NCBI GenBank assembly: GCA_003216725.1
Contig: QCIL01000003.1
Span: 1 to 64,000 of the forward strand
Direction: 5' to 3'
Source: Prochlorococcus sp. AG-402-L18
GTDB lineage: Bacteria > Cyanobacteriota > Cyanobacteriia > PCC-6307 > Cyanobiaceae
Length of the DNA: 64,000 bases
Shown: one piece after another, positions 1 to 64,000 of the stretch
How positions within the stretch are numbered: position 1 is the stretch's first letter
Layout: every line of letters starts with the position of its first letter
The notes under the pieces: model-generated
The model's database searches: none
Told to the model about the DNA's origin: nothing
Seen by the model: only the letters and a program-made list of their open reading frames with translations
Program-made: the position numbers and the translations under genes

Positions 1-712
1 TAGTAAATTTTGAAAGTTCTGAATAAAAATTAATATGAAGTTTAGATAAATTATTATCGGAAAGAATATAAATTTGATTTGGGATCTTACCCTGCAATTC
101 TCTAGATTTTCTTAAATTCTTTATTAATTCAAACATATATAAACATGAAGGTTTTTCAGATATCTTTTTCTCTAATAATTTATATAAAATAGGTTGCCAA
201 AATTGTTCTGAATTTAAATTCTTAAATAGATTAAGTGACTTAATTTCATATCTATTCCATTCCGCAATCATTTCAGGTCTAAAAATTAGATAATTAATAA
301 AATTATTCGTGATCTTTTTTGCCAGATTATATAGATCTCCATCTATTGTCTTTTTATTATCCAAATATTTATTAATCCAATTTCTAAGCGGAAATGATTC
401 TTTAAAACTATTTAATTCTTCTAATGAATCAATAATGCCCCATTTAATTGAATCAAAATTCCACAAACCCATATCAGTTCCTGGAAAAAAATTTGTCAAT
501 AATGATTCGGTGTAACTTGATATTGTCTTTAATTCATAAAGAGCACTTATTTTATTTTTTATAGTTATTTGTTCACTTAACCACTTACCCAAAAAATAAT
601 TAGGAACTGCTATTTCTAAATTTTTATTTATAAGAGGAGGACATATTTTTAATTCTTCTGCCAAAAGCTCACTAATTACTTCAATTCTGTTTGACTTATA
701 TAGATTGAGCAA
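1..712 (-). CDS. recC: RecC-like exodeoxyribonuclease V gamma subunit, N-terminal part (runs off left edge)
   Basis: Reverse-strand reading frame open to the edge: LLNLYKSNRIEVISELLAEELKICPPLINKNLEIAVPNYFLGKWLSEQITIKNKIS..., resembling the RecC N-terminus; TTG start near 712 is uncertain. Confidence 0.7.
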   Translation of the reverse strand, partial: MLNLYKSNRIEVISELLAEELKICPPLINKNLEIAVPNYFLGKWLSEQITIKNKISALYELKTISSYTESLLTNFFPGTDMGLWNFDSIKWGIIDSLEELNSFKESFPLRNWINKYLDNKKTIDGDLYNLAKKITNNFINYLIFRPEMIAEWNRYEIKSLNLFKNLNSEQFWQPILYKLLEKKISEKPSCLYMFELIKNLRKSRELQGKIPNQIYILSDNNLSKLHINFYSELSKFT

Positions 713-729
713 TTTACTTGTTAGTTATA

Positions 730-1047
730 TTAATCAACTTTAAATGGATCAGTTATTTCTGCACTAGGACATTCGAATTCCCCCACAGCAACAAATTCTA
801 AACGAAGCTTTAAGAAAGTAATAAATTTTTTATCTGTTGATAAAACCGCCGCCGGTGGCACTGGGATCTTTGCTCTTAAATCATTAAATTTATTACTTTT
901 TAAAAAGGTTGGATTTTTTAAAAGCCAAAAATCTATTTCTTTATTATTTTCCTTATAGTTCCTCACTCTCTCTTTCAAAATTTCTTCAAGAGGTTCTTCT
1001 ACTGTTAAAAATTTTTCACTTGCCGCGACGAAAAAATATGTTGTCAT
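730..1047 (-). CDS. ycf54: Ycf54 / MgPME-cyclase complex family protein
   Basis: MTTYFFVAASEKFLTVEEPLEEILKERVRNYKENNKEIDFW... matches the Ycf54 pattern. Confidence 0.85.
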   Translation of the reverse strand: MTTYFFVAASEKFLTVEEPLEEILKERVRNYKENNKEIDFWLLKNPTFLKSNKFNDLRAKIPVPPAAVLSTDKKFITFLKLRLEFVAVGEFECPSAEITDPFKVD

Positions 1048-1055
1048 TTTTAAAT

Positions 1056-1772
1056 TTAATTTGATGTAATAAGGGACTTCATTTGACGAACAGACTTTTC
1101 TAAACCTACCGCTAAAGCCCTTGCAACAATACTATGGCCTATGTTTAACTCATTCATATTGTTAATTGATGCAATTTTTTTTACATTTTGATAATTTAAC
1201 CCATGCCCTGCATTAACAACTAATCCAATATCATTTGCTAAATAGGTAGATTCAATGATCTTTTGCAGTTCTTCATATTGAGCATCACCCTTTAAGTCAG
1301 CATATCTGCCAGTATGTAATTCTATGAAATCAAAACCTACTTCTTTTGAATAATTTATTTGATTGCTTTCAGGATCAATAAATGCACTAACTTTTATATT
1401 TGAATTTTTTAAAATTTTAACAAAATTTTTGAGATTTTTCTCATTTTTTTTAACATCTAAACCTCCTTCTGTTGTAACTTCTTCTCTTTTTTCAGGTACA
1501 AGTGTTACGTAATCTGGAAGAAGTTTTTTAGATATACCTAACATTTCATCTGTGGCAGCCATTTCTAAATTTAGTTGCGTTTTTATAGTATCTTTTAGAA
1601 GAAATACATCTCTATCCTGTATATGTCTTCTATCTTCTCTTAAATGCACTGTGATTGAATCTGCACCCCCTAATTCAGCTAAAAAGGCAAATTGAACAGG
1701 ATCTGGTTCCACAGTTTTCCTAGCCTGTCTAACATTCGCGATATGATCAATGTTTACTCCTAGAGTGGTCAT
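1056..1772 (-). CDS. pdxJ: Pyridoxine 5'-phosphate synthase
   Basis: [26 protein letters not shown]...[13 protein letters not shown]; classic PdxJ. Confidence 0.95.
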
Positions 1773-1887
1773 AATTTAAATTTTAGTTTCTAGACAATCT
1801 AGTAACCGCCCAATGATAGCTAATAAAAAATTACAAAGATATAAATTATTAATATCATATAAATTATTAATATATAGTTAACTAAAT

Positions 1888-2562
1888 TTGAAAAAAAATA
1901 ATATAGATTTTAGATATGGCATTAACCCTTTATTGGGAAATATTGCAATGTTTGTTACTCAAGACATTGTAATTAAATATTTTTTTTGCGAAAAAAATAT
2001 AATAAATAGTCCTTTTCAAATTCCTCAAAATACATCAGTTATACTTGCCCCTACTCATAGATCAAGATGGGATGGATTAATTCTTACAATGGCTATGGGA
2101 AGAAGGGTAACAAAAAAAGATTGTCGATTTATGGTTACAAAATCAGAAATGAAAGGGATTCAAGGTTGGTTTTTAAAGAGGCTTGGTTGTTTCCCAGTTA
2201 ACCAAGAATCACCCTCCCTTTCAGTTTTAAGATATGCAGTTAATCTTATTGTGCAAAAGAGACAATTAGTTGTCTTCCCTGAAGGAAGAATAAATAAATT
2301 TAGAAAAAAAATAATCCTCAAAGAAGGTCTTTACAGGTTAGCCAAATTAGCAATAAAAAAATCTGAATCTATAACTATTCTTCCAATAGGTATAGCATAC
2401 AGTGAAGTTTCTCCAAAATTTAGAAGTAAAGTCTCAATATGTTTTGGGAAACCTTTATTTATAGACCACAATCAAAATTTATCAATTGATAGATTTAACA
2501 CCAAATTGCATATTAGGATGATGAAAGCGGAAGAAATTGCATTAAAAAAAGTCGGCCGATGA
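1888..2562 (+). CDS. plsC: 1-acyl-sn-glycerol-3-phosphate acyltransferase family
   Basis: APTHRSRWDGLIL (HX4D-like) and FPEGRI motifs. Confidence 0.8.
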   Translation: MKKNNIDFRYGINPLLGNIAMFVTQDIVIKYFFCEKNIINSPFQIPQNTSVILAPTHRSRWDGLILTMAMGRRVTKKDCRFMVTKSEMKGIQGWFLKRLGCFPVNQESPSLSVLRYAVNLIVQKRQLVVFPEGRINKFRKKIILKEGLYRLAKLAIKKSESITILPIGIAYSEVSPKFRSKVSICFGKPLFIDHNQNLSIDRFNTKLHIRMMKAEEIALKKVGR

Positions 2563-2603
2563 AACCTTAATAAGTTACTATTAAAACTATTAATTACGAG
2601 AAA

Positions 2604-3122
2604 ATGAAATTTTTAAAATTAATTCCAATTCTTTTAATATTTTTAGGTACTATCCCAAATTCAAATATAGTTTATGCTGAGGATAAAGATCCATCAAAAT
2701 ATAAAGTCCTCTCAGGCGACAATAAAAGGCTTTCTATAAATAAAGTTAAAAATTTTTTAGAAGAGGGTGATGCATTTGTTAAGGATGGTGATTTCGAAAA
2801 AGCTAAAGAATCTTTTGACAAAGCAAGAACTCTGTCAAAACAATTAGCAGGTTTTTATTCAGACTTAAAAGTTTCATTTAACAAACTAGATGCCAGAATT
2901 CCAGCAGAAATGTCAGAGAAAGGTAAAAAATCATTGCAAATATGGGCACAATCTAATTCAAGATTATCAGCAGTTTATATAAGAAAAAAACAACCTGAAG
3001 TAGCAGTCCCTTTACTTGTAGAAATAATCAGATTAATGACACCTTCAAGCCCTGAGGGTAAAGAAGCCTATGATAATTTAATTAAGCTTGGATTTGTTGA
3101 AACTCCATATAGAGGCTTCTAG
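2604..3122 (+). CDS. Conserved hypothetical protein with signal peptide
   Basis: N-terminal hydrophobic leader; TPR-like helical content. Confidence 0.6.
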   Translation: MKFLKLIPILLIFLGTIPNSNIVYAEDKDPSKYKVLSGDNKRLSINKVKNFLEEGDAFVKDGDFEKAKESFDKARTLSKQLAGFYSDLKVSFNKLDARIPAEMSEKGKKSLQIWAQSNSRLSAVYIRKKQPEVAVPLLVEIIRLMTPSSPEGKEAYDNLIKLGFVETPYRGF

Positions 3123-3130
3123 AGGTAATT

Positions 3131-3361
3131 ATGTCTACAAAAAATGAAGTAATTAACCTAATAAAAAAGAAAATTGCAAATTCTGAAGTTTTGGTTGAAA
3201 CTTTAAAAGGTGATGATCATTTGCAAGTTACTGTAATTTCATCTCAATTTAATGGATTATCATTAGTTAAACAACATCAGCTTGTCTATTCCGCTTTAAA
3301 GGAAAAATTAGCTTCAGAAGCAATCCATGCTCTCGCACTTAAAACAAGCACACCCAATTAA
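3131..3361 (+). CDS. bolA: BolA family protein
   Basis: DDHLQVTVISSQFNGLSLVKQHQLVYSALKE...IHALALKT; adjacent to monothiol glutaredoxin. Confidence 0.9.
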   Translation: MSTKNEVINLIKKKIANSEVLVETLKGDDHLQVTVISSQFNGLSLVKQHQLVYSALKEKLASEAIHALALKTSTPN

Positions 3362-3365
3362 ATTT

Positions 3366-3689
3366 ATGGAAAATTCAACTAAAGATAGAATTCAAAAACT
3401 TATTGAATCCAATCCTGTAATGGTCTTTATGAAAGGCACAAAGCTCATGCCTCAGTGCGGTTTCTCAAATAATGTTGTTCAAATCCTTAATTCCCTCGGA
3501 GTAGAATTTAATACTTTTGATGTTTTAAGTGATTACGAAATAAGAGAAGGCATTAAACAATACTCAGATTGGCCAACAATACCCCAAGTTTATTTAAAAG
3601 GAGAATTTTTGGGAGGTTCAGACATTCTTATCGAAATGTACAATTCTGGAACATTAAAAGAAAAGATAGAAATTGAACTAGCGTCTTAA
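3366..3689 (+). CDS. grxD: Monothiol glutaredoxin (Grx4/GrxD type)
   Basis: VMVFMKGTKLMPQCGFSNNVVQIL...WPTIPQVYLKGEFLGGSDIL; start moved to MENSTKDR (ATG 3366) from track start 3327. Confidence 0.92.
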   Translation: MENSTKDRIQKLIESNPVMVFMKGTKLMPQCGFSNNVVQILNSLGVEFNTFDVLSDYEIREGIKQYSDWPTIPQVYLKGEFLGGSDILIEMYNSGTLKEKIEIELAS

Positions 3690-3748
3690 ATTTATTACTA
3701 AGTATAAATACTAATAATTTAATAAAAATTAATATTTTGAATCTTTTT

Positions 3749-4006
3749 TTACTTGAAAAAACCTTTATTTTCCTCGCTATCTGGATTAATAAAACTTGAT
3801 GAATCAAGTATCCATCTTTCTATTAATCGTTCCAGTTTTTCTTGATCTTTTAGCTCTAAAGCATTGCAATTCCTTAAAGCTTGAAGGTAACCATCACTGT
3901 ATAATTTCAAGTCTGAAGGAGAATGAAATCTAGTTACTAAGTCCTGACAACTATCGCAAATGGATTGAAAATGACGTATCGCTATTGGATTTTCAAATGA
4001 TGTCAT
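3749..4006 (-). CDS. Conserved cyanobacterial hypothetical protein
   Basis: 85 aa ORF, well placed between conserved genes. Confidence 0.6.
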   Translation of the reverse strand: MTSFENPIAIRHFQSICDSCQDLVTRFHSPSDLKLYSDGYLQALRNCNALELKDQEKLERLIERWILDSSSFINPDSEENKGFFK

Positions 4007-4092
4007 AATTTGATAAATTCTGATTTTTAATTAGCTTTTGTTATACCTTATTAAGGATGATAAAAAATTGCCTGGTCAAACAGTAATTAAGA

Positions 4093-4827
4093 ATGCAATC
4101 AACTGAGCATTTAGCTTCAACTCCTGGCAATTCAAAATTGCCATCAACCTCTCAGACCCCCTCGAGAGTACTTGTTGTTGAACCTCACCCCACATTAAGA
4201 ACAGTCTTAGTACAAAGACTTCGTCAAGACGGTCATTTGGCTGCCGCAGTTGGTTCTGCGTTAGAAGCTGTTGATCTGTGTAGAGAACAATCTCCTGACT
4301 TATTAGTTAGTGCTGAAATATTAGAACAAAATACAGCGATGAAATTAGCTCATCAAATGGGATGTTCTGTAATAGTTCTAACTGCAAGATCAGGAGTAGA
4401 AGCACTAGTAACGCTGTTCGACGAAGGAGCCGATGATGTTCTTAGAAAACCATTTGGCCTTGAAGAACTAGCAGCAAGATGTAGAACACTTCTCAAAAGG
4501 GGTAGGATAGGATTGCAAGAAAAAGTTTCTGTTGGTCCTCTAGAAGTTCATCTACTTTTAAGACAAGTTACTTTGAGTGAGAAGCCAGTAGAACTAAGCC
4601 CAAGAGAATTTGCTTTGCTTTGTGCTCTTCTTATGCCTCCAGGGATGGTTAGAAGCCGTCAGGAGCTTCTAAGAATGGCTTGGCCCCCTTTCAGCGGTGG
4701 TCCAAGATCAGTCGATACTCAAGTTTTAACATTACGTAGAAAATTAGAACAGGCCGGATTAGGTGAAGGAGGAGGTATAACTACAGTTCGTCAACAAGGA
4801 TATAGATTTAGTATTGATAATATTTGA
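4093..4827 (+). CDS. OmpR-family response regulator with atypical receiver (no canonical phospho-Asp)
   Basis: Receiver VLVVEPHPTLRTVL...PDLLVSAEIL...LRKPFGLEEL plus winged-helix LSPREFALLCALL...VDTQVLTLRRKLEQ. Confidence 0.85.
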   Translation: MQSTEHLASTPGNSKLPSTSQTPSRVLVVEPHPTLRTVLVQRLRQDGHLAAAVGSALEAVDLCREQSPDLLVSAEILEQNTAMKLAHQMGCSVIVLTARSGVEALVTLFDEGADDVLRKPFGLEELAARCRTLLKRGRIGLQEKVSVGPLEVHLLLRQVTLSEKPVELSPREFALLCALLMPPGMVRSRQELLRMAWPPFSGGPRSVDTQVLTLRRKLEQAGLGEGGGITTVRQQGYRFSIDNI

Positions 4828-5332
4828 TAAATAAAAAGAGTTCCCCTAAAATCATAACAATTGACAAAAATGTCAGTAATTTATAAGTCCATAAAGGAGA
4901 AATATACGACAAATCTCCAAATTCAAAGTTAGTTTTTTTCGAAATAATGCTTATAAATTTTTCGAATTTCTCTACCCTTTGTGGAACTAAAAAACTCTCA
5001 CCATTACTTGTTATAAAATAATAGACCTTACTTCCCTGACTAGTTGGACAAGATTTTATTAACTTAATATCTTTCCAAGAAATTTCCCAACTTTTCCTTC
5101 CAAAAATTCTAGAAACAAAGTTTGAGTTGTACGATACTTTTTCATCACAAGTTATTAGGCAATCGTTTGTTATAGAAACTATCAAAAACATTCCAAATAA
5201 GAACGCAATCATTGAAAATATTCTTAATTCTTCAATAGACATAATTGGTATTGGAATTGTAAGTGCCAAATACAATGTAATTAAAGAACTTTTAACAGAA
5301 AAAAGAGTTTTAAATTTTTCTACCATTTGCAT
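4808..5332 (-). CDS. Hypothetical membrane protein
   Basis: 174 aa; hydrophobic segments at both ends. Confidence 0.55.
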   Translation of the reverse strand: MQMVEKFKTLFSVKSSLITLYLALTIPIPIMSIEELRIFSMIAFLFGMFLIVSITNDCLITCDEKVSYNSNFVSRIFGRKSWEISWKDIKLIKSCPTSQGSKVYYFITSNGESFLVPQRVEKFEKFISIISKKTNFEFGDLSYISPLWTYKLLTFLSIVMILGELFLFIKYYQY

Positions 5333-5342
5333 AAGAAATATT

Positions 5343-6944
5343 CTAGTCTGGTAAATTAATACTATTAATTTTTAATTTTGATCCTATTTTATGAGCACAG
5401 GCATAACCACTGAAGGCAACCGCATTAAGACCTTGCCCAGGGAAACATGAATCACCTACACAATAGAGATTTTTAATTTTTGTAGTATTAAATGGCATAG
5501 GTAGTAAACCAAGTAACTTTTTCTTAGGAATTGGCCCATAACTACCCTCAAATCTACCAAGGAATTTTTTATGTGTTCTTGGAGTACCAATTTCCTTATG
5601 ATCAATGTTTTTGTCTAAATTTGGGATTATTTTAGTGATCTTTTTAATAAGAAATGAGTAATAAATTTCTTTCTTAATGAGGTATTCTTCTCTTGAAAGG
5701 TTCTCCCATTCATCTATTGATGATGGAGTAAAAGCGTGAATAATATGTTTTCCCTCAGGAGCCAAAGATGAATCAAGCAGAGTAGGTATTGAGATAAAAA
5801 TTACCCCTTTTTCATCTTCTAGCTCATCCCAATTCTCCACAATTATATGATGACAATTAAATTCGTTATCTATTACATCTTTAGTAACTCCAAGATGAAT
5901 CGAAACGAATGATGGAGAGGGTTTATAAGTTTCTGACCACCTGTATTCACTTTTAGGTACATACTCTTTTTTAATTAATCCTTTTTTATTTTCATTTAGA
6001 CCAAAAGTATCCCATCTAGTGGAATTAGAAACAATAATATCTGCGTGAAGTTCTTCCCCATTTGAAAGCTTCACTCCAAATGCTATTCCATCTTTTAAAA
6101 GTATCTCGGTTACATTAGCTTTATAACGAATCTTACTTCCTAATCTCTCAATACCAGAGACTAATTTTTCTGCAATTTTGCCTACACCACCTTTTGGATA
6201 ATTTATACCTCCTACATGACGATCAGTAAAAACCATCCCAGCATTTATCATAGGAGTTTTAAGGGCAGGCATTACAGACCAACAAAAACATTCAATATCG
6301 ATAAACTTTAAAAGTTCAGGATCTTTTATGAACTTTCTTGCAACATCACCAGCATTTACTGGCAACCATCTAGCCAACCCCAAGCATGCTAATGGAGCTT
6401 TAAAGAAAACCTTATAAAGGTAATTAATATCTTCTATTGACAAAAGAGGCATTGAATCTAAACAATTAAAAACTTTTTCACATGTTCCGTAAAATTTCTC
6501 AATACCTTCTTTCTCATGCGGAAAGAGTTTAGCTAATTTACTAATAAATTTTTCATATTCTCTATCAACAGAAATATTAAGGTTATTGGGAAGGTGATAT
6601 TCCAGTTGAACAGGATCAGGAATAGTTTCACAATTCTCATTTACATCCCTTAGAGCTCGAGTTAATAAATTTGTATAACCTTTCTTACCAAATCCAAAAA
6701 TCATTGAGGCTCCAACATCAAAGGTATAACCTTTTCTAGTAAAGGAACCTCCACTTCCTCCAGGAATTATATATTTCTCAAGAACAAGAACTCTGGCACC
6801 CTTAGCAGCTAATTGCGATGCTGTTACTAATCCCCCTATTCCTGAGCCAATAATTATTGCATCAAATTTTTCTTTAAAGTCTTTCATTTTCAATTTCAGA
6901 TATCTTATTTTAATTAATCTCAAGAAGTAATTGATCCTTTTCAA
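5343..6944 (-). CDS. crtH: Carotenoid isomerase (CrtISO/CrtH family)
   Basis: [31 protein letters not shown]...[25 protein letters not shown]; true start possibly MKDFKEKFD near 6887. Confidence 0.88.
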
Positions 6945-8319
6945 AATATGAATCCAAAAATTTTTTAAAATTTTGTGATGCTTCTAAGGATCTCTTCTGG
7001 TAGTTATGATATCTCAGTTTTTTATCTCTTATTTTATTTGCTAATTCAGGAACCAAGCCAAATGAAGCCGGCATTGGTTGAAATTTATTTTTTTGATTAG
7101 ACATTATTTTATTTTTATTACTTATAAAGTTCATTAAAGAACCGATCATCGATTCGTCAGGAAAAGTTACTGGACTTTTATTTTTTGCCAAAAGTGAAGC
7201 ATTAATTCCAGCCAACAACCCCCCTGCTGCGGCTGCTGCATATCCTTCTGTACCAGTTATTTGCCCTGCGGCAAGAAGTGTATCTCTCTTCAAAAATTGA
7301 AGTGTTGGCAAAAGTAATTTAGGAGATTCCAAAAATGTATTTCTATGCATTACGCCAAAACGTACAAATTCAGCTTTTTCCAAACCAGGAATCATCCTAA
7401 ATATTCTTTTTTGTTCTGACCATTTGAGATTAGTTTGAAACCCAACCATATTAAGTAATTTACCTTCAAGATCTTCCTTCCTTAATTGCACAATTGCATG
7501 TGGTCTTTTCTTTAATCTATTTTCCTTATCAAATAAATCTCCCCAATCTGGATTCCATAGACCAATAGATTTCAAAGGGCCATATCTCATAGTGTCAACT
7601 CCTCTTCTAGCCAACTCCTCAATTGGCAAACAAGCTTCAAAAAAATTTGCAGACTCTTTATCAAAATCCTTTAAAGAAGCTTGATGACCTTCAATCAATT
7701 CGTTCCTAAAATTAATATATTCATTTTTATTCATCGGACAATTTAAATAGGCCGGATCACCTTTGTCATATCTACTTGCCTTAAAAACTAATTCATGATC
7801 AACACTTTCTCCATATAAAATTGGGCTTGCCGCATCAAAGAAATGGCAAGAATCGATTCCTGTGAATGTTTTAATTTTGGAAGCTAGTGAATCTGAAGTC
7901 AGTGGACCACTAGCAAGTATGGTAATAGTATCTTTTTGTGGAATATCTAATTGTTCAAACCTCTTGATTTCAATTAAAGGATGATCAGATAAAAGTTCTG
8001 TTAGATATTTGCTGAATTTTGATCTATCTACAGCAAGGGCTCCTCCCGCCGGTACAGAGAATTTATCTGCTGTATTTATTATCAAAGAATTAAAAGTCCT
8101 TAATTCTTCCTGTAGAAGGCCTGCAGCCCGATCAGGGCTCAAAGCACCGAAACTATTACTGCAAACTAATTCTCCAAAATCACTTGTATGGTGAGCAAGG
8201 GTCGAATGAAAAGGTCTCATTTCAACTAATTTAACAGCTATTCCTGAATTTGCTATTTGCCATGCAGCTTCTGAGCCTGCGAGACCAGCTCCTATAACTA
8301 TTACTTTTTTATTTATCAA
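6910..8319 (-). CDS. trmFO: Methylenetetrahydrofolate-tRNA-(uracil-5-)-methyltransferase
   Basis: [31 protein letters not shown]...CSNSFGA; TrmFO/Gid. Confidence 0.95.
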
Positions 8320-8325
8320 ATTTAA

Positions 8326-8442
8326 TTAATCCTTACCCAAAAAGTCTCTATTAAATTGTTCTCTGGCAGGCTTTTGAATATTAAAAATAACCCAAGCAAG
8401 AGCCGCAATAATCGGAGCAAACACTACAATAGTTCTCAACAT
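8326..8442 (-). CDS. psbY: Photosystem II protein Y
   Basis: 38-aa reading [38 protein letters not shown] (not in ORF track, short). Confidence 0.8.
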
Positions 8443-8617
8443 TTTAGTAATTTAATAATTCAATCAATATTTTAGCTTTCATCTTCTCATAAAGAGAGAA
8501 TTTTTAATTTTTTATCTTATAAGTTAAGAATTGTATTTCAATTGTTCAAGTTAAAATAATAAGTTGTTTTTTTTACCTTTAAAAGGGATAATTTTTAAGT
8601 ACTCAATTTTACAAAAT

Positions 8618-8689
8618 GGGTCGCTAGCTCAGCGGTAGAGCATCCGGCTTTTAACCGGCTGGTCCTGAGTTCGAATCTCAGGCGACCCA
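8618..8689 (+). tRNA. tRNA-Lys (TTT)
   Basis: GGGTCGC...GCGACCC acceptor stem, anticodon loop CTTTTAA, TTCGAATC T-loop. Confidence 0.96.
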
Positions 8690-8777
8690 CATTTAAAAGA
8701 TATTGAGTCAATTTTATTCAATTAATTAAATTTTAAAAAAAATCTAAAATTGAGTTAAAAATAGTTCTTTATTAAAT

Positions 8778-9080
8778 ATGCAATTATACGTTATTGATTG
8801 GTTATTCAAGAATTCTGAAGATCAGCTCTTTGCAACTAAAAAATTTTGTAAATTTTTAAAAGAAGATGGTCTGCATAAATTTATTGAAGGTTTCGAGTTA
8901 AAATTCATAGTCCATACCCCGCAAAATGGATCAGGTATTATCATTTGTTCAGCTCAAAATACTTCCACTCTATTCAGGATTATAAATTCATGGAGGGAGA
9001 ATTATAATATTTCATTCAATATAAAACCTGCTTTATCAAATGAGGAATTACTTGGTTTAACATCATCGGAAGATTATTAA
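8778..9080 (+). CDS. DUF3303-like small protein
   Basis: MQLYVIDWLFKNSEDQLFATKKFCKFLK...; similar scale and layout to the 30879-31151 protein. Confidence 0.5.
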   Translation: MQLYVIDWLFKNSEDQLFATKKFCKFLKEDGLHKFIEGFELKFIVHTPQNGSGIIICSAQNTSTLFRIINSWRENYNISFNIKPALSNEELLGLTSSEDY

Positions 9081-9228
9081 AAAATTTCTATACAAATTTG
9101 TGTTCAAAATATGTGTTTTTAAGAAAAAAAATTAAATTCAAAGACTTTTAAGCAAAAATTAGACAATTAGCTTTACAAAGCTTCATAAAAGCTGTTACAA
9201 TAATTTACATAACTTACTTACTTTTATC

Positions 9229-9336
9229 ATGACTCCTGAAGCAGAACGTTTTAATGGTTGGGCAGCAATGTTAGGTTTCGTTGCAGCTGTTGGTGCTTAT
9301 GTTACTACTGGCCAAATCATCCCAGGTTGGTTCTAA
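9229..9336 (+). CDS. hli: High-light-inducible (Hli) protein, 35 aa
   Basis: MTPEAERFNGWAAMLGFVAAVGAYVTTGQIIPGWF; Hli motif. Confidence 0.92.
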   Translation: MTPEAERFNGWAAMLGFVAAVGAYVTTGQIIPGWF

Positions 9337-9485
9337 GCTTTTTTTCAATACATTTTTAGTATTGACTAAATTCAAACATTCACTAAATTATTAACTATTA
9401 ATTTAAAATTTTAGAGTTAAATTTTCTATAAATATTCGTAGATTCTAACTCTAACAATTTGATGAATTAAATTCACACCAAACCT

Positions 9486-9515
9486 TAAACCTTGAATTAT
9501 TCAAGGTTTTTTTTA
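9486..9515 (+). terminator. Rho-independent terminator
   Basis: ACCTTGAATTATTCAAGGT followed by a T run. Confidence 0.8.
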
Positions 9516-9535
9516 TTATTTAAATAAAAAACAAA

Positions 9536-9673
9536 TTAGAGATTTTTTTCTGTATTTTTGTCAATTGTATCTAAACATGTTGAACATAATAAATGTCCTT
9601 TTTTTATCCAAAATGTTTTAGTTGACCTTTCTATATCCTTTCTACATATCAAACATTTAAATATTGGAGACAT
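9536..9673 (-). CDS. Small zinc-ribbon-like protein (45 aa)
   Basis: MSPIFKCLICRKDIERSTKTFWIKKGHLLCSTCLDTIDKNTEKNL with two CxxC motifs. Confidence 0.55.
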   Translation of the reverse strand: MSPIFKCLICRKDIERSTKTFWIKKGHLLCSTCLDTIDKNTEKNL

Positions 9674-9870
9674 TATGATTTTAGAAATTTTTGATTAGAT
9701 TTTTCTATTAATTATTATCTATTAATGTAGGATTTTGTTAAATTTTTATTGTTTTTTAATGCCTGTCAAATAATCACAGATATCAATTTAATAGAAAAGG
9801 TAAAAATATAACCATATAATTGTTCCCATATGTTCAAATAATCCTAACGTCATTTTTTTATTTAAGTATT

Positions 9871-10926
9871 ATTTGTCATTTAAAAAAGGCCTGCAATTAT
9901 GCAGACCTTTTTGTGTGTTGGAGATTATCTAAACTAAATTAATAAATTTAGAAGCTGAATGAAGTTTTAACCATTACACCTGTTTCGTCATCTACTCCAG
10001 TAGTTGCCTTTTCCTTAACGAAGAATAATGGTGTAACTGTCATACCATCGTTGATTGGATAAGAGTAATATGCTTCATACATATACTCTTCATCTGCATC
10101 CTCTAGGATATCACTGTAACCTAAAGCTACTCCAGCTGTTCCTGGTCCTACGTCTCCGCTAACACCAACGAAGAAACTTGTTGACTCATCTGCACTAGGT
10201 GTAGCACCACCAAGATCAGCAACTTCGTAACCAACACTTATTGAAGGTAAACCTTCTGGTGTGTAGTAAGCATTAAGAGCTGTATACTTGTTAACTGAGA
10301 AAACATTGTCATCAGCACCATTAGGTACTTCATCATTGTCAACGATACCGTATGTTACTGAAACACCGTAGTTATCAGCTGTGTAAGCTGCGTTGAAACC
10401 ATAAGCATCTTTGCTTTCTAAAGTTGCTAGACCACTTTCAGGACCTGCGTAACCAAAGGCAGTAGTAAGTCCGTTTCCGAAGTCATAAGCAGCACCTATC
10501 ATTGCACCACCGTTAGTGATACCAGCATTTACATTAGCGCAGTCATCAAGAGTATTTGATGGTCCGCCGTATGCGCAAGCTGTTGTGAAAAGTGCACTAC
10601 CATCTGTGTTATCACCAACAATAACAGTTGTTGAAGAACCAACAGGGAAAGTGTAAGATACGCCATCAACTCTTAGGCCGTCACCACTTGAGTTACCATC
10701 AAATTCAGCAACTCCAAGACCTGATGCATTACCAGCGTCTAAAGAAATATCAAGTGAATCTTCACCAGTAAAACTTGTATTAAGATCGATCTGGAAGCTA
10801 TAACCTGCCATTACAGCACTGTCTTCCTGAACTCCAGCGAGGGTGCTATCTTGGTCTCCACCATCAACTGAACCGACATACATGTCAGCGCTGAATGAAG
10901 CAGTTGTAGTTTCTGAAAAACTACCA
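9871..10926 (-). repeat. Near-identical direct repeat, copy A (porin barrel plus terminator)
   Basis: Aligns to 11218-12273 at constant offset 1347; differences noticed only at 10672/12019 and 10890/12237. Confidence 0.9.
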
Positions 10927-11135
10927 TCATGACTATCATCAACAAGACCTTCTCCTCCGGCAAGAAGAGGATTTATATCTGAATCGTCATTATTGAAAGA
11001 ATTAGCAAATTCTATACTCTCAACATCAGAGTAATTTGAAATTTCAACTAAATCTACTTCAGAAGCATTTGCAGTAATAGGTGCTAAAAGACCTAATGCT
11101 GCAGGTGCTATAAGCAAACGTTGGAAAATCTTCAT
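9948..11135 (-). CDS. Som-type cyanobacterial porin, copy 1
   Basis: Signal peptide plus beta-barrel repeats ending in KTSFSF; barrel nearly identical to copy 2. Confidence 0.85.
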   Translation of the reverse strand: MKIFQRLLIAPAALGLLAPITANASEVDLVEISNYSDVESIEFANSFNNDDSDINPLLAGGEGLVDDSHDGSFSETTTASFSADMYVGSVDGGDQDSTLAGVQEDSAVMAGYSFQIDLNTSFTGEDSLDISLDAGNASGLGVAEFDGNSSGDGLRVDGVSYTFPVGSSTTVIVGDNTDGSALFTTACAYGGPSNTLDDCANVNAGITNGGAMIGAAYDFGNGLTTAFGYAGPESGLATLESKDAYGFNAAYTADNYGVSVTYGIVDNDEVPNGADDNVFSVNKYTALNAYYTPEGLPSISVGYEVADLGGATPSADESTSFFVGVSGDVGPGTAGVALGYSDILEDADEEYMYEAYYSYPINDGMTVTPLFFVKEKATTGVDDETGVMVKTSFSF

Positions 11136-11217
11136 AAAAATTCCTCACACAGAAATTAAACATACTTAAAGATAGTTCAAAATATTTTTATTTACAAGTT
11201 TATGTAGACAAAAAGAA

Positions 11218-12273
11218 ATTTGTCATTTAAAAAAGGCCTGCAATTATGCAGACCTTTTTGTGTGTTGGAGATTATCTAAACTAAATTAATAAATTTAGAA
11301 GCTGAATGAAGTTTTAACCATTACACCTGTTTCGTCATCTACTCCAGTAGTTGCCTTTTCCTTAACGAAGAATAATGGTGTAACTGTCATACCATCGTTG
11401 ATTGGATAAGAGTAATATGCTTCATACATATACTCTTCATCTGCATCCTCTAGGATATCACTGTAACCTAAAGCTACTCCAGCTGTTCCTGGTCCTACGT
11501 CTCCGCTAACACCAACGAAGAAACTTGTTGACTCATCTGCACTAGGTGTAGCACCACCAAGATCAGCAACTTCGTAACCAACACTTATTGAAGGTAAACC
11601 TTCTGGTGTGTAGTAAGCATTAAGAGCTGTATACTTGTTAACTGAGAAAACATTGTCATCAGCACCATTAGGTACTTCATCATTGTCAACGATACCGTAT
11701 GTTACTGAAACACCGTAGTTATCAGCTGTGTAAGCTGCGTTGAAACCATAAGCATCTTTGCTTTCTAAAGTTGCTAGACCACTTTCAGGACCTGCGTAAC
11801 CAAAGGCAGTAGTAAGTCCGTTTCCGAAGTCATAAGCAGCACCTATCATTGCACCACCGTTAGTGATACCAGCATTTACATTAGCGCAGTCATCAAGAGT
11901 ATTTGATGGTCCGCCGTATGCGCAAGCTGTTGTGAAAAGTGCACTACCATCTGTGTTATCACCAACAATAACAGTTGTTGAAGAACCAACAGGGAAAGTG
12001 TAAGATACGCCATCAACTTTTAGGCCGTCACCACTTGAGTTACCATCAAATTCAGCAACTCCAAGACCTGATGCATTACCAGCGTCTAAAGAAATATCAA
12101 GTGAATCTTCACCAGTAAAACTTGTATTAAGATCGATCTGGAAGCTATAACCTGCCATTACAGCACTGTCTTCCTGAACTCCAGCGAGGGTGCTATCTTG
12201 GTCTCCACCATCAACTGAACCGACATACATGTCAGCACTGAATGAAGCAGTTGTAGTTTCTGAAAAACTACCA
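11218..12273 (-). repeat. Near-identical direct repeat, copy B (porin barrel plus terminator)
   Basis: See copy A. Confidence 0.9.
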
Positions 12274-12530
12274 GCTTCAAAGTTATTCATTCTTGCTTCT
12301 AATCCGTCAACACGGCTATTAGTTACAGCAAGTTCTTTTGGGTAAAATTCGCTGATGTTTTCAACTTCTTCTGATGAAGAATAGTTGGAGACTTCAGCAA
12401 GGTTAAGCTCATTAGCTGTTGCAGACATTGGTGCAAGTAGACCTAATGTTGCAGGAGCTATAAGCAAGCTTTTGAAAAGCTTCATAAATTTCCTCACACG
12501 AAATTTAAAGGACACCCTAATATAAGGCAT
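11295..12530 (-). CDS. Som-type cyanobacterial porin, copy 2
   Basis: Signal peptide MKLFKSLLIAPATLGLLAPMSATANE plus barrel; start more likely MKLFKS near 12485. Confidence 0.85.
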   Translation of the reverse strand: MPYIRVSFKFRVRKFMKLFKSLLIAPATLGLLAPMSATANELNLAEVSNYSSSEEVENISEFYPKELAVTNSRVDGLEARMNNFEAGSFSETTTASFSADMYVGSVDGGDQDSTLAGVQEDSAVMAGYSFQIDLNTSFTGEDSLDISLDAGNASGLGVAEFDGNSSGDGLKVDGVSYTFPVGSSTTVIVGDNTDGSALFTTACAYGGPSNTLDDCANVNAGITNGGAMIGAAYDFGNGLTTAFGYAGPESGLATLESKDAYGFNAAYTADNYGVSVTYGIVDNDEVPNGADDNVFSVNKYTALNAYYTPEGLPSISVGYEVADLGGATPSADESTSFFVGVSGDVGPGTAGVALGYSDILEDADEEYMYEAYYSYPINDGMTVTPLFFVKEKATTGVDDETGVMVKTSFSF

Positions 12531-12650
12531 ATAGCACTAAAAAATCAAGTATCAACGCACACAAATCTGAATCTCGTGACACTTTATAAAGCTAAACATA
12601 GAATTAATTTTATTGATTCAAAGAATTAATAGGTCAAAATAAAATTTAAT

Positions 12651-12824
12651 TTAATTTGATTTTGATTTCTTTGCAATTTTGAAAGAAACTTCTTTTGTTT
12701 TATATTTCTTTTTTTTATTAATTCCAAAAGAATCTACATACCATCCAGAAGCTAGTCTAGTATCAATTTCCTCGTAACATTCATTACGATTTAATTTATT
12801 TAGAGATTTTTTTTTGTAATCCAT
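12651..12824 (-). CDS. Small hypothetical protein (57 aa)
   Basis: MDYKKKSLNKLNRNECYEEIDTRLASGWYVDSFGINKKKKYKTKEVSFKIAKKSKSN. Confidence 0.45.
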   Translation of the reverse strand: MDYKKKSLNKLNRNECYEEIDTRLASGWYVDSFGINKKKKYKTKEVSFKIAKKSKSN

Positions 12825-13065
12825 GTTCTTGGACTGTAGTTATCCATATTACGAATATTAAAAATATAGCATCAAAACTATAAATATCATTTATTTAAAT
12901 CAATCTTGTTTAACAGTACGGAAAAATAAATTAAATATATTTTGATATTAAAAAAAATATTATTTGAAATCTGAAGAAAAAAGAAAAAAACATTTAATTT
13001 TCCTCAACAAAAAAAATTATCAGTTAGATTTTCCGAAAATATATACCTGAGGAGCACAAGGTAAA

Positions 13066-13170
13066 ATGACTCAAATTAATTTACTTGTAAATTCTTTGCC
13101 AAGAGATTTGTTAGAATTTTCTTTCTTTTTAGCAGTTGGTTTCACTGCAGGTTCAATAGGGTTAATCTGA
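13066..13170 (+). CDS. Small single-TM hypothetical protein (34 aa)
   Basis: GAGGAG-like SD then MTQINLLVNSLPRDLLEFSFFLAVGFTAGSIGLI. Confidence 0.45.
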   Translation: MTQINLLVNSLPRDLLEFSFFLAVGFTAGSIGLI

Positions 13171-13842
13171 AATAACGTTCAATTTCTTAAAGTTTCTCCA
13201 ACAATGTAAGAATATGCCACTTGAAAGTAAAAACTCAAATATTTCCTGATCATTCCTTATTTGTTGAGTTGTGGAAGCCCAAGAAATATCAAAGTAAAAA
13301 TAAAATAAAGCAACAAACAAAAAATATAATGATAAATCTTTTGGTGGAAATGCTTTTACTTTATTGAATTTTTTCCATCCAAACCACCCGAGAAAAATGC
13401 AACTTAATTCAAAAAGAGGATCTAAAAGATAATTATGAAAAAAAGGTAGATTATGAAAATTAGTTTCACCTTGGACGTTTAAATTTGATATTGCATCAAT
13501 TCCTACTCCTGTTAATCTTTCCCCCCAACTAATTTCTTCACCTGCGATTAGAAATGTAAATATTGCTATTAGTAACCAAATTTTACTATTAAAGTCTTTT
13601 TTATTATTAAGTTTAAAAAAAACCAAAAAAGCCAAAATAGACGATCCTGTGTATTCAATAAACTGAATCCACTCTAAAGGGCCATCTTCACTTCTAAGCC
13701 AATCAAACCAACTAATTCCAATAAAAAATTTTCCATAAGGAAGAATATATACAAAACAATATATAAACAATAAATAATAAACAGGAAATAAACTTACTTC
13801 AGGAGTTATTTTTCCCCATGGGGTTTTTATGTCTTTAGCCAT
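13162..13842 (-). CDS. Multi-TM conserved hypothetical protein
   Basis: 226 aa; several TM segments and conserved-looking AGEEISWGERLTG...NVQGETNFHNL motif. Confidence 0.65.
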   Translation of the reverse strand: MAKDIKTPWGKITPEVSLFPVYYLLFIYCFVYILPYGKFFIGISWFDWLRSEDGPLEWIQFIEYTGSSILAFLVFFKLNNKKDFNSKIWLLIAIFTFLIAGEEISWGERLTGVGIDAISNLNVQGETNFHNLPFFHNYLLDPLFELSCIFLGWFGWKKFNKVKAFPPKDLSLYFLFVALFYFYFDISWASTTQQIRNDQEIFEFLLSSGIFLHCWRNFKKLNVISD

Positions 13843-14198
13843 TCAAAAAGAATTTAGATGTAATTGGAATTTTCTTAGAAAGATCTTTTCCATTATAAAT
13901 TATCTATAGATTCATATTGAAATAAAAAAAATTTCAAGTTTTTGCATTTGAAGGAAATTCCAGACTTCAAATCGATTAATAAAAATAATAAATTATCAAA
14001 AGATTGGGAATGATAGTAAAGCTTACTTTACTTCTAAATTTCAATCTTGATTCATGAAGAAATCTTTTAATCTCGATCGTATATTTTTTATCGACAAAAA
14101 AGTAATAAAAACTTTTTTCAGACAAAAAGTTCATTTTTATAAAATATTCACAAATAAAGTCTTTTATAGATACCTTTTATAGACTAAGATCTAATAAT

Positions 14199-14272
14199 CG
14201 GGGCGTGGCGCAGCTTGGTAGCGCGGGTGCTTTGGGAGCACTAGGTCGCAGGTTCGAATCCTGTCGCCCCGA
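14199..14272 (+). tRNA. tRNA-Pro (TGG), island anchor
   Basis: CGGGGCG...CGCCCCG acceptor pairing, anticodon loop CTTTGGGAG, TTCGAAT T-loop. Confidence 0.96.
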
Positions 14273-14291
14273 CTCTTAAAAACCAAGTCAT

Positions 14292-14322
14292 ACTAGCGAG
14301 TCTTCCAACTCGCTTTTTTATT
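14292..14322 (+). terminator. Terminator hairpin after tRNA-Pro
   Basis: AGCGAGTcttccaACTCGCTTTTTTATT. Confidence 0.75.
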
Positions 14323-14344
14323 GCTTACTGTCTCATATTGCGAA

Positions 14345-14367
14345 AGGGTAGCTCTAGGGGTAGCTCA
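14345..14367 (+). repeat. Module 1 left paired arm repeats
   Basis: AGGGTAGCTCTAGGGGTAGCTCA; GGGTAGCT at 14346 and 14358. Confidence 0.85.
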
Positions 14368-14633
14368 TACGAAGTACTTTGATCTACTTTGCGCCTATTT
14401 TTCTATATACATGGAAAGAATTTAAATATCTACAAATCTTGTTGGATTAACCTCTAGTGCTTCTATTGATTTAAATAATTCTCTGATTTTAGATTTAGTC
14501 CTTTTCGCTTTTATTGGTTAAAGTTTTATTTTCTTCTTTTTTTAAGTAAACATCCTTAAACTTAATTTTTTAAAAAAAATTTTTCTTTAACTTTACTTAA
14601 CCATAGGTGAATATTATTTATTAAATTGAAATT

Positions 14634-14846
14634 GTGGGGATGTTTAAATACAGGGAATTCATTGCTCAAATCAAATATAAAGAATTAATATCTTCACCTG
14701 TATATTTTATTCCTGTTTTGCTTTTATCCATAATGATTATTATTGAAGGTTTTCACATCTTTAATCACAAACAAAATTGCAAAACTAAAGCTGAGTGGAT
14801 GGAACAATCAGGAATGACTTATGACAGGGAATCAGAAGTTAATTAA
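14634..14846 (+). CDS. Small membrane hypothetical protein
   Basis: 70 aa, one TM segment. Confidence 0.45.
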   Translation: MGMFKYREFIAQIKYKELISSPVYFIPVLLLSIMIIIEGFHIFNHKQNCKTKAEWMEQSGMTYDRESEVN

Positions 14847-14864
14847 TAAAATATAAAATATAAT

Positions 14865-15185
14865 TTATTCACAGCAACGTTTTCTTTTTGAGGAATAATC
14901 TGTCAAAGAAGTTATCCATTCCTTGATCAAAAAAAGAGATTCTTTATTTAGGCTGTAGTACACCCATCTACCTTCTTGTCTGTCTGCGATAAGACCAGCT
15001 TCCTTCAAAATTTTCATGTGATATGAAATTCTTGATTGAGACAATTTAGTTAATTTCATAATATCGCAAACACAAATTTCTCCATCCATCATTAGGTCAA
15101 TTATTTCTAACCTAAAAGGATCAGAAAATGAAACCATCAACTTAGATATATTTTCTTTTTTTAATTTGCTACTCTCTTTTAACAA
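14865..15185 (-). CDS. arsR: ArsR-family transcriptional repressor
   Basis: Winged helix plus EICVCDIMKLTKLSQSRISYHMKILKEAGLIADRQEGRWVYYSL; ELCVCDL-like metal-binding motif. Confidence 0.92.
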   Translation of the reverse strand: MLKESSKLKKENISKLMVSFSDPFRLEIIDLMMDGEICVCDIMKLTKLSQSRISYHMKILKEAGLIADRQEGRWVYYSLNKESLFLIKEWITSLTDYSSKRKRCCE

Positions 15186-15257
15186 TTTTAAAGTAATTAA
15201 ATTCTCCTAAATATAGCTTAAATAAAAAAGATTTCATTTATAAAAATAATTTGATGC

Positions 15258-15273
15258 ATCAAAATATTTTGAT
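15258..15273. promoter_or_regulatory. Candidate ArsR operator (perfect 16-bp palindrome)
   Basis: ATCAAAATATTTTGAT = ATCAA-N6-TTGAT; overlaps TTGATGCATCAA (15251-15262); in the divergent arsR/gap promoter. Confidence 0.75.
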
Positions 15274-15299
15274 CTATAATTTCAATAGAGAATTTCAAA

Positions 15300-16325
15300 G
15301 TGATGAAAATTGGAATTAATGGTTTTGGAAGAATTGGCAGATTAGTTTTCAGAGCATTATGGGATAGAGCTGATATAGAAATAACTCACATTAATGAGAT
15401 AGCAGGAGATTCGAATGCCGCAACGCATCTACTCGAATTCGATTCAGTCCATGGCAGATGGGGGAAAGATATAAAGGTTAAAGAAGAAGAAATAATAATT
15501 GATGGAAAGAAATTAACCTACACATCTTTTAAAAATTACCTTGATGTTCCTTGGGAAAAATCTTCTGTAGATATTATTTTGGAATGTACGGGAAAGAATA
15601 AAAAGCCAGACAAACTAAATCCCTATTTTGATTCTCTAGGGATGAAAAGAGTAATAGTTGCTTGTCCAGTCAAAGGAATTGTTGCAGAAGCTGAATCACT
15701 TAATGTAGTTTATGGCATAAATCAAAGTCTTTATGACCCTTCCAAACATAAATTAGTAACTGCAGCATCCTGTACCACAAATTGTTTAGCTCCGATAGTA
15801 AAGGTAATTAATGAAAATTTTTCAATTAAACACGGTGCTATTACAACTATTCACGATGTCACGAACACTCAAGTTCCTGTAGATTTTTATAAAAGTGATT
15901 TGAGGAGAGCAAGAGGATGTATGCAAAGTTTAATACCTACTACCACTGGATCTGCTAAAGCTATCGCTGAGATCTTTCCAGAATTAAAAGGAAAATTAAA
16001 TGGACATGCAGTAAGAGTTCCTCTACTTAATGGTTCTTTAACAGATGCAGTTTTTGAATTAAATAATGAAGTGACAACTGAACAAGTAAATATTGCACTA
16101 AAGGAAGCTTCAGAAACCTATTTAAAAGGAATTCTTGGCTACGAGGAAAGACCTTTAGTTTCTTCAGATTATGTAAATGACTCTAGGAGTTCAATAGTGG
16201 ATAGTTTATCAACGATGGTTGTTAATTCAAATTTATTAAAGATATACGCTTGGTATGACAATGAGTGGGGTTACAGCTGCAGACTTGCAGATCTTACTGA
16301 ATATGTAATCAAAAAAGAAATTTGA
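15300..16325 (+). CDS. gap1: Glyceraldehyde-3-phosphate dehydrogenase, arsenic-operon type
   Basis: [18 protein letters not shown]...[16 protein letters not shown]; adjacent to arsJ and arsR. Confidence 0.93.
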
Positions 16326-17596
16326 TTTATGTCTTTATGAAGTTATCTAATATTCAACAATATAATGTTGTAACAGCAAACTATTGGGCATTCACTCTCA
16401 CTGACGGCGCATTAAGATTATTAGTTGTTGGTCACTTTCATGAGCTAGGTTACACAACTCTACAAATTGCTTTACTTTTCCTTTTTTATGAGTTTTTTGG
16501 AATAATCACTAATCTTTATGGTGGCTGGATAGGAGCAAGATATGGTTTAAGGCTTACTTTATGGATTGGGACTATCCTGCAAATCATCGCTCTTTTTATG
16601 CTTATTCCAGTTAAGGAAGATTGGCCAGTAATTTTTAGTGTCGCATACGTTATGGTTGCTCAAGCAGTTAGTGGGATAGCAAAAGATTTAAACAAAATGA
16701 GTGCTAAAAGTGCTGTTAAGACAGTAGTTCCAGAGACAAATGATGGCAATGATACTGGCCAAAAACAACTTTTTAAATGGGTTGCTATTTTAACTGGATC
16801 TAAAAATGCTCTTAAGGGAGTTGGCTTTTTCTTGGGTGGATTTTTATATAAGTTATTTGGATTCAATAATGCTGTAGCAATTATGGGTTTTGGACTCTGC
16901 TTAGCCTTTTTATTGACATTAATTTTGCCTGGAGAAATTGGCAAGATGAAAACCAAACCAGCTTTTAATGATCTTTTTTCAAAATCAAATGCAATAAATA
17001 TTCTTTCAGCAGCAAGATTCTTTCTTTTTGGAGCAAGAGATGTTTGGTTTGTTGTAGCTCTTCCAGTATTCCTAGATATGGCATTTGGTTGGGACTACAT
17101 GGAAATAGGATTATTTCTTGGGGCCTGGGTAATAGGTTATGGAATTGTTCAGGCATCGGCTCCAGCAATTAGAAAGATGTGGGGCCAGAAAGAAAGTCCA
17201 GATCGTAAAGCTATCCAATTTTGGAGTGCTGTATTAATGGTCATACCATTTTTGATAGGAGTCGCATTATGGAGAGAAAGTTCTCCATCGATAGCAATAA
17301 TTTTAGGACTTACAATTTTTGGATTTGTTTTTGCAATGAATTCCTCTACACATTCTTATATGATTTTGGCCTACTCTGATAATGAAAAAATCAGTTTAAA
17401 TGTTGGCTTCTATTACATGGCAAATGCTGCTGGAAGACTAGTTGGAACATTACTATCTGGCTTACTATTTATGATTGGGAAAAATCCGAGTATTGGTCTT
17501 CAATATTGTCTTTATTTTTCATCACTTCTAATATTATTTTCTTGGATTTCGAGTCTTAAATTACCATCAATCAAACAAAGCTTATCATCACCATAA
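16322..17596 (+). CDS. arsJ: ArsJ organoarsenical (1-arseno-3-phosphoglycerate) efflux MFS transporter
   Basis: [57 protein letters not shown]; gapdh-arsJ gene order; internal Met start near 16336 likely. Confidence 0.92.
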
Positions 17597-17626
17597 AAAC
17601 TAATTTTTAGAAATTAGAATATTTAA

Positions 17627-18853
17627 ATGGCAAAAATATCCTTAATTGAACTTGCAAAAATTTTTCTAAAAATTGGTATTTTCAGTTTTGGAGGACCATA
17701 TGCTCATATTTCTTTATTCGAAGATGAACTTATAAATAATAAAAAATTAATCTCAACCCAATCTTTTGAAAAAGGTATTGGTTTATGTCAATTGCTTCCA
17801 GGGCCAATATCCACTCAATTGGCAATATATATAGGTCTTAAAATTAATGGTTATCTTGGTGGATTGATATCCGGTATATGTTTCATTATCCCAGGATTCA
17901 TTTCGGTATTAGTTCTTAGCTTTTTTTGGCAAATTTATTCAGGATCAAAATTTCTAAATGATTTAATTTATTTTAATCCTCCTATTATTGCAGGAATAAT
18001 TTTTTCATTTTCATTAGTTCTTTTAAAAAAAAGATTAAAGTTAGATCGATTATTATTCTCTAGCTCAATCTTATTTCTACTTATATTTGCAAAATATAAT
18101 AGTATTCAATTTCCTCTCATAACAATTCTAACTATTGCAGGTTTGATAAATATTTTCTTACAGAAATGGAAAAATATTTTTTATAGCTTGGTTCCTTTAT
18201 CTATGTTTTCAACAACCTCATTTTTAACTAGCTCAATCTTTTTGGATATTGCCAAGTTTTATAATTTTTTAAAGCACTCTACAAACTCAAAGTTTTTAAT
18301 TGATTATCTTAATCTGTTTTTTTTCTTCTTGAAATCGGGACTTTTTATTTTTGGAGGGGGATTAGTAATCATTCCTCTAATGAGTGATTATGTTGTCTCA
18401 CAAGGATGGTTAACAAATAATGAATTTATAGATGGGATAATGATTGGCCAGATAACACCTGGTCCTGTCTTATTAACTACAAGTTTTATTGGATACAAAG
18501 CTGGGTATTCGGTCGGAGGAATAAATGAAGCTTTAAAGTATTCATTTATATCAACTTTTGCAATTTTTTTACCAAGTTTTTTATTGATTTTTGTTTTTGG
18601 AAAAGGCTTCATAAAAAACAGAATTAAATCGATTAATTACTTTATCGAAGGAGTAATCAATACAATTCCAGGCGCAGTTATTTTCTCTGGCTTTAATTTA
18701 ATTGAAGATAGTTTTTCATCAAAATACTTTTTAATTGGCTCTATTTTTATAGTTTTAATCTCCACACTATTATCTTTTTTTAAAATATTTCCAGCCTACA
18801 TACTTATTCTTTTTTCTTTAATATTAGGTTTATCAAAATATTTTTTTGCATAA
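17627..18853 (+). CDS. chrA: Chromate transporter family protein (ChrA)
   Basis: Duplicated FGGP/FGGG ... [10 protein letters not shown] / [10 protein letters not shown] motifs. Confidence 0.9.
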
Positions 18854-18882
18854 AAAAAGGAGGAAATAAATTCCTCCTTTTA
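18853..18882. terminator. Bidirectional terminator between convergent chrA and pstS
   Basis: AAAAAAGGAGGAAATAAATTCCTCCTTTT. Confidence 0.8.
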
Positions 18883-18898
18883 ATGTTTGTCTTACGAT

Positions 18899-19888
18899 TT
18901 ATTTACCGATTCTTTTTACCGCAGCTCTTGACTTCTCAAGAATATCTCCTTTTAAGGGGACAAATCCAAGTGATGGGGCTTTATCTTGATACTCATCACT
19001 TAACAATGTATTAAAGGCTTGTTTGATTGCTTTAGTGTTTTTACCATTACCCTCTTCATAGGCGAGTATCCATGTCAATGAAGCGATAGGGTAAGCTCCT
19101 CTAGCTGAAGGATTAGGATTCTTACCAGCAAGATTTTCATCTAAAGTAATACCATTGAGAGCCTTAGCTCCTGCTTCTACAGATGGTTTTAGAAACTGAC
19201 CTGAGAGATTTTGAAGTGCAGCAGCTTTAACATTACCCTTAATGTAGGACTGGTTAACATAACCAATTGAGCCATAAGTGTTTTGAATAACACCTGCTAC
19301 TCCAGAATTACCTTTGGCCCCAACACCAGAAGGCCATTTTACAGACTTACCTGTGCCTAATGTCCAAGTTTTCGAAAACGCTTCCATGGAGTTTGTAAAG
19401 GCTTTAGTTGTACCTGATCCATCAGAACGATGAGTCCAAGTCAATTTTCCAGGAGCGCATCCAACTTCCTTCCAATCTTTTATAATACCCATTGCAACTT
19501 GTACAGCCTGCTCTTGAGTAAGTTTCAAATCACAATCGTAGTTATATCCAAAAGCAATAGTTCCACCAACCATGGGGATCTGAACTAAACCTCTAGTAAC
19601 TTTTGCTATGTCCTTGTCTTTCATAGGATCGTCAGAAGCACCAAAGTTTACTGTCTCATCAATAAATGCTTTTCTTCCGGAACCAGAACCAACAGCTTGA
19701 TAATTTACTTTTGGGCCTCCATCATTTGATAAATCTTTAAACCATCTAGTATAAATCTTGGCAGGGAAAGATGCTCCTGCTCCACTTAACCTCACTGAAG
19801 AAGTTGAGGTTCCGCAAGAAGCAACAAGAGTCATTGTTGAAGCTAATAAAAATGCTTTTTTAGCTAATTTCATTGTTGAAATGATCAA
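18899..19888 (-). CDS. pstS: Phosphate ABC transporter substrate-binding protein
   Basis: LSGAGASFPAKIYTRWF...GSGSGRKAF...RSDGSGTTKAFT; lipoprotein-type leader. Confidence 0.95.
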   Translation of the reverse strand: MIISTMKLAKKAFLLASTMTLVASCGTSTSSVRLSGAGASFPAKIYTRWFKDLSNDGGPKVNYQAVGSGSGRKAFIDETVNFGASDDPMKDKDIAKVTRGLVQIPMVGGTIAFGYNYDCDLKLTQEQAVQVAMGIIKDWKEVGCAPGKLTWTHRSDGSGTTKAFTNSMEAFSKTWTLGTGKSVKWPSGVGAKGNSGVAGVIQNTYGSIGYVNQSYIKGNVKAAALQNLSGQFLKPSVEAGAKALNGITLDENLAGKNPNPSARGAYPIASLTWILAYEEGNGKNTKAIKQAFNTLLSDEYQDKAPSLGFVPLKGDILEKSRAAVKRIGK

Positions 19889-19968
19889 ATGATAGACTTC
19901 ATATTTATAGCACTTAATTTGAACACCAATGCTCTTTAACTTTAAATTTATCTTTTAATTAATTAGCT

Positions 19969-19987
19969 CTTAACCTTCTCTTAAACC
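19969..19987 (-). promoter_or_regulatory. Candidate Pho box upstream of pstS
   Basis: CTTAACCT-tct-CTTAAACC, 11-bp phased repeats of the cyanobacterial Pho-box type. Confidence 0.55.
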
Positions 19988-20152
19988 AAATCTTGATTAG
20001 AGCTTTTTTCGTTTGGTTTTCAGAATATTTAAAAATAAACTTAGATTAATTTTTAACTTTTATTGATAAAAATTTTGAAATTTGCAGACAATTCTCCTTT
20101 TAATTTAAAAAGAGTTTAAGGTCTATTTAAATTTTTCTTGTTGAGTTTACTT

Positions 20153-20171
20153 CTTACTCATTTCTTAACCT
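20153..20171 (+). promoter_or_regulatory. Candidate Pho box upstream of porin
   Basis: CTTACTCA-ttt-CTTAACCT about 55 nt before the ATG. Confidence 0.45.
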
Positions 20172-20226
20172 TAACTCGTTTTCATATACATGGATACATA
20201 TCCAATTTCACGTGTTGAGTTAATTT

Positions 20227-21321
20227 ATGAAGCTTTTTAAAAGCTTGCTAGTAGCTCCTGCAACATTAGGTCTTCTAGCACCTATGTCTGCTACAGCAAA
20301 TGAAGTTACTATTAGTGACTTCACTCCTGCAGAACAACTTGCTATCACTAACAGTCGTGTAGAAGGTTTAGAAGCAAGATTTAATAATTTCGAAGCTGGT
20401 GGTTTCTCAGAAACAACTACTATGAAAGGTTCAGCTGAATTTTTGATCGGTGCTAAGGAACATGGTAACGCTGCTGATGGTGAAGAAGCTTTTATGAGTT
20501 CCTATCACTTTACATTCGACTTAGATACAAGTTTTACGGGTGAAGATAACTTAAATATTGAGATATCAACTGGTAACCAAACAGGTTCTAAAACAGTTGC
20601 AAAAGATCTTGATTTCGGAGAGCCAGCAGGTGATGAATTAAGAATCGAAGATGTTAACTACACTTTTCCTCTTGGAGAATGGGAAATTTCTGTTGGTGAA
20701 TCAATGGACGCATCCAAAAACTGGCCAAATGCATGTGCAGTAGAGAACACCTTTGATGCATTAGCCGATTGTGGAGCTGAAAATTCCGTCGATCTATCAG
20801 GAGATGTTTCTTTAAGTGTTGGCAGAAGTTTTGGAGATGGATGGGATATTGGTTTCGGAATTTCAGCAAATGATGGCGAAGTTGCTACAAAAGGAATGTT
20901 CACTGAAGAAGGTGCTGATTACTACGGGGCTGCTGTCGGATACACATCAGATAATTATGCCGTAACTATGGCATTCTCTGATAAAGACAGTGGTTCATAC
21001 TATGGGGTTACAGCTGCTTATACTCCAGAAGATTTTCCAACTATAAGTGGAGGTATTGAATTTGGAAGTCCAGATTTCAGTACTGAAGACACTACTCAAT
21101 ACGTAGTTGGTATTTCTTCTGATCTTGGCGAAGGTACCATTGCAGCAGCATATGGAACAAAAGCTGCTTACAAGCCTTCAGAAACAGAATTATTTGCTTA
21201 CGACCTTAGTTACTCTTATCCACTAAACGATTCAATGTCTATTAAGCCATTTGTTTATGTTGTTGAGCAAACTGGTGATGATGATACTGGATTTGGTGTA
21301 ATTACAAAATTCAAATTCTAA
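20227..21321 (+). CDS. Som/PhoE-type porin in the pho cluster
   Basis: MKLFKSLLVAPATLGLLAPMSATANE leader shared with porin copy 2; beta-barrel ending in F. Confidence 0.85.
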   Translation: MKLFKSLLVAPATLGLLAPMSATANEVTISDFTPAEQLAITNSRVEGLEARFNNFEAGGFSETTTMKGSAEFLIGAKEHGNAADGEEAFMSSYHFTFDLDTSFTGEDNLNIEISTGNQTGSKTVAKDLDFGEPAGDELRIEDVNYTFPLGEWEISVGESMDASKNWPNACAVENTFDALADCGAENSVDLSGDVSLSVGRSFGDGWDIGFGISANDGEVATKGMFTEEGADYYGAAVGYTSDNYAVTMAFSDKDSGSYYGVTAAYTPEDFPTISGGIEFGSPDFSTEDTTQYVVGISSDLGEGTIAAAYGTKAAYKPSETELFAYDLSYSYPLNDSMSIKPFVYVVEQTGDDDTGFGVITKFKF

Positions 21322-21338
21322 TCAGAATAACAATGTTT

Positions 21339-21372
21339 AAAAGACCTCCAATCTGGAGGTCTTTTTTTTTTA
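21339..21372. terminator. Bidirectional terminator between porin and phoR
   Basis: AAAAGACCTCCAATCTGGAGGTCTTTTTTT. Confidence 0.85.
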
Positions 21373-21374
21373 AA

Positions 21375-22532
21375 CTATAAATCTTCATTAATGCAAGGAA
21401 AGATAGTTTCAATAATTGCTCCACCATCCTTATGATTAAAAGCCTTTATAAAACCTTTATTGTTATTGATTATTTTTTTTGTTATTGAAAGACCTAAACC
21501 ACTTCCACTTTTCTTGAATTTAGTCCTTGATGGATCACCTCTATAAAAACGAGAAAAAATATCATTAAATTCATTTTCTTCTAATCCAATACCTTTATCT
21601 CTAACTCTCATAACAACAGAGCTATCTCTTTTAAAAATTTCAATTTGAATTTCTTCATTAGCTGGGGAATAACGAATAGCATTATCCAAAATATTTATAA
21701 AAGCTCTTTTTAAATTTTCAATATCTGCAGATATAAAATATTTTGTTGGTATCAGTAGTTTTATTTTTATATCTTTTTTTTCTGCAAGTGGTTTTAAGGT
21801 TTGCCAAGATTCCATCACTAAATCTGAAATAGATATTTTTTTATTGTTATTAAAAGCCTCGTTACTTTCTAGCTTAGAAAGTTCTAAAGTTTCTTCGACC
21901 ATTTTTCTTAATCTTTTAGATTCTTTCTTAAGTCTTTTAACAAGATATCTATCTTTCTTTGATACTACTGCTTCCAGTCTTTCGCCTATCAAAATAAGAC
22001 TTGTAAGAGGTGTTTTCAGTTCATGAGACACATCATTGATTAATTGATTCTGTCTTTTTTTTAAGGATTCAATTGATAATTTACTCTCCAACAATATTAA
22101 ATAATTTTTTTTCCTTGCTCTAACAATATTTACAGAAATGGGTTCCCCCGAAATATTGCAATCTAGGCTGATTGGGAAATCTTTTTTTCTTGAATATAAA
22201 ATCTTATTTCTTAGTACTTCGAGCTCATTAATATCATTAATTGCTTTTCCAATAACATCTTTATATTTAATAAACTTAATGAGAGATAAACCTTTCTGAT
22301 TGATAAATTTTATTGTTAGATCAGATGACAAAATCATCCATCCTTGAGATGAATAATCTAACCAAGATAAAAGTTGCTGTGGTTTAACTTTATTAAATGG
22401 AAAATCAAAAATTTGTTGGTTCTTATTTTTAGTTAATTCAATATTTTTATTATTTTTTGAAAATCCTATAACCTTGGTTTTCCATTTCTCATAAAAGAAA
22501 GTTAATACCTCTTGTAGCGTTTTCATTTTCAT
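21375..22532 (-). CDS. phoR: Phosphate sensor histidine kinase
   Basis: NDVSHELKTPLTSL H-box, GSGLGLSITKKII; overlaps phoB. Confidence 0.9.
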   Translation of the reverse strand: MKMKTLQEVLTFFYEKWKTKVIGFSKNNKNIELTKNKNQQIFDFPFNKVKPQQLLSWLDYSSQGWMILSSDLTIKFINQKGLSLIKFIKYKDVIGKAINDINELEVLRNKILYSRKKDFPISLDCNISGEPISVNIVRARKKNYLILLESKLSIESLKKRQNQLINDVSHELKTPLTSLILIGERLEAVVSKKDRYLVKRLKKESKRLRKMVEETLELSKLESNEAFNNNKKISISDLVMESWQTLKPLAEKKDIKIKLLIPTKYFISADIENLKRAFINILDNAIRYSPANEEIQIEIFKRDSSVVMRVRDKGIGLEENEFNDIFSRFYRGDPSRTKFKKSGSGLGLSITKKIINNNKGFIKAFNHKDGGAIIETIFPCINEDL

Positions 22533-23272
22533 CCAAACTTATATCCAAAGCCTCTAACAGTTTTAAGAAACTTTGGAGCTGAGGGATCTTCTTCTAATTT
22601 CTCTCTGAGCCACCTAACATGCACATCTACAGTTTTAGTATCACCGATAAAATCAATTTCCCATATTTTTTCAAGTATTAAATCTCTTGACCATACCCTT
22701 TTAGGATTTTTCATAAATAATTCTAATAATTTAAATTCTTTTGGAGATAATGTTATTTCTCTATCGAAAGAAGTTACTCTGCATTCTTCTAAAAACATTT
22801 TTATATGATTAAATTCGATGATAGATTGCGTTTTTTCAATATATTTTTTATTACGTTTAGATCTTCTTATTAATGCTCTTGATCTGGCAATTAATTCATT
22901 TAAACCAAAAGGTTTTGTTAAATAATCATCAGCACCAACCTCTAAACCAAGAACCCTGTCTGATTCATTATCTTTAGCACTCAAAATTAGTATGGGCGTA
23001 TAATTTTCTTCATTTCTAATATTTCTGCATAACTCTAATCCATTTAACCCTGGCAACATTAAATCGAGAATTATAAGGTCAATATCATTTTTAGAATCAT
23101 TAGTAATAAAATCAAATGCAGTTAAACCATCTTTGAAACTTAATACTCTAAAACCTTCGCTATTTAATGTCTCACTGACTGTCAACCTAATACTCTTATC
23201 ATCCTCTACAAGAAGAATTTTTGAGTCTTGCAAACTTTTATGATCTTTAATAGCCATTTGAAAACCCAACAA
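22529..23272 (-). CDS. phoB: Phosphate response regulator
   Basis: KILLVEDDKSIRLTV...LIILDLMLPG...LTKPFGLNEL plus winged helix. Confidence 0.9.
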   Translation of the reverse strand: MLGFQMAIKDHKSLQDSKILLVEDDKSIRLTVSETLNSEGFRVLSFKDGLTAFDFITNDSKNDIDLIILDLMLPGLNGLELCRNIRNEENYTPILILSAKDNESDRVLGLEVGADDYLTKPFGLNELIARSRALIRRSKRNKKYIEKTQSIIEFNHIKMFLEECRVTSFDREITLSPKEFKLLELFMKNPKRVWSRDLILEKIWEIDFIGDTKTVDVHVRWLREKLEEDPSAPKFLKTVRGFGYKFG

Positions 23273-23467
23273 ATTAATTTTATATAATCAAATTTATTTG
23301 ATGTAATTATTTCACATTTACTTTACATTCAATGCTTATTTTTTATTCGATCTTATTAGCTTTTTAATGTTCCCTTAAACCTTTTTACTTATTTTTAGAT
23401 TGTCTCCAATAATGTATCGCCTTGAATCTTGGAGACATATTTCATGGAAGGCCCTAGGTCGCTCAGG

Positions 23468-23487
23468 GGGTAGCTGTAGGGGTAGCT
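23468..23487 (+). repeat. Module 1 right paired arm repeats
   Basis: GGGTAGCTGTAGGGGTAGCT; GGGTAGCT at 23468 and 23480, same unit and spacing as 14346/14358. Confidence 0.85.
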
Positions 23488-23614
23488 GAGCGTATGTATT
23501 TAGTATATAGTGGTATGTACTTTGTGCTAGATTGAGACTCAAACCCATTTGCACCACTTAACTAAACCCTAGCTATAGCTTGAAAATATTGATAAATCTC
23601 ATTTCATAGACCGA

Positions 23615-23660
23615 GTGCTTTGGGAGCACTAGGTCGCAGGTTCGAATCCTGTCGCCCCGA
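23615..23660 (+). repeat. tRNA-Pro 3' fragment copy 1 (att remnant)
   Basis: Same 46 nt as tRNA positions 14227-14272; no 5' half. Confidence 0.93.
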
Positions 23661-23732
23661 CTCTTAGAATATAAGTCATAGACAGGTTTCCTAGCCTGTC
23701 TTTTTTATTGGGTAAAATTTGTCCACGCATAA

Positions 23733-23751
23733 AGTGGACAGATAGTGGACA
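23733..23751 (+). repeat. Module 2 left paired arm repeats
   Basis: AGTGGACAGATAGTGGACA, with inverted TGTCCAC at 23720-23726. Confidence 0.85.
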
Positions 23752-23757
23752 AATTTA

Positions 23758-24261
23758 TTGGAAATCAATCTAAACTGGATGGTAAAACCATCTTCATTAA
23801 TGGAAGCAAATAAGAACAAGAATCTAGGGAATGCCGGTGAGTTTTATGTATTAGCCCAATTAGCTCAAAGGGGATACATAGCTGGAAAAACAGATGATGG
23901 AACAACTTTGATAGATATCATCGCAACAAATCCAGATGACTTAAGTACAGTAAATATTCAAGTTAAAACCAGAACAATTGATGGTAGAAAAAGTTCATGG
24001 ATGATGGGAAGAAAAAATGAGCAAATACATAAAAATCTTTGGTACGTAGTTGTAGAAATAGGTTCAAACGATGTATTACCTAACTTCTTTATTTTTGAAA
24101 GTTCTGAAGTAAGTGAATGTATAAAAGATACACTCGAAGAATATATGAATACCCTAAAAAGAGATGGTAGTAAAAGGATTGATAAAGGTATAAGACATTT
24201 CGAACCAAGTGAAAAATTTAAAGCAGAGAGAAAAGATAATTGGGATATTATGTTTAATTGA
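23758..24261 (+). CDS. PD-(D/E)XK-like nuclease/hypothetical protein
   Basis: NAGEFYVLAQLAQRGYIAGKTDDGTTLIDIIATN...VNIQVKTR (E...D...QxK); start may be internal (MEANKNK). Confidence 0.55.
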   Translation: MEINLNWMVKPSSLMEANKNKNLGNAGEFYVLAQLAQRGYIAGKTDDGTTLIDIIATNPDDLSTVNIQVKTRTIDGRKSSWMMGRKNEQIHKNLWYVVVEIGSNDVLPNFFIFESSEVSECIKDTLEEYMNTLKRDGSKRIDKGIRHFEPSEKFKAERKDNWDIMFN

Positions 24262-24355
24262 AATGCTTTTTACTTGCATAAAAAGAGAGTGATAGGTCTA
24301 ATGTTTGGTTTGAAAAGGCTTTTTTTAGTAAACCTTATATATAAGTATTAAATCC

Positions 24356-25438
24356 ATGCAACATAATCAAGCTACTTTTGAAAAAGCAATTGCTTTAGTA
24401 AAAGAAGGCTTGCGTCCATACGAAATAGCAAGAAAAATAGATATTAATCCAAGTACTGCTTGTACATGGGTTAAAAAAATTAAAGCAGGACATAAACGTA
24501 TTCAGAAAAGGCAAACTGATCATACAAATGCTGTTTATGGTGAGTGGACAGTAATAAAAGAATTAGATAGAAGACCTCAATATGGAAGTAAAGCAAATTC
24601 TGGGGAAACTATTCCTAATTGGGAAGTTAAATGTAGTTGCGGATATAAGACTGAAAAAACAGGTACTGTTTTAAATCAAATTAAACGAAAATTTGAAGCC
24701 TCTGAAAAAGGAGAAGGTAAAGATTCCTGGAGATTTCACTGTGAGAGTAATCCTATTCATGTTATGCCTTGTTCAATAGGTGAAAAGATTGGAGACTTAG
24801 AAGTTGTAAGTTTTCCTCTTAATGTAGGTCAGAGGAAAAGGTATAAAACTTATAAAGGGGAAAAACCCTCCTACACAAAATCTGGGAAATGGTTTATTGG
24901 TTGTCTGTGTAATGCGTGCAATAAATACACTGCTAAAGATCCGTATTTAGTAACTATGAAAGAATGGAGAGAGAGAAAAGATAGGTTAAAAAAAGATAAA
25001 AATGCAACTTGTGCTTGTGGCTGTAACCGAAGTGTTACTCATGGATTATGCAGACCTCAAAAGGATGGAAGAGATCAAACGTTCACATATAGTATGTGGC
25101 AAAATGCTAAAAAAAATGCAAGAAGAAAAAAAGTTCCATTTGATTTAACGCCTGAATTTGTTGCGTCTTTAAAAGTTCCAGAATATTGCCCTGTCTTAGG
25201 AATCAAAATTATCTCCCAACCATCTGGTGAACAAAGGAATGATAATACACCTTCAATAGATAAATTTTATCCTGATCTTGGATATGTAGAAGGAAATGTT
25301 CAAATAATTAGCTGGAAAGCTAATGCCTTAAAGAGGGATGGGTCTCCCGAAGAATGGGAGAAAATCGCTGAATGGTGCAAAAAAGAAGATATTAAAAAAA
25401 GACTTGAAGGTAAGCATCCTGATCAGCAAAAAATTTAA
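24356..25438 (+). CDS. HTH plus Cys-rich plus putative His-Me/HNH-type endonuclease
   Basis: N-term HTH (LRPYEIARKIDINPSTACTWVKKI), CxC pairs, C-term YCPVLGIKI...DNTPSIDKFYPDLGYVEGNVQIISWKANALK. Confidence 0.6.
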   Translation: MQHNQATFEKAIALVKEGLRPYEIARKIDINPSTACTWVKKIKAGHKRIQKRQTDHTNAVYGEWTVIKELDRRPQYGSKANSGETIPNWEVKCSCGYKTEKTGTVLNQIKRKFEASEKGEGKDSWRFHCESNPIHVMPCSIGEKIGDLEVVSFPLNVGQRKRYKTYKGEKPSYTKSGKWFIGCLCNACNKYTAKDPYLVTMKEWRERKDRLKKDKNATCACGCNRSVTHGLCRPQKDGRDQTFTYSMWQNAKKNARRKKVPFDLTPEFVASLKVPEYCPVLGIKIISQPSGEQRNDNTPSIDKFYPDLGYVEGNVQIISWKANALKRDGSPEEWEKIAEWCKKEDIKKRLEGKHPDQQKI

Positions 25439-25474
25439 GAAATAAAGAGAATTATGAGTAGTGCTTTTCCAAAA

Positions 25475-25493
25475 TATGGACAAATTATGGACA
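25475..25493 (+). repeat. Internal paired arm-like repeat in module 2
   Basis: TATGGACAAATTATGGACA, 11-bp phase. Confidence 0.6.
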
Positions 25494-25583
25494 ACTTCAA
25501 TTCTGCTTAACGGTAATTTTCTTGCTTTTTCCTTATTTTTTCGTAAGTATGCGTATATAGCCTTTAATTTGGGGTTGACGATT

Positions 25584-25859
25584 ATGGAAATTCCAGACGA
25601 AATGTTGAAAGAAATTAGAGAAAGTGGATACGATCAAGAGCTTGTATATAACTACATAAGAGAGCTATTAGACAGCGAGAAAAGAAAATTTCCTAAAGAA
25701 AATAACAATCTAGAGCTTATAGACAATTACTTATTAGACCAAGATGTACAAGAACCTGCTGCTGAGATACTGATGGCATCAGAGCTTATAGACAACTACT
25801 TATTAGATAAAAGATTTATGAGAGAGCTTGAAGATAGAGATGAATATGATGCGGCTTAA
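25584..25859 (+). CDS. Small acidic hypothetical protein (MEIPDE family)
   Basis: MEIPDEMLKEIRESGYDQELVYNYIRELLDSEK... with repeated ELIDNYLLD; start moved from 25461 by homology to 32183-32296. Confidence 0.6.
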   Translation: MEIPDEMLKEIRESGYDQELVYNYIRELLDSEKRKFPKENNNLELIDNYLLDQDVQEPAAEILMASELIDNYLLDKRFMRELEDRDEYDAA

Positions 25860-25873
25860 AAATAACTAATTTT

Positions 25874-26086
25874 TTATGCTGCTAGTTTTTGTCTAGCTTG
25901 TCGTATTTTTAAAATTGAATAAGTTTTTGAAGCCCATTTTTGAGAATTATTAGATTCAGTAACTAATATCTTTCTAGTTAATTTGCCTATTTTAAATACT
26001 TCTACTAAGCCAAAATAAATTATTGCCAGAACCTTAGTTATGTTTACTGCGACTGCTGCCATCTTTTCAATTCTTTGATCTTGCAT
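25874..26086 (-). CDS. Hypothetical protein
   Basis: 70 aa ORF. Confidence 0.35.
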   Translation of the reverse strand: MQDQRIEKMAAVAVNITKVLAIIYFGLVEVFKIGKLTRKILVTESNNSQKWASKTYSILKIRQARQKLAA

Positions 26087-26178
26087 TTGAACTTATTAAA
26101 GCCAACCAAAATTACCAGTTGTTAGAAATTATGCAATGACAAAAAAAAGAGAGGTAAAGCTCCACGTGATTTTGAAAA

Positions 26179-26197
26179 AGTGGACAAATAGTGGACA
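26179..26197 (+). repeat. Module 2 right paired arm repeats
   Basis: AGTGGACAAATAGTGGACA. Confidence 0.85.
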
Positions 26198-26288
26198 AAT
26201 GTTGCTTAAATTCTCAGGACAAACTACGCAGAACTAAGCAAAAAAATAGTCATAGCTTGAAAACCTAGTGCTGCACTAGAGCTGTTAA

Positions 26289-26334
26289 GTGCTTTGGGAG
26301 CACTAGGTCGCAGGTTCGAATCCTGTCGCCCCGA
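26289..26334 (+). repeat. tRNA-Pro 3' fragment copy 2
   Basis: Same 46 nt as tRNA 14227-14272. Confidence 0.93.
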
Positions 26335-26408
26335 CCATTTAAAAACCAAGTCATACTAGCGAGTCTCCCAACTCGCTTTTTTATTGGAAATTATGACGGT
26401 ATCTTTAT

Positions 26409-26429
26409 CCGTCAAAAATCCGTCAAAAA
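26409..26429 (+). repeat. Module 3 left paired arm repeats
   Basis: CCGTCAAAAATCCGTCAAAAA; inverted TGACGG at 26394-26399. Confidence 0.85.
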
Positions 26430-26480
26430 ATTTTTGTACCCTTTAAGTCTTTTTTGATGAGATGACTTAAAATTAAAACA

Positions 26481-27821
26481 ATGAAAATAAATATGGTGAA
26501 AAAATTTTTTTTAATATGTACATATATTTTTAATCTTCTAATATTTGTTGAGATTCCAAGATCATTCGCCGTTGAAATAAATTGTGATTCACCTGTTTTT
26601 AAAAAAAAACCAATTTGTATAAAAAAAAGAGAAAAATTAAAAAAGCTGAATGAATGCAAACTTTTAAAAAATATTCAAAATTCAGAAATTCGCTTATACA
26701 AAGGGAATAAGCTTTTTGAATCTTTAGATTGTTTACCTAATGAAGAACCCCTTGTCTTTTTAAATAAAAAAGGCCAAAAAAAATATATTCTCACTTCAAG
26801 AGTAAGATCATTTGCAGGAAGTACATATCTAGTTTTTGAAAACCAATCAGCTTTTTATATTCATTTTTCTAGTCCTATTGCAAGCTTTCCCTTTAAAATT
26901 ATTGGAATTGATGGTGAAGAATACGAGTTAAATCCTAAAAGAGTAAGCCCATACACCAATAAATACGTGTTAAACAGAAAACAAATAAAAGCTTTCAAAA
27001 GTCTTGAAGGATCTTTTGATATTGCATTAGATCCAGGATATAGAAAATGGTCTGTTGTAAGGGAAGTTCCAGTTATCAAAAAATACTTTAGAACGAAGAA
27101 GTCCGAATGGAAAAGTAGATCGCCGGCATTAATTGGAAGGAAGTTACCATCGATAAAGGTTTCACAAAAACCGCAAGATGGTTCTTCAATTTTCAAAAAT
27201 TCAATTGAGAGTTTAGCGACAATTGAGCTTGGGAATGGCTCATCTGGTTCTGGATTTTTTGTTGATAATGATTTAATAGCAACTAATAGTCATGTAGTTA
27301 GCGGAGAAAAGGATATTTCTGTAATAACTTATGACAAAGGAAGTCATGAAGGTGAAGTTGTTTATGATGATGAATTATATGATTTCGCGCTAGTAAAGAT
27401 TAATACTCAAAATGAATATAAACCATTACCTGTTTGCAGAAACAGTAGTTTAAAAACAGGAGACCCAGTATACGTTTTAGGAAGTCCAGGAGCAGCAATT
27501 GTTGATAAAGGATACTTAGAAAATTCAATTACAGGTGGTTTGGTTAGTAGTGTTAGATATGTTGATGAGCAATTATTTATTCAAACCGATGCAGCAATGA
27601 ATCCCGGTAATAGTGGAGGCCCTTTGCTGAATAAATTTGGAGCAGTAGTAGGAATATCAACTTTTATCCTCAGTGATCAAAGAATACAGGGGATATATTT
27701 TGCAGGTGAAATATCTAATATAATCTCTGAAAGTGGTTTAATCAAATTGGACACTTCGATCAACACTGAATATTGCGGTCTTGAGAAAGATGCTAATAAT
27801 ATTTTTGATAGATTTTTTTAA
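26481..27821 (+). CDS. Trypsin-like (S1C) serine protease with long N-terminal domain
   Basis: GSGSGFFVDNDLIATNSHVV, DFALVKI, GNSGGPLLNKFGAVVGIST; complete His/Asp/Ser triad; signal peptide. Confidence 0.88.
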   Translation: MKINMVKKFFLICTYIFNLLIFVEIPRSFAVEINCDSPVFKKKPICIKKREKLKKLNECKLLKNIQNSEIRLYKGNKLFESLDCLPNEEPLVFLNKKGQKKYILTSRVRSFAGSTYLVFENQSAFYIHFSSPIASFPFKIIGIDGEEYELNPKRVSPYTNKYVLNRKQIKAFKSLEGSFDIALDPGYRKWSVVREVPVIKKYFRTKKSEWKSRSPALIGRKLPSIKVSQKPQDGSSIFKNSIESLATIELGNGSSGSGFFVDNDLIATNSHVVSGEKDISVITYDKGSHEGEVVYDDELYDFALVKINTQNEYKPLPVCRNSSLKTGDPVYVLGSPGAAIVDKGYLENSITGGLVSSVRYVDEQLFIQTDAAMNPGNSGGPLLNKFGAVVGISTFILSDQRIQGIYFAGEISNIISESGLIKLDTSINTEYCGLEKDANNIFDRFF

Positions 27822-27849
27822 AATGTTTATTTGATTTCTTAATATAATT

Positions 27850-27869
27850 CCGTCAAAATTCCGTCAAAA
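27850..27869 (+). repeat. Module 3 right paired arm repeats
   Basis: CCGTCAAAATTCCGTCAAAA. Confidence 0.85.
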
Positions 27870-27957
27870 GTTTCGTCTTTAGTCTGAACAAATCACGAAA
27901 AACTAAGCAGAAAAAAAGATATAGCTTGAAAACCTAGTGCCTCACTTACCCCATCAA

Positions 27958-28003
27958 GTGCTTTGGGAGCACTAGGTCGCAGGTTCGAATCCTGTCGCCC
28001 CGA
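27958..28003 (+). repeat. tRNA-Pro 3' fragment copy 3
   Basis: Same 46 nt as tRNA 14227-14272. Confidence 0.93.
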
Positions 28004-28092
28004 TGCAGTTATAGCATTAAGTCTCAGCTAGTAATAATTTTCCCTCAAAAAAGCGTTCCCTCATATTTCCATCAAATGGGACTTGGTTCTAC

Positions 28093-28824
28093 TTATTTTT
28101 TATACTCAGGCAAGAGTTCTCTAGTGATCGAGTCTTTAATAAAATCCCAGTCTTTATAAACTGTTTTCCATGCTTTTACAGTTTCTTTCCCAATTTCATT
28201 TATTCTCAAACCTGTTGATCCATAACTAGAAATCATAAGAAATGCTTTGCCATTAATTATTGGATAATTAGCTAGTGCTTCGGCAATTTCTTTATTTACA
28301 TCAAAAACACCATCACAGCCATTAACAACAAGATATTCTCCATTACCTGTTAGTAAAGCAAGAGAAGTTACTTCATTCGAACCAGTTGCTGATCTTCCTC
28401 CCAACCTACCCTGACGAATAGTTTGTTCCATTATTTTGATTTCACTTCTACCAAAAAAAGATGCCACTCTAAAAGTCTTATTATAATTACGATCAAATAC
28501 ACCAATAGTCTTTCCAGTAATTGGATTTTCAATAATTATTGGCTCAGATAATGGGAATTCATCACTATCTAAACCTTGGGTTCTCCAATCTTCTTTGATA
28601 ACAAATTTTTTAATATTCGGAAATTTCTGATTTAGTTTAGTTTTTTTTATTTTTATGTATTCCTCCCTCCTTGTAGGCCTACAAAGCACTAAATCATTAT
28701 CTTTACCAAAAATATCTGGGCCCGTTTCAAAAGAGATAGGATAAGCAAAAACTTTTGGGATAAAAGCGTTTAATGCCAATATGAATAATAATCTTAGCCT
28801 CATAATTCTAAAAAATTTTTTCAA
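28093..28824 (-). CDS. Hypothetical secreted protein
   Basis: 243 aa with N-terminal hydrophobic leader. Confidence 0.5.
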   Translation of the reverse strand: MKKFFRIMRLRLLFILALNAFIPKVFAYPISFETGPDIFGKDNDLVLCRPTRREEYIKIKKTKLNQKFPNIKKFVIKEDWRTQGLDSDEFPLSEPIIIENPITGKTIGVFDRNYNKTFRVASFFGRSEIKIMEQTIRQGRLGGRSATGSNEVTSLALLTGNGEYLVVNGCDGVFDVNKEIAEALANYPIINGKAFLMISSYGSTGLRINEIGKETVKAWKTVYKDWDFIKDSITRELLPEYKK

Positions 28825-28944
28825 TTATAAATTGCCATTTAAAACTTTAAAGCCTGTTAATTTAGTATTTAAAAAACTGATAAATAGTTAAATTGCATAC
28901 TTCAAAAAAGTCTTTTAAACTAATATGAATAATTTTCTCGCTAG

Positions 28945-29979
28945 ATGTATTGCGAAAATCTTGAAAATCTTGTACTCAAAAGACATCACTCCAATCGAGC
29001 CGATGAGCTTTTAATACTTGGTGGATACATTGGATTTAAACCCTTAGAGAGGATATCAAAAGAAGAAATAAATACAACAATAATTTATGGTTGTATGGCA
29101 AAATCAAATTTGAATAAAGAAGGACATAAGAAATATTTAGAACTTACAAAAAACTCAAATAATCTTGAAGTCTTCTATCAAAGAAAATACAATCACTCAA
29201 AAATTTATTGTTGGTTAAGAAATAAAAAAGTTGTTCAGATTTTTGCAGGCTCTGCTAACTTTTCCACTGAAGGTCTCTGCAATGATTATCAAGAAGTACT
29301 ATTTGATATCGACAATAAATACTTCGAAGAAACCTACACTTTTGTAGAAAATGCTTTAAGTGATAGCCAAAATTGTAAAGAATTCATTTTGCCCCCCAAG
29401 AAGGAAAAAAAGTCATCCAAGGAAAAAACTTCTTTGGATCAAATCATTTCATATTCACCACCTAAGGCGAAACTTTCATTAAGAAGCAGTCTTGGATGTT
29501 TCGAAAAGTCAGGAATAAATATTAATAAAACAGGCAAAAAAAGAATTAATCAAAAAGGCAAAAAAGTATCTCATGTGAATATTAATGATTGTTATGTACC
29601 AATAAGATCCTCGTTAATTGACAAGTTACCAGATCTTTTCCCTAATAAAGGTATTAATGTGAATATTGGCTCTGGTTGGGGAAGAGACAAAAAAAAATCA
29701 ACTACTAATGCAGAATTTTTATTTGATGATGGAGAGGTCATAGAAATCAATTTTCAACAAAAAGGGCCAGAGCGAAAAAAAGGGCAATTTCTATATAAAG
29801 GATTTAGATCATCTCGATCTAACGCTATACTTGGCAAGTATTTGAGAAAAAGAATGAATATTAAAGACGGTGCTCCTTTTACTGAGTTAGATTTTAAAAA
29901 TTATGGTAGAGATAACATCGAACTCACCCTTTTAGCAGAGGGGCAATATTTTGCCGACTTTGGAGTTAAAAAACAATAG
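28945..29979 (+). CDS. NgoFVII/BfiI-like restriction endonuclease (PLD-type nuclease plus C-terminal B3-like DNA-binding domain)
   Basis: NHSKIYCWLRNKKVVQIFAGSANFSTEGL (HxK...N PLD motif); C-term F..DG...K...RSSRSNAILGKYLRKRM..K.GAPFTELDFKNYGRDNIEL. Confidence 0.75.
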   Translation: MYCENLENLVLKRHHSNRADELLILGGYIGFKPLERISKEEINTTIIYGCMAKSNLNKEGHKKYLELTKNSNNLEVFYQRKYNHSKIYCWLRNKKVVQIFAGSANFSTEGLCNDYQEVLFDIDNKYFEETYTFVENALSDSQNCKEFILPPKKEKKSSKEKTSLDQIISYSPPKAKLSLRSSLGCFEKSGININKTGKKRINQKGKKVSHVNINDCYVPIRSSLIDKLPDLFPNKGINVNIGSGWGRDKKKSTTNAEFLFDDGEVIEINFQQKGPERKKGQFLYKGFRSSRSNAILGKYLRKRMNIKDGAPFTELDFKNYGRDNIELTLLAEGQYFADFGVKKQ

Positions 29980-30131
29980 TTTTTATTTGATAATTTAAAG
30001 TTGTTTGACAAGTGAATAAGATAGCCGACAAATCGCCGATAAATATATCTGAGTTTGTCATGTCAAACCCTGCAATCCCCCCAACTATTTATTCATGGTC
30101 TGTAGACATAGTGTTCAACTAGGCTTGTTAA

Positions 30132-30177
30132 GTGCTTTGGGAACACTAGGTCGCAGGTTCGAATCGTGTCGCCCCGA
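30132..30177 (+). repeat. tRNA-Pro 3' fragment copy 4
   Basis: 46 nt, two substitutions relative to the tRNA. Confidence 0.9.
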
Positions 30178-30564
30178 ATCATAAAAACCGATTCATAATA
30201 GAGAGTTTCCCATGCTCTCTTTTTTATTACTTTCTCTTAGAACAATGCGACTGAGAGAGCTTTGAGCGAGGATTTGCTAAACCTTGCATAACTTTGCTGC
30301 CTGACCTCGCTCAAGCTAATTGTGACATCCACAATATATTCCTATTAATTCTTAAGATAAGAAAAACAATAATTAAAATGAAATCACTGCTTTCGAGTAG
30401 AAGATCAAAAGCAATATTAGGTATTGGTTTAATAGCTATTAGTATTGGTGCTATTTCAAAAAAGTTTATCAGCTACCCAACTGGAGGCTGTATGAAAGGT
30501 AATCAAGAATTGACTTTAAATAAAGGGATAAACAAGTTCTTTATTTAACGATTAAGCGTTTCAT

Positions 30565-30828
30565 TTACGCAACAAGTTCAATCGAATATACAGTATCCTT
30601 ACAGTTATTTTTTTTATCCCATTCTTTTGCGAAAGGAGATTCCATTTCTGCACCTAATTTTTCCAAGTCAGTACAGTTCATTAATAAATGAGATTTGTAT
30701 TCATTGACTTTTACAAACTCATAATCAGTTACAAAATCTTTGCACATTTCTTCAAGAAATAATGTTGTTACATCATTTTTAAATTCTTCAAATGTACAGC
30801 TAAAAGTTGAGATAATTAAAGTATTCAT
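30565..30828 (-). CDS. Hypothetical protein
   Basis: 87 aa ORF. Confidence 0.4.
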   Translation of the reverse strand: MNTLIISTFSCTFEEFKNDVTTLFLEEMCKDFVTDYEFVKVNEYKSHLLMNCTDLEKLGAEMESPFAKEWDKKNNCKDTVYSIELVA

Positions 30829-30878
30829 TAAAAAAGGGGCTAATTGCCCCTTATTGTATATTGACTGTCAATCTCATT

Positions 30879-31151
30879 CTAAGAGTAGACTTTAGCAACT
30901 ATTGGACCAGCTTCTTCATCGGTAAATACAGGTGTAGTTTCCCAATTTAGAAATTCCCCCCATTCTGCAACATGTTGATATATTGCTTTTGGATCATCAG
31001 TCTTTAAAACTATCCAACCCTCTAAAGAACCGGGTGCATGATATCTTCCAATCATCTCAACTCCAGGATAATCTCCCCCACCACCAAGAAATTTTTCTGC
31101 ACCTTTTTGATGATATCCGGCCTTAAATGACCAATGCTGCACATAAAGCAT
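30879..31151 (-). CDS. DUF3303 family protein
   Basis: MLYVQHWSFKAGYHQKGAEKFLGGGGDYPGVEMIGRYHAPGSLEGWIVLKTDD. Confidence 0.65.
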   Translation of the reverse strand: MLYVQHWSFKAGYHQKGAEKFLGGGGDYPGVEMIGRYHAPGSLEGWIVLKTDDPKAIYQHVAEWGEFLNWETTPVFTDEEAGPIVAKVYS

Positions 31152-31406
31152 TTTATTTTTTAATTTTTATTGGCTTTCTATTACTAGCAAAAAAAATTAT
31201 TCCTGAAAATAAATATTGTTAATTACAATTTATTGTAGAACGACTTTAAAAAAACTATCAAATCTCAGGCCTAGTTTACAGAGAGCGCTATGTGATAGCA
31301 ATTTGATTTAAAAGTGAGCAAATCAGTGGAGCGAGGTATCTTTTTATTGTTGGAACTTCTGGCTTTATAGATATTTGATTTTTATTCGAAATTCGTTTCT
31401 ATATAT

Positions 31407-31724
31407 TTAGTTAATTATTTTTTTAATTTTTTCTAAATTCCACTTATTAAATATTAATTTCATTTCTCTTTCGTAGTATCTTACTTTCTTTGAGAAAGGT
31501 AGTTGTTGAATAATTATCCCAAAGGGAAATTTAAAGAAAGAAGAAACATAAACAATATAAAACTCTGCAAAAGATGGTTTTATTGGGAGAGGTAAATTTT
31601 TTAAATATGCCCAATCAATGCATGGTTTTAGTTGCTTATCACTAGCAGCAATATTTTTTTTACATCTCCAATACGAGAATAGATAGACGCAAATGAAGAA
31701 AGGTATAGGGAGAAGTCGCAACAT
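31407..31724 (-). CDS. Hypothetical membrane-associated protein
   Basis: 105 aa, N-terminal TM. Confidence 0.4.
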   Translation of the reverse strand: MLRLLPIPFFICVYLFSYWRCKKNIAASDKQLKPCIDWAYLKNLPLPIKPSFAEFYIVYVSSFFKFPFGIIIQQLPFSKKVRYYEREMKLIFNKWNLEKIKKIIN

Positions 31725-32055
31725 TAAATATCAAGGATTATTTTTTCAAATTAATTTTATAAATATTAGTTTAGTTATTTTTAAAATTTTTGCTATAAAT
31801 TAACTGAGGCCAAACCTCGTAAGCACACTCTACGTTTGCTGCAAGACATAGATTGATTCAATATAGTTGCGAGTCGATTTAATAACCTTTTCAGTAGTTG
31901 GAATTTCTGGAGGGGTTTCTTGTTTAATACCCAATATCGTTTTTTGGATTTGTTATAAAAATAATCAATTTAAGGACTAGGTTTGCAGGTAAATCTAAAG
32001 GCTTCAATAGTAGTAAAGCCAAACCCTGGGTTACATTAAAACCTTTCTCTTCCAT

Positions 32056-32193
32056 TTAACTAGGTAGTTGATGGGTGGGCGGTGCATGAAACTTTCTTTT
32101 CTTTCTTTTTGATCTCTTATAAACAACAAATACTCCTAAACCTAATAAAGGCATCAATAGACCTTCTACAAAAATTGGGAAATTAAACATCAT
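32056..32193 (-). CDS. Small TM hypothetical protein (45 aa)
   Basis: MMFNFPIFVEGLLMPLLGLGVFVVYKRSKRKKRKFHAPPTHQLPS; overlaps the stop of 32183-32296. Confidence 0.4.
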   Translation of the reverse strand: MMFNFPIFVEGLLMPLLGLGVFVVYKRSKRKKRKFHAPPTHQLPS

Positions 32194-32296
32194 ATTCTTT
32201 ATCGCTGTCTAATAGCTCTCTTATGTAGGTGTATAGAGGCTCTTGATCATATCCGCTTTCTCTAATTTCTTTGATGATTTCGTCTGGAATTTCCAT
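32183..32296 (-). CDS. MEIPDE-family small protein (37 aa), paralog of 25584-25859
   Basis: MEIPDEIIKEIRESGYDQEPLYTYIRELLDSDKEYDV; conserved upstream DNA as well. Confidence 0.55.
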   Translation of the reverse strand: MEIPDEIIKEIRESGYDQEPLYTYIRELLDSDKEYDV

Positions 32297-32530
32297 AGTC
32301 GTTAACCCCCATGTGAAAATTTTTTAGTGAAAAATAAGCCTAAATAAGCAATTAATAGTAATATTTAGAGCAAATTAGAGCCTATAAACGCATACTTACG
32401 AAGATATAAGAAAAAAGCAAGAAAATCACCGTTAAGCTGAATTGGATTCTGTAGCTTATTGCCCTCGACCTTATACTTATATTGATTGACAGTCGATCTA
32501 AAATAGAGTGTGTAAAATCCCTCTTTATTT

Positions 32531-32656
32531 ATGTCCTCTTCAATGAAAGATTTCTTAGATAAATTTTTTGATTTATGTAGAGAATATCAAGAAGAAATTC
32601 CACCTCAAAAGATGGCTGAAGTTTTAAGAAATTACGCAGATAGGCTAGATGGATAA
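32531..32656 (+). CDS. Small hypothetical protein (41 aa)
   Basis: MSSSMKDFLDKFFDLCREYQEEIPPQKMAEVLRNYADRLDG. Confidence 0.45.
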   Translation: MSSSMKDFLDKFFDLCREYQEEIPPQKMAEVLRNYADRLDG

Positions 32657-33161
32657 GTTAAGGTTGGGTAAGAGATAAAGAATTAGATCCAAATTAGATT
32701 AGAAAAAAAGAAATACCAAAAAAATGCTATTGCATTAAGTCCAAATATTATTCCAAAAAAAATATATGCAAATTTTTTACCTATAAAAGCTGAATCAGGT
32801 TCAAGTTTTACTCTCATTTTGTGCCCTAAATTTGGTGGTAAATCTAGCACCTTTTACAATAAAATTTTCTTCTTTAGATTAATATTTACAGGCATCAAAA
32901 AATTTGAACATGGACTGGCATATCCTCCTTGAATAATTAACTCATCTGCCCTATTTTTTTCTCTTTCTGAAATTATCTTTAGTAGGTCTTTAGTAAAATA
33001 AAAAAAAAGAGCTAATGGCCCCTTATTGTAGATCGAATGTCAAATAAAAACTCACGCAAAATTCACGCAAATCAACTTTAGATAGTCCTAATTAGTCTAC
33101 AATTTTTTCTCTAAAAGCACTTATATCATAATAAGTCTCAGGTATAGATTCAATCTTACGG

Positions 33162-33207
33162 ATTTTTTGGGAATGCTAGGTCGCAGATTCTAATCCTGTC
33201 TCATCGA
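33162..33207 (+). repeat. Degenerate tRNA-Pro 3' fragment copy 5
   Basis: TTTTTTGGGAATGCTAGGTCGCAGATTCTAATCCTGTCTCATCGACTCT. Confidence 0.75.
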
Positions 33208-33309
33208 CTCTAAAAAACAAAGTCCTAGATAGATTTCCCAACCTGTATTTTTTATTACTTATATTCTGTCCTCATCAATGATTGCGGACAAATTCCGGAC
33301 AAAAGATGC

Positions 33310-33723
33310 TTAATTGAAAGGGAAAATATTCTTAGTAGGAGATATAAAAAGTACTTCAAAAACAATTCCAGTCAAAGCAATAGGCAATACCCAAATAGCG
33401 ATAAACCTATGATCAAAAAATCTTAAATTGTCTTCTCCTTTAAAAACACCTTTTAAAGAGGTGTGCAAAGTTTCGGGTCTTTTATAAGAAGGGCCATTTT
33501 TAATTGGAGAATATGGTTTTATAAATGCAGAGGAAGCTGCAAACTTTGCAATTTTTCTAATCAAATAAATAGGTAATACCCAAAGGGCTACATATCTTCC
33601 ACCTAACCACTGTCTAGCATTAGGGAGCGCATATTCTTTAATAGATTTATTCTCTGGCATTCCAGATTCCAAATTCTTGTAGATATTTTCTATTGAGGAT
33701 ACTTTTTGTGATTTATTGATCAT
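33310..33723 (-). CDS. Hypothetical membrane protein with two similar TM segments
   Basis: GGRYVALWVLPIYLIRK and DHRFIAIWVLPIALTG repeated pattern. Confidence 0.55.
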   Translation of the reverse strand: MINKSQKVSSIENIYKNLESGMPENKSIKEYALPNARQWLGGRYVALWVLPIYLIRKIAKFAASSAFIKPYSPIKNGPSYKRPETLHTSLKGVFKGEDNLRFFDHRFIAIWVLPIALTGIVFEVLFISPTKNIFPFN

Positions 33724-33740
33724 TTGTTTTTAAGAAAAAA

Positions 33741-33850
33741 TTTACCTTAAAATAAAAATATTCCTAACTACTAAAATAACTAAAACGTAGTTAAGAATAT
33801 TTTTGTTGGCTAGGTTCATAAGGACGGAATCAATACCGTTGCAGATTCGC
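33741..33850 (-). ncRNA. Candidate sRNA A
   Basis: Reverse strand GTAGATATTTGGCGAATCTGCAACGGtattgattCCGTCC...GAACCTAGCC then long hairpin AATATTCTTAACTAC/GTAGTTAGGAATATT plus T run; parallels candidate B. Confidence 0.55.
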
Positions 33851-33974
33851 CAAATATCTACATAATATTTATAAATAAAAAACTCTTTTTTAAAAAGTAA
33901 ATAATATACATAACCATGAATAAAATTTAATGACTGGATTTAAATTGAATATTAACTTGAATGTTTCTGACTAT

Positions 33975-34105
33975 TAAAAATTATTTAAACCTCATTTTCT
34001 AAGATTGCGAAAAAGAAAATGAGGTCAAAGGGAGGTTCTCATTATGAACCGCTTTATCAAAGCTTGCGGTTAGTAGATTGCCCTAATATCTACTTATATA
34101 TTTAT
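33975..34105 (-). ncRNA. Candidate sRNA B
   Basis: Reverse strand GTAGATATTAGGGCAATCTACTAACCGCaagctttgataaaGCGGTT...GAGAACCTCCC then hairpin CCTCATTTTCT/AGAAAATGAGG. Confidence 0.55.
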
Positions 34106-34175
34106 ATAATGAAATTTAAAATACAGGAAGCTTAATTTTATACAAATAAGTGTTTAATATTTATATAATTATTGT

Positions 34176-34274
34176 TTAAGAAAACCTAATTAATACGCTT
34201 ACTATGGTTATTGAAAGATAAAAAAAGGAATAAAGAGAAACTGCAAAAAATAAATACTGTTCTATTGGAATCAT
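34176..34274 (-). CDS. Small TM hypothetical protein (32 aa)
   Basis: MIPIEQYLFFAVSLYSFFYLSITIVSVLIRFS. Confidence 0.4.
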   Translation of the reverse strand: MIPIEQYLFFAVSLYSFFYLSITIVSVLIRFS

Positions 34275-34309
34275 GACAAGGTGTTAATTAAAGAATAAGT
34301 AAAATTTGA

Positions 34310-34495
34310 TTAATTTTTTGTTAAAGAGATATTTTCTAAAATATAACTTTGTTCTATTGATTCATTTTTAAGAGTCATTTTTTTTTGGAAATTATTATTA
34401 GGAGAATTAAAAGCACCCCATTTTTTTAGCCAAAATAAGGTATAAAAAAATGCAATCAAAAATGGTGCTCCAACAATTAAAAATCTTATATCCAT
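34310..34495 (-). CDS. Small TM protein, N-terminal paralog of 34509-34805
   Basis: MDIRFLIVGAPFLIAFFYTLFWLKKWGAF vs [29 protein letters not shown]. Confidence 0.5.
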   Translation of the reverse strand: MDIRFLIVGAPFLIAFFYTLFWLKKWGAFNSPNNNFQKKMTLKNESIEQSYILENISLTKN

Positions 34496-34508
34496 TTGAA
34501 TTTAGAAA

Positions 34509-34805
34509 TTAATAACCTTTAAACTGCATTGCCAAAATTGCTCCAAGAAAGAAAACCGTTGGAATACCTAGGGCATTAACAGCTGCGGTTCTTACAGTAA
34601 ATACTGGATAACCTTCTACTGGTCTGCCAGTATCAGGAACTAATGCTGAATCTTCCCATACTTGATAATTTTTGAAAGGAGCTACTCCCTTCTTTGGTAA
34701 TCCTAGTGGCGTTAATCTAAATACATCCCATTTACCTAACCAAAAGACTGTAAATATCCATGAGAATATTATTGGTGTAACAACAAGTACAATCCTGAAA
34801 TCCAT
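34509..34805 (-). CDS. PsbF (cytochrome b559 beta)-like domain fused to an N-terminal TM segment
   Basis: C-term [30 protein letters not shown] resembles PsbF [30 protein letters not shown]. Confidence 0.75.
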
Positions 34806-35027
34806 TTCTATAAAGTAATAATAAATTTGATTATTATTCTGTCTTTTTTACTTAAATAAATGATTTGATCATTAACTTATATTTAAAGAAAAACACTTAA
34901 TAACATTGATCCTAATCATTAGTAACATCAAGAAATGATTAATTAATTTACTTAAAGTATATTTTTTGAATTGCGATATTTTGATATTTTTTTTGATGTA
35001 AATTTTAGTTAATTAGAAAACACAAAT

Positions 35028-35396
35028 ATGGAAACCTTTAGATTTTTACTTTTTGGTTTTGCAGGAGTTAGTGTAGTTTTTTGGGTAGCAATAATAGCTT
35101 TATGGCATGCATACATGTTTCCAAGATTCTTCAATGAAGATAAAGGTCTAAATTCAGTAATTAATGAAGAAATTAGTTATCCAAAAAAACCAATCTTAGG
35201 AAATTTAGTTAAGAGCAATAATTTCAGAAATAGAGATAAATATTCAATGAAAAGTCTGGTTATTGCTGACTTTTCATCTGTAAGTAATAATTTCAAACTA
35301 AATAAACTCTACACAACAGTAATGATTGGAGTCACTTTTGCAAGTTTTATTTTTCTCACTTATGGATTAAGCAGTTCAATAACAACGGTAAGTTAA
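35028..35396 (+). CDS. Hypothetical two-TM protein
   Basis: 122 aa, TM segments at both ends. Confidence 0.5.
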   Translation: METFRFLLFGFAGVSVVFWVAIIALWHAYMFPRFFNEDKGLNSVINEEISYPKKPILGNLVKSNNFRNRDKYSMKSLVIADFSSVSNNFKLNKLYTTVMIGVTFASFIFLTYGLSSSITTVS

Positions 35397-35832
35397 ATGG
35401 AATCTATATATGTAATTATTTTTATTACTTGCTTTGTATATTTAATTTTTGACTCATTCAAAAATATAAATATTAATAGATAGCTAATGTTTTTTGGAAG
35501 CTAATAAAAATTTTCTTCTTATATAAAAGAATACCAATGTAGTTATTATCATTACAGGTGGATGAAATGATATTGAATTTAGATATTCGAAGTAATCAAA
35601 TGATTCCAAAATTTTTTGCTCATAAATATCCTAAAACTATATTTCATCTCTCAAATTTTTATTGATTTAAATAGATCAATATCTTGTATAAAATGCTATT
35701 TAAATTTTTATCAACTAATATTTTATGGAAAATTGCGGAAAAATATTACTTTATTTGTCACGGCACACCTCCCAGAACTAAGCAAAAAATTAGATATCGC
35801 TAGAGAACCTTCTTTAGCACTATAGCTGTTAA

Positions 35833-35867
35833 GTACTTTGGGAGCACTAGGTAGCAGGTTCTAATTT
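35833..35867 (+). repeat. Degenerate tRNA-Pro 3' fragment copy 6
   Basis: GTACTTTGGGAGCACTAGGTAGCAGGTTCTAAT then sequence decays. Confidence 0.75.
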
Positions 35868-35956
35868 TTGTTTCTTTTTTTTATTTAGGAATTCAAAATA
35901 AATTAATCTTCTCTTTACATATTCGAAGTAAATTAATCATTAATATTAATATTTTT

Positions 35957-36346
35957 ATGACTGACAAAGAAACAATCGAGTCAATGTTATATGAGCTAGC
36001 TACACCAAAAAAAATGGGCTCATTTTTTATAAATAACGCTACTTCAGATTTTCTACTTATCAGGCCTAGTGGGAATCCAATAAGTGCTAAGGGATTCGAG
36101 GAAATGATGAGTTCTGGCGATGTGGTTCAGGAAAAAGCGGAAATTACAAAAATACATAAGTTTGAATTTCTCTCTTCTGATGTAGCAATGTGTGTTTTTA
36201 CACTTGGGTCAAAATTCTCTTACAAAGGAACTCCTAATGATGATTTGCCTACTGTCACTTCTATCTTCAAAAAGATTGATGGAATTTGGAAAATTCATTG
36301 GATGCAAAGATCAACAGGAGATTCAGATTTGTCCTTATGGGATTAG
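35957..36346 (+). CDS. SnoaL/DUF4440-like (NTF2-fold) protein
   Basis: 129 aa; VAMCVFTLGSK...PTVTSIFKKIDGIWKIHWMQRS. Confidence 0.65.
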   Translation: MTDKETIESMLYELATPKKMGSFFINNATSDFLLIRPSGNPISAKGFEEMMSSGDVVQEKAEITKIHKFEFLSSDVAMCVFTLGSKFSYKGTPNDDLPTVTSIFKKIDGIWKIHWMQRSTGDSDLSLWD

Positions 36347-36446
36347 CTAATAGGTATTAGAAATTGAAAGTAGATCGATAAAGGGCCTTAAAAAGCTCCC
36401 TTTTTTATAGAAATACAAATAAAATAAAATAAAATGTTTATTATTT

Positions 36447-36836
36447 ATGACAAATTTTGGAGCAGATACTCCTTTTATTCTTCTAGCAAAAATCACAGTA
36501 AAAGAAGATAAAGTTTCTGAGTATTTAGAACTTGCAGATAAAACAGATAAAGCCGTTGAGGCTTATGAGCCAGGAATGTTACATCATACTTTTGATCAGG
36601 ATCCAGAAAATCCTCTGATCTTTGTATGGTCCGAGGCTTATAAAAATGATGAAGCTTTTATCGCTCACTTGGCTAATCCAGCAATTGGTGAATATTTACA
36701 AGAGCATCCAAAACTTGCTGATGATTTTACTGTTGAAGTATATGGAACAGTTGGGGATAAATGTCTCGAAGTAATGAAAGAAACTGGTGTTCCCTTTAAG
36801 GTTTTTCAGTCAAAATTAGGCTACAGCAGACTCTAA
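36447..36836 (+). CDS. Antibiotic biosynthesis monooxygenase (ABM)-like protein
   Basis: FILLAKITVKEDKVSEYLELADKTDKAVEAYEPGMLHHTFDQDPENP. Confidence 0.7.
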   Translation: MTNFGADTPFILLAKITVKEDKVSEYLELADKTDKAVEAYEPGMLHHTFDQDPENPLIFVWSEAYKNDEAFIAHLANPAIGEYLQEHPKLADDFTVEVYGTVGDKCLEVMKETGVPFKVFQSKLGYSRL

Positions 36837-36889
36837 TAGAAATTTTTGATAGTATATCTACAATAAAGGGCAATTATCTTCATTTATTT

Positions 36890-37174
36890 ATGTCAATTGA
36901 AACAACTGTTTTAGACTTCAAATTAAGCAATACTTTTGAGGAATATGAGGCTCACATGAATGCTCCTGAACAGCAAGCCATGTTTAAAGAGATGGGAGTA
37001 AAAACCTTCTATATTGGTAAATCATTAGAAGACCCTAAAAGAGCAACTGTTATGTTTCAAGGACCACTAAATACTTGTTACGACATTTTTATTGATCCAG
37101 AAACAAAACCAATAGTTGAAGCATCAGGTCATATTTATGAAGGAACAATTATTAATCGTTGGATTTCTGAATAA
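36890..37174 (+). CDS. DUF3764-like protein
   Basis: MSIETTVLDFKLSNTFEEYEAHMNAPEQQAMFKEMGVKTFYIGKSLEDPKRATVMFQGP. Confidence 0.6.
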   Translation: MSIETTVLDFKLSNTFEEYEAHMNAPEQQAMFKEMGVKTFYIGKSLEDPKRATVMFQGPLNTCYDIFIDPETKPIVEASGHIYEGTIINRWISE

Positions 37175-37350
37175 TTTTGAAACGCTTACAAATTACACCG
37201 ATTGATTAAATTAAATTGGAAGAACGGGACTGTATACTTTTTAATTTTTTGAAGAAAATTTAACCAAAATTTAAAGTGAAGTAATTGCTTTTAAAGAAAA
37301 TACAAAGAATATAAAGAAAAAGGTAATTCCCACGAAAACAGAAACTTTAA

Positions 37351-37491
37351 CTACCGTAAATATTCAAGATTAAATAAATACTTTTCACCATCATCATTAC
37401 TATCATCGTCATCATCATTGAAGGATGCAATCAGCACGTAAACACCTCCCAGTCCTAGGATCATTGAAATATAGAGAATAGGATCAGTCAT
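37351..37491 (-). CDS. Small TM protein with Asp-rich tail (46 aa)
   Basis: MTDPILYISMILGLGGVYVLIASFNDDDDDSNDDGEKYLFNLEYLR. Confidence 0.5.
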   Translation of the reverse strand: MTDPILYISMILGLGGVYVLIASFNDDDDDSNDDGEKYLFNLEYLR

Positions 37492-37717
37492 TACCTAATT
37501 TTGGCCAATCCAGAATGAATCTGAGGAAAATTTTTTATATCTCCATGATCTTTTAATTATTAAGTTCAACCTTTAAAAATTAATTCCCTATTGCTACGTA
37601 TATGTATCAAAATTGCTCATAATACACTAGATTTCTCGTATATATATTCTTTTTCTTTACAAAAATTAATAATAGTGTTACGTTTATTAACAATTAAATA
37701 ATTCCTGGTGTCTTCTA

Positions 37718-37978
37718 ATGTCTTCCCTTTCATATTTTTTAGCAGTAATCGTATTCTTAACAGCTATCCTTGTTGCTTATCTAACAAAGCAGTTTCAAAA
37801 CGAAAACTCAAACTATCTAACTTCAAATACAATGACAAATTCGAAAACTAAATTAAAAACAATCGAAAAAGAAAAAGTTGTTGCAGAAACTCTTAATGGC
37901 AGATTTGCAATGATTGGATTAATTGCTGCTGTCGGAGCTTACTTAACAACAGGTCAAATAATTCCAGGTTTTGTTTAA
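37718..37978 (+). CDS. hli: High-light-inducible protein
   Basis: C-term ETLNGRFAMIGLIAAVGAYLTTGQIIPGFV. Confidence 0.9.
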   Translation: MSSLSYFLAVIVFLTAILVAYLTKQFQNENSNYLTSNTMTNSKTKLKTIEKEKVVAETLNGRFAMIGLIAAVGAYLTTGQIIPGFV

Positions 37979-38003
37979 AAATTTCTAAAAACCAAGCAAT
38001 ATA

Positions 38004-38132
38004 ATGGATAATTCAAAATCAACTTACTGGCAAAACGTCGAGAGAACTAATGGAAGAATGGCAATGATAGGTTTAATTACCCTAATTGTAAACTATGTCC
38101 TTTTGGATTGGATTATTCCGGGTATCTTTTAA
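38004..38132 (+). CDS. hli: High-light-inducible protein (42 aa)
   Basis: MDNSKSTYWQNVERTNGRMAMIGLITLIVNYVLLDWIIPGIF. Confidence 0.88.
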   Translation: MDNSKSTYWQNVERTNGRMAMIGLITLIVNYVLLDWIIPGIF

Positions 38133-38360
38133 ATGCATTTACTCTCTGTACCATTTTACGATTTTCCATCCTCGCCAATACTGATAATTGGTGCGATAGG
38201 AATTGTTGTAGCTCTGGCTGTATTTTTTCTTGCTTACCAAAAATACTTTAATTCCCCATTTAACAAAGAACTTCGATTAAAGAAAAAAGTACTGTTGAAT
38301 GAGAAAAAAGAACTTAATAAAAAACTTGAAAAAATAGAACAAGATTTAAAAAATCTTTAG
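38133..38360 (+). CDS. Hypothetical TM/coiled-coil protein
   Basis: One TM then charged C-terminal helix. Confidence 0.5.
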   Translation: MHLLSVPFYDFPSSPILIIGAIGIVVALAVFFLAYQKYFNSPFNKELRLKKKVLLNEKKELNKKLEKIEQDLKNL

Positions 38361-38549
38361 TGAAACTAATATATATAGTCATTTTTTATTTCTTTCATTA
38401 CTTATCACCTAGTATCAGTATTAATGAGAGCTAAAGGTAAAAAGCAACAAAGTAAAAAGATTAAGGCAGCCAAAATATGAATTTAAACTCTATGCAAAGT
38501 CCTTTGGTATTGAATCTATTTTTTATGAAGATGAAAATAAGTACTTATT

Positions 38550-38645
38550 TTATCTAACAAAATAAATAATTCCGCCAACAAAAGTGCTCCCTATGAGAAG
38601 AAAAACCATGAGAAGTGCAATTAGTTTTGGTAAACTTCCAATCAT
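38550..38645 (-). CDS. Small TM hypothetical protein (31 aa)
   Basis: MIGSLPKLIALLMVFLLIGSTFVGGIIYFVR. Confidence 0.4.
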   Translation of the reverse strand: MIGSLPKLIALLMVFLLIGSTFVGGIIYFVR

Positions 38646-38768
38646 CTATCTAGAAAATCATTTTTTTTTTATAAAAGTATATCCCAATTTTCTTTTCAAT
38701 ATTTCCTATCTATTTAGTTTAAATCAGCTGTCAACCAAATAAAAGATAGAATTAGCCCATATTACTCT

Positions 38769-38798
38769 TGGCAGCAGGTTCTAATCCTGTCTGACCTA
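38769..38798 (+). repeat. Degenerate tRNA-Pro 3' fragment copy 7
   Basis: GGCAGCAGGTTCTAATCCTGTCTGACCTA-CTCTA, followed by terminator-like hairpin. Confidence 0.6.
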
Positions 38799-38976
38799 CT
38801 CTAGATAATTCATTGAAGGAAAGATTTCCTTACCTTTTTTTATTGATCAACATCTGTCTGCAGCAAGAGCCGCCAAAATGCAGTCAAAAATTCATTAATA
38901 AAAAATATGTTTTAAAGACATCCCATAAAAAATGCAATTGTTTTTGATTAATTTCTTATAATTGCCTAAATAATAA

Positions 38977-39162
38977 TTGCTATCCTTACCTTTAGATGGT
39001 AACAAAGTATTTATGAAGGAATTAGAAGAAAATACTATTGAACAAATAAGAACTCTTCTGCATTATTTGGAGCAAACAGATCTATTAAAAAGGAAGGAAA
39101 TTCTAAGATGTTTAGATGTAATAGCTAGGGAGTATGGAGGAGAAGTAGTAGATAAAAATTAA
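38977..39162 (+). CDS. Hypothetical protein
   Basis: 61 aa; shares spacing with next ORF (stop/start abut); start likely MKELEEN. Confidence 0.45.
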   Translation: MLSLPLDGNKVFMKELEENTIEQIRTLLHYLEQTDLLKRKEILRCLDVIAREYGGEVVDKN

Positions 39163-39348
39163 ATGGCTAATCCTGATCAAAAAACAATATTACTAGAGCA
39201 AGCTTATGATGAACTTAAATCAGTTTGTTCTAAATTCCAAGAAGAATCTGGAGCTTCAGATATGGAAGTAAAAACTTTACTAGGAGAACTTTCTAGGGTT
39301 TGGGGAAAAGATATTGATGACGATTACGACATAGATTGGGAAGTTTAA
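39163..39348 (+). CDS. Hypothetical protein
   Basis: 61 aa, directly abuts the previous stop. Confidence 0.45.
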   Translation: MANPDQKTILLEQAYDELKSVCSKFQEESGASDMEVKTLLGELSRVWGKDIDDDYDIDWEV

Positions 39349-39579
39349 ACTTTTTTTGCTCTATTAGCTCTATTCATTACTTTTCTCAAAATATTATTTT
39401 TTATTGATAAATCAGAAATACAATAAATAGCTAAAAACAAAACTAGTTTTACAAAAAATGAGATTTGCATAAAAAATCCTTTTACTTATAGAACCAAATT
39501 TCATTTTAAAATGCCAATTTTTTAATAATTACCTTTGTTCTAACTCGAAAAAAATAGTTAATTTTTCTATAATTTTTTT

Positions 39580-39837
39580 ATGGGAAAAATAGAGAAATTT
39601 ACATTAATAAATAAAGACAAATCAAGAATAAAAGTATTTGAACCATTCGAAGATGTTTCCAAGCCCTCCCCATCTATAAATGTAATAATGATTTCTTATG
39701 GGTGTATTTATAAAAGATCAAGCAGACCAATAATGAAAGGTAGCAGAGTAGAGACTATAGAAAGTGCACGAAAAGAATATAAACAGCTATTAGAAGAGGG
39801 TTGGAAGAGGACCAGTATTTTTAGAAGTTATTTTTAA
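39580..39837 (+). CDS. DUF1651-like protein
   Basis: C-term ETIESARKEYKQLLEEGWKRT. Confidence 0.6.
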   Translation: MGKIEKFTLINKDKSRIKVFEPFEDVSKPSPSINVIMISYGCIYKRSSRPIMKGSRVETIESARKEYKQLLEEGWKRTSIFRSYF

Positions 39838-40061
39838 GGATAAAAGTCTACCTTCCAACGCATCACGCAATATCTTAAAGGGTTATATCCATTGCAATTC
39901 CAAAACTTAAATATTTTTACAACGAAATAATGGAAACTAGCATCATTGAAAAATGCCCAGCCAAGATAAATAGCAAATGCAGTCAAAACAAAAGCAGCAT
40001 ATTGAAGCCAATGCGTTCCTGACTTATCTAAACCATTTTTGTCAAAATTAGAATTACTCAT
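39834..40061 (-). CDS. Hypothetical TM protein
   Basis: 75 aa; abuts hli gene. Confidence 0.45.
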   Translation of the reverse strand: MSNSNFDKNGLDKSGTHWLQYAAFVLTAFAIYLGWAFFNDASFHYFVVKIFKFWNCNGYNPLRYCVMRWKVDFYP

Positions 40062-40319
40062 TTAAAGGATTGGATATGCTATCCAACCAAATAAGGTATA
40101 GTTAATAATGACAGCCATGAAGCCTATCATTGCTAACCTCCCATTTGTTCTTTCCGCAATAAACCAATAGCTATTTGGCCATTCAAAATTTTCTCCTATA
40201 TTTGATATTTGAGCTTTTGATAGTGGAGTCTCTTTAGGGGTATTATTGTCCTGATCAAGATAATAATTGCTATCAGGGTAATAGCTTTCGCTTCGAATAT
40301 TGTCTTCTTTTTTAATCAT
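40062..40319 (-). CDS. hli: High-light-inducible protein
   Basis: C-term WFIAERTNGRLAMIGFMAVIINYTLFGWIAYPIL. Confidence 0.85.
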   Translation of the reverse strand: MIKKEDNIRSESYYPDSNYYLDQDNNTPKETPLSKAQISNIGENFEWPNSYWFIAERTNGRLAMIGFMAVIINYTLFGWIAYPIL

Positions 40320-40446
40320 TTTATTAGAAATTTGAACTTTAAATATCTTAAAGAATAAAAAAGCTAAATAGGTTAAAAAGGTATTTCATAAACTTCATAT
40401 TTTTTGTTCAGGATATTGCATAGGAACCAATTCAATGGCCTGAAAC

Positions 40447-41169
40447 TCAGTTAAATGTTTTAGAAGACTTTTCGAGTAATCTTTTTAATTCTAAGAGTTC
40501 TTCTTTAGATAATTCACGATATTTTCCTATTGGCACGTCTAACTTAATATTCATAATTCTTATACGCTTTAATGTTTTTACTCTGTAACCTAAGGACTCA
40601 CACATTCTCCTGATCTGACGGTTAAGTCCTTGAGTGAGTATTATCTTAAATTTTTTTAGTCCTAGTTGTGTTACTAAACAAGGCTTAGTTATAGTATCTA
40701 ATATTTCAACTCCATTACTCATACTTTTAATAAAGTCTCTATTAATTGGACGATTAAGGCTAACGATATACTCTTTTTCATGATTATTTTTTGCTCTGAG
40801 TATCTTATTTACAATATCTCCATCATTAGTTAAAAAAATTAATCCCTCACTGGGCTTATCCAATCTTCCAATAGGAAAAATTCTTGTAGGGTATTTAATA
40901 AAATCTATGATATTGTCAGGTTCTACACTTCTATCGGTAGTGCAAACAATTCCTACAGGTTTATTAAAAGCTAAGTAGATATTTTTTTGTTTTGTTGATT
41001 TATCTATTATTTGCCCTTCAACTTCTACTTTATCACCTTCCTCTATCTTGGTACCTATCTCTGGACTTTTACCATTTATTGTTACTTTTCCTTCTTCAAT
41101 TAATTTATCTGCGACTCTTCTAGAACAGTAACCGGCCTCACTTAAATATTTATTTATTCTGATAGCCAT
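40447..41169 (-). CDS. rluF: RluF-type 23S rRNA pseudouridine synthase
   Basis: S4 domain plus IFPIGRLDKPSEGLIFLTNDGD and GLNRQIRRMCESLGYRV. Confidence 0.9.
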   Translation of the reverse strand: MAIRINKYLSEAGYCSRRVADKLIEEGKVTINGKSPEIGTKIEEGDKVEVEGQIIDKSTKQKNIYLAFNKPVGIVCTTDRSVEPDNIIDFIKYPTRIFPIGRLDKPSEGLIFLTNDGDIVNKILRAKNNHEKEYIVSLNRPINRDFIKSMSNGVEILDTITKPCLVTQLGLKKFKIILTQGLNRQIRRMCESLGYRVKTLKRIRIMNIKLDVPIGKYRELSKEELLELKRLLEKSSKTFN

Positions 41170-41566
41170 TTTTGATATTTCTTTTTATATACCCTGAGAT
41201 CAATTAATTGACCTTTATTCTAAAGTAACTGTCAATAAAAAAATTATTATAAGTTGTTTTTATTACATTAAATATCGAGAAATTCTCATCAAAAAATAAC
41301 AGCTGTTTCGGCAAGGTCATTGTTATCGCTCAGGACTTTTGCCATACTTAAGTTCTTAAAAGATTAGCCAACACTAAGAAGAGGTACTGAATAAAATTTT
41401 TATAAAAATTGAACCATACTAGATAGGTTTTTTTATTTATCTAGAATTTTCAAATATTAATTCTTTGTATTTGTTTTTTATGCTGAAAAATAATATTGTT
41501 CCAAATAAGAAAGAGCAGGAAAAAACTAACTCAATAACTTCCATAGTCGATTCTTTTTATGAAATT

Positions 41567-41734
41567 TTATTCCAAGCTTAAAAAGTATTTAAATTCTCGA
41601 TATGAGTATTCTTTTTCATCTCTATTATCTAAAGACTCTCTAAATAAAAGAAATATCATATAAGTACGGGTTCCAATTACACAAAAAGTAAAAAAAGCAA
41701 GAGCTACACAAATCGGACAATGTGGAAATCCCAT
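41567..41734 (-). CDS. Small membrane hypothetical protein (55 aa)
   Basis: MGFPHCPICVALAFFTFCVIGTRTYMIFLLFRESLDNRDEKEYSYREFKYFLSLE. Confidence 0.4.
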   Translation of the reverse strand: MGFPHCPICVALAFFTFCVIGTRTYMIFLLFRESLDNRDEKEYSYREFKYFLSLE

Positions 41735-42342
41735 TTTTAATTTTCCAGGATAAATCTTAATTGAGTCTCTGATTTAAAAATATCGATTTTTCTTGTAAGG
41801 GTTTTCAAAAATCTAATCATTTAAGAGTAAAACAAATATAAATATCGATAATGAATATAACTCTTTGAATTGATTATTATCAATAAGCAAATATACTGAA
41901 GCGATGGATACTACTAAGTTCTAGTAACAAATCTAAACAAAAAAATAACTCTAATCATGCTTAAATAACCCGAATCTTATTTGTTTATAAATGGCTTATT
42001 CTTAAATAAGAATTGTAAAAGGTGGTCTAGCACATATCCCTGTTCTTATTTTTATAGCTGATTTTATTAAGGGAAAGCTTGACGTAAAAACTGAAGTCAA
42101 AAAAAGAAACTTTAGTTAAAGAAATAAAAGATAAAAAGTGATTAACTGATCGCAAAAGAATGAAGTAAAAATATTCTTCAAATAAACCTAAATAGCCGTA
42201 AAATATATCTCATTTTTTCATATCAAATTAAGTAATAATAACTAACTATTATTACGGTCTTTAAAACATTAAATTAAGCTAGGTTTGATCAAGTTTTTGC
42301 CGCATCCTGCATAACCTTCCTGTCTGATCTCGCAAAGTTTAA

Positions 42343-42606
42343 CTACCATTTTGGCTCAGTAACCTGCCAACCAGCAGTAATTAATTTTTGATACTCTTTG
42401 CGAGCATCATCTATTTTTATCTCTCTTCTTGTTTTCATAAGCGGTGGTGATTCACCATTAGAACCAACAACAATCCCGCTATCAACAAACATATAGTCAA
42501 AAAACTTATCCTTGTTGTTCCTATTTTTTATAAATCTTCTTACCTCAGTCCAATTAGGACATATTAACCATGCTTCTTCAGTTACTTTCTTTGAGTCTTT
42601 ATCCAT
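42343..42606 (-). CDS. DUF1651-like protein
   Basis: EIKIDDARKEYQKLITAGWQVTEPKW. Confidence 0.65.
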   Translation of the reverse strand: MDKDSKKVTEEAWLICPNWTEVRRFIKNRNNKDKFFDYMFVDSGIVVGSNGESPPLMKTRREIKIDDARKEYQKLITAGWQVTEPKW

Positions 42607-42855
42607 ATAGTTTTCTTTTAATTTGGTAAGTAGTCGATAATAATATTTGAAATATAAAACATTTTTCTATTTTTTCTGGCTCTTAAGAATTTAGTGCAAC
42701 CATATCAGAATTTTTTATTAGTCATAAAATCAGAATTTTTCATTATTAAATAGCCTTTTTTTGAAATATTTCACTACATTCACAATCAGTATTTTTGCTC
42801 TAGTAAATTTACATCATCACATCTATGTTAGATCCACTGATTGAGGTTTAACTTC

Positions 42856-42978
42856 ATGAGTACATACATAAAGAAATACTTTAAAAATACAAAAAAGATA
42901 AACAACACTATTTGGCTAGACAAATTAATTAATCAACTTGAAAAAAAGCAAAGGGGGGGCATTTATGAATACCTTTAG
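42856..42978 (+). CDS. Small hypothetical protein (40 aa)
   Basis: MSTYIKKYFKNTKKINNTIWLDKLINQLEKKQRGGIYEYL; overlaps the next ORF. Confidence 0.4.
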   Translation: MSTYIKKYFKNTKKINNTIWLDKLINQLEKKQRGGIYEYL

Positions 42979-43135
42979 GAATAAACAATTCAAAAATGAA
43001 TTGGATCCCAAGTTTGCCTTTTATGATTGTTTAAGAAGTTGTGAACTTAAAAGTTCTTCAAAAAAAACCTTAGAAGATTGTATAGAATTTTGTGATTGCA
43101 CTTCCTCATCAGAGGATTTAGGTACCCAAAAATAA
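42965..43135 (+). CDS. Cys-rich small protein
   Basis: MNTFRNKQFKNELDPKFAFYDCLRSCELKSSSKKTLEDCIEFCDCTSSSEDLGTQK; AGGGGGG SD-like stretch upstream. Confidence 0.5.
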   Translation: MNTFRNKQFKNELDPKFAFYDCLRSCELKSSSKKTLEDCIEFCDCTSSSEDLGTQK

Positions 43136-43150
43136 AGACAACAAATACCT

Positions 43151-43261
43151 CTAAATTTCATCATCTTCCCCGAAAGGGCTATATCTAATATCCCAAATTA
43201 ATACAACAGCTATTGAAAGTAGCAGTAAACCAAAAACAACCTGTGGTGGTGGAAATATCAT
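43151..43261 (-). CDS. Small TM protein (36 aa)
   Basis: MIFPPPQVVFGLLLLSIAVVLIWDIRYSPFGEDDEI. Confidence 0.5.
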   Translation of the reverse strand: MIFPPPQVVFGLLLLSIAVVLIWDIRYSPFGEDDEI

Positions 43262-43302
43262 TGATGATAATCTAACAATAATTTTAGTAATTAAAAGTCA
43301 AA

Positions 43303-43701
43303 CTAATAGCAAAGTATACTATCAGCTTTAATTGACTCTTCAACTAAGATATCAGGCGTTACAAACTCTGCTTTATAGCCATTTAAAAGCGTTTCATCGT
43401 AACCTCTTGACTTAGCAGAAATTCCCGAAACGTAAATAATAATTTTTGAATTTTTTAAATTTTCAAGATGTTCGTATAAATCTCCAGTACCTTGACCAAC
43501 TATTTCACCAGGTTTTTTACAATTTAGTATGTTTACTCCATCTCCATCAAGGAAGAGAGTTACTTTATGATCATTTTTTTCAGCAGTTAGAGCAATTAAT
43601 AAACCTAAAGTTACTTTATTTTTGAGGTCTAAGCCGCTGTAAACATGAACGAGCACTTTATTGTCGGTTATGATGGACATATTATTCCAATTGAAGTTCA
43701 T
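43303..43701 (-). CDS. DsrE/DsrF-like family protein
   Basis: VLVHVYSGLDLKNKVTLGLLIALTAEKNDHKVTLFLDGDGVNIL. Confidence 0.7.
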   Translation of the reverse strand: MNFNWNNMSIITDNKVLVHVYSGLDLKNKVTLGLLIALTAEKNDHKVTLFLDGDGVNILNCKKPGEIVGQGTGDLYEHLENLKNSKIIIYVSGISAKSRGYDETLLNGYKAEFVTPDILVEESIKADSILCY

Positions 43702-43807
43702 TTATAATTTTAAAATATTCTATTTTTATTAGCTTTATTTTTTATAAATAGCAATTATATAAATTTTCTATTATTTTGTTACTGTATATTTAAAGTAAAG
43801 ATCACTT

Positions 43808-44335
43808 ATGAGCATTTTATTTAAGAAGTTATTCTCTAAGAAAAATTTACTAAATTCTATGCTTTTTTCTACTCGCATATTCGCTAATGCGATTATCCCT
43901 CAAGAAAGTAGTGCTAAAAGTCAAGAAAGAATAGATATCCCTTCAGTTATTTCTTACAGGAAAGAATCATGCAGCTGTTGTAAGAAATGGGTAAATCATA
44001 TTAGAGATAATGGACTAAAAGTTGTCGATAATATTATTGAAGATGTCTCAGCAATTAAAAAGCAATATCAAATTCCAAATAATTTGAAATCATGTCACAC
44101 TGCACAAATAGGTAAATACACAATTGAGGGTCATGTACCTTTTGAGTCAATTAAAAAACTTTTTAGAGAAAAACCAATCATCTATGGTCTAGCTTTACCT
44201 GCGATGCCACTTGGCTCGCCAGGAATGGAAACTAATAAAGTCCATTCACACTCTTATAAATATGAAAGTTATGAAGTTTTTTCATTTAGTAAAACTGGAA
44301 TAAAAAAAGTATTCGCTAAAATTTCGCACCAATAA
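43808..44335 (+). CDS. DUF411 (metal-binding) protein
   Basis: CSCCKKWVNHIRDNG...SCHTAQIGKYTIEGHVPFESIKKL...GLALPAMPLGSPGME. Confidence 0.85.
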   Translation: MSILFKKLFSKKNLLNSMLFSTRIFANAIIPQESSAKSQERIDIPSVISYRKESCSCCKKWVNHIRDNGLKVVDNIIEDVSAIKKQYQIPNNLKSCHTAQIGKYTIEGHVPFESIKKLFREKPIIYGLALPAMPLGSPGMETNKVHSHSYKYESYEVFSFSKTGIKKVFAKISHQ

Positions 44336-44355
44336 GAGATCTAATCAATTTATTA

Positions 44356-44577
44356 ATGAATTTTATACATAGAAAATATAAAATTTACTCTTTTTTGGTT
44401 TTGATAGCTATAAATTTGCCTATTAATTCAAATGCTCATGTGAGGGGGACTTTTACTTCTGAGCAAGGTGCTCAAAAAAAATCATTAGAACTAGGCTGTA
44501 AAGGTATACATCAAAATAAAGATAAATGGCTTCCATGTGAGAACGAACAAGAATTGCATAAGTACTTGAGAAAATAA
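44356..44577 (+). CDS. DUF3721-like secreted protein
   Basis: Signal peptide; RGTFTSEQGAQKKSLELGCKGIHQNKDKWLPCENEQELHKYL. Confidence 0.65.
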   Translation: MNFIHRKYKIYSFLVLIAINLPINSNAHVRGTFTSEQGAQKKSLELGCKGIHQNKDKWLPCENEQELHKYLRK

Positions 44578-44838
44578 ATGTCAAAATCAAATATAAATAA
44601 AAGGAAAATACATAGGAAAGTTGCTTCAATCTCTTCAATCCCTTTGCTAATTACTCTAATATCTGGAACAATATATAGTTTTCTTCAGCCATTAGGAATA
44701 GATGCTTTTTGGTTGATAAAATGGCATACAGGAAATTTTGGTATTTTTAATTTACAGCCTTTTTATTCTATTTTTCTTGGCATTGCCTCGATAATCGCAG
44801 TAATATCAGGCATTAACTTATTAAAAAAAAGTTCCTAG
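44578..44838 (+). CDS. PepSY-associated TM-like protein
   Basis: RKIHRKVASISSIPLLITLISGTIYSFL...WHTG. Confidence 0.6.
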   Translation: MSKSNINKRKIHRKVASISSIPLLITLISGTIYSFLQPLGIDAFWLIKWHTGNFGIFNLQPFYSIFLGIASIIAVISGINLLKKSS

Positions 44839-45177
44839 ATTAAGCCTTAGAAATCTTAAAATTTATTAACCTGTTATATCAAATTAAAAATATTATCACT
44901 CTTAATCATACTGAAGAAGGACTACGAATTATCTTATGAGTTTCTTGCAAAATCCTGAATCCTATTGGCCCTAATTTTAAAATCAAAATTTCAAAGGGTT
45001 CGCTTAGTTTTGTTTTCTATTTCACATTTTTGAGTTATAAATATCTTTGAAACCATTAGCAAGAAGATATTGCTATGCCTAGAAACCTTGATAATTGATA
45101 TCATTCAATTGCTTTATTACTACATAGGATAATGAGAAAATTTTTAAGGTATAAAAATCATTTGATAAAGTATAAGT

Positions 45178-45927
45178 ATGAGGACTTACCTAGAAGAAAG
45201 AATTAAATACTATGATGAGGAATATCGAGTTGGTAGGCCTTTAATTTCCGATAAACAGTTCGATCAGTTAGAGAAGAATCTTCTTAGGGTTGACCCCAAG
45301 TGCGATTACTTCAACCAAAAAAATAATTTAATGTTACCAACTCTACCTAAGAATCAAATTTCAGAATTTTTAAAAGGTCTTCTTCCTAATACTCGATTGT
45401 TAATTGAACCTAAAATTGATGGCTGTGCTATTGCTATTAAATATATAGATGGCAAATTTGATTCAGCAATAACTAGAAAAGGACAAGATGTTTCGAAGAA
45501 AATCCAAGCAATTAAAAGTATCCCCCAAAAAGTCAAAGTTAGATCACGTCTTGTGGTTCGTGGAGAGCTATTTGCCCCAAAAGAAAGATCGAGCTACTCG
45601 CAAAGAATTACATCTGGATACATCAGCAGTTGGGACATGCAACCAAATCCAAAAATTAGTTTCTGTGCGTTCCAAATCATTAACTCAAATTGCAATGAAT
45701 ACGAAAGTCTCGTTTATCTTAGGAAGCTGGGCTTTGCCATACCTGAAATTGTTGAAGCAAATAGGACTAGCCAAATAGAAACTTTTAGAAACGCTTGGAG
45801 AAATAATAAATTGTTTTCTAAATGGCCAACAGATGGAATAGTAATAAAAATAAATTCAAGAAAATTACAACTATTACGAGAAAAATCTTATGGGACATAT
45901 CCCCATTGGGCTATGGCTATAAATTAA
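45178..45927 (+). CDS. Stand-alone NAD+-dependent DNA ligase adenylation-domain protein
   Basis: YYDEEYRVGRPLISDKQFDQLEK, EPKIDGCAIAI (KxDG), VVRGELF, PTDGIVIKI; no OB/Zn/HhH/BRCT domains. Confidence 0.8.
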   Translation: MRTYLEERIKYYDEEYRVGRPLISDKQFDQLEKNLLRVDPKCDYFNQKNNLMLPTLPKNQISEFLKGLLPNTRLLIEPKIDGCAIAIKYIDGKFDSAITRKGQDVSKKIQAIKSIPQKVKVRSRLVVRGELFAPKERSSYSQRITSGYISSWDMQPNPKISFCAFQIINSNCNEYESLVYLRKLGFAIPEIVEANRTSQIETFRNAWRNNKLFSKWPTDGIVIKINSRKLQLLREKSYGTYPHWAMAIN

Positions 45928-46872
45928 TAGAAGTGCTTTGATTGCCAGTAGTTCAAAATTAAAGGGATAAGGCAATTCTTTTTTATACAAGCAAAAGATT
46001 TCATTGTAACTCAAGGCTTAGCTTTGCTAATCTTGAAGCAGTTGAACTTGCTAGCTAATTACTTTTTAAATTTAATTATTTTTATAACAAACCCTAGGAA
46101 TAATATTGGATATTAAATTACATAAAAAAAATAGCTCGAAAAGTTAATAAAAGAGAATGGCTATAACTATTTTCTAAAATTAACATATACGACGTATGTC
46201 ATCTATTCTCTTTTTCTTTTCTTAAAGCATTACCTTTAGATCTTAATAAAAGAGTTATTGTTAAAGCAGCACTTAAAATACAAGCATCTATTAACAAATG
46301 TGGGGAAAAATTCATAAAAATTTTAGGCAATAATTGAACCAAAAACATGGCCAGTCACTCCTAATTCTGGCTATAACTCTAACATGTATTTTCTTACTTC
46401 ATTAATATGAGCAATCATTTTAGTTTTTTTCAGCAATATTATCATCTTTTTTAGAGACCAACAAAACAGTAATTATAAATATCTATATTAGCAATATATC
46501 TTTCTATCATCCCTTCAAAATAACTTTTATTTATTACCTAAAAATGATTATCTAAACAAACTTTTTTGCAATTTAATCCGAACAATATTCATAAATTTTT
46601 GGAATTCATATTAAAAAATATTCAATTAACATAAATACAAAATCTCCAAAAAATTTAATTTTTAAAGTAAGATTTTTGGATAACAGATTCTATATTAAAA
46701 GTTTTAACAAGCATATATTAATTAACATACTTTAGATAATCCTTATGATTAGTTATTTTTCATTTACCAGAATTTTTATTCTATTTGAATGTCATATAAA
46801 TTGAGCTTATAATAATCTTTTTTAATCGCTTTCTTAAATATTATTATTGATTATTCTTGGATAATTTAATTT

Positions 46873-47007
46873 TTAAGCAGCACAATTTTCGTCATAAATT
46901 GATTTTATATGTGCAGCCTTTTTCAACAATCTAACCACTTCTTTTCTTCCAACAGCTTCGTCAGCTTGATGCATTATTTCTGCATATTTTTTATTAATTT
47001 TTTTCAT
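46873..47007 (-). CDS. Small hypothetical protein (44 aa)
   Basis: MKKINKKYAEIMHQADEAVGRKEVVRLLKKAAHIKSIYDENCAA. Confidence 0.45.
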   Translation of the reverse strand: MKKINKKYAEIMHQADEAVGRKEVVRLLKKAAHIKSIYDENCAA

Positions 47008-47112
47008 AAAAATTACCAATTTAAACCAAAAATACACCAATAGAAAATCTTGTCAACAAAAAGAGGGTATTAACCCTCTATGTCAAAGTCAAGATTAAGT
47101 TAATTTTATCTT

Positions 47113-47277
47113 TCAAGAATATTTACTTAATAAATCTCCTTTAGCTTGGATTATTCTCTTTTCGAAGACAGCTCTTCTATAAGGAATAACTTCTCCATTT
47201 TTAGTCGCTAAAAGTTGTGCTTTATTAAGTCTTTTGGCTTTGTTAATTTTCTCTTTTATTTTTAAGAGGTTATTCAT
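47113..47277 (-). CDS. Small basic hypothetical protein (54 aa)
   Basis: MNNLLKIKEKINKAKRLNKAQLLATKNGEVIPYRRAVFEKRIIQAKGDLLSKYS. Confidence 0.45.
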   Translation of the reverse strand: MNNLLKIKEKINKAKRLNKAQLLATKNGEVIPYRRAVFEKRIIQAKGDLLSKYS

Positions 47278-47523
47278 GAAGTTATGCAGTTAATGAGAAT
47301 CCCGTTCCTTATTCTCATGTCATGCGTCCAGAAATATATACAGTATGAACGTTCATAAACGATAACATTACAGAGATATTTATGTGAGAGTAAATATAAC
47401 TAATTTATCTTTATTGTATTTTTTATATATGAAAAGTTTTAACTATTTATTCTTATATTTCAACAATTTATTCTTATTCAAATATAAAGTTTAAGATAAG
47501 CTAGATATTATAGATAAAGAACT

Positions 47524-48243
47524 TTGATGAATTTAAAAAGCAAACATAATAAAGGATATTTTAAATTAAATAAAACAAAAAAGATTTTTGGGTTACTTAT
47601 AATAAGTACTATTATTATTCACATTGGAGGTTGGGCATTAGATTGGAAATTTGGAAAAACATTTTTTCCACTATCAAAAAGCTCAGTTATCTATTCTGAA
47701 TTATTTGCCCCTGGTTTTGATGGAGGTTATTTTGAACACTATCAATATATACTTCTCATATGGTGTGGATTACTTTCAGCAAGTTGGATTTATTCGAAAA
47801 AATTTTGGGAAGCATTTTCAATTCCAATTATTTATATTTTTTTGTTTTTAGACGATTCTTTGCAATTTCACGATAGATTTGAAGGCAATATATTCAATAT
47901 TTTTACTGATAAACAAATAATTTTCTTTGATAATTTTTTAAAAGTTAGAGATTTTTCAGAATTGATATATTGGTTTTTAGTTTTTATAATTATCATTCTT
48001 ATTTCATTTCCTGCAATAATTAAAAAAAATAATGAGATACGAAGTTTTATATTTAAAAATTATATGTTTTATTTTAGTATGGCATTTTTTGGTATTTTTA
48101 TTGACTTTATAGGACCAAATACTGACATATTTTTGTATAAAGTGCTGATGATACTATTCGAGGAGATTGGAGAAATAACCACAATTGCTTTAAGCTGCAT
48201 TTGGTTATTTAATTTGAATTTCAATAACCAAAATTATAATTAA
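47524..48243 (+). CDS. Multi-TM hypothetical protein
   Basis: 239 aa; acidic/His motif FLDDSLQFHDRFEGN between TM segments. Confidence 0.6.
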   Translation: MMNLKSKHNKGYFKLNKTKKIFGLLIISTIIIHIGGWALDWKFGKTFFPLSKSSVIYSELFAPGFDGGYFEHYQYILLIWCGLLSASWIYSKKFWEAFSIPIIYIFLFLDDSLQFHDRFEGNIFNIFTDKQIIFFDNFLKVRDFSELIYWFLVFIIIILISFPAIIKKNNEIRSFIFKNYMFYFSMAFFGIFIDFIGPNTDIFLYKVLMILFEEIGEITTIALSCIWLFNLNFNNQNYN

Positions 48244-48454
48244 GCTCAAATTCAAAAAATAAATCTTAATCTTTAGTAGAGAATTTTGCTAAATTTAATC
48301 TAAAACTTTATAACGATAAAAAAAATAATCTCTATTAATGATTTATTAATTTATTCATATTTTTTATTGATCATTGGCTATTAGCCTTATAAGTCAGTTT
48401 TATTTTAATCATATTCACCTTAAAAATTTGCTTCGTAAAACAATCTAATCTTAA

Positions 48455-50122
48455 TTAATTTTGTGTTTCATATATAATTGTAAGCATTGGACGCTCAACT
48501 AAGCCTTTCCACTTGGAAGATCTAAAATTCCAAAAACCATTATTTTTAGCAATAAATACCCATCCATAATTATTTGATCCATTGACCCAATTTTGCACTG
48601 TTTCAGTTACATCATAACTTCTAGTACCTTTAGTTAAGGCATCAATATTTAAAACTGAAATTACTGATGCTTCAGATCCTAATTGAATACCATTATTTAA
48701 ATCATCCCAAGTTGTATCTTCTTCCCAGTCTTTATACATTTGATACATTTCAATACTATTTTTTCCAATCTTTCTACCTTCTGAAGTAAGAGTAAGTATT
48801 GCTTTCTTAATTTTAGTATTAGGAACTATTTGACCTTTTGTATAACCAATAATATTTTTAAACTTTAAGAGGCCTTGTTTAATATTTCTTCTACCTCCAA
48901 TCAAAATATTTGATTCTCCAGAAACAAACTTCTTACTTATGAACTTATCTACTGTCCCTTGATATTTATTTTTAAATAAATTTACTTGACCTTCCCTAAA
49001 ATGAATTATTTGATGAGTATTCAAGAATTCATGTAAATTATTTAGATCACTTTTGATTTTTTGATTAATTTTTTTATTATTAGATCTATCTAATACTTTT
49101 GTCTCAGATAATTCATAAGTAGGCGAAAAAACATTAATTTCTAACTCAGATTCCTCAGGATTAAAACTAAGAAGTTTTATCCATCCATTACCTCCTTCAG
49201 GATCTTTTGAATAATCGGAAAGTATCTGAATGACTGATTGATCCAATATAGTTTCACCAACAAGTAATCCATCTCCATGCCTATGACCAGAAAGTACCAT
49301 GAATACTTGTGGAAAAGGATCAATTAATTTGTGAAATAACTGTTTTGGACTATTATTACCACTTGAAAATTGAGAGTCATTTAATATACCTATTTGTGAA
49401 CTCTCATCACTTTCTATAGAAAAATATTTTTCATCATTTTCGAGGTAATAATGTGTACTAATAATTACAGGAATTTTAGGATAAGAAGTTATTATTTCTT
49501 GAGCATATTTTATTGCCAAATCAGAAGGCTCAAACTCTAATCCAATATGTATATAAGGCTTTCCATCAGCATAGAATTTTTGAGCCATATTCATTTGAGT
49601 TAAATCACTTTGTAAGAACCATTCTTTTTGTGAGTAGCGTTTTGGACTTAAAAATTCCGAAAATTGCTTAGATGCCACCTTGTTTGAATTACAATCATAA
49701 TCATGATTACCTGGAATAATTGAATATGGGATATCATTAACTGGCATTTCTAACTTATTTAATGCCTCCATTGATCTATTCCAATTCATATGCGTCTTAT
49801 TTAAATAAGGAACTATCCCAGAAGTACAAAAAATATTAAAGTTGAAGTATTCACCTATTCCTGCAATAAAATTAGTAGGATTTTCTACAACATCACCAAC
49901 ATGAGATATAAATACAATATTTTTCCTTGATTTATTACTTATAATCCATTCGATTTGTTCTTTAAAATGAAATATATATTTATCTGAAACTGAATAACTC
50001 TGAGTATCAGGAATAATAGCAATATTGAAGATTTCAGAATTTGCTTCTTTTGGTATAAATGTTGATATTGAAATAAAAAATAATAAGAATTTATTTAACA
50101 TTCTCATAAATAATAAAACCAT
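48455..50122 (-). CDS. Secreted calcineurin-like metallophosphoesterase with C-terminal DNRLRE-like domain
   Basis: NIAIIPDTQSY...HVGDVVENP...IPGNHDYD...LSGHRHGDG; C-term YDVTETVQNWVNGSNNYGWVF. Confidence 0.82.
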   Translation of the reverse strand: MVLLFMRMLNKFLLFFISISTFIPKEANSEIFNIAIIPDTQSYSVSDKYIFHFKEQIEWIISNKSRKNIVFISHVGDVVENPTNFIAGIGEYFNFNIFCTSGIVPYLNKTHMNWNRSMEALNKLEMPVNDIPYSIIPGNHDYDCNSNKVASKQFSEFLSPKRYSQKEWFLQSDLTQMNMAQKFYADGKPYIHIGLEFEPSDLAIKYAQEIITSYPKIPVIISTHYYLENDEKYFSIESDESSQIGILNDSQFSSGNNSPKQLFHKLIDPFPQVFMVLSGHRHGDGLLVGETILDQSVIQILSDYSKDPEGGNGWIKLLSFNPEESELEINVFSPTYELSETKVLDRSNNKKINQKIKSDLNNLHEFLNTHQIIHFREGQVNLFKNKYQGTVDKFISKKFVSGESNILIGGRRNIKQGLLKFKNIIGYTKGQIVPNTKIKKAILTLTSEGRKIGKNSIEMYQMYKDWEEDTTWDDLNNGIQLGSEASVISVLNIDALTKGTRSYDVTETVQNWVNGSNNYGWVFIAKNNGFWNFRSSKWKGLVERPMLTIIYETQN

Positions 50123-50176
50123 AAAAAATTAAAATTTTTAGGACAACAAACTATGATTTTAATTGTATATTGCTTG

Positions 50177-51502
50177 TCAATTAAAATATTTTGAAAGTCT
50201 AAAACCTACTTTAATGGCATTATTAATACTCCTTTCATCAGGATAAACATTAGACATATTTCCTAAATATATATTTTTCTTCTTAAAATAATCCATCTCT
50301 GTTGCACAAAAATCAAAGTCAGTTACCACTTGTGCTTTATGAGAGATAGAGATATGAATCTTTTTTACTATGGCTTTGATATCTTTATTAGGAAAAAGTT
50401 TTATTAAACTTTTAAAAGCAAGTTCCTCGAGTTCAATATTAGATAAAACTTTTTCATTTTTTTCCAAGAATAAATATTTAGTGAGATAACCTAAATAAAT
50501 CCCTCCGTACTCTTTGGTACCTGTAAGATTTGTTTGCTCAATATATCCACAGAAGTAGATGGCTTTATCAGCAATATTTGTCCAATAAGCATTTGATAAG
50601 GATTCTCTAAGTTCTAGTAAAACGCAATAAGAGGTGAAATAATTGTGTTTTTGAAGTTTATCTTTATATAAAAGAGCATTATTTTTTAAAATTTCTGATG
50701 TTGTATTTTGATCAATAGTAAAAATTATTTTGTCTATTCCATTTAATTTAGTAACCTGGTTTTTATTATTAATTATTTCTATAAGATATTGACTTTCTTT
50801 TTTATTTAACTTGATATTAGATATTTGTGAATTTGAGTAGATTTTTGAACCACTAGAATTATTTATGAATTCGACTATTTTATCAGTTAATTTATTCAAA
50901 GATCCTTTTAAATATCCTAGCTTTTCAATACCTAATTTTCGTGATTCAAGTCTCTGTTTTAACCTTCCAGACATCCATCTTAAAGGAATAGAATTTACTT
51001 TATTGCCAAATTTTCCATTCAAGATTGGGGACCAAATACTTTTAAATGCGCTTCTACCAAAAAGTTTTTTCATCCCGAATGATAATGAATATTTATCCAA
51101 AAACATACCTTTTAGATATCCTTTTGAGAGAAGTATTATTGAAAAGATAAATCTTATCTTCGATATAAGAGTTATATGGGGATATAAAATTAAATCAATT
51201 AATCCATTCCAATTATGATGCCTTTTCTTGTGAAAAATAGACATCTTTGTAGATTTATATGTGGGTTTGCTTTTAAGAAATCTTTTGACAAAGTCAATTA
51301 AGTAAGTATCTTTTATAAAAAAATGATGATAAAAAGCTTCACAATGAAATTTGTTTGATAATTTTATAACCTTTCCCAATCCACCAAGATAGTTTGATAA
51401 TTCAACCACATGAACCTTATAACCTTTATCAATTAAAAAAACAGCCGTGGCAATTCCCGTGTAACCTCCACCAACTATTAAGACAGAATTATTTTTATTC
51501 AT
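50177..51502 (-). CDS. FAD-dependent amine oxidase/UDP-galactopyranose mutase-like protein
   Basis: VLIVGGGYTGIATAVFLIDKGYKVHVVELSNYLGGLGKV. Confidence 0.75.
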   Translation of the reverse strand: MNKNNSVLIVGGGYTGIATAVFLIDKGYKVHVVELSNYLGGLGKVIKLSNKFHCEAFYHHFFIKDTYLIDFVKRFLKSKPTYKSTKMSIFHKKRHHNWNGLIDLILYPHITLISKIRFIFSIILLSKGYLKGMFLDKYSLSFGMKKLFGRSAFKSIWSPILNGKFGNKVNSIPLRWMSGRLKQRLESRKLGIEKLGYLKGSLNKLTDKIVEFINNSSGSKIYSNSQISNIKLNKKESQYLIEIINNKNQVTKLNGIDKIIFTIDQNTTSEILKNNALLYKDKLQKHNYFTSYCVLLELRESLSNAYWTNIADKAIYFCGYIEQTNLTGTKEYGGIYLGYLTKYLFLEKNEKVLSNIELEELAFKSLIKLFPNKDIKAIVKKIHISISHKAQVVTDFDFCATEMDYFKKKNIYLGNMSNVYPDERSINNAIKVGFRLSKYFN

Positions 51503-51609
51503 ATTAAGAATATATCAGAATAATTATTTCATAATTAATTATTTAATTAAAAATAAAGTTGTTAAAAAGATTTATAAGTTGTTTAATGTTTATAAAATTA
51601 AATTATTAA

Positions 51610-52560
51610 ATGAATCAATCAATATCTTATGTAATTCCTATCTTTAATGAAGAGGTAAATTTAGAAAAAATAATTTTCAGAATTAAAACTGCTTTTGAAA
51701 AAAATAAATTATGCTCTTATGAGATAATATTCGTTGATGATGGTTCAACAGATAATACATTATCAACAATTAAAAAATTTATTAAAGAAGGCCATCCAAT
51801 AAAATGTATTTCTCTAACAAGAAATTTCGGACATCAGGCTGCTTTAAGTGCAGGTCTAAAATATCCTAAAAATGATTTCATTGCAATTCTAGATGGCGAT
51901 TTACAAGATCCCCCTGAAATTATTAATATTTTTTTGAATTATATCGATGAAGGATATGATGTTGTATATGGTGTTAGAAAAAAAAGAAAGGAAGTTTTTT
52001 ATAAAATATTGGCTTACAAAGCTTTCTATCAAATATTATCAAAATTAAGTAATATAAAAATTCCTTTAGATTCAGGAGACTTTTGTCTTTTAACACAAAA
52101 AGCTCTGTTTGCTATAAATAAAGTCCCTGAAAAAAACAGATTCATTAGAGGTATAAGATCTTATATAGGATTAAATCAAATAGGCGTGCCTTACGAAAGA
52201 GATGAAAGATATAGTGGTGAATCAAAATATAGTTTCAATAAATTATTGAAACTTGCATGTGATGGAATTTTTAGTTTTAGCGATAAACCTCTTAAAATTA
52301 CTAGTTCGATAGGAATCTTTATCTCATTATTAAGTCTATTTCTGATTATGGGATTATTAATTCAAAGAATATTTTCAATAGAAATTTTAGGGTATTCTCC
52401 AAAGGATATTCCTGGTTATACATCTATTATTATCACAAATATATTTATCTCAGGAATCCAATTATTTGCGTTAGGAATTATTGGGGAATATATTTCAAGA
52501 ATATTTGTTGAGACAAAAAAAAGGCCTACATATCTTGTTCGTGAAGTAATTGATAAATAA
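51610..52560 (+). CDS. Family 2 glycosyltransferase (GtrB/DPM1-like with C-terminal TMs)
   Basis: YVIPIFNEEVNLEKI...VDDGSTDNTL...LTRNFGHQAALSAGL...LDGDLQDPPE. Confidence 0.9.
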   Translation: MNQSISYVIPIFNEEVNLEKIIFRIKTAFEKNKLCSYEIIFVDDGSTDNTLSTIKKFIKEGHPIKCISLTRNFGHQAALSAGLKYPKNDFIAILDGDLQDPPEIINIFLNYIDEGYDVVYGVRKKRKEVFYKILAYKAFYQILSKLSNIKIPLDSGDFCLLTQKALFAINKVPEKNRFIRGIRSYIGLNQIGVPYERDERYSGESKYSFNKLLKLACDGIFSFSDKPLKITSSIGIFISLLSLFLIMGLLIQRIFSIEILGYSPKDIPGYTSIIITNIFISGIQLFALGIIGEYISRIFVETKKRPTYLVREVIDK

Positions 52561-52811
52561 ACTAAAGTTTGTGATTTAAGATGACTTTACTATATAAAAA
52601 GTATTGAACTAAAGAAATAAAACCTAATGTAAAACTTTTTGCATATTTAATATTTGTTCCAAAAATAATAAAATTTATAAGAAATAATAACCACATAAAA
52701 TCCCTATAATGAAAACCGATAAAAAATATTTATAAATATTTTTATAAGATTTTATATGTTTTTTTTTACAAAAAATTATTTCGCAAATCTTGGATTAATA
52801 ACTAATCACTC

Positions 52812-53915
52812 TTATTGAAATGAAGACTTTGTGTACCATGATATGGAATGAGAAACAATATCATAAATATTAGGGTATTTAGGCTCCCATCCTAATTCTT
52901 GAATAATTTTAGATGCAGAGGCTATTAAAGAAGTTGGATCTCCTTCTCTTCTTTTTTCAATAATTATTTTAATTTCTTTTTGAGTGACCTTTTCTATAAT
53001 ATTTATTATCTGTTTTACAGAAATACCAGAACCATTTCCTAAATTATAAATTTTACATAAATCATTATTTTTATAATCATGTTTGAGGTGAACTTGTTTT
53101 TTTTCAAAAATTTTTAATGCTAATACATGAGCATTTGCAAGATCACAAACATGAATATAATCCCTAAGACAAGTACCATCAAAAGTTGGATAATCATCTC
53201 CAAATATTTTTAGTGGCTTCGATTCAAAAGCAGCCTTAATAGCTAAAGGTATAAGATGTGTTTCTGGACAATGATCTTCCCCAATAACTGAATCTGGACT
53301 AGCCCCGGCAGCATTAAAGTATCTAAGGATTACACTTTTCAAATTACAGGAAATTGCCAAATCCTTAATTATCTCTTCAACCATAAGTTTACTTTTACCA
53401 TATGGATTAATTGGATTTTGAGGAGTATTTTCAGTTATTGGTGTTTCTTTTGGAATACCATAAGTAGCACATGAACTTGAAAAAATTATGGGTATTGGAT
53501 CTGAAGATGACCTTCTTGAAATAACATCATTACTACAAATAATATCTAACAAATTAATGGACTCACTTACATTATTTTTGTAATATTTTAAAGGTTGTTT
53601 TACTGATTCTCCAACATAAGCGTAAGCAGCAAAATGTATTATCGCATCAATCATTTTACCTTCATGATTAGTACTTATAAGTTCATTATGAGTACCAAAA
53701 ATTACACTTTTCAATAAATTAGTATTACCTATATTTCCACAAATAAGAGGAGTCTTAAAGATATTTTGTATTACTTTTTTATGACCATAAACTAAATTAT
53801 CAATCACTACAGGTTCGTGCTTTGCTTCAATAAGTGCTCTAACCGTATGACTTCCTATATAACCTGCCCCTCCCGTAACTAAAACTCTCATATTAAGTCT
53901 CTTCCTAATTGCCAA
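52812..53915 (-). CDS. galE: UDP-glucose 4-epimerase
   Basis: MRVLVTGGAGYIGSHTVRALIEA...NPYGKSKLMVEEI; likely start near 53891. Confidence 0.92.
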   Translation of the reverse strand: MAIRKRLNMRVLVTGGAGYIGSHTVRALIEAKHEPVVIDNLVYGHKKVIQNIFKTPLICGNIGNTNLLKSVIFGTHNELISTNHEGKMIDAIIHFAAYAYVGESVKQPLKYYKNNVSESINLLDIICSNDVISRRSSSDPIPIIFSSSCATYGIPKETPITENTPQNPINPYGKSKLMVEEIIKDLAISCNLKSVILRYFNAAGASPDSVIGEDHCPETHLIPLAIKAAFESKPLKIFGDDYPTFDGTCLRDYIHVCDLANAHVLALKIFEKKQVHLKHDYKNNDLCKIYNLGNGSGISVKQIINIIEKVTQKEIKIIIEKRREGDPTSLIASASKIIQELGWEPKYPNIYDIVSHSISWYTKSSFQ

Positions 53916-55312
53916 ACTAGTAATCCAGAAGATTTTGCTAAATCATGATTGGCAACATTTCTTGTATCAAAAAGCCAAGCTGGTTTTCGCATATTAGCGC
54001 TAATTTTTTGCCAATTAATATTTTCAAATTCTTCCCATTCGGTTAGGATTATTAAAGCATCAGAATTAATTGCTGATTGATAAATTGATTCAGAGTATTC
54101 CCATGTTCCATCCCTAAAATTTTCCTGAGAATTTAAATTTTTTTCGTTTAATTCGTTTTCTATTTGCTCCTTCTTAACTTTTGGGTCATATATTTCCAAT
54201 TTTGCACCCTCCTCCAAAAGATTTTTGCAGATTTGGATCGCACTCGAATCTCTTGTATCATTGGTATTGGCTTTGAAAGAAAATCCAAGTACCACTAATT
54301 TCTTACCGCTTAAAGTCCCAAATAATTTTTCTATAATAATCCTTGATATTCTATCCCTTGTCCAAATATTTATTTTTAAAACCTGTTCCCAATATTCTGC
54401 AACTTTTTCCAATCCATAGAAATCACATAAATAAATTAAATTTAAAATATCTTTTGTAAAACAACTTCCCCCAAAACCAGGACCAGACTTTAAAAATTTA
54501 TTACCTATTCTTGAATCCATGCCAATTGCATTTGCGACTTCATTAATATTCGCACTTGTAACTTCACAAATTGCTGCAATGGAATTTATAGAACTAATAC
54601 GTTGTGCAAGAAAAGCATTTGCGGTTAACTTAGATAGTTCAGAGCTCCATAGATTGGTTTTTAGAATTTTACTTTTATCAATCCAATGTCTATAAATAAA
54701 TGCTAATGACTCAATTGCCATTTCATCATGTCCACCTATTAAAACCCTATCTGGATTTTGTAAATCATTTATGGCAGTACCTTCAGATAAAAACTCAGGA
54801 TTTGAAAGTACAGAAAAAGTTTTCGGACTAGAAATTGCTTCATCTTTTTCTCTATAAGCTAATAAAATCTGATTAATAGTATCTGCGGTTCTCACTGGGA
54901 TTGTGCTTTTTTCAACAACAATAGTATGTCCTTCAGCATACTTCGCAATTTGTCTTGCAGATTCCTCTACCCATTTCAAATCACTTGCTTTACCAGCCCC
55001 AATTCCTTTAATTTTTGTAGGCGTATTGACAGATAAGAAAATCATATCTGCTTGCTTAATTGAGTCGGCAATATTAGTGGTAAAAAATAAATTCAGATCC
55101 CTTGATTTTTTGATTAAGTTTTTTAATCCTGGCTCATAAACTGGCAGCTGTTCTAAATCTTTTTTATTCCAACTCGCTATCCTATCTACATCAATATCTG
55201 CAACATAAACATCTATATTTGGGCAATTATTAGCAATTACAGACATGGTAGGGCCCCCAACATATCCAGCACCAATACAACAGATTTTTTTTATTGGATA
55301 GAATTTTTTCAT
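53888..55312 (-). CDS. ugd: UDP-glucose 6-dehydrogenase
   Basis: CCIGAGYVGGPTMSVIANNCP...GPGFGGSCFTKDILNL. Confidence 0.92.
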   Translation of the reverse strand: MKKFYPIKKICCIGAGYVGGPTMSVIANNCPNIDVYVADIDVDRIASWNKKDLEQLPVYEPGLKNLIKKSRDLNLFFTTNIADSIKQADMIFLSVNTPTKIKGIGAGKASDLKWVEESARQIAKYAEGHTIVVEKSTIPVRTADTINQILLAYREKDEAISSPKTFSVLSNPEFLSEGTAINDLQNPDRVLIGGHDEMAIESLAFIYRHWIDKSKILKTNLWSSELSKLTANAFLAQRISSINSIAAICEVTSANINEVANAIGMDSRIGNKFLKSGPGFGGSCFTKDILNLIYLCDFYGLEKVAEYWEQVLKINIWTRDRISRIIIEKLFGTLSGKKLVVLGFSFKANTNDTRDSSAIQICKNLLEEGAKLEIYDPKVKKEQIENELNEKNLNSQENFRDGTWEYSESIYQSAINSDALIILTEWEEFENINWQKISANMRKPAWLFDTRNVANHDLAKSSGLLVWQLGRDLI

Positions 55313-55320
55313 AAATATTA

Positions 55321-56244
55321 CTATAAAGTTTTTTTAAAGTAATCAATTGTTTTTTCTAAACCCTCACTTAGTTCAATAGTTGGATTCCAATCTAATTCTT
55401 TTTTGGCTAACTCAATAGAAGGTTTTCTCTGCAAGGGATCATCTTGAGGTAAAGGTTTAAATTTATATTTTAAATCCCAATCAAATTTAGAATTAATGAT
55501 TTCTGCAAGCTCTAAGATAGTGAATTCTTTTGGATTACCTATATTAATTGGCTTGGAATAATCACTATTCATTAATTTTATTATTCCATTTACTAAATCA
55601 TCGATGTAACAAAAAGATCTTGTCTGTTGACCATTGCCATAAATTGTTAGCTTTTCATTTCTCAATGCTTGCACTATGAAATTACTTACTACTCTTCCAT
55701 CATCAGCCAACATTTTTGGGCCATATGTATTAAAAATCCTTGCCACCCTAATCTCAACATTATGTATTCTATTAAAATCAAAACATAAGGTTTCAGCTAT
55801 TCTTTTTCCTTCGTCATAACAGGCTCTTATTCCAAAAGTATTTACAGAACCTTTATAGTCTTCACTCTGAGGATTTACTTCAGGATCTCCATATACCTCA
55901 CTAGTACTCGCCATTAAAAATCTTGCGCCAACTCTTTTTGCCAATCCCAACATGTTATATGTTCCTAGAAAACTTATTTTTGCTGTTTTTATTGGATTAG
56001 ATTGATAATGTACCGGTGATGCTGGACAAGCAAAATGCCATATCTTATCAACTTCTAATAAGATAGGCTCTGTAATATCATGTCTTATTATTTCGAGATT
56101 AGGCTTTTCTTTTAAATGTAAAATATTTGTTTTTCTCCCAGTAAAATAATTATCTAAGCAAATTACTTCTTCACCATAGGATAATAATTTCTCTACAATA
56201 TGAGATCCTACAAATCCTGCACCACCAGTTACTAAATTTCTCAA
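55321..56244 (-). CDS. UDP-glucuronate decarboxylase (UXS-type SDR)
   Basis: [39 protein letters not shown]...[15 protein letters not shown]...[13 protein letters not shown]. Confidence 0.9.
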
Positions 56245-56504
56245 AGTATTTTTTTAAATTTACAATAATATTATCATTAAATAGCATTATGAAATTTATC
56301 TTTTTTCTCCTAGCTAAAATCAAAACTAAACTCTGAAAATTAAACTAACTTTAAGAATAAATAATTTTTTTCTTTGATATATTTATAAACTTTTGAGCAT
56401 ACTAACAGTTTACAAAAACTAATATTTTATTTTGATAATTTACTTATATTTAAATTTTAAATTTATTTACTTTTCCTATCAAAAACATTTTAGGTTAGAT
56501 TTTT

Positions 56505-56759
56505 TTATACACAATTCTTATAACCTTCGATTTTTGCTAATTCCTTAATAGTTAATCCAGTTTCTTTAAGAAGTTTTTCTGCAATATTATCCTCACTAAA
56601 TTTATTTAAAGCACCTTTTTCAGAAAGTTTAATACATGTATTTTTTAATTTTGCCTCTTTAATAAGCGGGGATAAATACAAACTTAAAAGGATTAAAAAA
56701 CCTCCAAAAGTAACTACTCTTCTATGGTTTTCCCACCATTTGTAAAATTTATTAGTCAT
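56505..56759 (-). CDS. Hypothetical TM protein
   Basis: 84 aa, one TM. Confidence 0.4.
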   Translation of the reverse strand: MTNKFYKWWENHRRVVTFGGFLILLSLYLSPLIKEAKLKNTCIKLSEKGALNKFSEDNIAEKLLKETGLTIKELAKIEGYKNCV

Positions 56760-56917
56760 TTTAAAAATAAATTAATAACTTAAATATACTTGACATTAGA
56801 CTAAAAATACCCTTTTTATAAGAATTCGATAATTGATACTGATATAAGATTAAAAAAGAAAATTTGAAAAACCTTAACGTTTATTTTATCATTTTATTTA
56901 GTTTTGTTTTGAGATAG

Positions 56918-58195
56918 ATGAAAGTAGCTCTTATAGGAAATACATGTAATAACAATTTTGCTTTTTTAAGGTATCTTATTGACTTGGGTATTGATGCACA
57001 TCTATTTCTTTATAATAATGAAGGTAAAAATGATTCAAATCCAATTCATTCTCCTTCATGGGATACTTTTTCAATAAACAAAATCGAAAATAATATATCT
57101 TACCTAGACATACCAAATGGATTAATTTCTGTAGTTGGGAGACCTGATAAATTAAAACCTCCTCTTAATCTAACATCATTTGCTAATAGTATTTCAAATT
57201 TTGATATATGTGTTGGTTCAGGCCTTACTCCAGCTATATTTAAACGTCTCAAAAAAAGATTAGATGTTTTTTATCCTTATAGCATAGGTATTGAATGGAT
57301 AGGAGAATGTGAAACAAGAAAAAAATTGTCCACTTTTAATCTAGAACTACCATTCAGAAAATTATTAAAAAGTTATCAGTTAGAAGGAATTAGAAATGCT
57401 AGGAAAGTAATTAACTGGATACCTGGTTATACAGAGGATGTTTTAAAAGAGCATTCAATACCTTTTAAGATGATGCATATTCCTGTTTATTATCCAGAAA
57501 GGATAAATATTGAGCCTAAAAAAGCTTTAGAAAAATTAGATAACTCATTGATTAACAAAATTACTGATAATAATGTTTTCAAGATATTTTCATTTATGAG
57601 ACATTTTTGGGTTTTTAATACAAAAAACTATGATTCCCAATCTTGGTCTAATAACAATAAAAATAATAATCTTTTAATTCTAGGATTTAAAAAATTTATT
57701 TCCAAATTTCCTGATAGTAACGTATTACTATTCTTATCAGAATGGGGGCCTGACGTTGATGAATCAAAAAAACTTATTTCTAAGTTAGAAATTAAAGAAA
57801 AAGTTGAATGGTTACCGCTTTTACCTCGTTCATATATCTCATATATTTTATCAAAGTATGCAAATTTAGCAGTTGGCGAATTTGCCATTTCCCCAAATGA
57901 AATTTGGGGTTCTACAGCATGGGAGTGCATTGCTTTAGGAGCACCATTTATGCAAACAATAAATTTCTCTGATTCTTATTTCCAAAAAAAATTTGGATAT
58001 CCATTACCTCCTAAAGTTTTAGATGTTAAATCGAGTGATGACGTTTACATTCACATAGAAAACCAATATCGTAAAAACTCTTCATCAAAATTAAAAGAAG
58101 AAGAAAATATCTCATGGTTCAATAGTTATAACTCTCATGCTCTTGCCGCAAAATGGATTAACCTTTTCGAGGAGATTATAAATAAAAAGTCTTAA
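56918..58195 (+). CDS. Glycosyltransferase-like protein
   Basis: 425 aa; GT-B-like C-terminal LSKYANLAVGEFAISPNEIWGSTAWECIALGAPFMQ. Confidence 0.65.
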   Translation: MKVALIGNTCNNNFAFLRYLIDLGIDAHLFLYNNEGKNDSNPIHSPSWDTFSINKIENNISYLDIPNGLISVVGRPDKLKPPLNLTSFANSISNFDICVGSGLTPAIFKRLKKRLDVFYPYSIGIEWIGECETRKKLSTFNLELPFRKLLKSYQLEGIRNARKVINWIPGYTEDVLKEHSIPFKMMHIPVYYPERINIEPKKALEKLDNSLINKITDNNVFKIFSFMRHFWVFNTKNYDSQSWSNNNKNNNLLILGFKKFISKFPDSNVLLFLSEWGPDVDESKKLISKLEIKEKVEWLPLLPRSYISYILSKYANLAVGEFAISPNEIWGSTAWECIALGAPFMQTINFSDSYFQKKFGYPLPPKVLDVKSSDDVYIHIENQYRKNSSSKLKEEENISWFNSYNSHALAAKWINLFEEIINKKS

Positions 58196-58263
58196 TTTAT
58201 ATAGATGTTTTTCGGTTTTATAATTGCTAAATTCTATATTGAAGCAAAAGTTTATTTACTAGG

Positions 58264-59778
58264 TTGAATAAAGAAGCATCATATTTGTCAAATGAAAATG
58301 TAGTTTCTGGATTAGCCAAAAGCTCATTCATATACGCTATATCAAAAATTTTTAATATAGTTTTAGGATTTGTTTCTTTTGGTTTACTAGCACGAAATTT
58401 TTCTCCAGTCGAATTTGGTAAACTTGATTTCTTATTCACAATAATAATATTTATAGGAAACACTGCAATTTTTGGGCAAGATCAAGCTCTCGGTAGATTA
58501 ATAAATGAGCCTATTGATGATAAAGAAAGACTAAAAATTGCTAATCATGGTTTTCTTATTCAGATAGTTTACTCAATTTTTCTAACCTTATTAGTTTTTA
58601 CTTTATACAACTGGCTGATACCTTCTGAGAATATAATTTCTTCATCCTATCCTTCTCTTACTTTTTCTATTAGCCTCATACAAATTCCTTTTTTCGTAAT
58701 ATTATATGCAGGCTTAGGGCTTTTACAATGGTCAAGTTCTAAAAAATCATATGCCTTATTATCGGTTCTTTCTTATTTAATTCCTACAGTTCTTTTATTC
58801 GCTTTAATAAGAAACCATGACTTATCAATAACACAAGTTTTATTACTCTATTTAGTATCTAGATTCATAATTGCAGTTCTCACAATAATATTTTGTTTAA
58901 GAAAATCTTTTTTAAATAAGATTTTTTCAATAGATCTTAATTTAGTAAAAAAGCTCATAATCTTTGCTATTCCTCTAGGTTTAGTTGTTACTTTTGAAAC
59001 TTTTGCACCACTCCTTCAAAGGTATTTAGTTAAATCTATTCTTTCTGATTATGATCTTGGACTATTTGCATTAGCATATAAAATTGCTTCAGTTATTCTA
59101 ATTTTAAGTTCTGCTTTTTCAACTGCATGGGGACCAATCTTCCTGAATTCATATAAAGATCTAAATGCAAAAATTTCTTTTATATTAGTCTTCAAAATAT
59201 TTGTAGTGATTTCATCTATAGGGATAGTTTTTCTTTCTGTTTTTTCATCTAACTTTATAAATATCTTAGGAAGCACTGAATATCAAGCTGCTAAAAACTT
59301 AATTTTGCCTTTAAGTCTTGGAATCTCAATAGAAATTCTTAATGATATTACAGGAATAGGCTTTTTTATTTATAAGAAAAATTATTTTTATACATACTCA
59401 TTCTTATTATTTATTTTTGCCTTCACTTTAATATTTTTACTTTTATCGCCTATTTATGGATATTTATCAATAGGATATTCAATCTTTTTATCATACTTAA
59501 TTAAAAATGTTTTTATCACAATACTTTCAAATAAACTTTATTTTGTAAATTGGCCATATAAGATTGCTTTTTTTTCTTATTCGATAAGTTTTCTAATTAG
59601 CTCTTTAGCAAATCAATATACCACGAGTGCAATTTTAATTAGTAAATTTGCGCTTCTCATTCTAGGTTTATTTCTTTTATTAACTATTTTCTTTCAATCA
59701 TTATCTCAAAAAGAAATAAAAATCTTTAGAAAAACTACTAAATCTTTTACCAAGGAATTAAAAAGATTTATAAATTAA
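58264..59778 (+). CDS. Polysaccharide flippase (Wzx-like MATE/MOP family)
   Basis: ARNFSPVEFGKLDFLFTIIIFIGNTAIFGQDQALGRLI...; about 12-14 TM. Confidence 0.85.
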   Translation: MNKEASYLSNENVVSGLAKSSFIYAISKIFNIVLGFVSFGLLARNFSPVEFGKLDFLFTIIIFIGNTAIFGQDQALGRLINEPIDDKERLKIANHGFLIQIVYSIFLTLLVFTLYNWLIPSENIISSSYPSLTFSISLIQIPFFVILYAGLGLLQWSSSKKSYALLSVLSYLIPTVLLFALIRNHDLSITQVLLLYLVSRFIIAVLTIIFCLRKSFLNKIFSIDLNLVKKLIIFAIPLGLVVTFETFAPLLQRYLVKSILSDYDLGLFALAYKIASVILILSSAFSTAWGPIFLNSYKDLNAKISFILVFKIFVVISSIGIVFLSVFSSNFINILGSTEYQAAKNLILPLSLGISIEILNDITGIGFFIYKKNYFYTYSFLLFIFAFTLIFLLLSPIYGYLSIGYSIFLSYLIKNVFITILSNKLYFVNWPYKIAFFSYSISFLISSLANQYTTSAILISKFALLILGLFLLLTIFFQSLSQKEIKIFRKTTKSFTKELKRFIN

Positions 59779-59871
59779 ATAGATTATAGTTAATGTCTTA
59801 CTTCACAATACTAATTAAAATTAAATCTAATTAAAGTGAAACTCTTTAATGCATAAGGATAATTAAGACTC

Positions 59872-60480
59872 ATGATTACTATTGTTAATTATGGACTTGG
59901 AAATATTGGTTCTATGCTTAACATGCTTAAGTATTTAGATATAGAAGCTACTTTAGAATCAGATCCAGTTAAAATATCAAATTCCGAAAAACTCATATTA
60001 CCTGGAGTAGGTAGCTTTGATATAGCCATGAAAAAAATACATTCTATAGATGGACTCCTGGATGTGTTGAATTTTAAAGCCAAAGAAGAGAGAATTCCAA
60101 TCTTAGGAATATGTCTTGGTATGCAGCTGATGACTAAATCTAGTGAAGAAGGCAAAATAAAAGGCTTGGGATGGATAGAAGCAGAAACTAAAAGATTTCG
60201 CTTAAAAAGTAATCTAAAAGTGCCTCATATGGGTTGGAATAAAGTTAGATCAAGCTCAAACTCCTTACTTTCGGATTTTAACGATATTAATCAAAGATAT
60301 TATTTTGTTCATTCTTATTATGTCTTAGTTGAAAATCAAGTTAACTCATTATTTAAAACAAAATATGGTTTAGAATTTGACTCTGGAATAGTTGATCAAA
60401 ATATTTATGGAGTGCAATTCCATCCTGAAAAAAGCCATAAATTTGGAATGAAATTATTTCAAAAATTTGCCAATCTTTAG
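59872..60480 (+). CDS. hisH: HisH-type glutamine amidotransferase
   Basis: ITIVNYGLGNIGSMLNMLKYL...PILGICLGMQLM...GVQFHPEKSH. Confidence 0.9.
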   Translation: MITIVNYGLGNIGSMLNMLKYLDIEATLESDPVKISNSEKLILPGVGSFDIAMKKIHSIDGLLDVLNFKAKEERIPILGICLGMQLMTKSSEEGKIKGLGWIEAETKRFRLKSNLKVPHMGWNKVRSSSNSLLSDFNDINQRYYFVHSYYVLVENQVNSLFKTKYGLEFDSGIVDQNIYGVQFHPEKSHKFGMKLFQKFANL

Positions 60481-61249
60481 TATGCTTTTAAATCGAATAA
60501 TACCTATAGTCCTCTTGAAAGAGGAAAGTTTAGTTAAAACCTATAAATTCAAATCATTTACGTATGTTGGAGATCCATCTAATACTCTTCGAATATTTAA
60601 CGAACTTTTAGTTGATGAATTAATTGTCTTAGATATCTCTGCAGTAAAATTAAATAAACAGCCTAATTTTAAACTTCTTAAAGAGATTGCAGAAGAATGT
60701 TTTATGCCCCTTACCTATGGAGGGGGTATTACTAATTTAGATCATGCAAAAACTATATTTGATTTAGGCTTTGAAAAGATTTCGATAAATACTAATATTT
60801 TTACTAATCCCGATTTGATTATTGATTTATCATCTTATTTTGGGAGTCAAGCGATTATAGGCTCTATAGATGTAAAAAATAATTTACTCAGAAAACAAAA
60901 GGTTGTTTCTCACGGAGCAACAAAGTTTACGAACTGGGATCCCCTTAGTTGGGCCATTAAGCTCGAAAAACTTGGCGTTGGAGAGATACTTTTAACATCT
61001 GTAGATAGAGAAGGGACTTGGAATGGAATGGATATAAATCTTATTCGTAAAATAACTGATAATATCTCAATACCTTTAATAGCTCATGGAGGAGCAGGAA
61101 CCTTATCTCATATTAGAGAAGCCTTTAAAATAGCGAAAGCTTCCGCAGTAGGATTAGGAAGTATGGTGACATTCCAAAAGAAAGGAAAAGGTGTTTTGGT
61201 TAACTATCCTTCAAGAAATGATATTGATGATTTGCTAGATTCTGATTGA
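60467..61249 (+). CDS. hisF: HisF-type cyclase paralog
   Basis: MLLNRIIPIVLLKEESLVKTYKFKSFTYVGDPSNTLRIFNELLVDELIVLDIS...PLTYGGGI; likely start ATG 60482. Confidence 0.88.
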   Translation: MPIFSMLLNRIIPIVLLKEESLVKTYKFKSFTYVGDPSNTLRIFNELLVDELIVLDISAVKLNKQPNFKLLKEIAEECFMPLTYGGGITNLDHAKTIFDLGFEKISINTNIFTNPDLIIDLSSYFGSQAIIGSIDVKNNLLRKQKVVSHGATKFTNWDPLSWAIKLEKLGVGEILLTSVDREGTWNGMDINLIRKITDNISIPLIAHGGAGTLSHIREAFKIAKASAVGLGSMVTFQKKGKGVLVNYPSRNDIDDLLDSD

Positions 61250-61317
61250 TAGTAATATCATAATTAAAGTAAATATTCTCATTTATTATTTATTTTCAAA
61301 ATATAGTGATTTAATTA

Positions 61318-62487
61318 ATGAATAGTTTAGAACTGCAAGATTTTGACATTGCCAAATCTCAGTATAAAGTTTGTTCAAAATGTATTTATGACGAAAGAGT
61401 TTCAAATATTAAATTTGATGCATTCGGTATTTGTAATTACTGTCATCAAATAAAAGAACTTAAAGAAATTTATGGAACAGGAAATCATAAAGGTAAGAAA
61501 TTACTAAACGAGATAATTCAAAAAATAAAAATTGATGGGAAAAATAAGAATTATGATTGTATTGTAGGAGTTAGTGGTGGAACTGATTCTTCATACTTAA
61601 TTTATTTAACTAAAAAGTGGGGTCTGCGTCCTTTAGCAGTTCATTTTGATAATACTTGGAACACGGCCATTGCAACTATGAATATTCATAATGTATTAAA
61701 TAAATTGGATATAGACCTTTATACGCACGTAGTAGACAATAAAGAAATGGATGATATCATCCGTTCCTTTATTCTTGCTGGAGTGGCAGAAACTGAAGCC
61801 GCAACAGATATGGGTTTCGCATACCTCTTACGTTTGGTTGCAAGAAAGTATTCTATTCATTATGTTTTAGAAGGTCATTCTTTTACAGAAGAAGGAATTA
61901 CTCCTATTGGTAGAAATTATTTTGATGGTAAATATATTCAAAGTATTCATAAAAGATTTGGTAAACGTAAACTTAAAACATACCCTTTAATGACTTTTTC
62001 TAAATTTATGAGGTCTGTTTTTTTCGATAGAATTAAGTTTATTAGACCTCTTTGGTACATCAATTATTCAAAACAAGATGCTCAAGAATTTCTTATTAAA
62101 GAATTTGGTTGGAAATATTATGGAGGTCATCATCTAGAGAATAGATCTGCAGCATTTTTTCATTCAATATATTTACCAACAAAATTTAACTCTGATTTTA
62201 GAAATAATACTATTTCTTGTATGGTTCGCAACGGAATAAAATCAAGAGAACAAGGTTGGAAAGAATACAATACTCCTCCTAAACATGATCCTCATTTATT
62301 GAGCTATGTCAAAAAAAGGTTAAATTTCTCAGATGAAGAGTATCTTAAAATAATGAATAAAGAGCCAAAGTCTTGGAAAGATTATCCAACATACAAGAAA
62401 CGCTTTAAGCTTTTAAGACCTTTATTTTTTTTACTTAGCAAAGCAAAACTTGTGCCAATATCGTTCTATTTAAAATACTGCTTTTAG
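61318..62487 (+). CDS. N-acetyl sugar amidotransferase (PseA/WbpG family)
   Basis: CSKCIYDERVSNIKFDAFGICNYCH...DCIVGVSGGTDSSYL PP-loop; linked to hisH/hisF. Confidence 0.88.
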   Translation: MNSLELQDFDIAKSQYKVCSKCIYDERVSNIKFDAFGICNYCHQIKELKEIYGTGNHKGKKLLNEIIQKIKIDGKNKNYDCIVGVSGGTDSSYLIYLTKKWGLRPLAVHFDNTWNTAIATMNIHNVLNKLDIDLYTHVVDNKEMDDIIRSFILAGVAETEAATDMGFAYLLRLVARKYSIHYVLEGHSFTEEGITPIGRNYFDGKYIQSIHKRFGKRKLKTYPLMTFSKFMRSVFFDRIKFIRPLWYINYSKQDAQEFLIKEFGWKYYGGHHLENRSAAFFHSIYLPTKFNSDFRNNTISCMVRNGIKSREQGWKEYNTPPKHDPHLLSYVKKRLNFSDEEYLKIMNKEPKSWKDYPTYKKRFKLLRPLFFLLSKAKLVPISFYLKYCF

Positions 62488-62541
62488 ATATTCTAGATCA
62501 TTAAAATATATCTTTTATAATTTAATTATATTTACTTTTAT

Positions 62542-63237
62542 TCAATAATTATTTTTATATATTTCAAATTTTTCTATCAGGTCTTTTTCAATTTCCCAAG
62601 GCACAGATTTATACCTTTTACCTTCTCCTAACTTAGAATAACTAATTTTATCTCCATTACTTAACTTATCCAAATAATCTATCATCATCTTAATTTCTAA
62701 ATTCTGTAGTCTAGATAATATATCTACCAGTGAGTCATCTTTATAAACTTTGATTTCCTTTCTATCTATGAGCAAACCTTTATCTATATACTTATCAATT
62801 AAATGAGTGGTTACTCCTTGCTTTAGATTATTTATGATAGCCCATTTTGTATTATCTAAACCTCTATTATCTGGTAATAACCCTGGATGCATATTTAGGA
62901 TTCCTAATTTAAAAGTATTGATTATTCTTTCTGGTATTATTCTTGCTCCAAGTATAATTCCTAATTCAAGAGAATAACTCTTAATAAGTTTTACACATTC
63001 TTCACTTTTATGATCTACAACATGATACGGGATAGAAAAAAGCTTAGCTAAATCTTTTGGGTGAGTATAATCAATATCTTTAAGAGTTTCTCTATATTTA
63101 GATTTATAAAATGTGATCTTTACTGCTTCTGCAGCCAAAATACATTCCGGTTTATATCCATGAATAAATAAATTAATTAAACCTTCATAAGTTTTTTTAT
63201 GTTTAAAATTATATGCAAAAACACCAAATTTCTTCAT
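62542..63237 (-). CDS. Formyltransferase-like protein
   Basis: GILNMHPGLLPDNRGLDNTKWAIINNLKQGVTTHLIDKYIDKGLLI. Confidence 0.78.
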   Translation of the reverse strand: MKKFGVFAYNFKHKKTYEGLINLFIHGYKPECILAAEAVKITFYKSKYRETLKDIDYTHPKDLAKLFSIPYHVVDHKSEECVKLIKSYSLELGIILGARIIPERIINTFKLGILNMHPGLLPDNRGLDNTKWAIINNLKQGVTTHLIDKYIDKGLLIDRKEIKVYKDDSLVDILSRLQNLEIKMMIDYLDKLSNGDKISYSKLGEGKRYKSVPWEIEKDLIEKFEIYKNNY

Positions 63238-63464
63238 TTGTTATTTCAATCATATCGGTAAATTATACATAAATTACACTATATTAAATCAACTTCCAAT
63301 ATGAAATATAAATTATGTTATCTATTTAAAATATAAAAATGATTTTTTTTATTTAAAAAAGATTAATTAAATTTTAGAAAAACTTTATTGTTATTAATGA
63401 TCTATAGAAGTTATCTTAATAATTCGAATTTTAATAATTAACTAAAAATTTTAAGTAATATTTT

Positions 63465-64000
63465 TTAAAATCCCTTTCCTTTATTAATTAAATCATTTCT
63501 ATGACCTCCACCTTTATAGTCATGATTTATGACAACTGATTCTGCATTAATTTTTGACCAAAAGATAGAATGTTTATCCATTCTATTATAGGTTTTTGGT
63601 AGCCAAAGAGTCTTTAAATCAAACCCGCCTTTATTAAAAACAAAATCTAAAAAAGGGTCGTCTCCCTTGTCCTTATTTTTGGTTTCTTTCAAAACATTTA
63701 TCCAATTTATTAATAAATGAATTGATGGTGCCGTATAGCTATATTTTTGAACTCCTCCTGAGCATATAAGTGAATTAGTTTTTGGATCATATGGGATTTT
63801 TCCGAATAAATGATGATCCCTATCCGCAATCCAATTATAAATGGCAAAATCATGATCTCCAAATAATAATTCTGGAAATTGCCAAACTTCAGTATCAATA
63901 TCTAACCAAACAACTGGTTTTCTAAACTTCAACAAAGATTGAAGTATAAAATTCGGTTTAAAGTATGTACCCTCTTCCCAAGTATTGAAGCATTTTTCTA
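63465..64000 (-). CDS. Putative glycosyltransferase (runs off right edge)
   Basis: Frame open to window end: ...KCFNTWEEGTYFKPNFILQSLLKFRKPVVWLDIDTEVWQFPELL; DxD-like DID motif. Confidence 0.6.
   Translation of the reverse strand, partial: EKCFNTWEEGTYFKPNFILQSLLKFRKPVVWLDIDTEVWQFPELLFGDHDFAIYNWIADRDHHLFGKIPYDPKTNSLICSGGVQKYSYTAPSIHLLINWINVLKETKNKDKGDDPFLDFVFNKGGFDLKTLWLPKTYNRMDKHSIFWSKINAESVVINHDYKGGGHRNDLINKGKGF

Follow-up and report, generated by a model that had tools for sequence, protein, structure and literature searches.

A pair of predicted pseudoknot RNAs upstream of a 137-aa membrane-protein gene in Prochlorococcus

The locus at positions 33741–34105 of the window (the whole stretch of 64,000 nucleotides analysed, from Prochlorococcus sp. 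AG-402-L18) raises the question of whether two look-alike segments of its minus strand, read in a preliminary description as twin structured RNAs, constitute a functional RNA pair and, if so, what they might act on. Few regulators are known in the ocean's most abundant phototroph, much of whose regulation is attributed to RNAs.

Structure and covariation of RNAs A and B

The two segments form a paralogous pair on the minus strand: RNA A, a stand-alone structured RNA (33985–34093; covariance model R1, 93.7 bits), has its predicted start at 34093 and its 3' end at about 33985, and its paralog RNA B (33750–33861; R2, 84.7 bits), directly upstream of a 137-aa gene, has its predicted start at 33861 and its 3' end at about 33750. 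The sequences on which the preliminary description relied were all present, and the folding stability of A and B exceeded that of 200/200 shuffles each (z −3.6 and −4.0). From the 5' ends (GTAGATATTAGGGCAATCTAC at 34093 in A, GTAGATATTTGGCGAATCTGC at 33861 in B), both RNAs share one architecture: two hairpins, P1 and P2, precede a long terminator-like hairpin, and the loop of P1 forms a pseudoknot with a strand 3' of P2. In A, P2 (AACCGC/GCGGTT) is followed by AATGAGAACCT and the hairpin ACCTCATTTTCT/AGAAAATGAGGT; in B, P2 (ACGG/CCGT) is followed by TATGAACCT and the 18-bp hairpin AAAAATATTCTTAACTAC/GTAGTTAGGAATATTTTT. The P2 and terminator hairpins had thus been recognised from the letters, but the strand that closes P1 (ATCTAC/ATCTGC) and the pseudoknot had been missed; the common motif, given as TATGA(G)AACCT, does occur, but in the exact forms AATGAGAACCT and TATGAACCT.

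The pairings were followed through 42 distinct A-type sequences and 52 B variants. P1 of A (34073–34093, with 34093–34088 pairing with 34078–34073) is paired in 94.8% of cells across its 42 variants, with one two-sided change (UA to AU), and its loop holds the 5' pseudoknot strand. P2 of A (34047–34071, AACCGC at 34071–34066 with GCGGTT at 34052–34047) shows two-sided changes from CG to UA and from GC to AU around a conserved loop, AGCTTTGATAA. The pseudoknot of A (34029–34084), which joins AGGG of the P1 loop (34084–34081) to CCCT (34032–34029), is paired in 100% of cells, one of its pairs being GC in 33, GU in 3 and AU in 6 of the 42 variants. Four pairs of the A terminator hairpin (33989–34025) carry two-sided changes; its U tail is weak in the window, and the terminator of copy 'a' in genome G499 has a canonical U-rich one. 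In B, P1 (33841–33861, 33861–33856 with 33846–33841) is paired in 99.7% of cells over 52 variants with one-sided changes only, P2 (33824–33839) changes from GC to CG in three G499-type genomes, and the terminator-like hairpin (33754–33804, arms 33804–33787 and 33771–33754) is paired in 98.8% of cells, three of its pairs showing two-sided changes. The B pseudoknot (33806–33853, TTGGC at 33853–33849 with GCCAA at 33810–33806) is paired in 98% of cells, changes from UA to CG in locus L015 and is longer in G499 (UUGGGC/GCCCAA); since MAFFT did not align this divergent copy, B', exactly, B' was counted against the pseudoknot in the B tally.

Over the whole structure, two-sided changes numbered 25 cells in A and 9 in B, compared with 3.3 and 0.6 in shuffled controls. 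Such changes occur in the terminator as well as in P2 and the pseudoknot, and their count lay above that of 500/500 shuffles, a control that ignores the relatedness of the sequences; sliding the partner strands, which retains relatedness, destroyed the pairing in both A and B. The search for covariation in homologs, set beforehand as a check on the pair, therefore left it unrefuted, and the reading of compensatory stem differences as the mark of a functional RNA pair was borne out. Conserved positions are concentrated in P1, the pseudoknot and the preceding strand GAACCU and not in open loops common to A and B, the pattern that a compact tertiary fold would produce; we therefore favour recognition of the folded domain over antisense pairing.

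The assertion that no ORF explains the segments also stood. A 25-codon AUG frame in B (peptide MNLANENILNYVLVILVVRNIF...) was rejected as coding, since it differs between variants by 5 synonymous and 102 non-synonymous changes, lacks its start in 8/52 variants and varies evenly over the codon positions (15/15/16). RNA A contains just one 5-codon frame in most genomes.

Distribution, promoters and neighbouring genes

Of 61 genomes searched at the DNA level, 17 contained the region and 2 others gave fragments at chance level; all belong to the same genus. Covariance models built on the 5' domains, the second check proposed, recovered A at E values of about 1e-17 and B at about 1e-20 per genome across the genus. 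RNA A was present in 59/121 genomes of the genus, and the significant matches of B among 398 genomes of the family were confined to the genus. Candidate members outside it, weak R2 matches with E values of 0.001 and above, were rejected: among those inspected, the matches in G146 and G273 fall within a conserved reading frame of 227 aa, and the one in G078 falls in an unrelated GC-rich stretch. Neither the B motif nor a relative of the 137-aa protein was found on viral contigs. The window's own genome has a single A (next match at E 2.4) and a single B, and the two RNAs occurred together in 76/76 loci examined. Three divergent genomes (G499, G483 and G486) carry three tandem units, labelled a, b and B', in which the pseudoknot strands of each unit match each other (GGGA/UCCC, UGGGA/UCCCA and UUGGGC/GCCCAA). 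In G430 (loci L090 and L098) the whole module of long PsbF gene, 61-aa ORF, A, B and 137-aa gene occurs twice, the copies lying far apart in one chromosome.

Comparison with known Yfr RNAs, also proposed at the outset, gave no match to the Yfr families in Rfam: the twin region had zero matches to Rfam 15 at the gathering threshold and, at E values up to 5, just chance matches to mir-4477. No description of the family was found in the literature consulted, which did not extend to the supplementary candidate tables of PMC7368042. The best reading of these data is that A and B represent a putative new family of self-terminated pseudoknot RNAs. Two other RNAs were annotated in the window: the sRNA Yfr13 (31806–31903, plus strand; RF02364, 95.4 bits), 1.8 kb from the twins, whose location varies between strains (PMC2518516), and a glutamine-II riboswitch (47293–47354, minus strand; RF01704, 37.7 bits) upstream of a short ORF. 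Together with a long-form PsbF gene, these mark the window as marine picocyanobacterial DNA of the high-light Prochlorococcus type.

Both RNAs are predicted to start at GUAGA, 6–7 nt 3' of a TATAAA −10 box. In the aligned upstream regions the predicted promoter of A (34101–34144, minus strand) comprises the element TGTATAAAATTAAGCTT (34144–34128) and a −10 box at 34106–34101, and that of B (33868–33910, minus strand) the element TGTATATTATTTACTT (33910–33895) and a −10 box at 33873–33868. A TGTA(t/a)A...CTT element, at −51 in A or −49 in B, together with a TATAAA-like box precedes nearly all copies of A and B; copies a and b have variant −10 boxes, and a decayed A in G482 has none. This common layout suggests separate, co-regulated transcription units that descended by duplication. 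A wider regulon sharing the promoter element was considered and rejected, the matches in the own genome being B and one other site (the spacing of the pattern excludes A).

Upstream of A on the minus strand lies the gene for a long-form cytochrome b559 beta subunit, PsbF (34509–34805; NF002720, 206.5 bits, E 4.6e-62), which confirmed the PsbF-like neighbour named from the letters, and between them a 61-aa ORF (34310–34495; NF002717, E 2.8e-6) that is a partial paralog of the N-terminus of the long PsbF. By eye, the long form apparently has Asn (AVNALG) in place of the haem-ligand His (AVH) of the canonical subunit. The adjacency of the pair to a PsbF-like operon was thus correctly noted. The long PsbF gene is usually in the same cluster as the RNAs and the 137-aa gene, but the RNAs track the 137-aa gene better: G434, G482, G486 and G499 have the RNAs and the 137-aa gene and lack the long PsbF gene, and in G434 the neighbourhood around them is different.

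The 137-aa gene (33310–33723, minus strand) encodes what looks like a two-TM protein and follows B in every genome that has the RNAs. The protein had zero matches in Pfam, NCBIfam or PDB, and its predicted structure has a pLDDT of 50, too low to be of use. RNA A and the 137-aa gene were both present in 58/121 genomes of the genus and both absent from 60/121, with three exceptions: in both G013 and G032 the locus apparently reaches a contig end, and in G481 the protein match is a fragment of 27 residues. In every variant measured, 30–90 nt separate the B terminator stem from the 137-aa start, and a conserved promoter was not visible in this gap; wherever the gene is in view, a structured, terminator-bearing B precedes it as a leader would, the decayed copy in G482 being the one exception. 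Because of this spacing, B is probably also the leader of the 137-aa gene, beyond being a free sRNA, and since the RNAs are always paired and always just upstream of this gene, they probably help to control it. In G482 (locus L089) A has lost the 5' strand of P1 and B its terminator hairpin, the 137-aa gene being intact, which makes this strain a natural regulatory mutant. A gene for a 195-aa Crp-type regulator lies between A and B in G008 (L017 1-1900), with a palindrome (GATAATGAGAAT...ATTCTCATTATC) upstream of the regulator; despite the genes between the two RNAs, B still adjoins the 137-aa gene. Low-light genera (L122–L141) have longer relatives of the 137-aa protein, and a search for the RNAs at these homologs found none; the gene as such can thus do without the RNAs, which are an addition confined to one genus. 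In genus g80 a PsbF-type gene is directly upstream of the 137-aa relative; the locus has a plain terminator but lacks the RNAs.

Possible modes of action

The reading that we prefer, to which we give about an even chance of being correct, is that A and B are duplicated, self-terminating pseudoknot RNAs, of which one, A, stands alone and the other, B, doubles as leader of the 137-aa gene. The duplication would have taken in an entire transcription unit, from the activator-type element and the −10 box through the pseudoknot domain to the terminator, each copy being transcribed from its own promoter with the first G of P1 as its start. The fold of each RNA would be a compact H-type pseudoknot in which a hairpin is inserted, and transcription would mostly stop at the RNA's own terminator, giving a product of about 105–112 nt. 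As the 5' leader of the membrane-protein gene, B would allow its expression by read-through of the B terminator. A protein or small molecule probably recognises the compact domain and not an exposed antisense seed. RNA A heads no gene and may work alongside B, for instance by competing with it for one factor. Comparison shows the structure, its covariation, the obligate pairing of A with B, the linkage to the 137-aa gene and the common promoter layout; that the RNAs are transcribed and terminated, that B is read through, what is recognised and what A does are inferred. Direct antisense pairing of A with B (GGUUCAUAA/UUAUGAACC) was set aside as a weak lead: 9/9 pairs form in 61/76 loci and only 6–7 in 8 loci, so that it is not firmly kept.

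A different view, which we consider possible but rather unlikely, is that A and B are ordinary trans-acting sibling sRNAs of the Yfr type that base-pair with distant mRNAs, and that B lies close to the 137-aa gene only incidentally. Sibling sRNAs are homologous, have promoters and terminators of their own and are expressed as discrete short transcripts; by sequence, A and B are homologous and have predicted promoters and terminators. Moreover, the sibling pair Yfr11/Yfr16 is known in MED4 (PMC2518516), and the 11-nt P2 loop of A, AGCUUUGAUAA, is conserved and also found in copy b. However, B lacks this loop sequence, and among the sites complementary to the A loop in four genomes none was conserved at a start codon, for which reason an antisense seed in the loop was rejected. 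Obligate linkage to one gene would likewise be unexpected for a trans regulator. Somewhat more doubtful is the idea of tandem riboswitches, in which each pseudoknot would be a metabolite aptamer that sets termination, giving two complete switches in series before the 137-aa gene. It would account for the succession of a small pseudoknot with an invariant core, a terminator and a gene, and both tandem glnA switches in the same bacteria and the frequency of pseudoknot aptamers (PMC2864571, PMC6698751) speak for it. Yet pseudoknot and terminator do not compete here, A precedes a promoter and B instead of a gene, and in G008 the two RNAs are separated by other genes. A conserved anti-terminator was sought in both RNAs (in B by inspection only) and none was found: the candidate alternative pairing AAUGAG/CUCAUU of A is invariant in 36 A-type variants and weakened or lost in copies a (5/6 pairs) and b (3/6). 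This tends to speak against a classical switch, and it weighs on the preferred reading too, as do the low-light relatives that lack the RNAs and the weak U tail of the A terminator.

Two further explanations carry very little weight. That the hairpins are conserved only as DNA or terminator elements, with 5' domains devoid of RNA function, is highly improbable in view of the covariation in P2 and the pseudoknot, outside the terminators. A type III toxin–antitoxin locus, in which pseudoknot antitoxin RNAs in tandem precede the gene of a toxin, is suggested by the succession of two or three tandem pseudoknot RNAs, a terminator and one gene; already disfavoured, it can scarcely be credited, as the 137-aa protein is two-TM-like with no match to a toxin family in Pfam or NCBIfam, and each RNA has a predicted promoter of its own, unlike processed repeats.

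A bolder reading, possible but rather unlikely, is that high-light Prochlorococcus has a pseudoknot regulator of a new class, in which a stand-alone copy (A) and a leader copy (B) of one aptamer-like RNA are transcribed together and, by competing for a common factor, set the expression of a photosystem-linked membrane protein. The comparison adds a covariation-supported RNA family that always occurs as a pair or triple, is missing from roughly half of the genus as sampled and is linked to a single accessory gene module that includes an additional cytochrome b559 subunit. With strains that have or lack the RNAs, a lineage with three units and a natural terminator-loss strain, their role is directly testable.

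Comparison with known systems

In the preQ1-II riboswitch, an H-type pseudoknot, a 5' hairpin offers its loop for pairing with a strand further downstream, beyond a second, inserted hairpin. A and B have this same topology; unlike preQ1-II, their downstream strand abuts a terminator and not an RBS, queuosine genes are absent nearby, and Rfam gives no match. Type III toxin–antitoxin systems of the ToxIN kind also place tandem pseudoknot RNAs before one gene, whereas the protein downstream of A and B has no match of the ToxN, CptN or TenpN type and the two RNAs have independent predicted promoters. The glutamine-II (downstream-peptide) riboswitch, RF01704, is a pseudoknot aptamer of about 60 nt from the same bacteria, with one example in the window; its 5' end pairs with the loop of a 3' hairpin (PMC6698751), whereas A and B have the reverse topology, with a 5' hairpin loop paired to a 3' strand, and its covariance model matched elsewhere in the window and not at A or B. 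The STAXI motif, which lies near DNA-handling genes and to which A and B have no Rfam match, resembles them in being a pseudoknot unit in two or three tandem repeats (PMC2864571). Like the Yfr sRNAs (Yfr8–Yfr21 and Yfr28), some of which form similar pairs (Yfr11/Yfr16) and are linked to genomic islands (PMC2518516, PMC7368042), A and B are short, structured intergenic RNAs of one clade; they differ from them in having no Rfam match, in their tandem arrangement with a common promoter layout, in their pseudoknots and in being tied to one gene.
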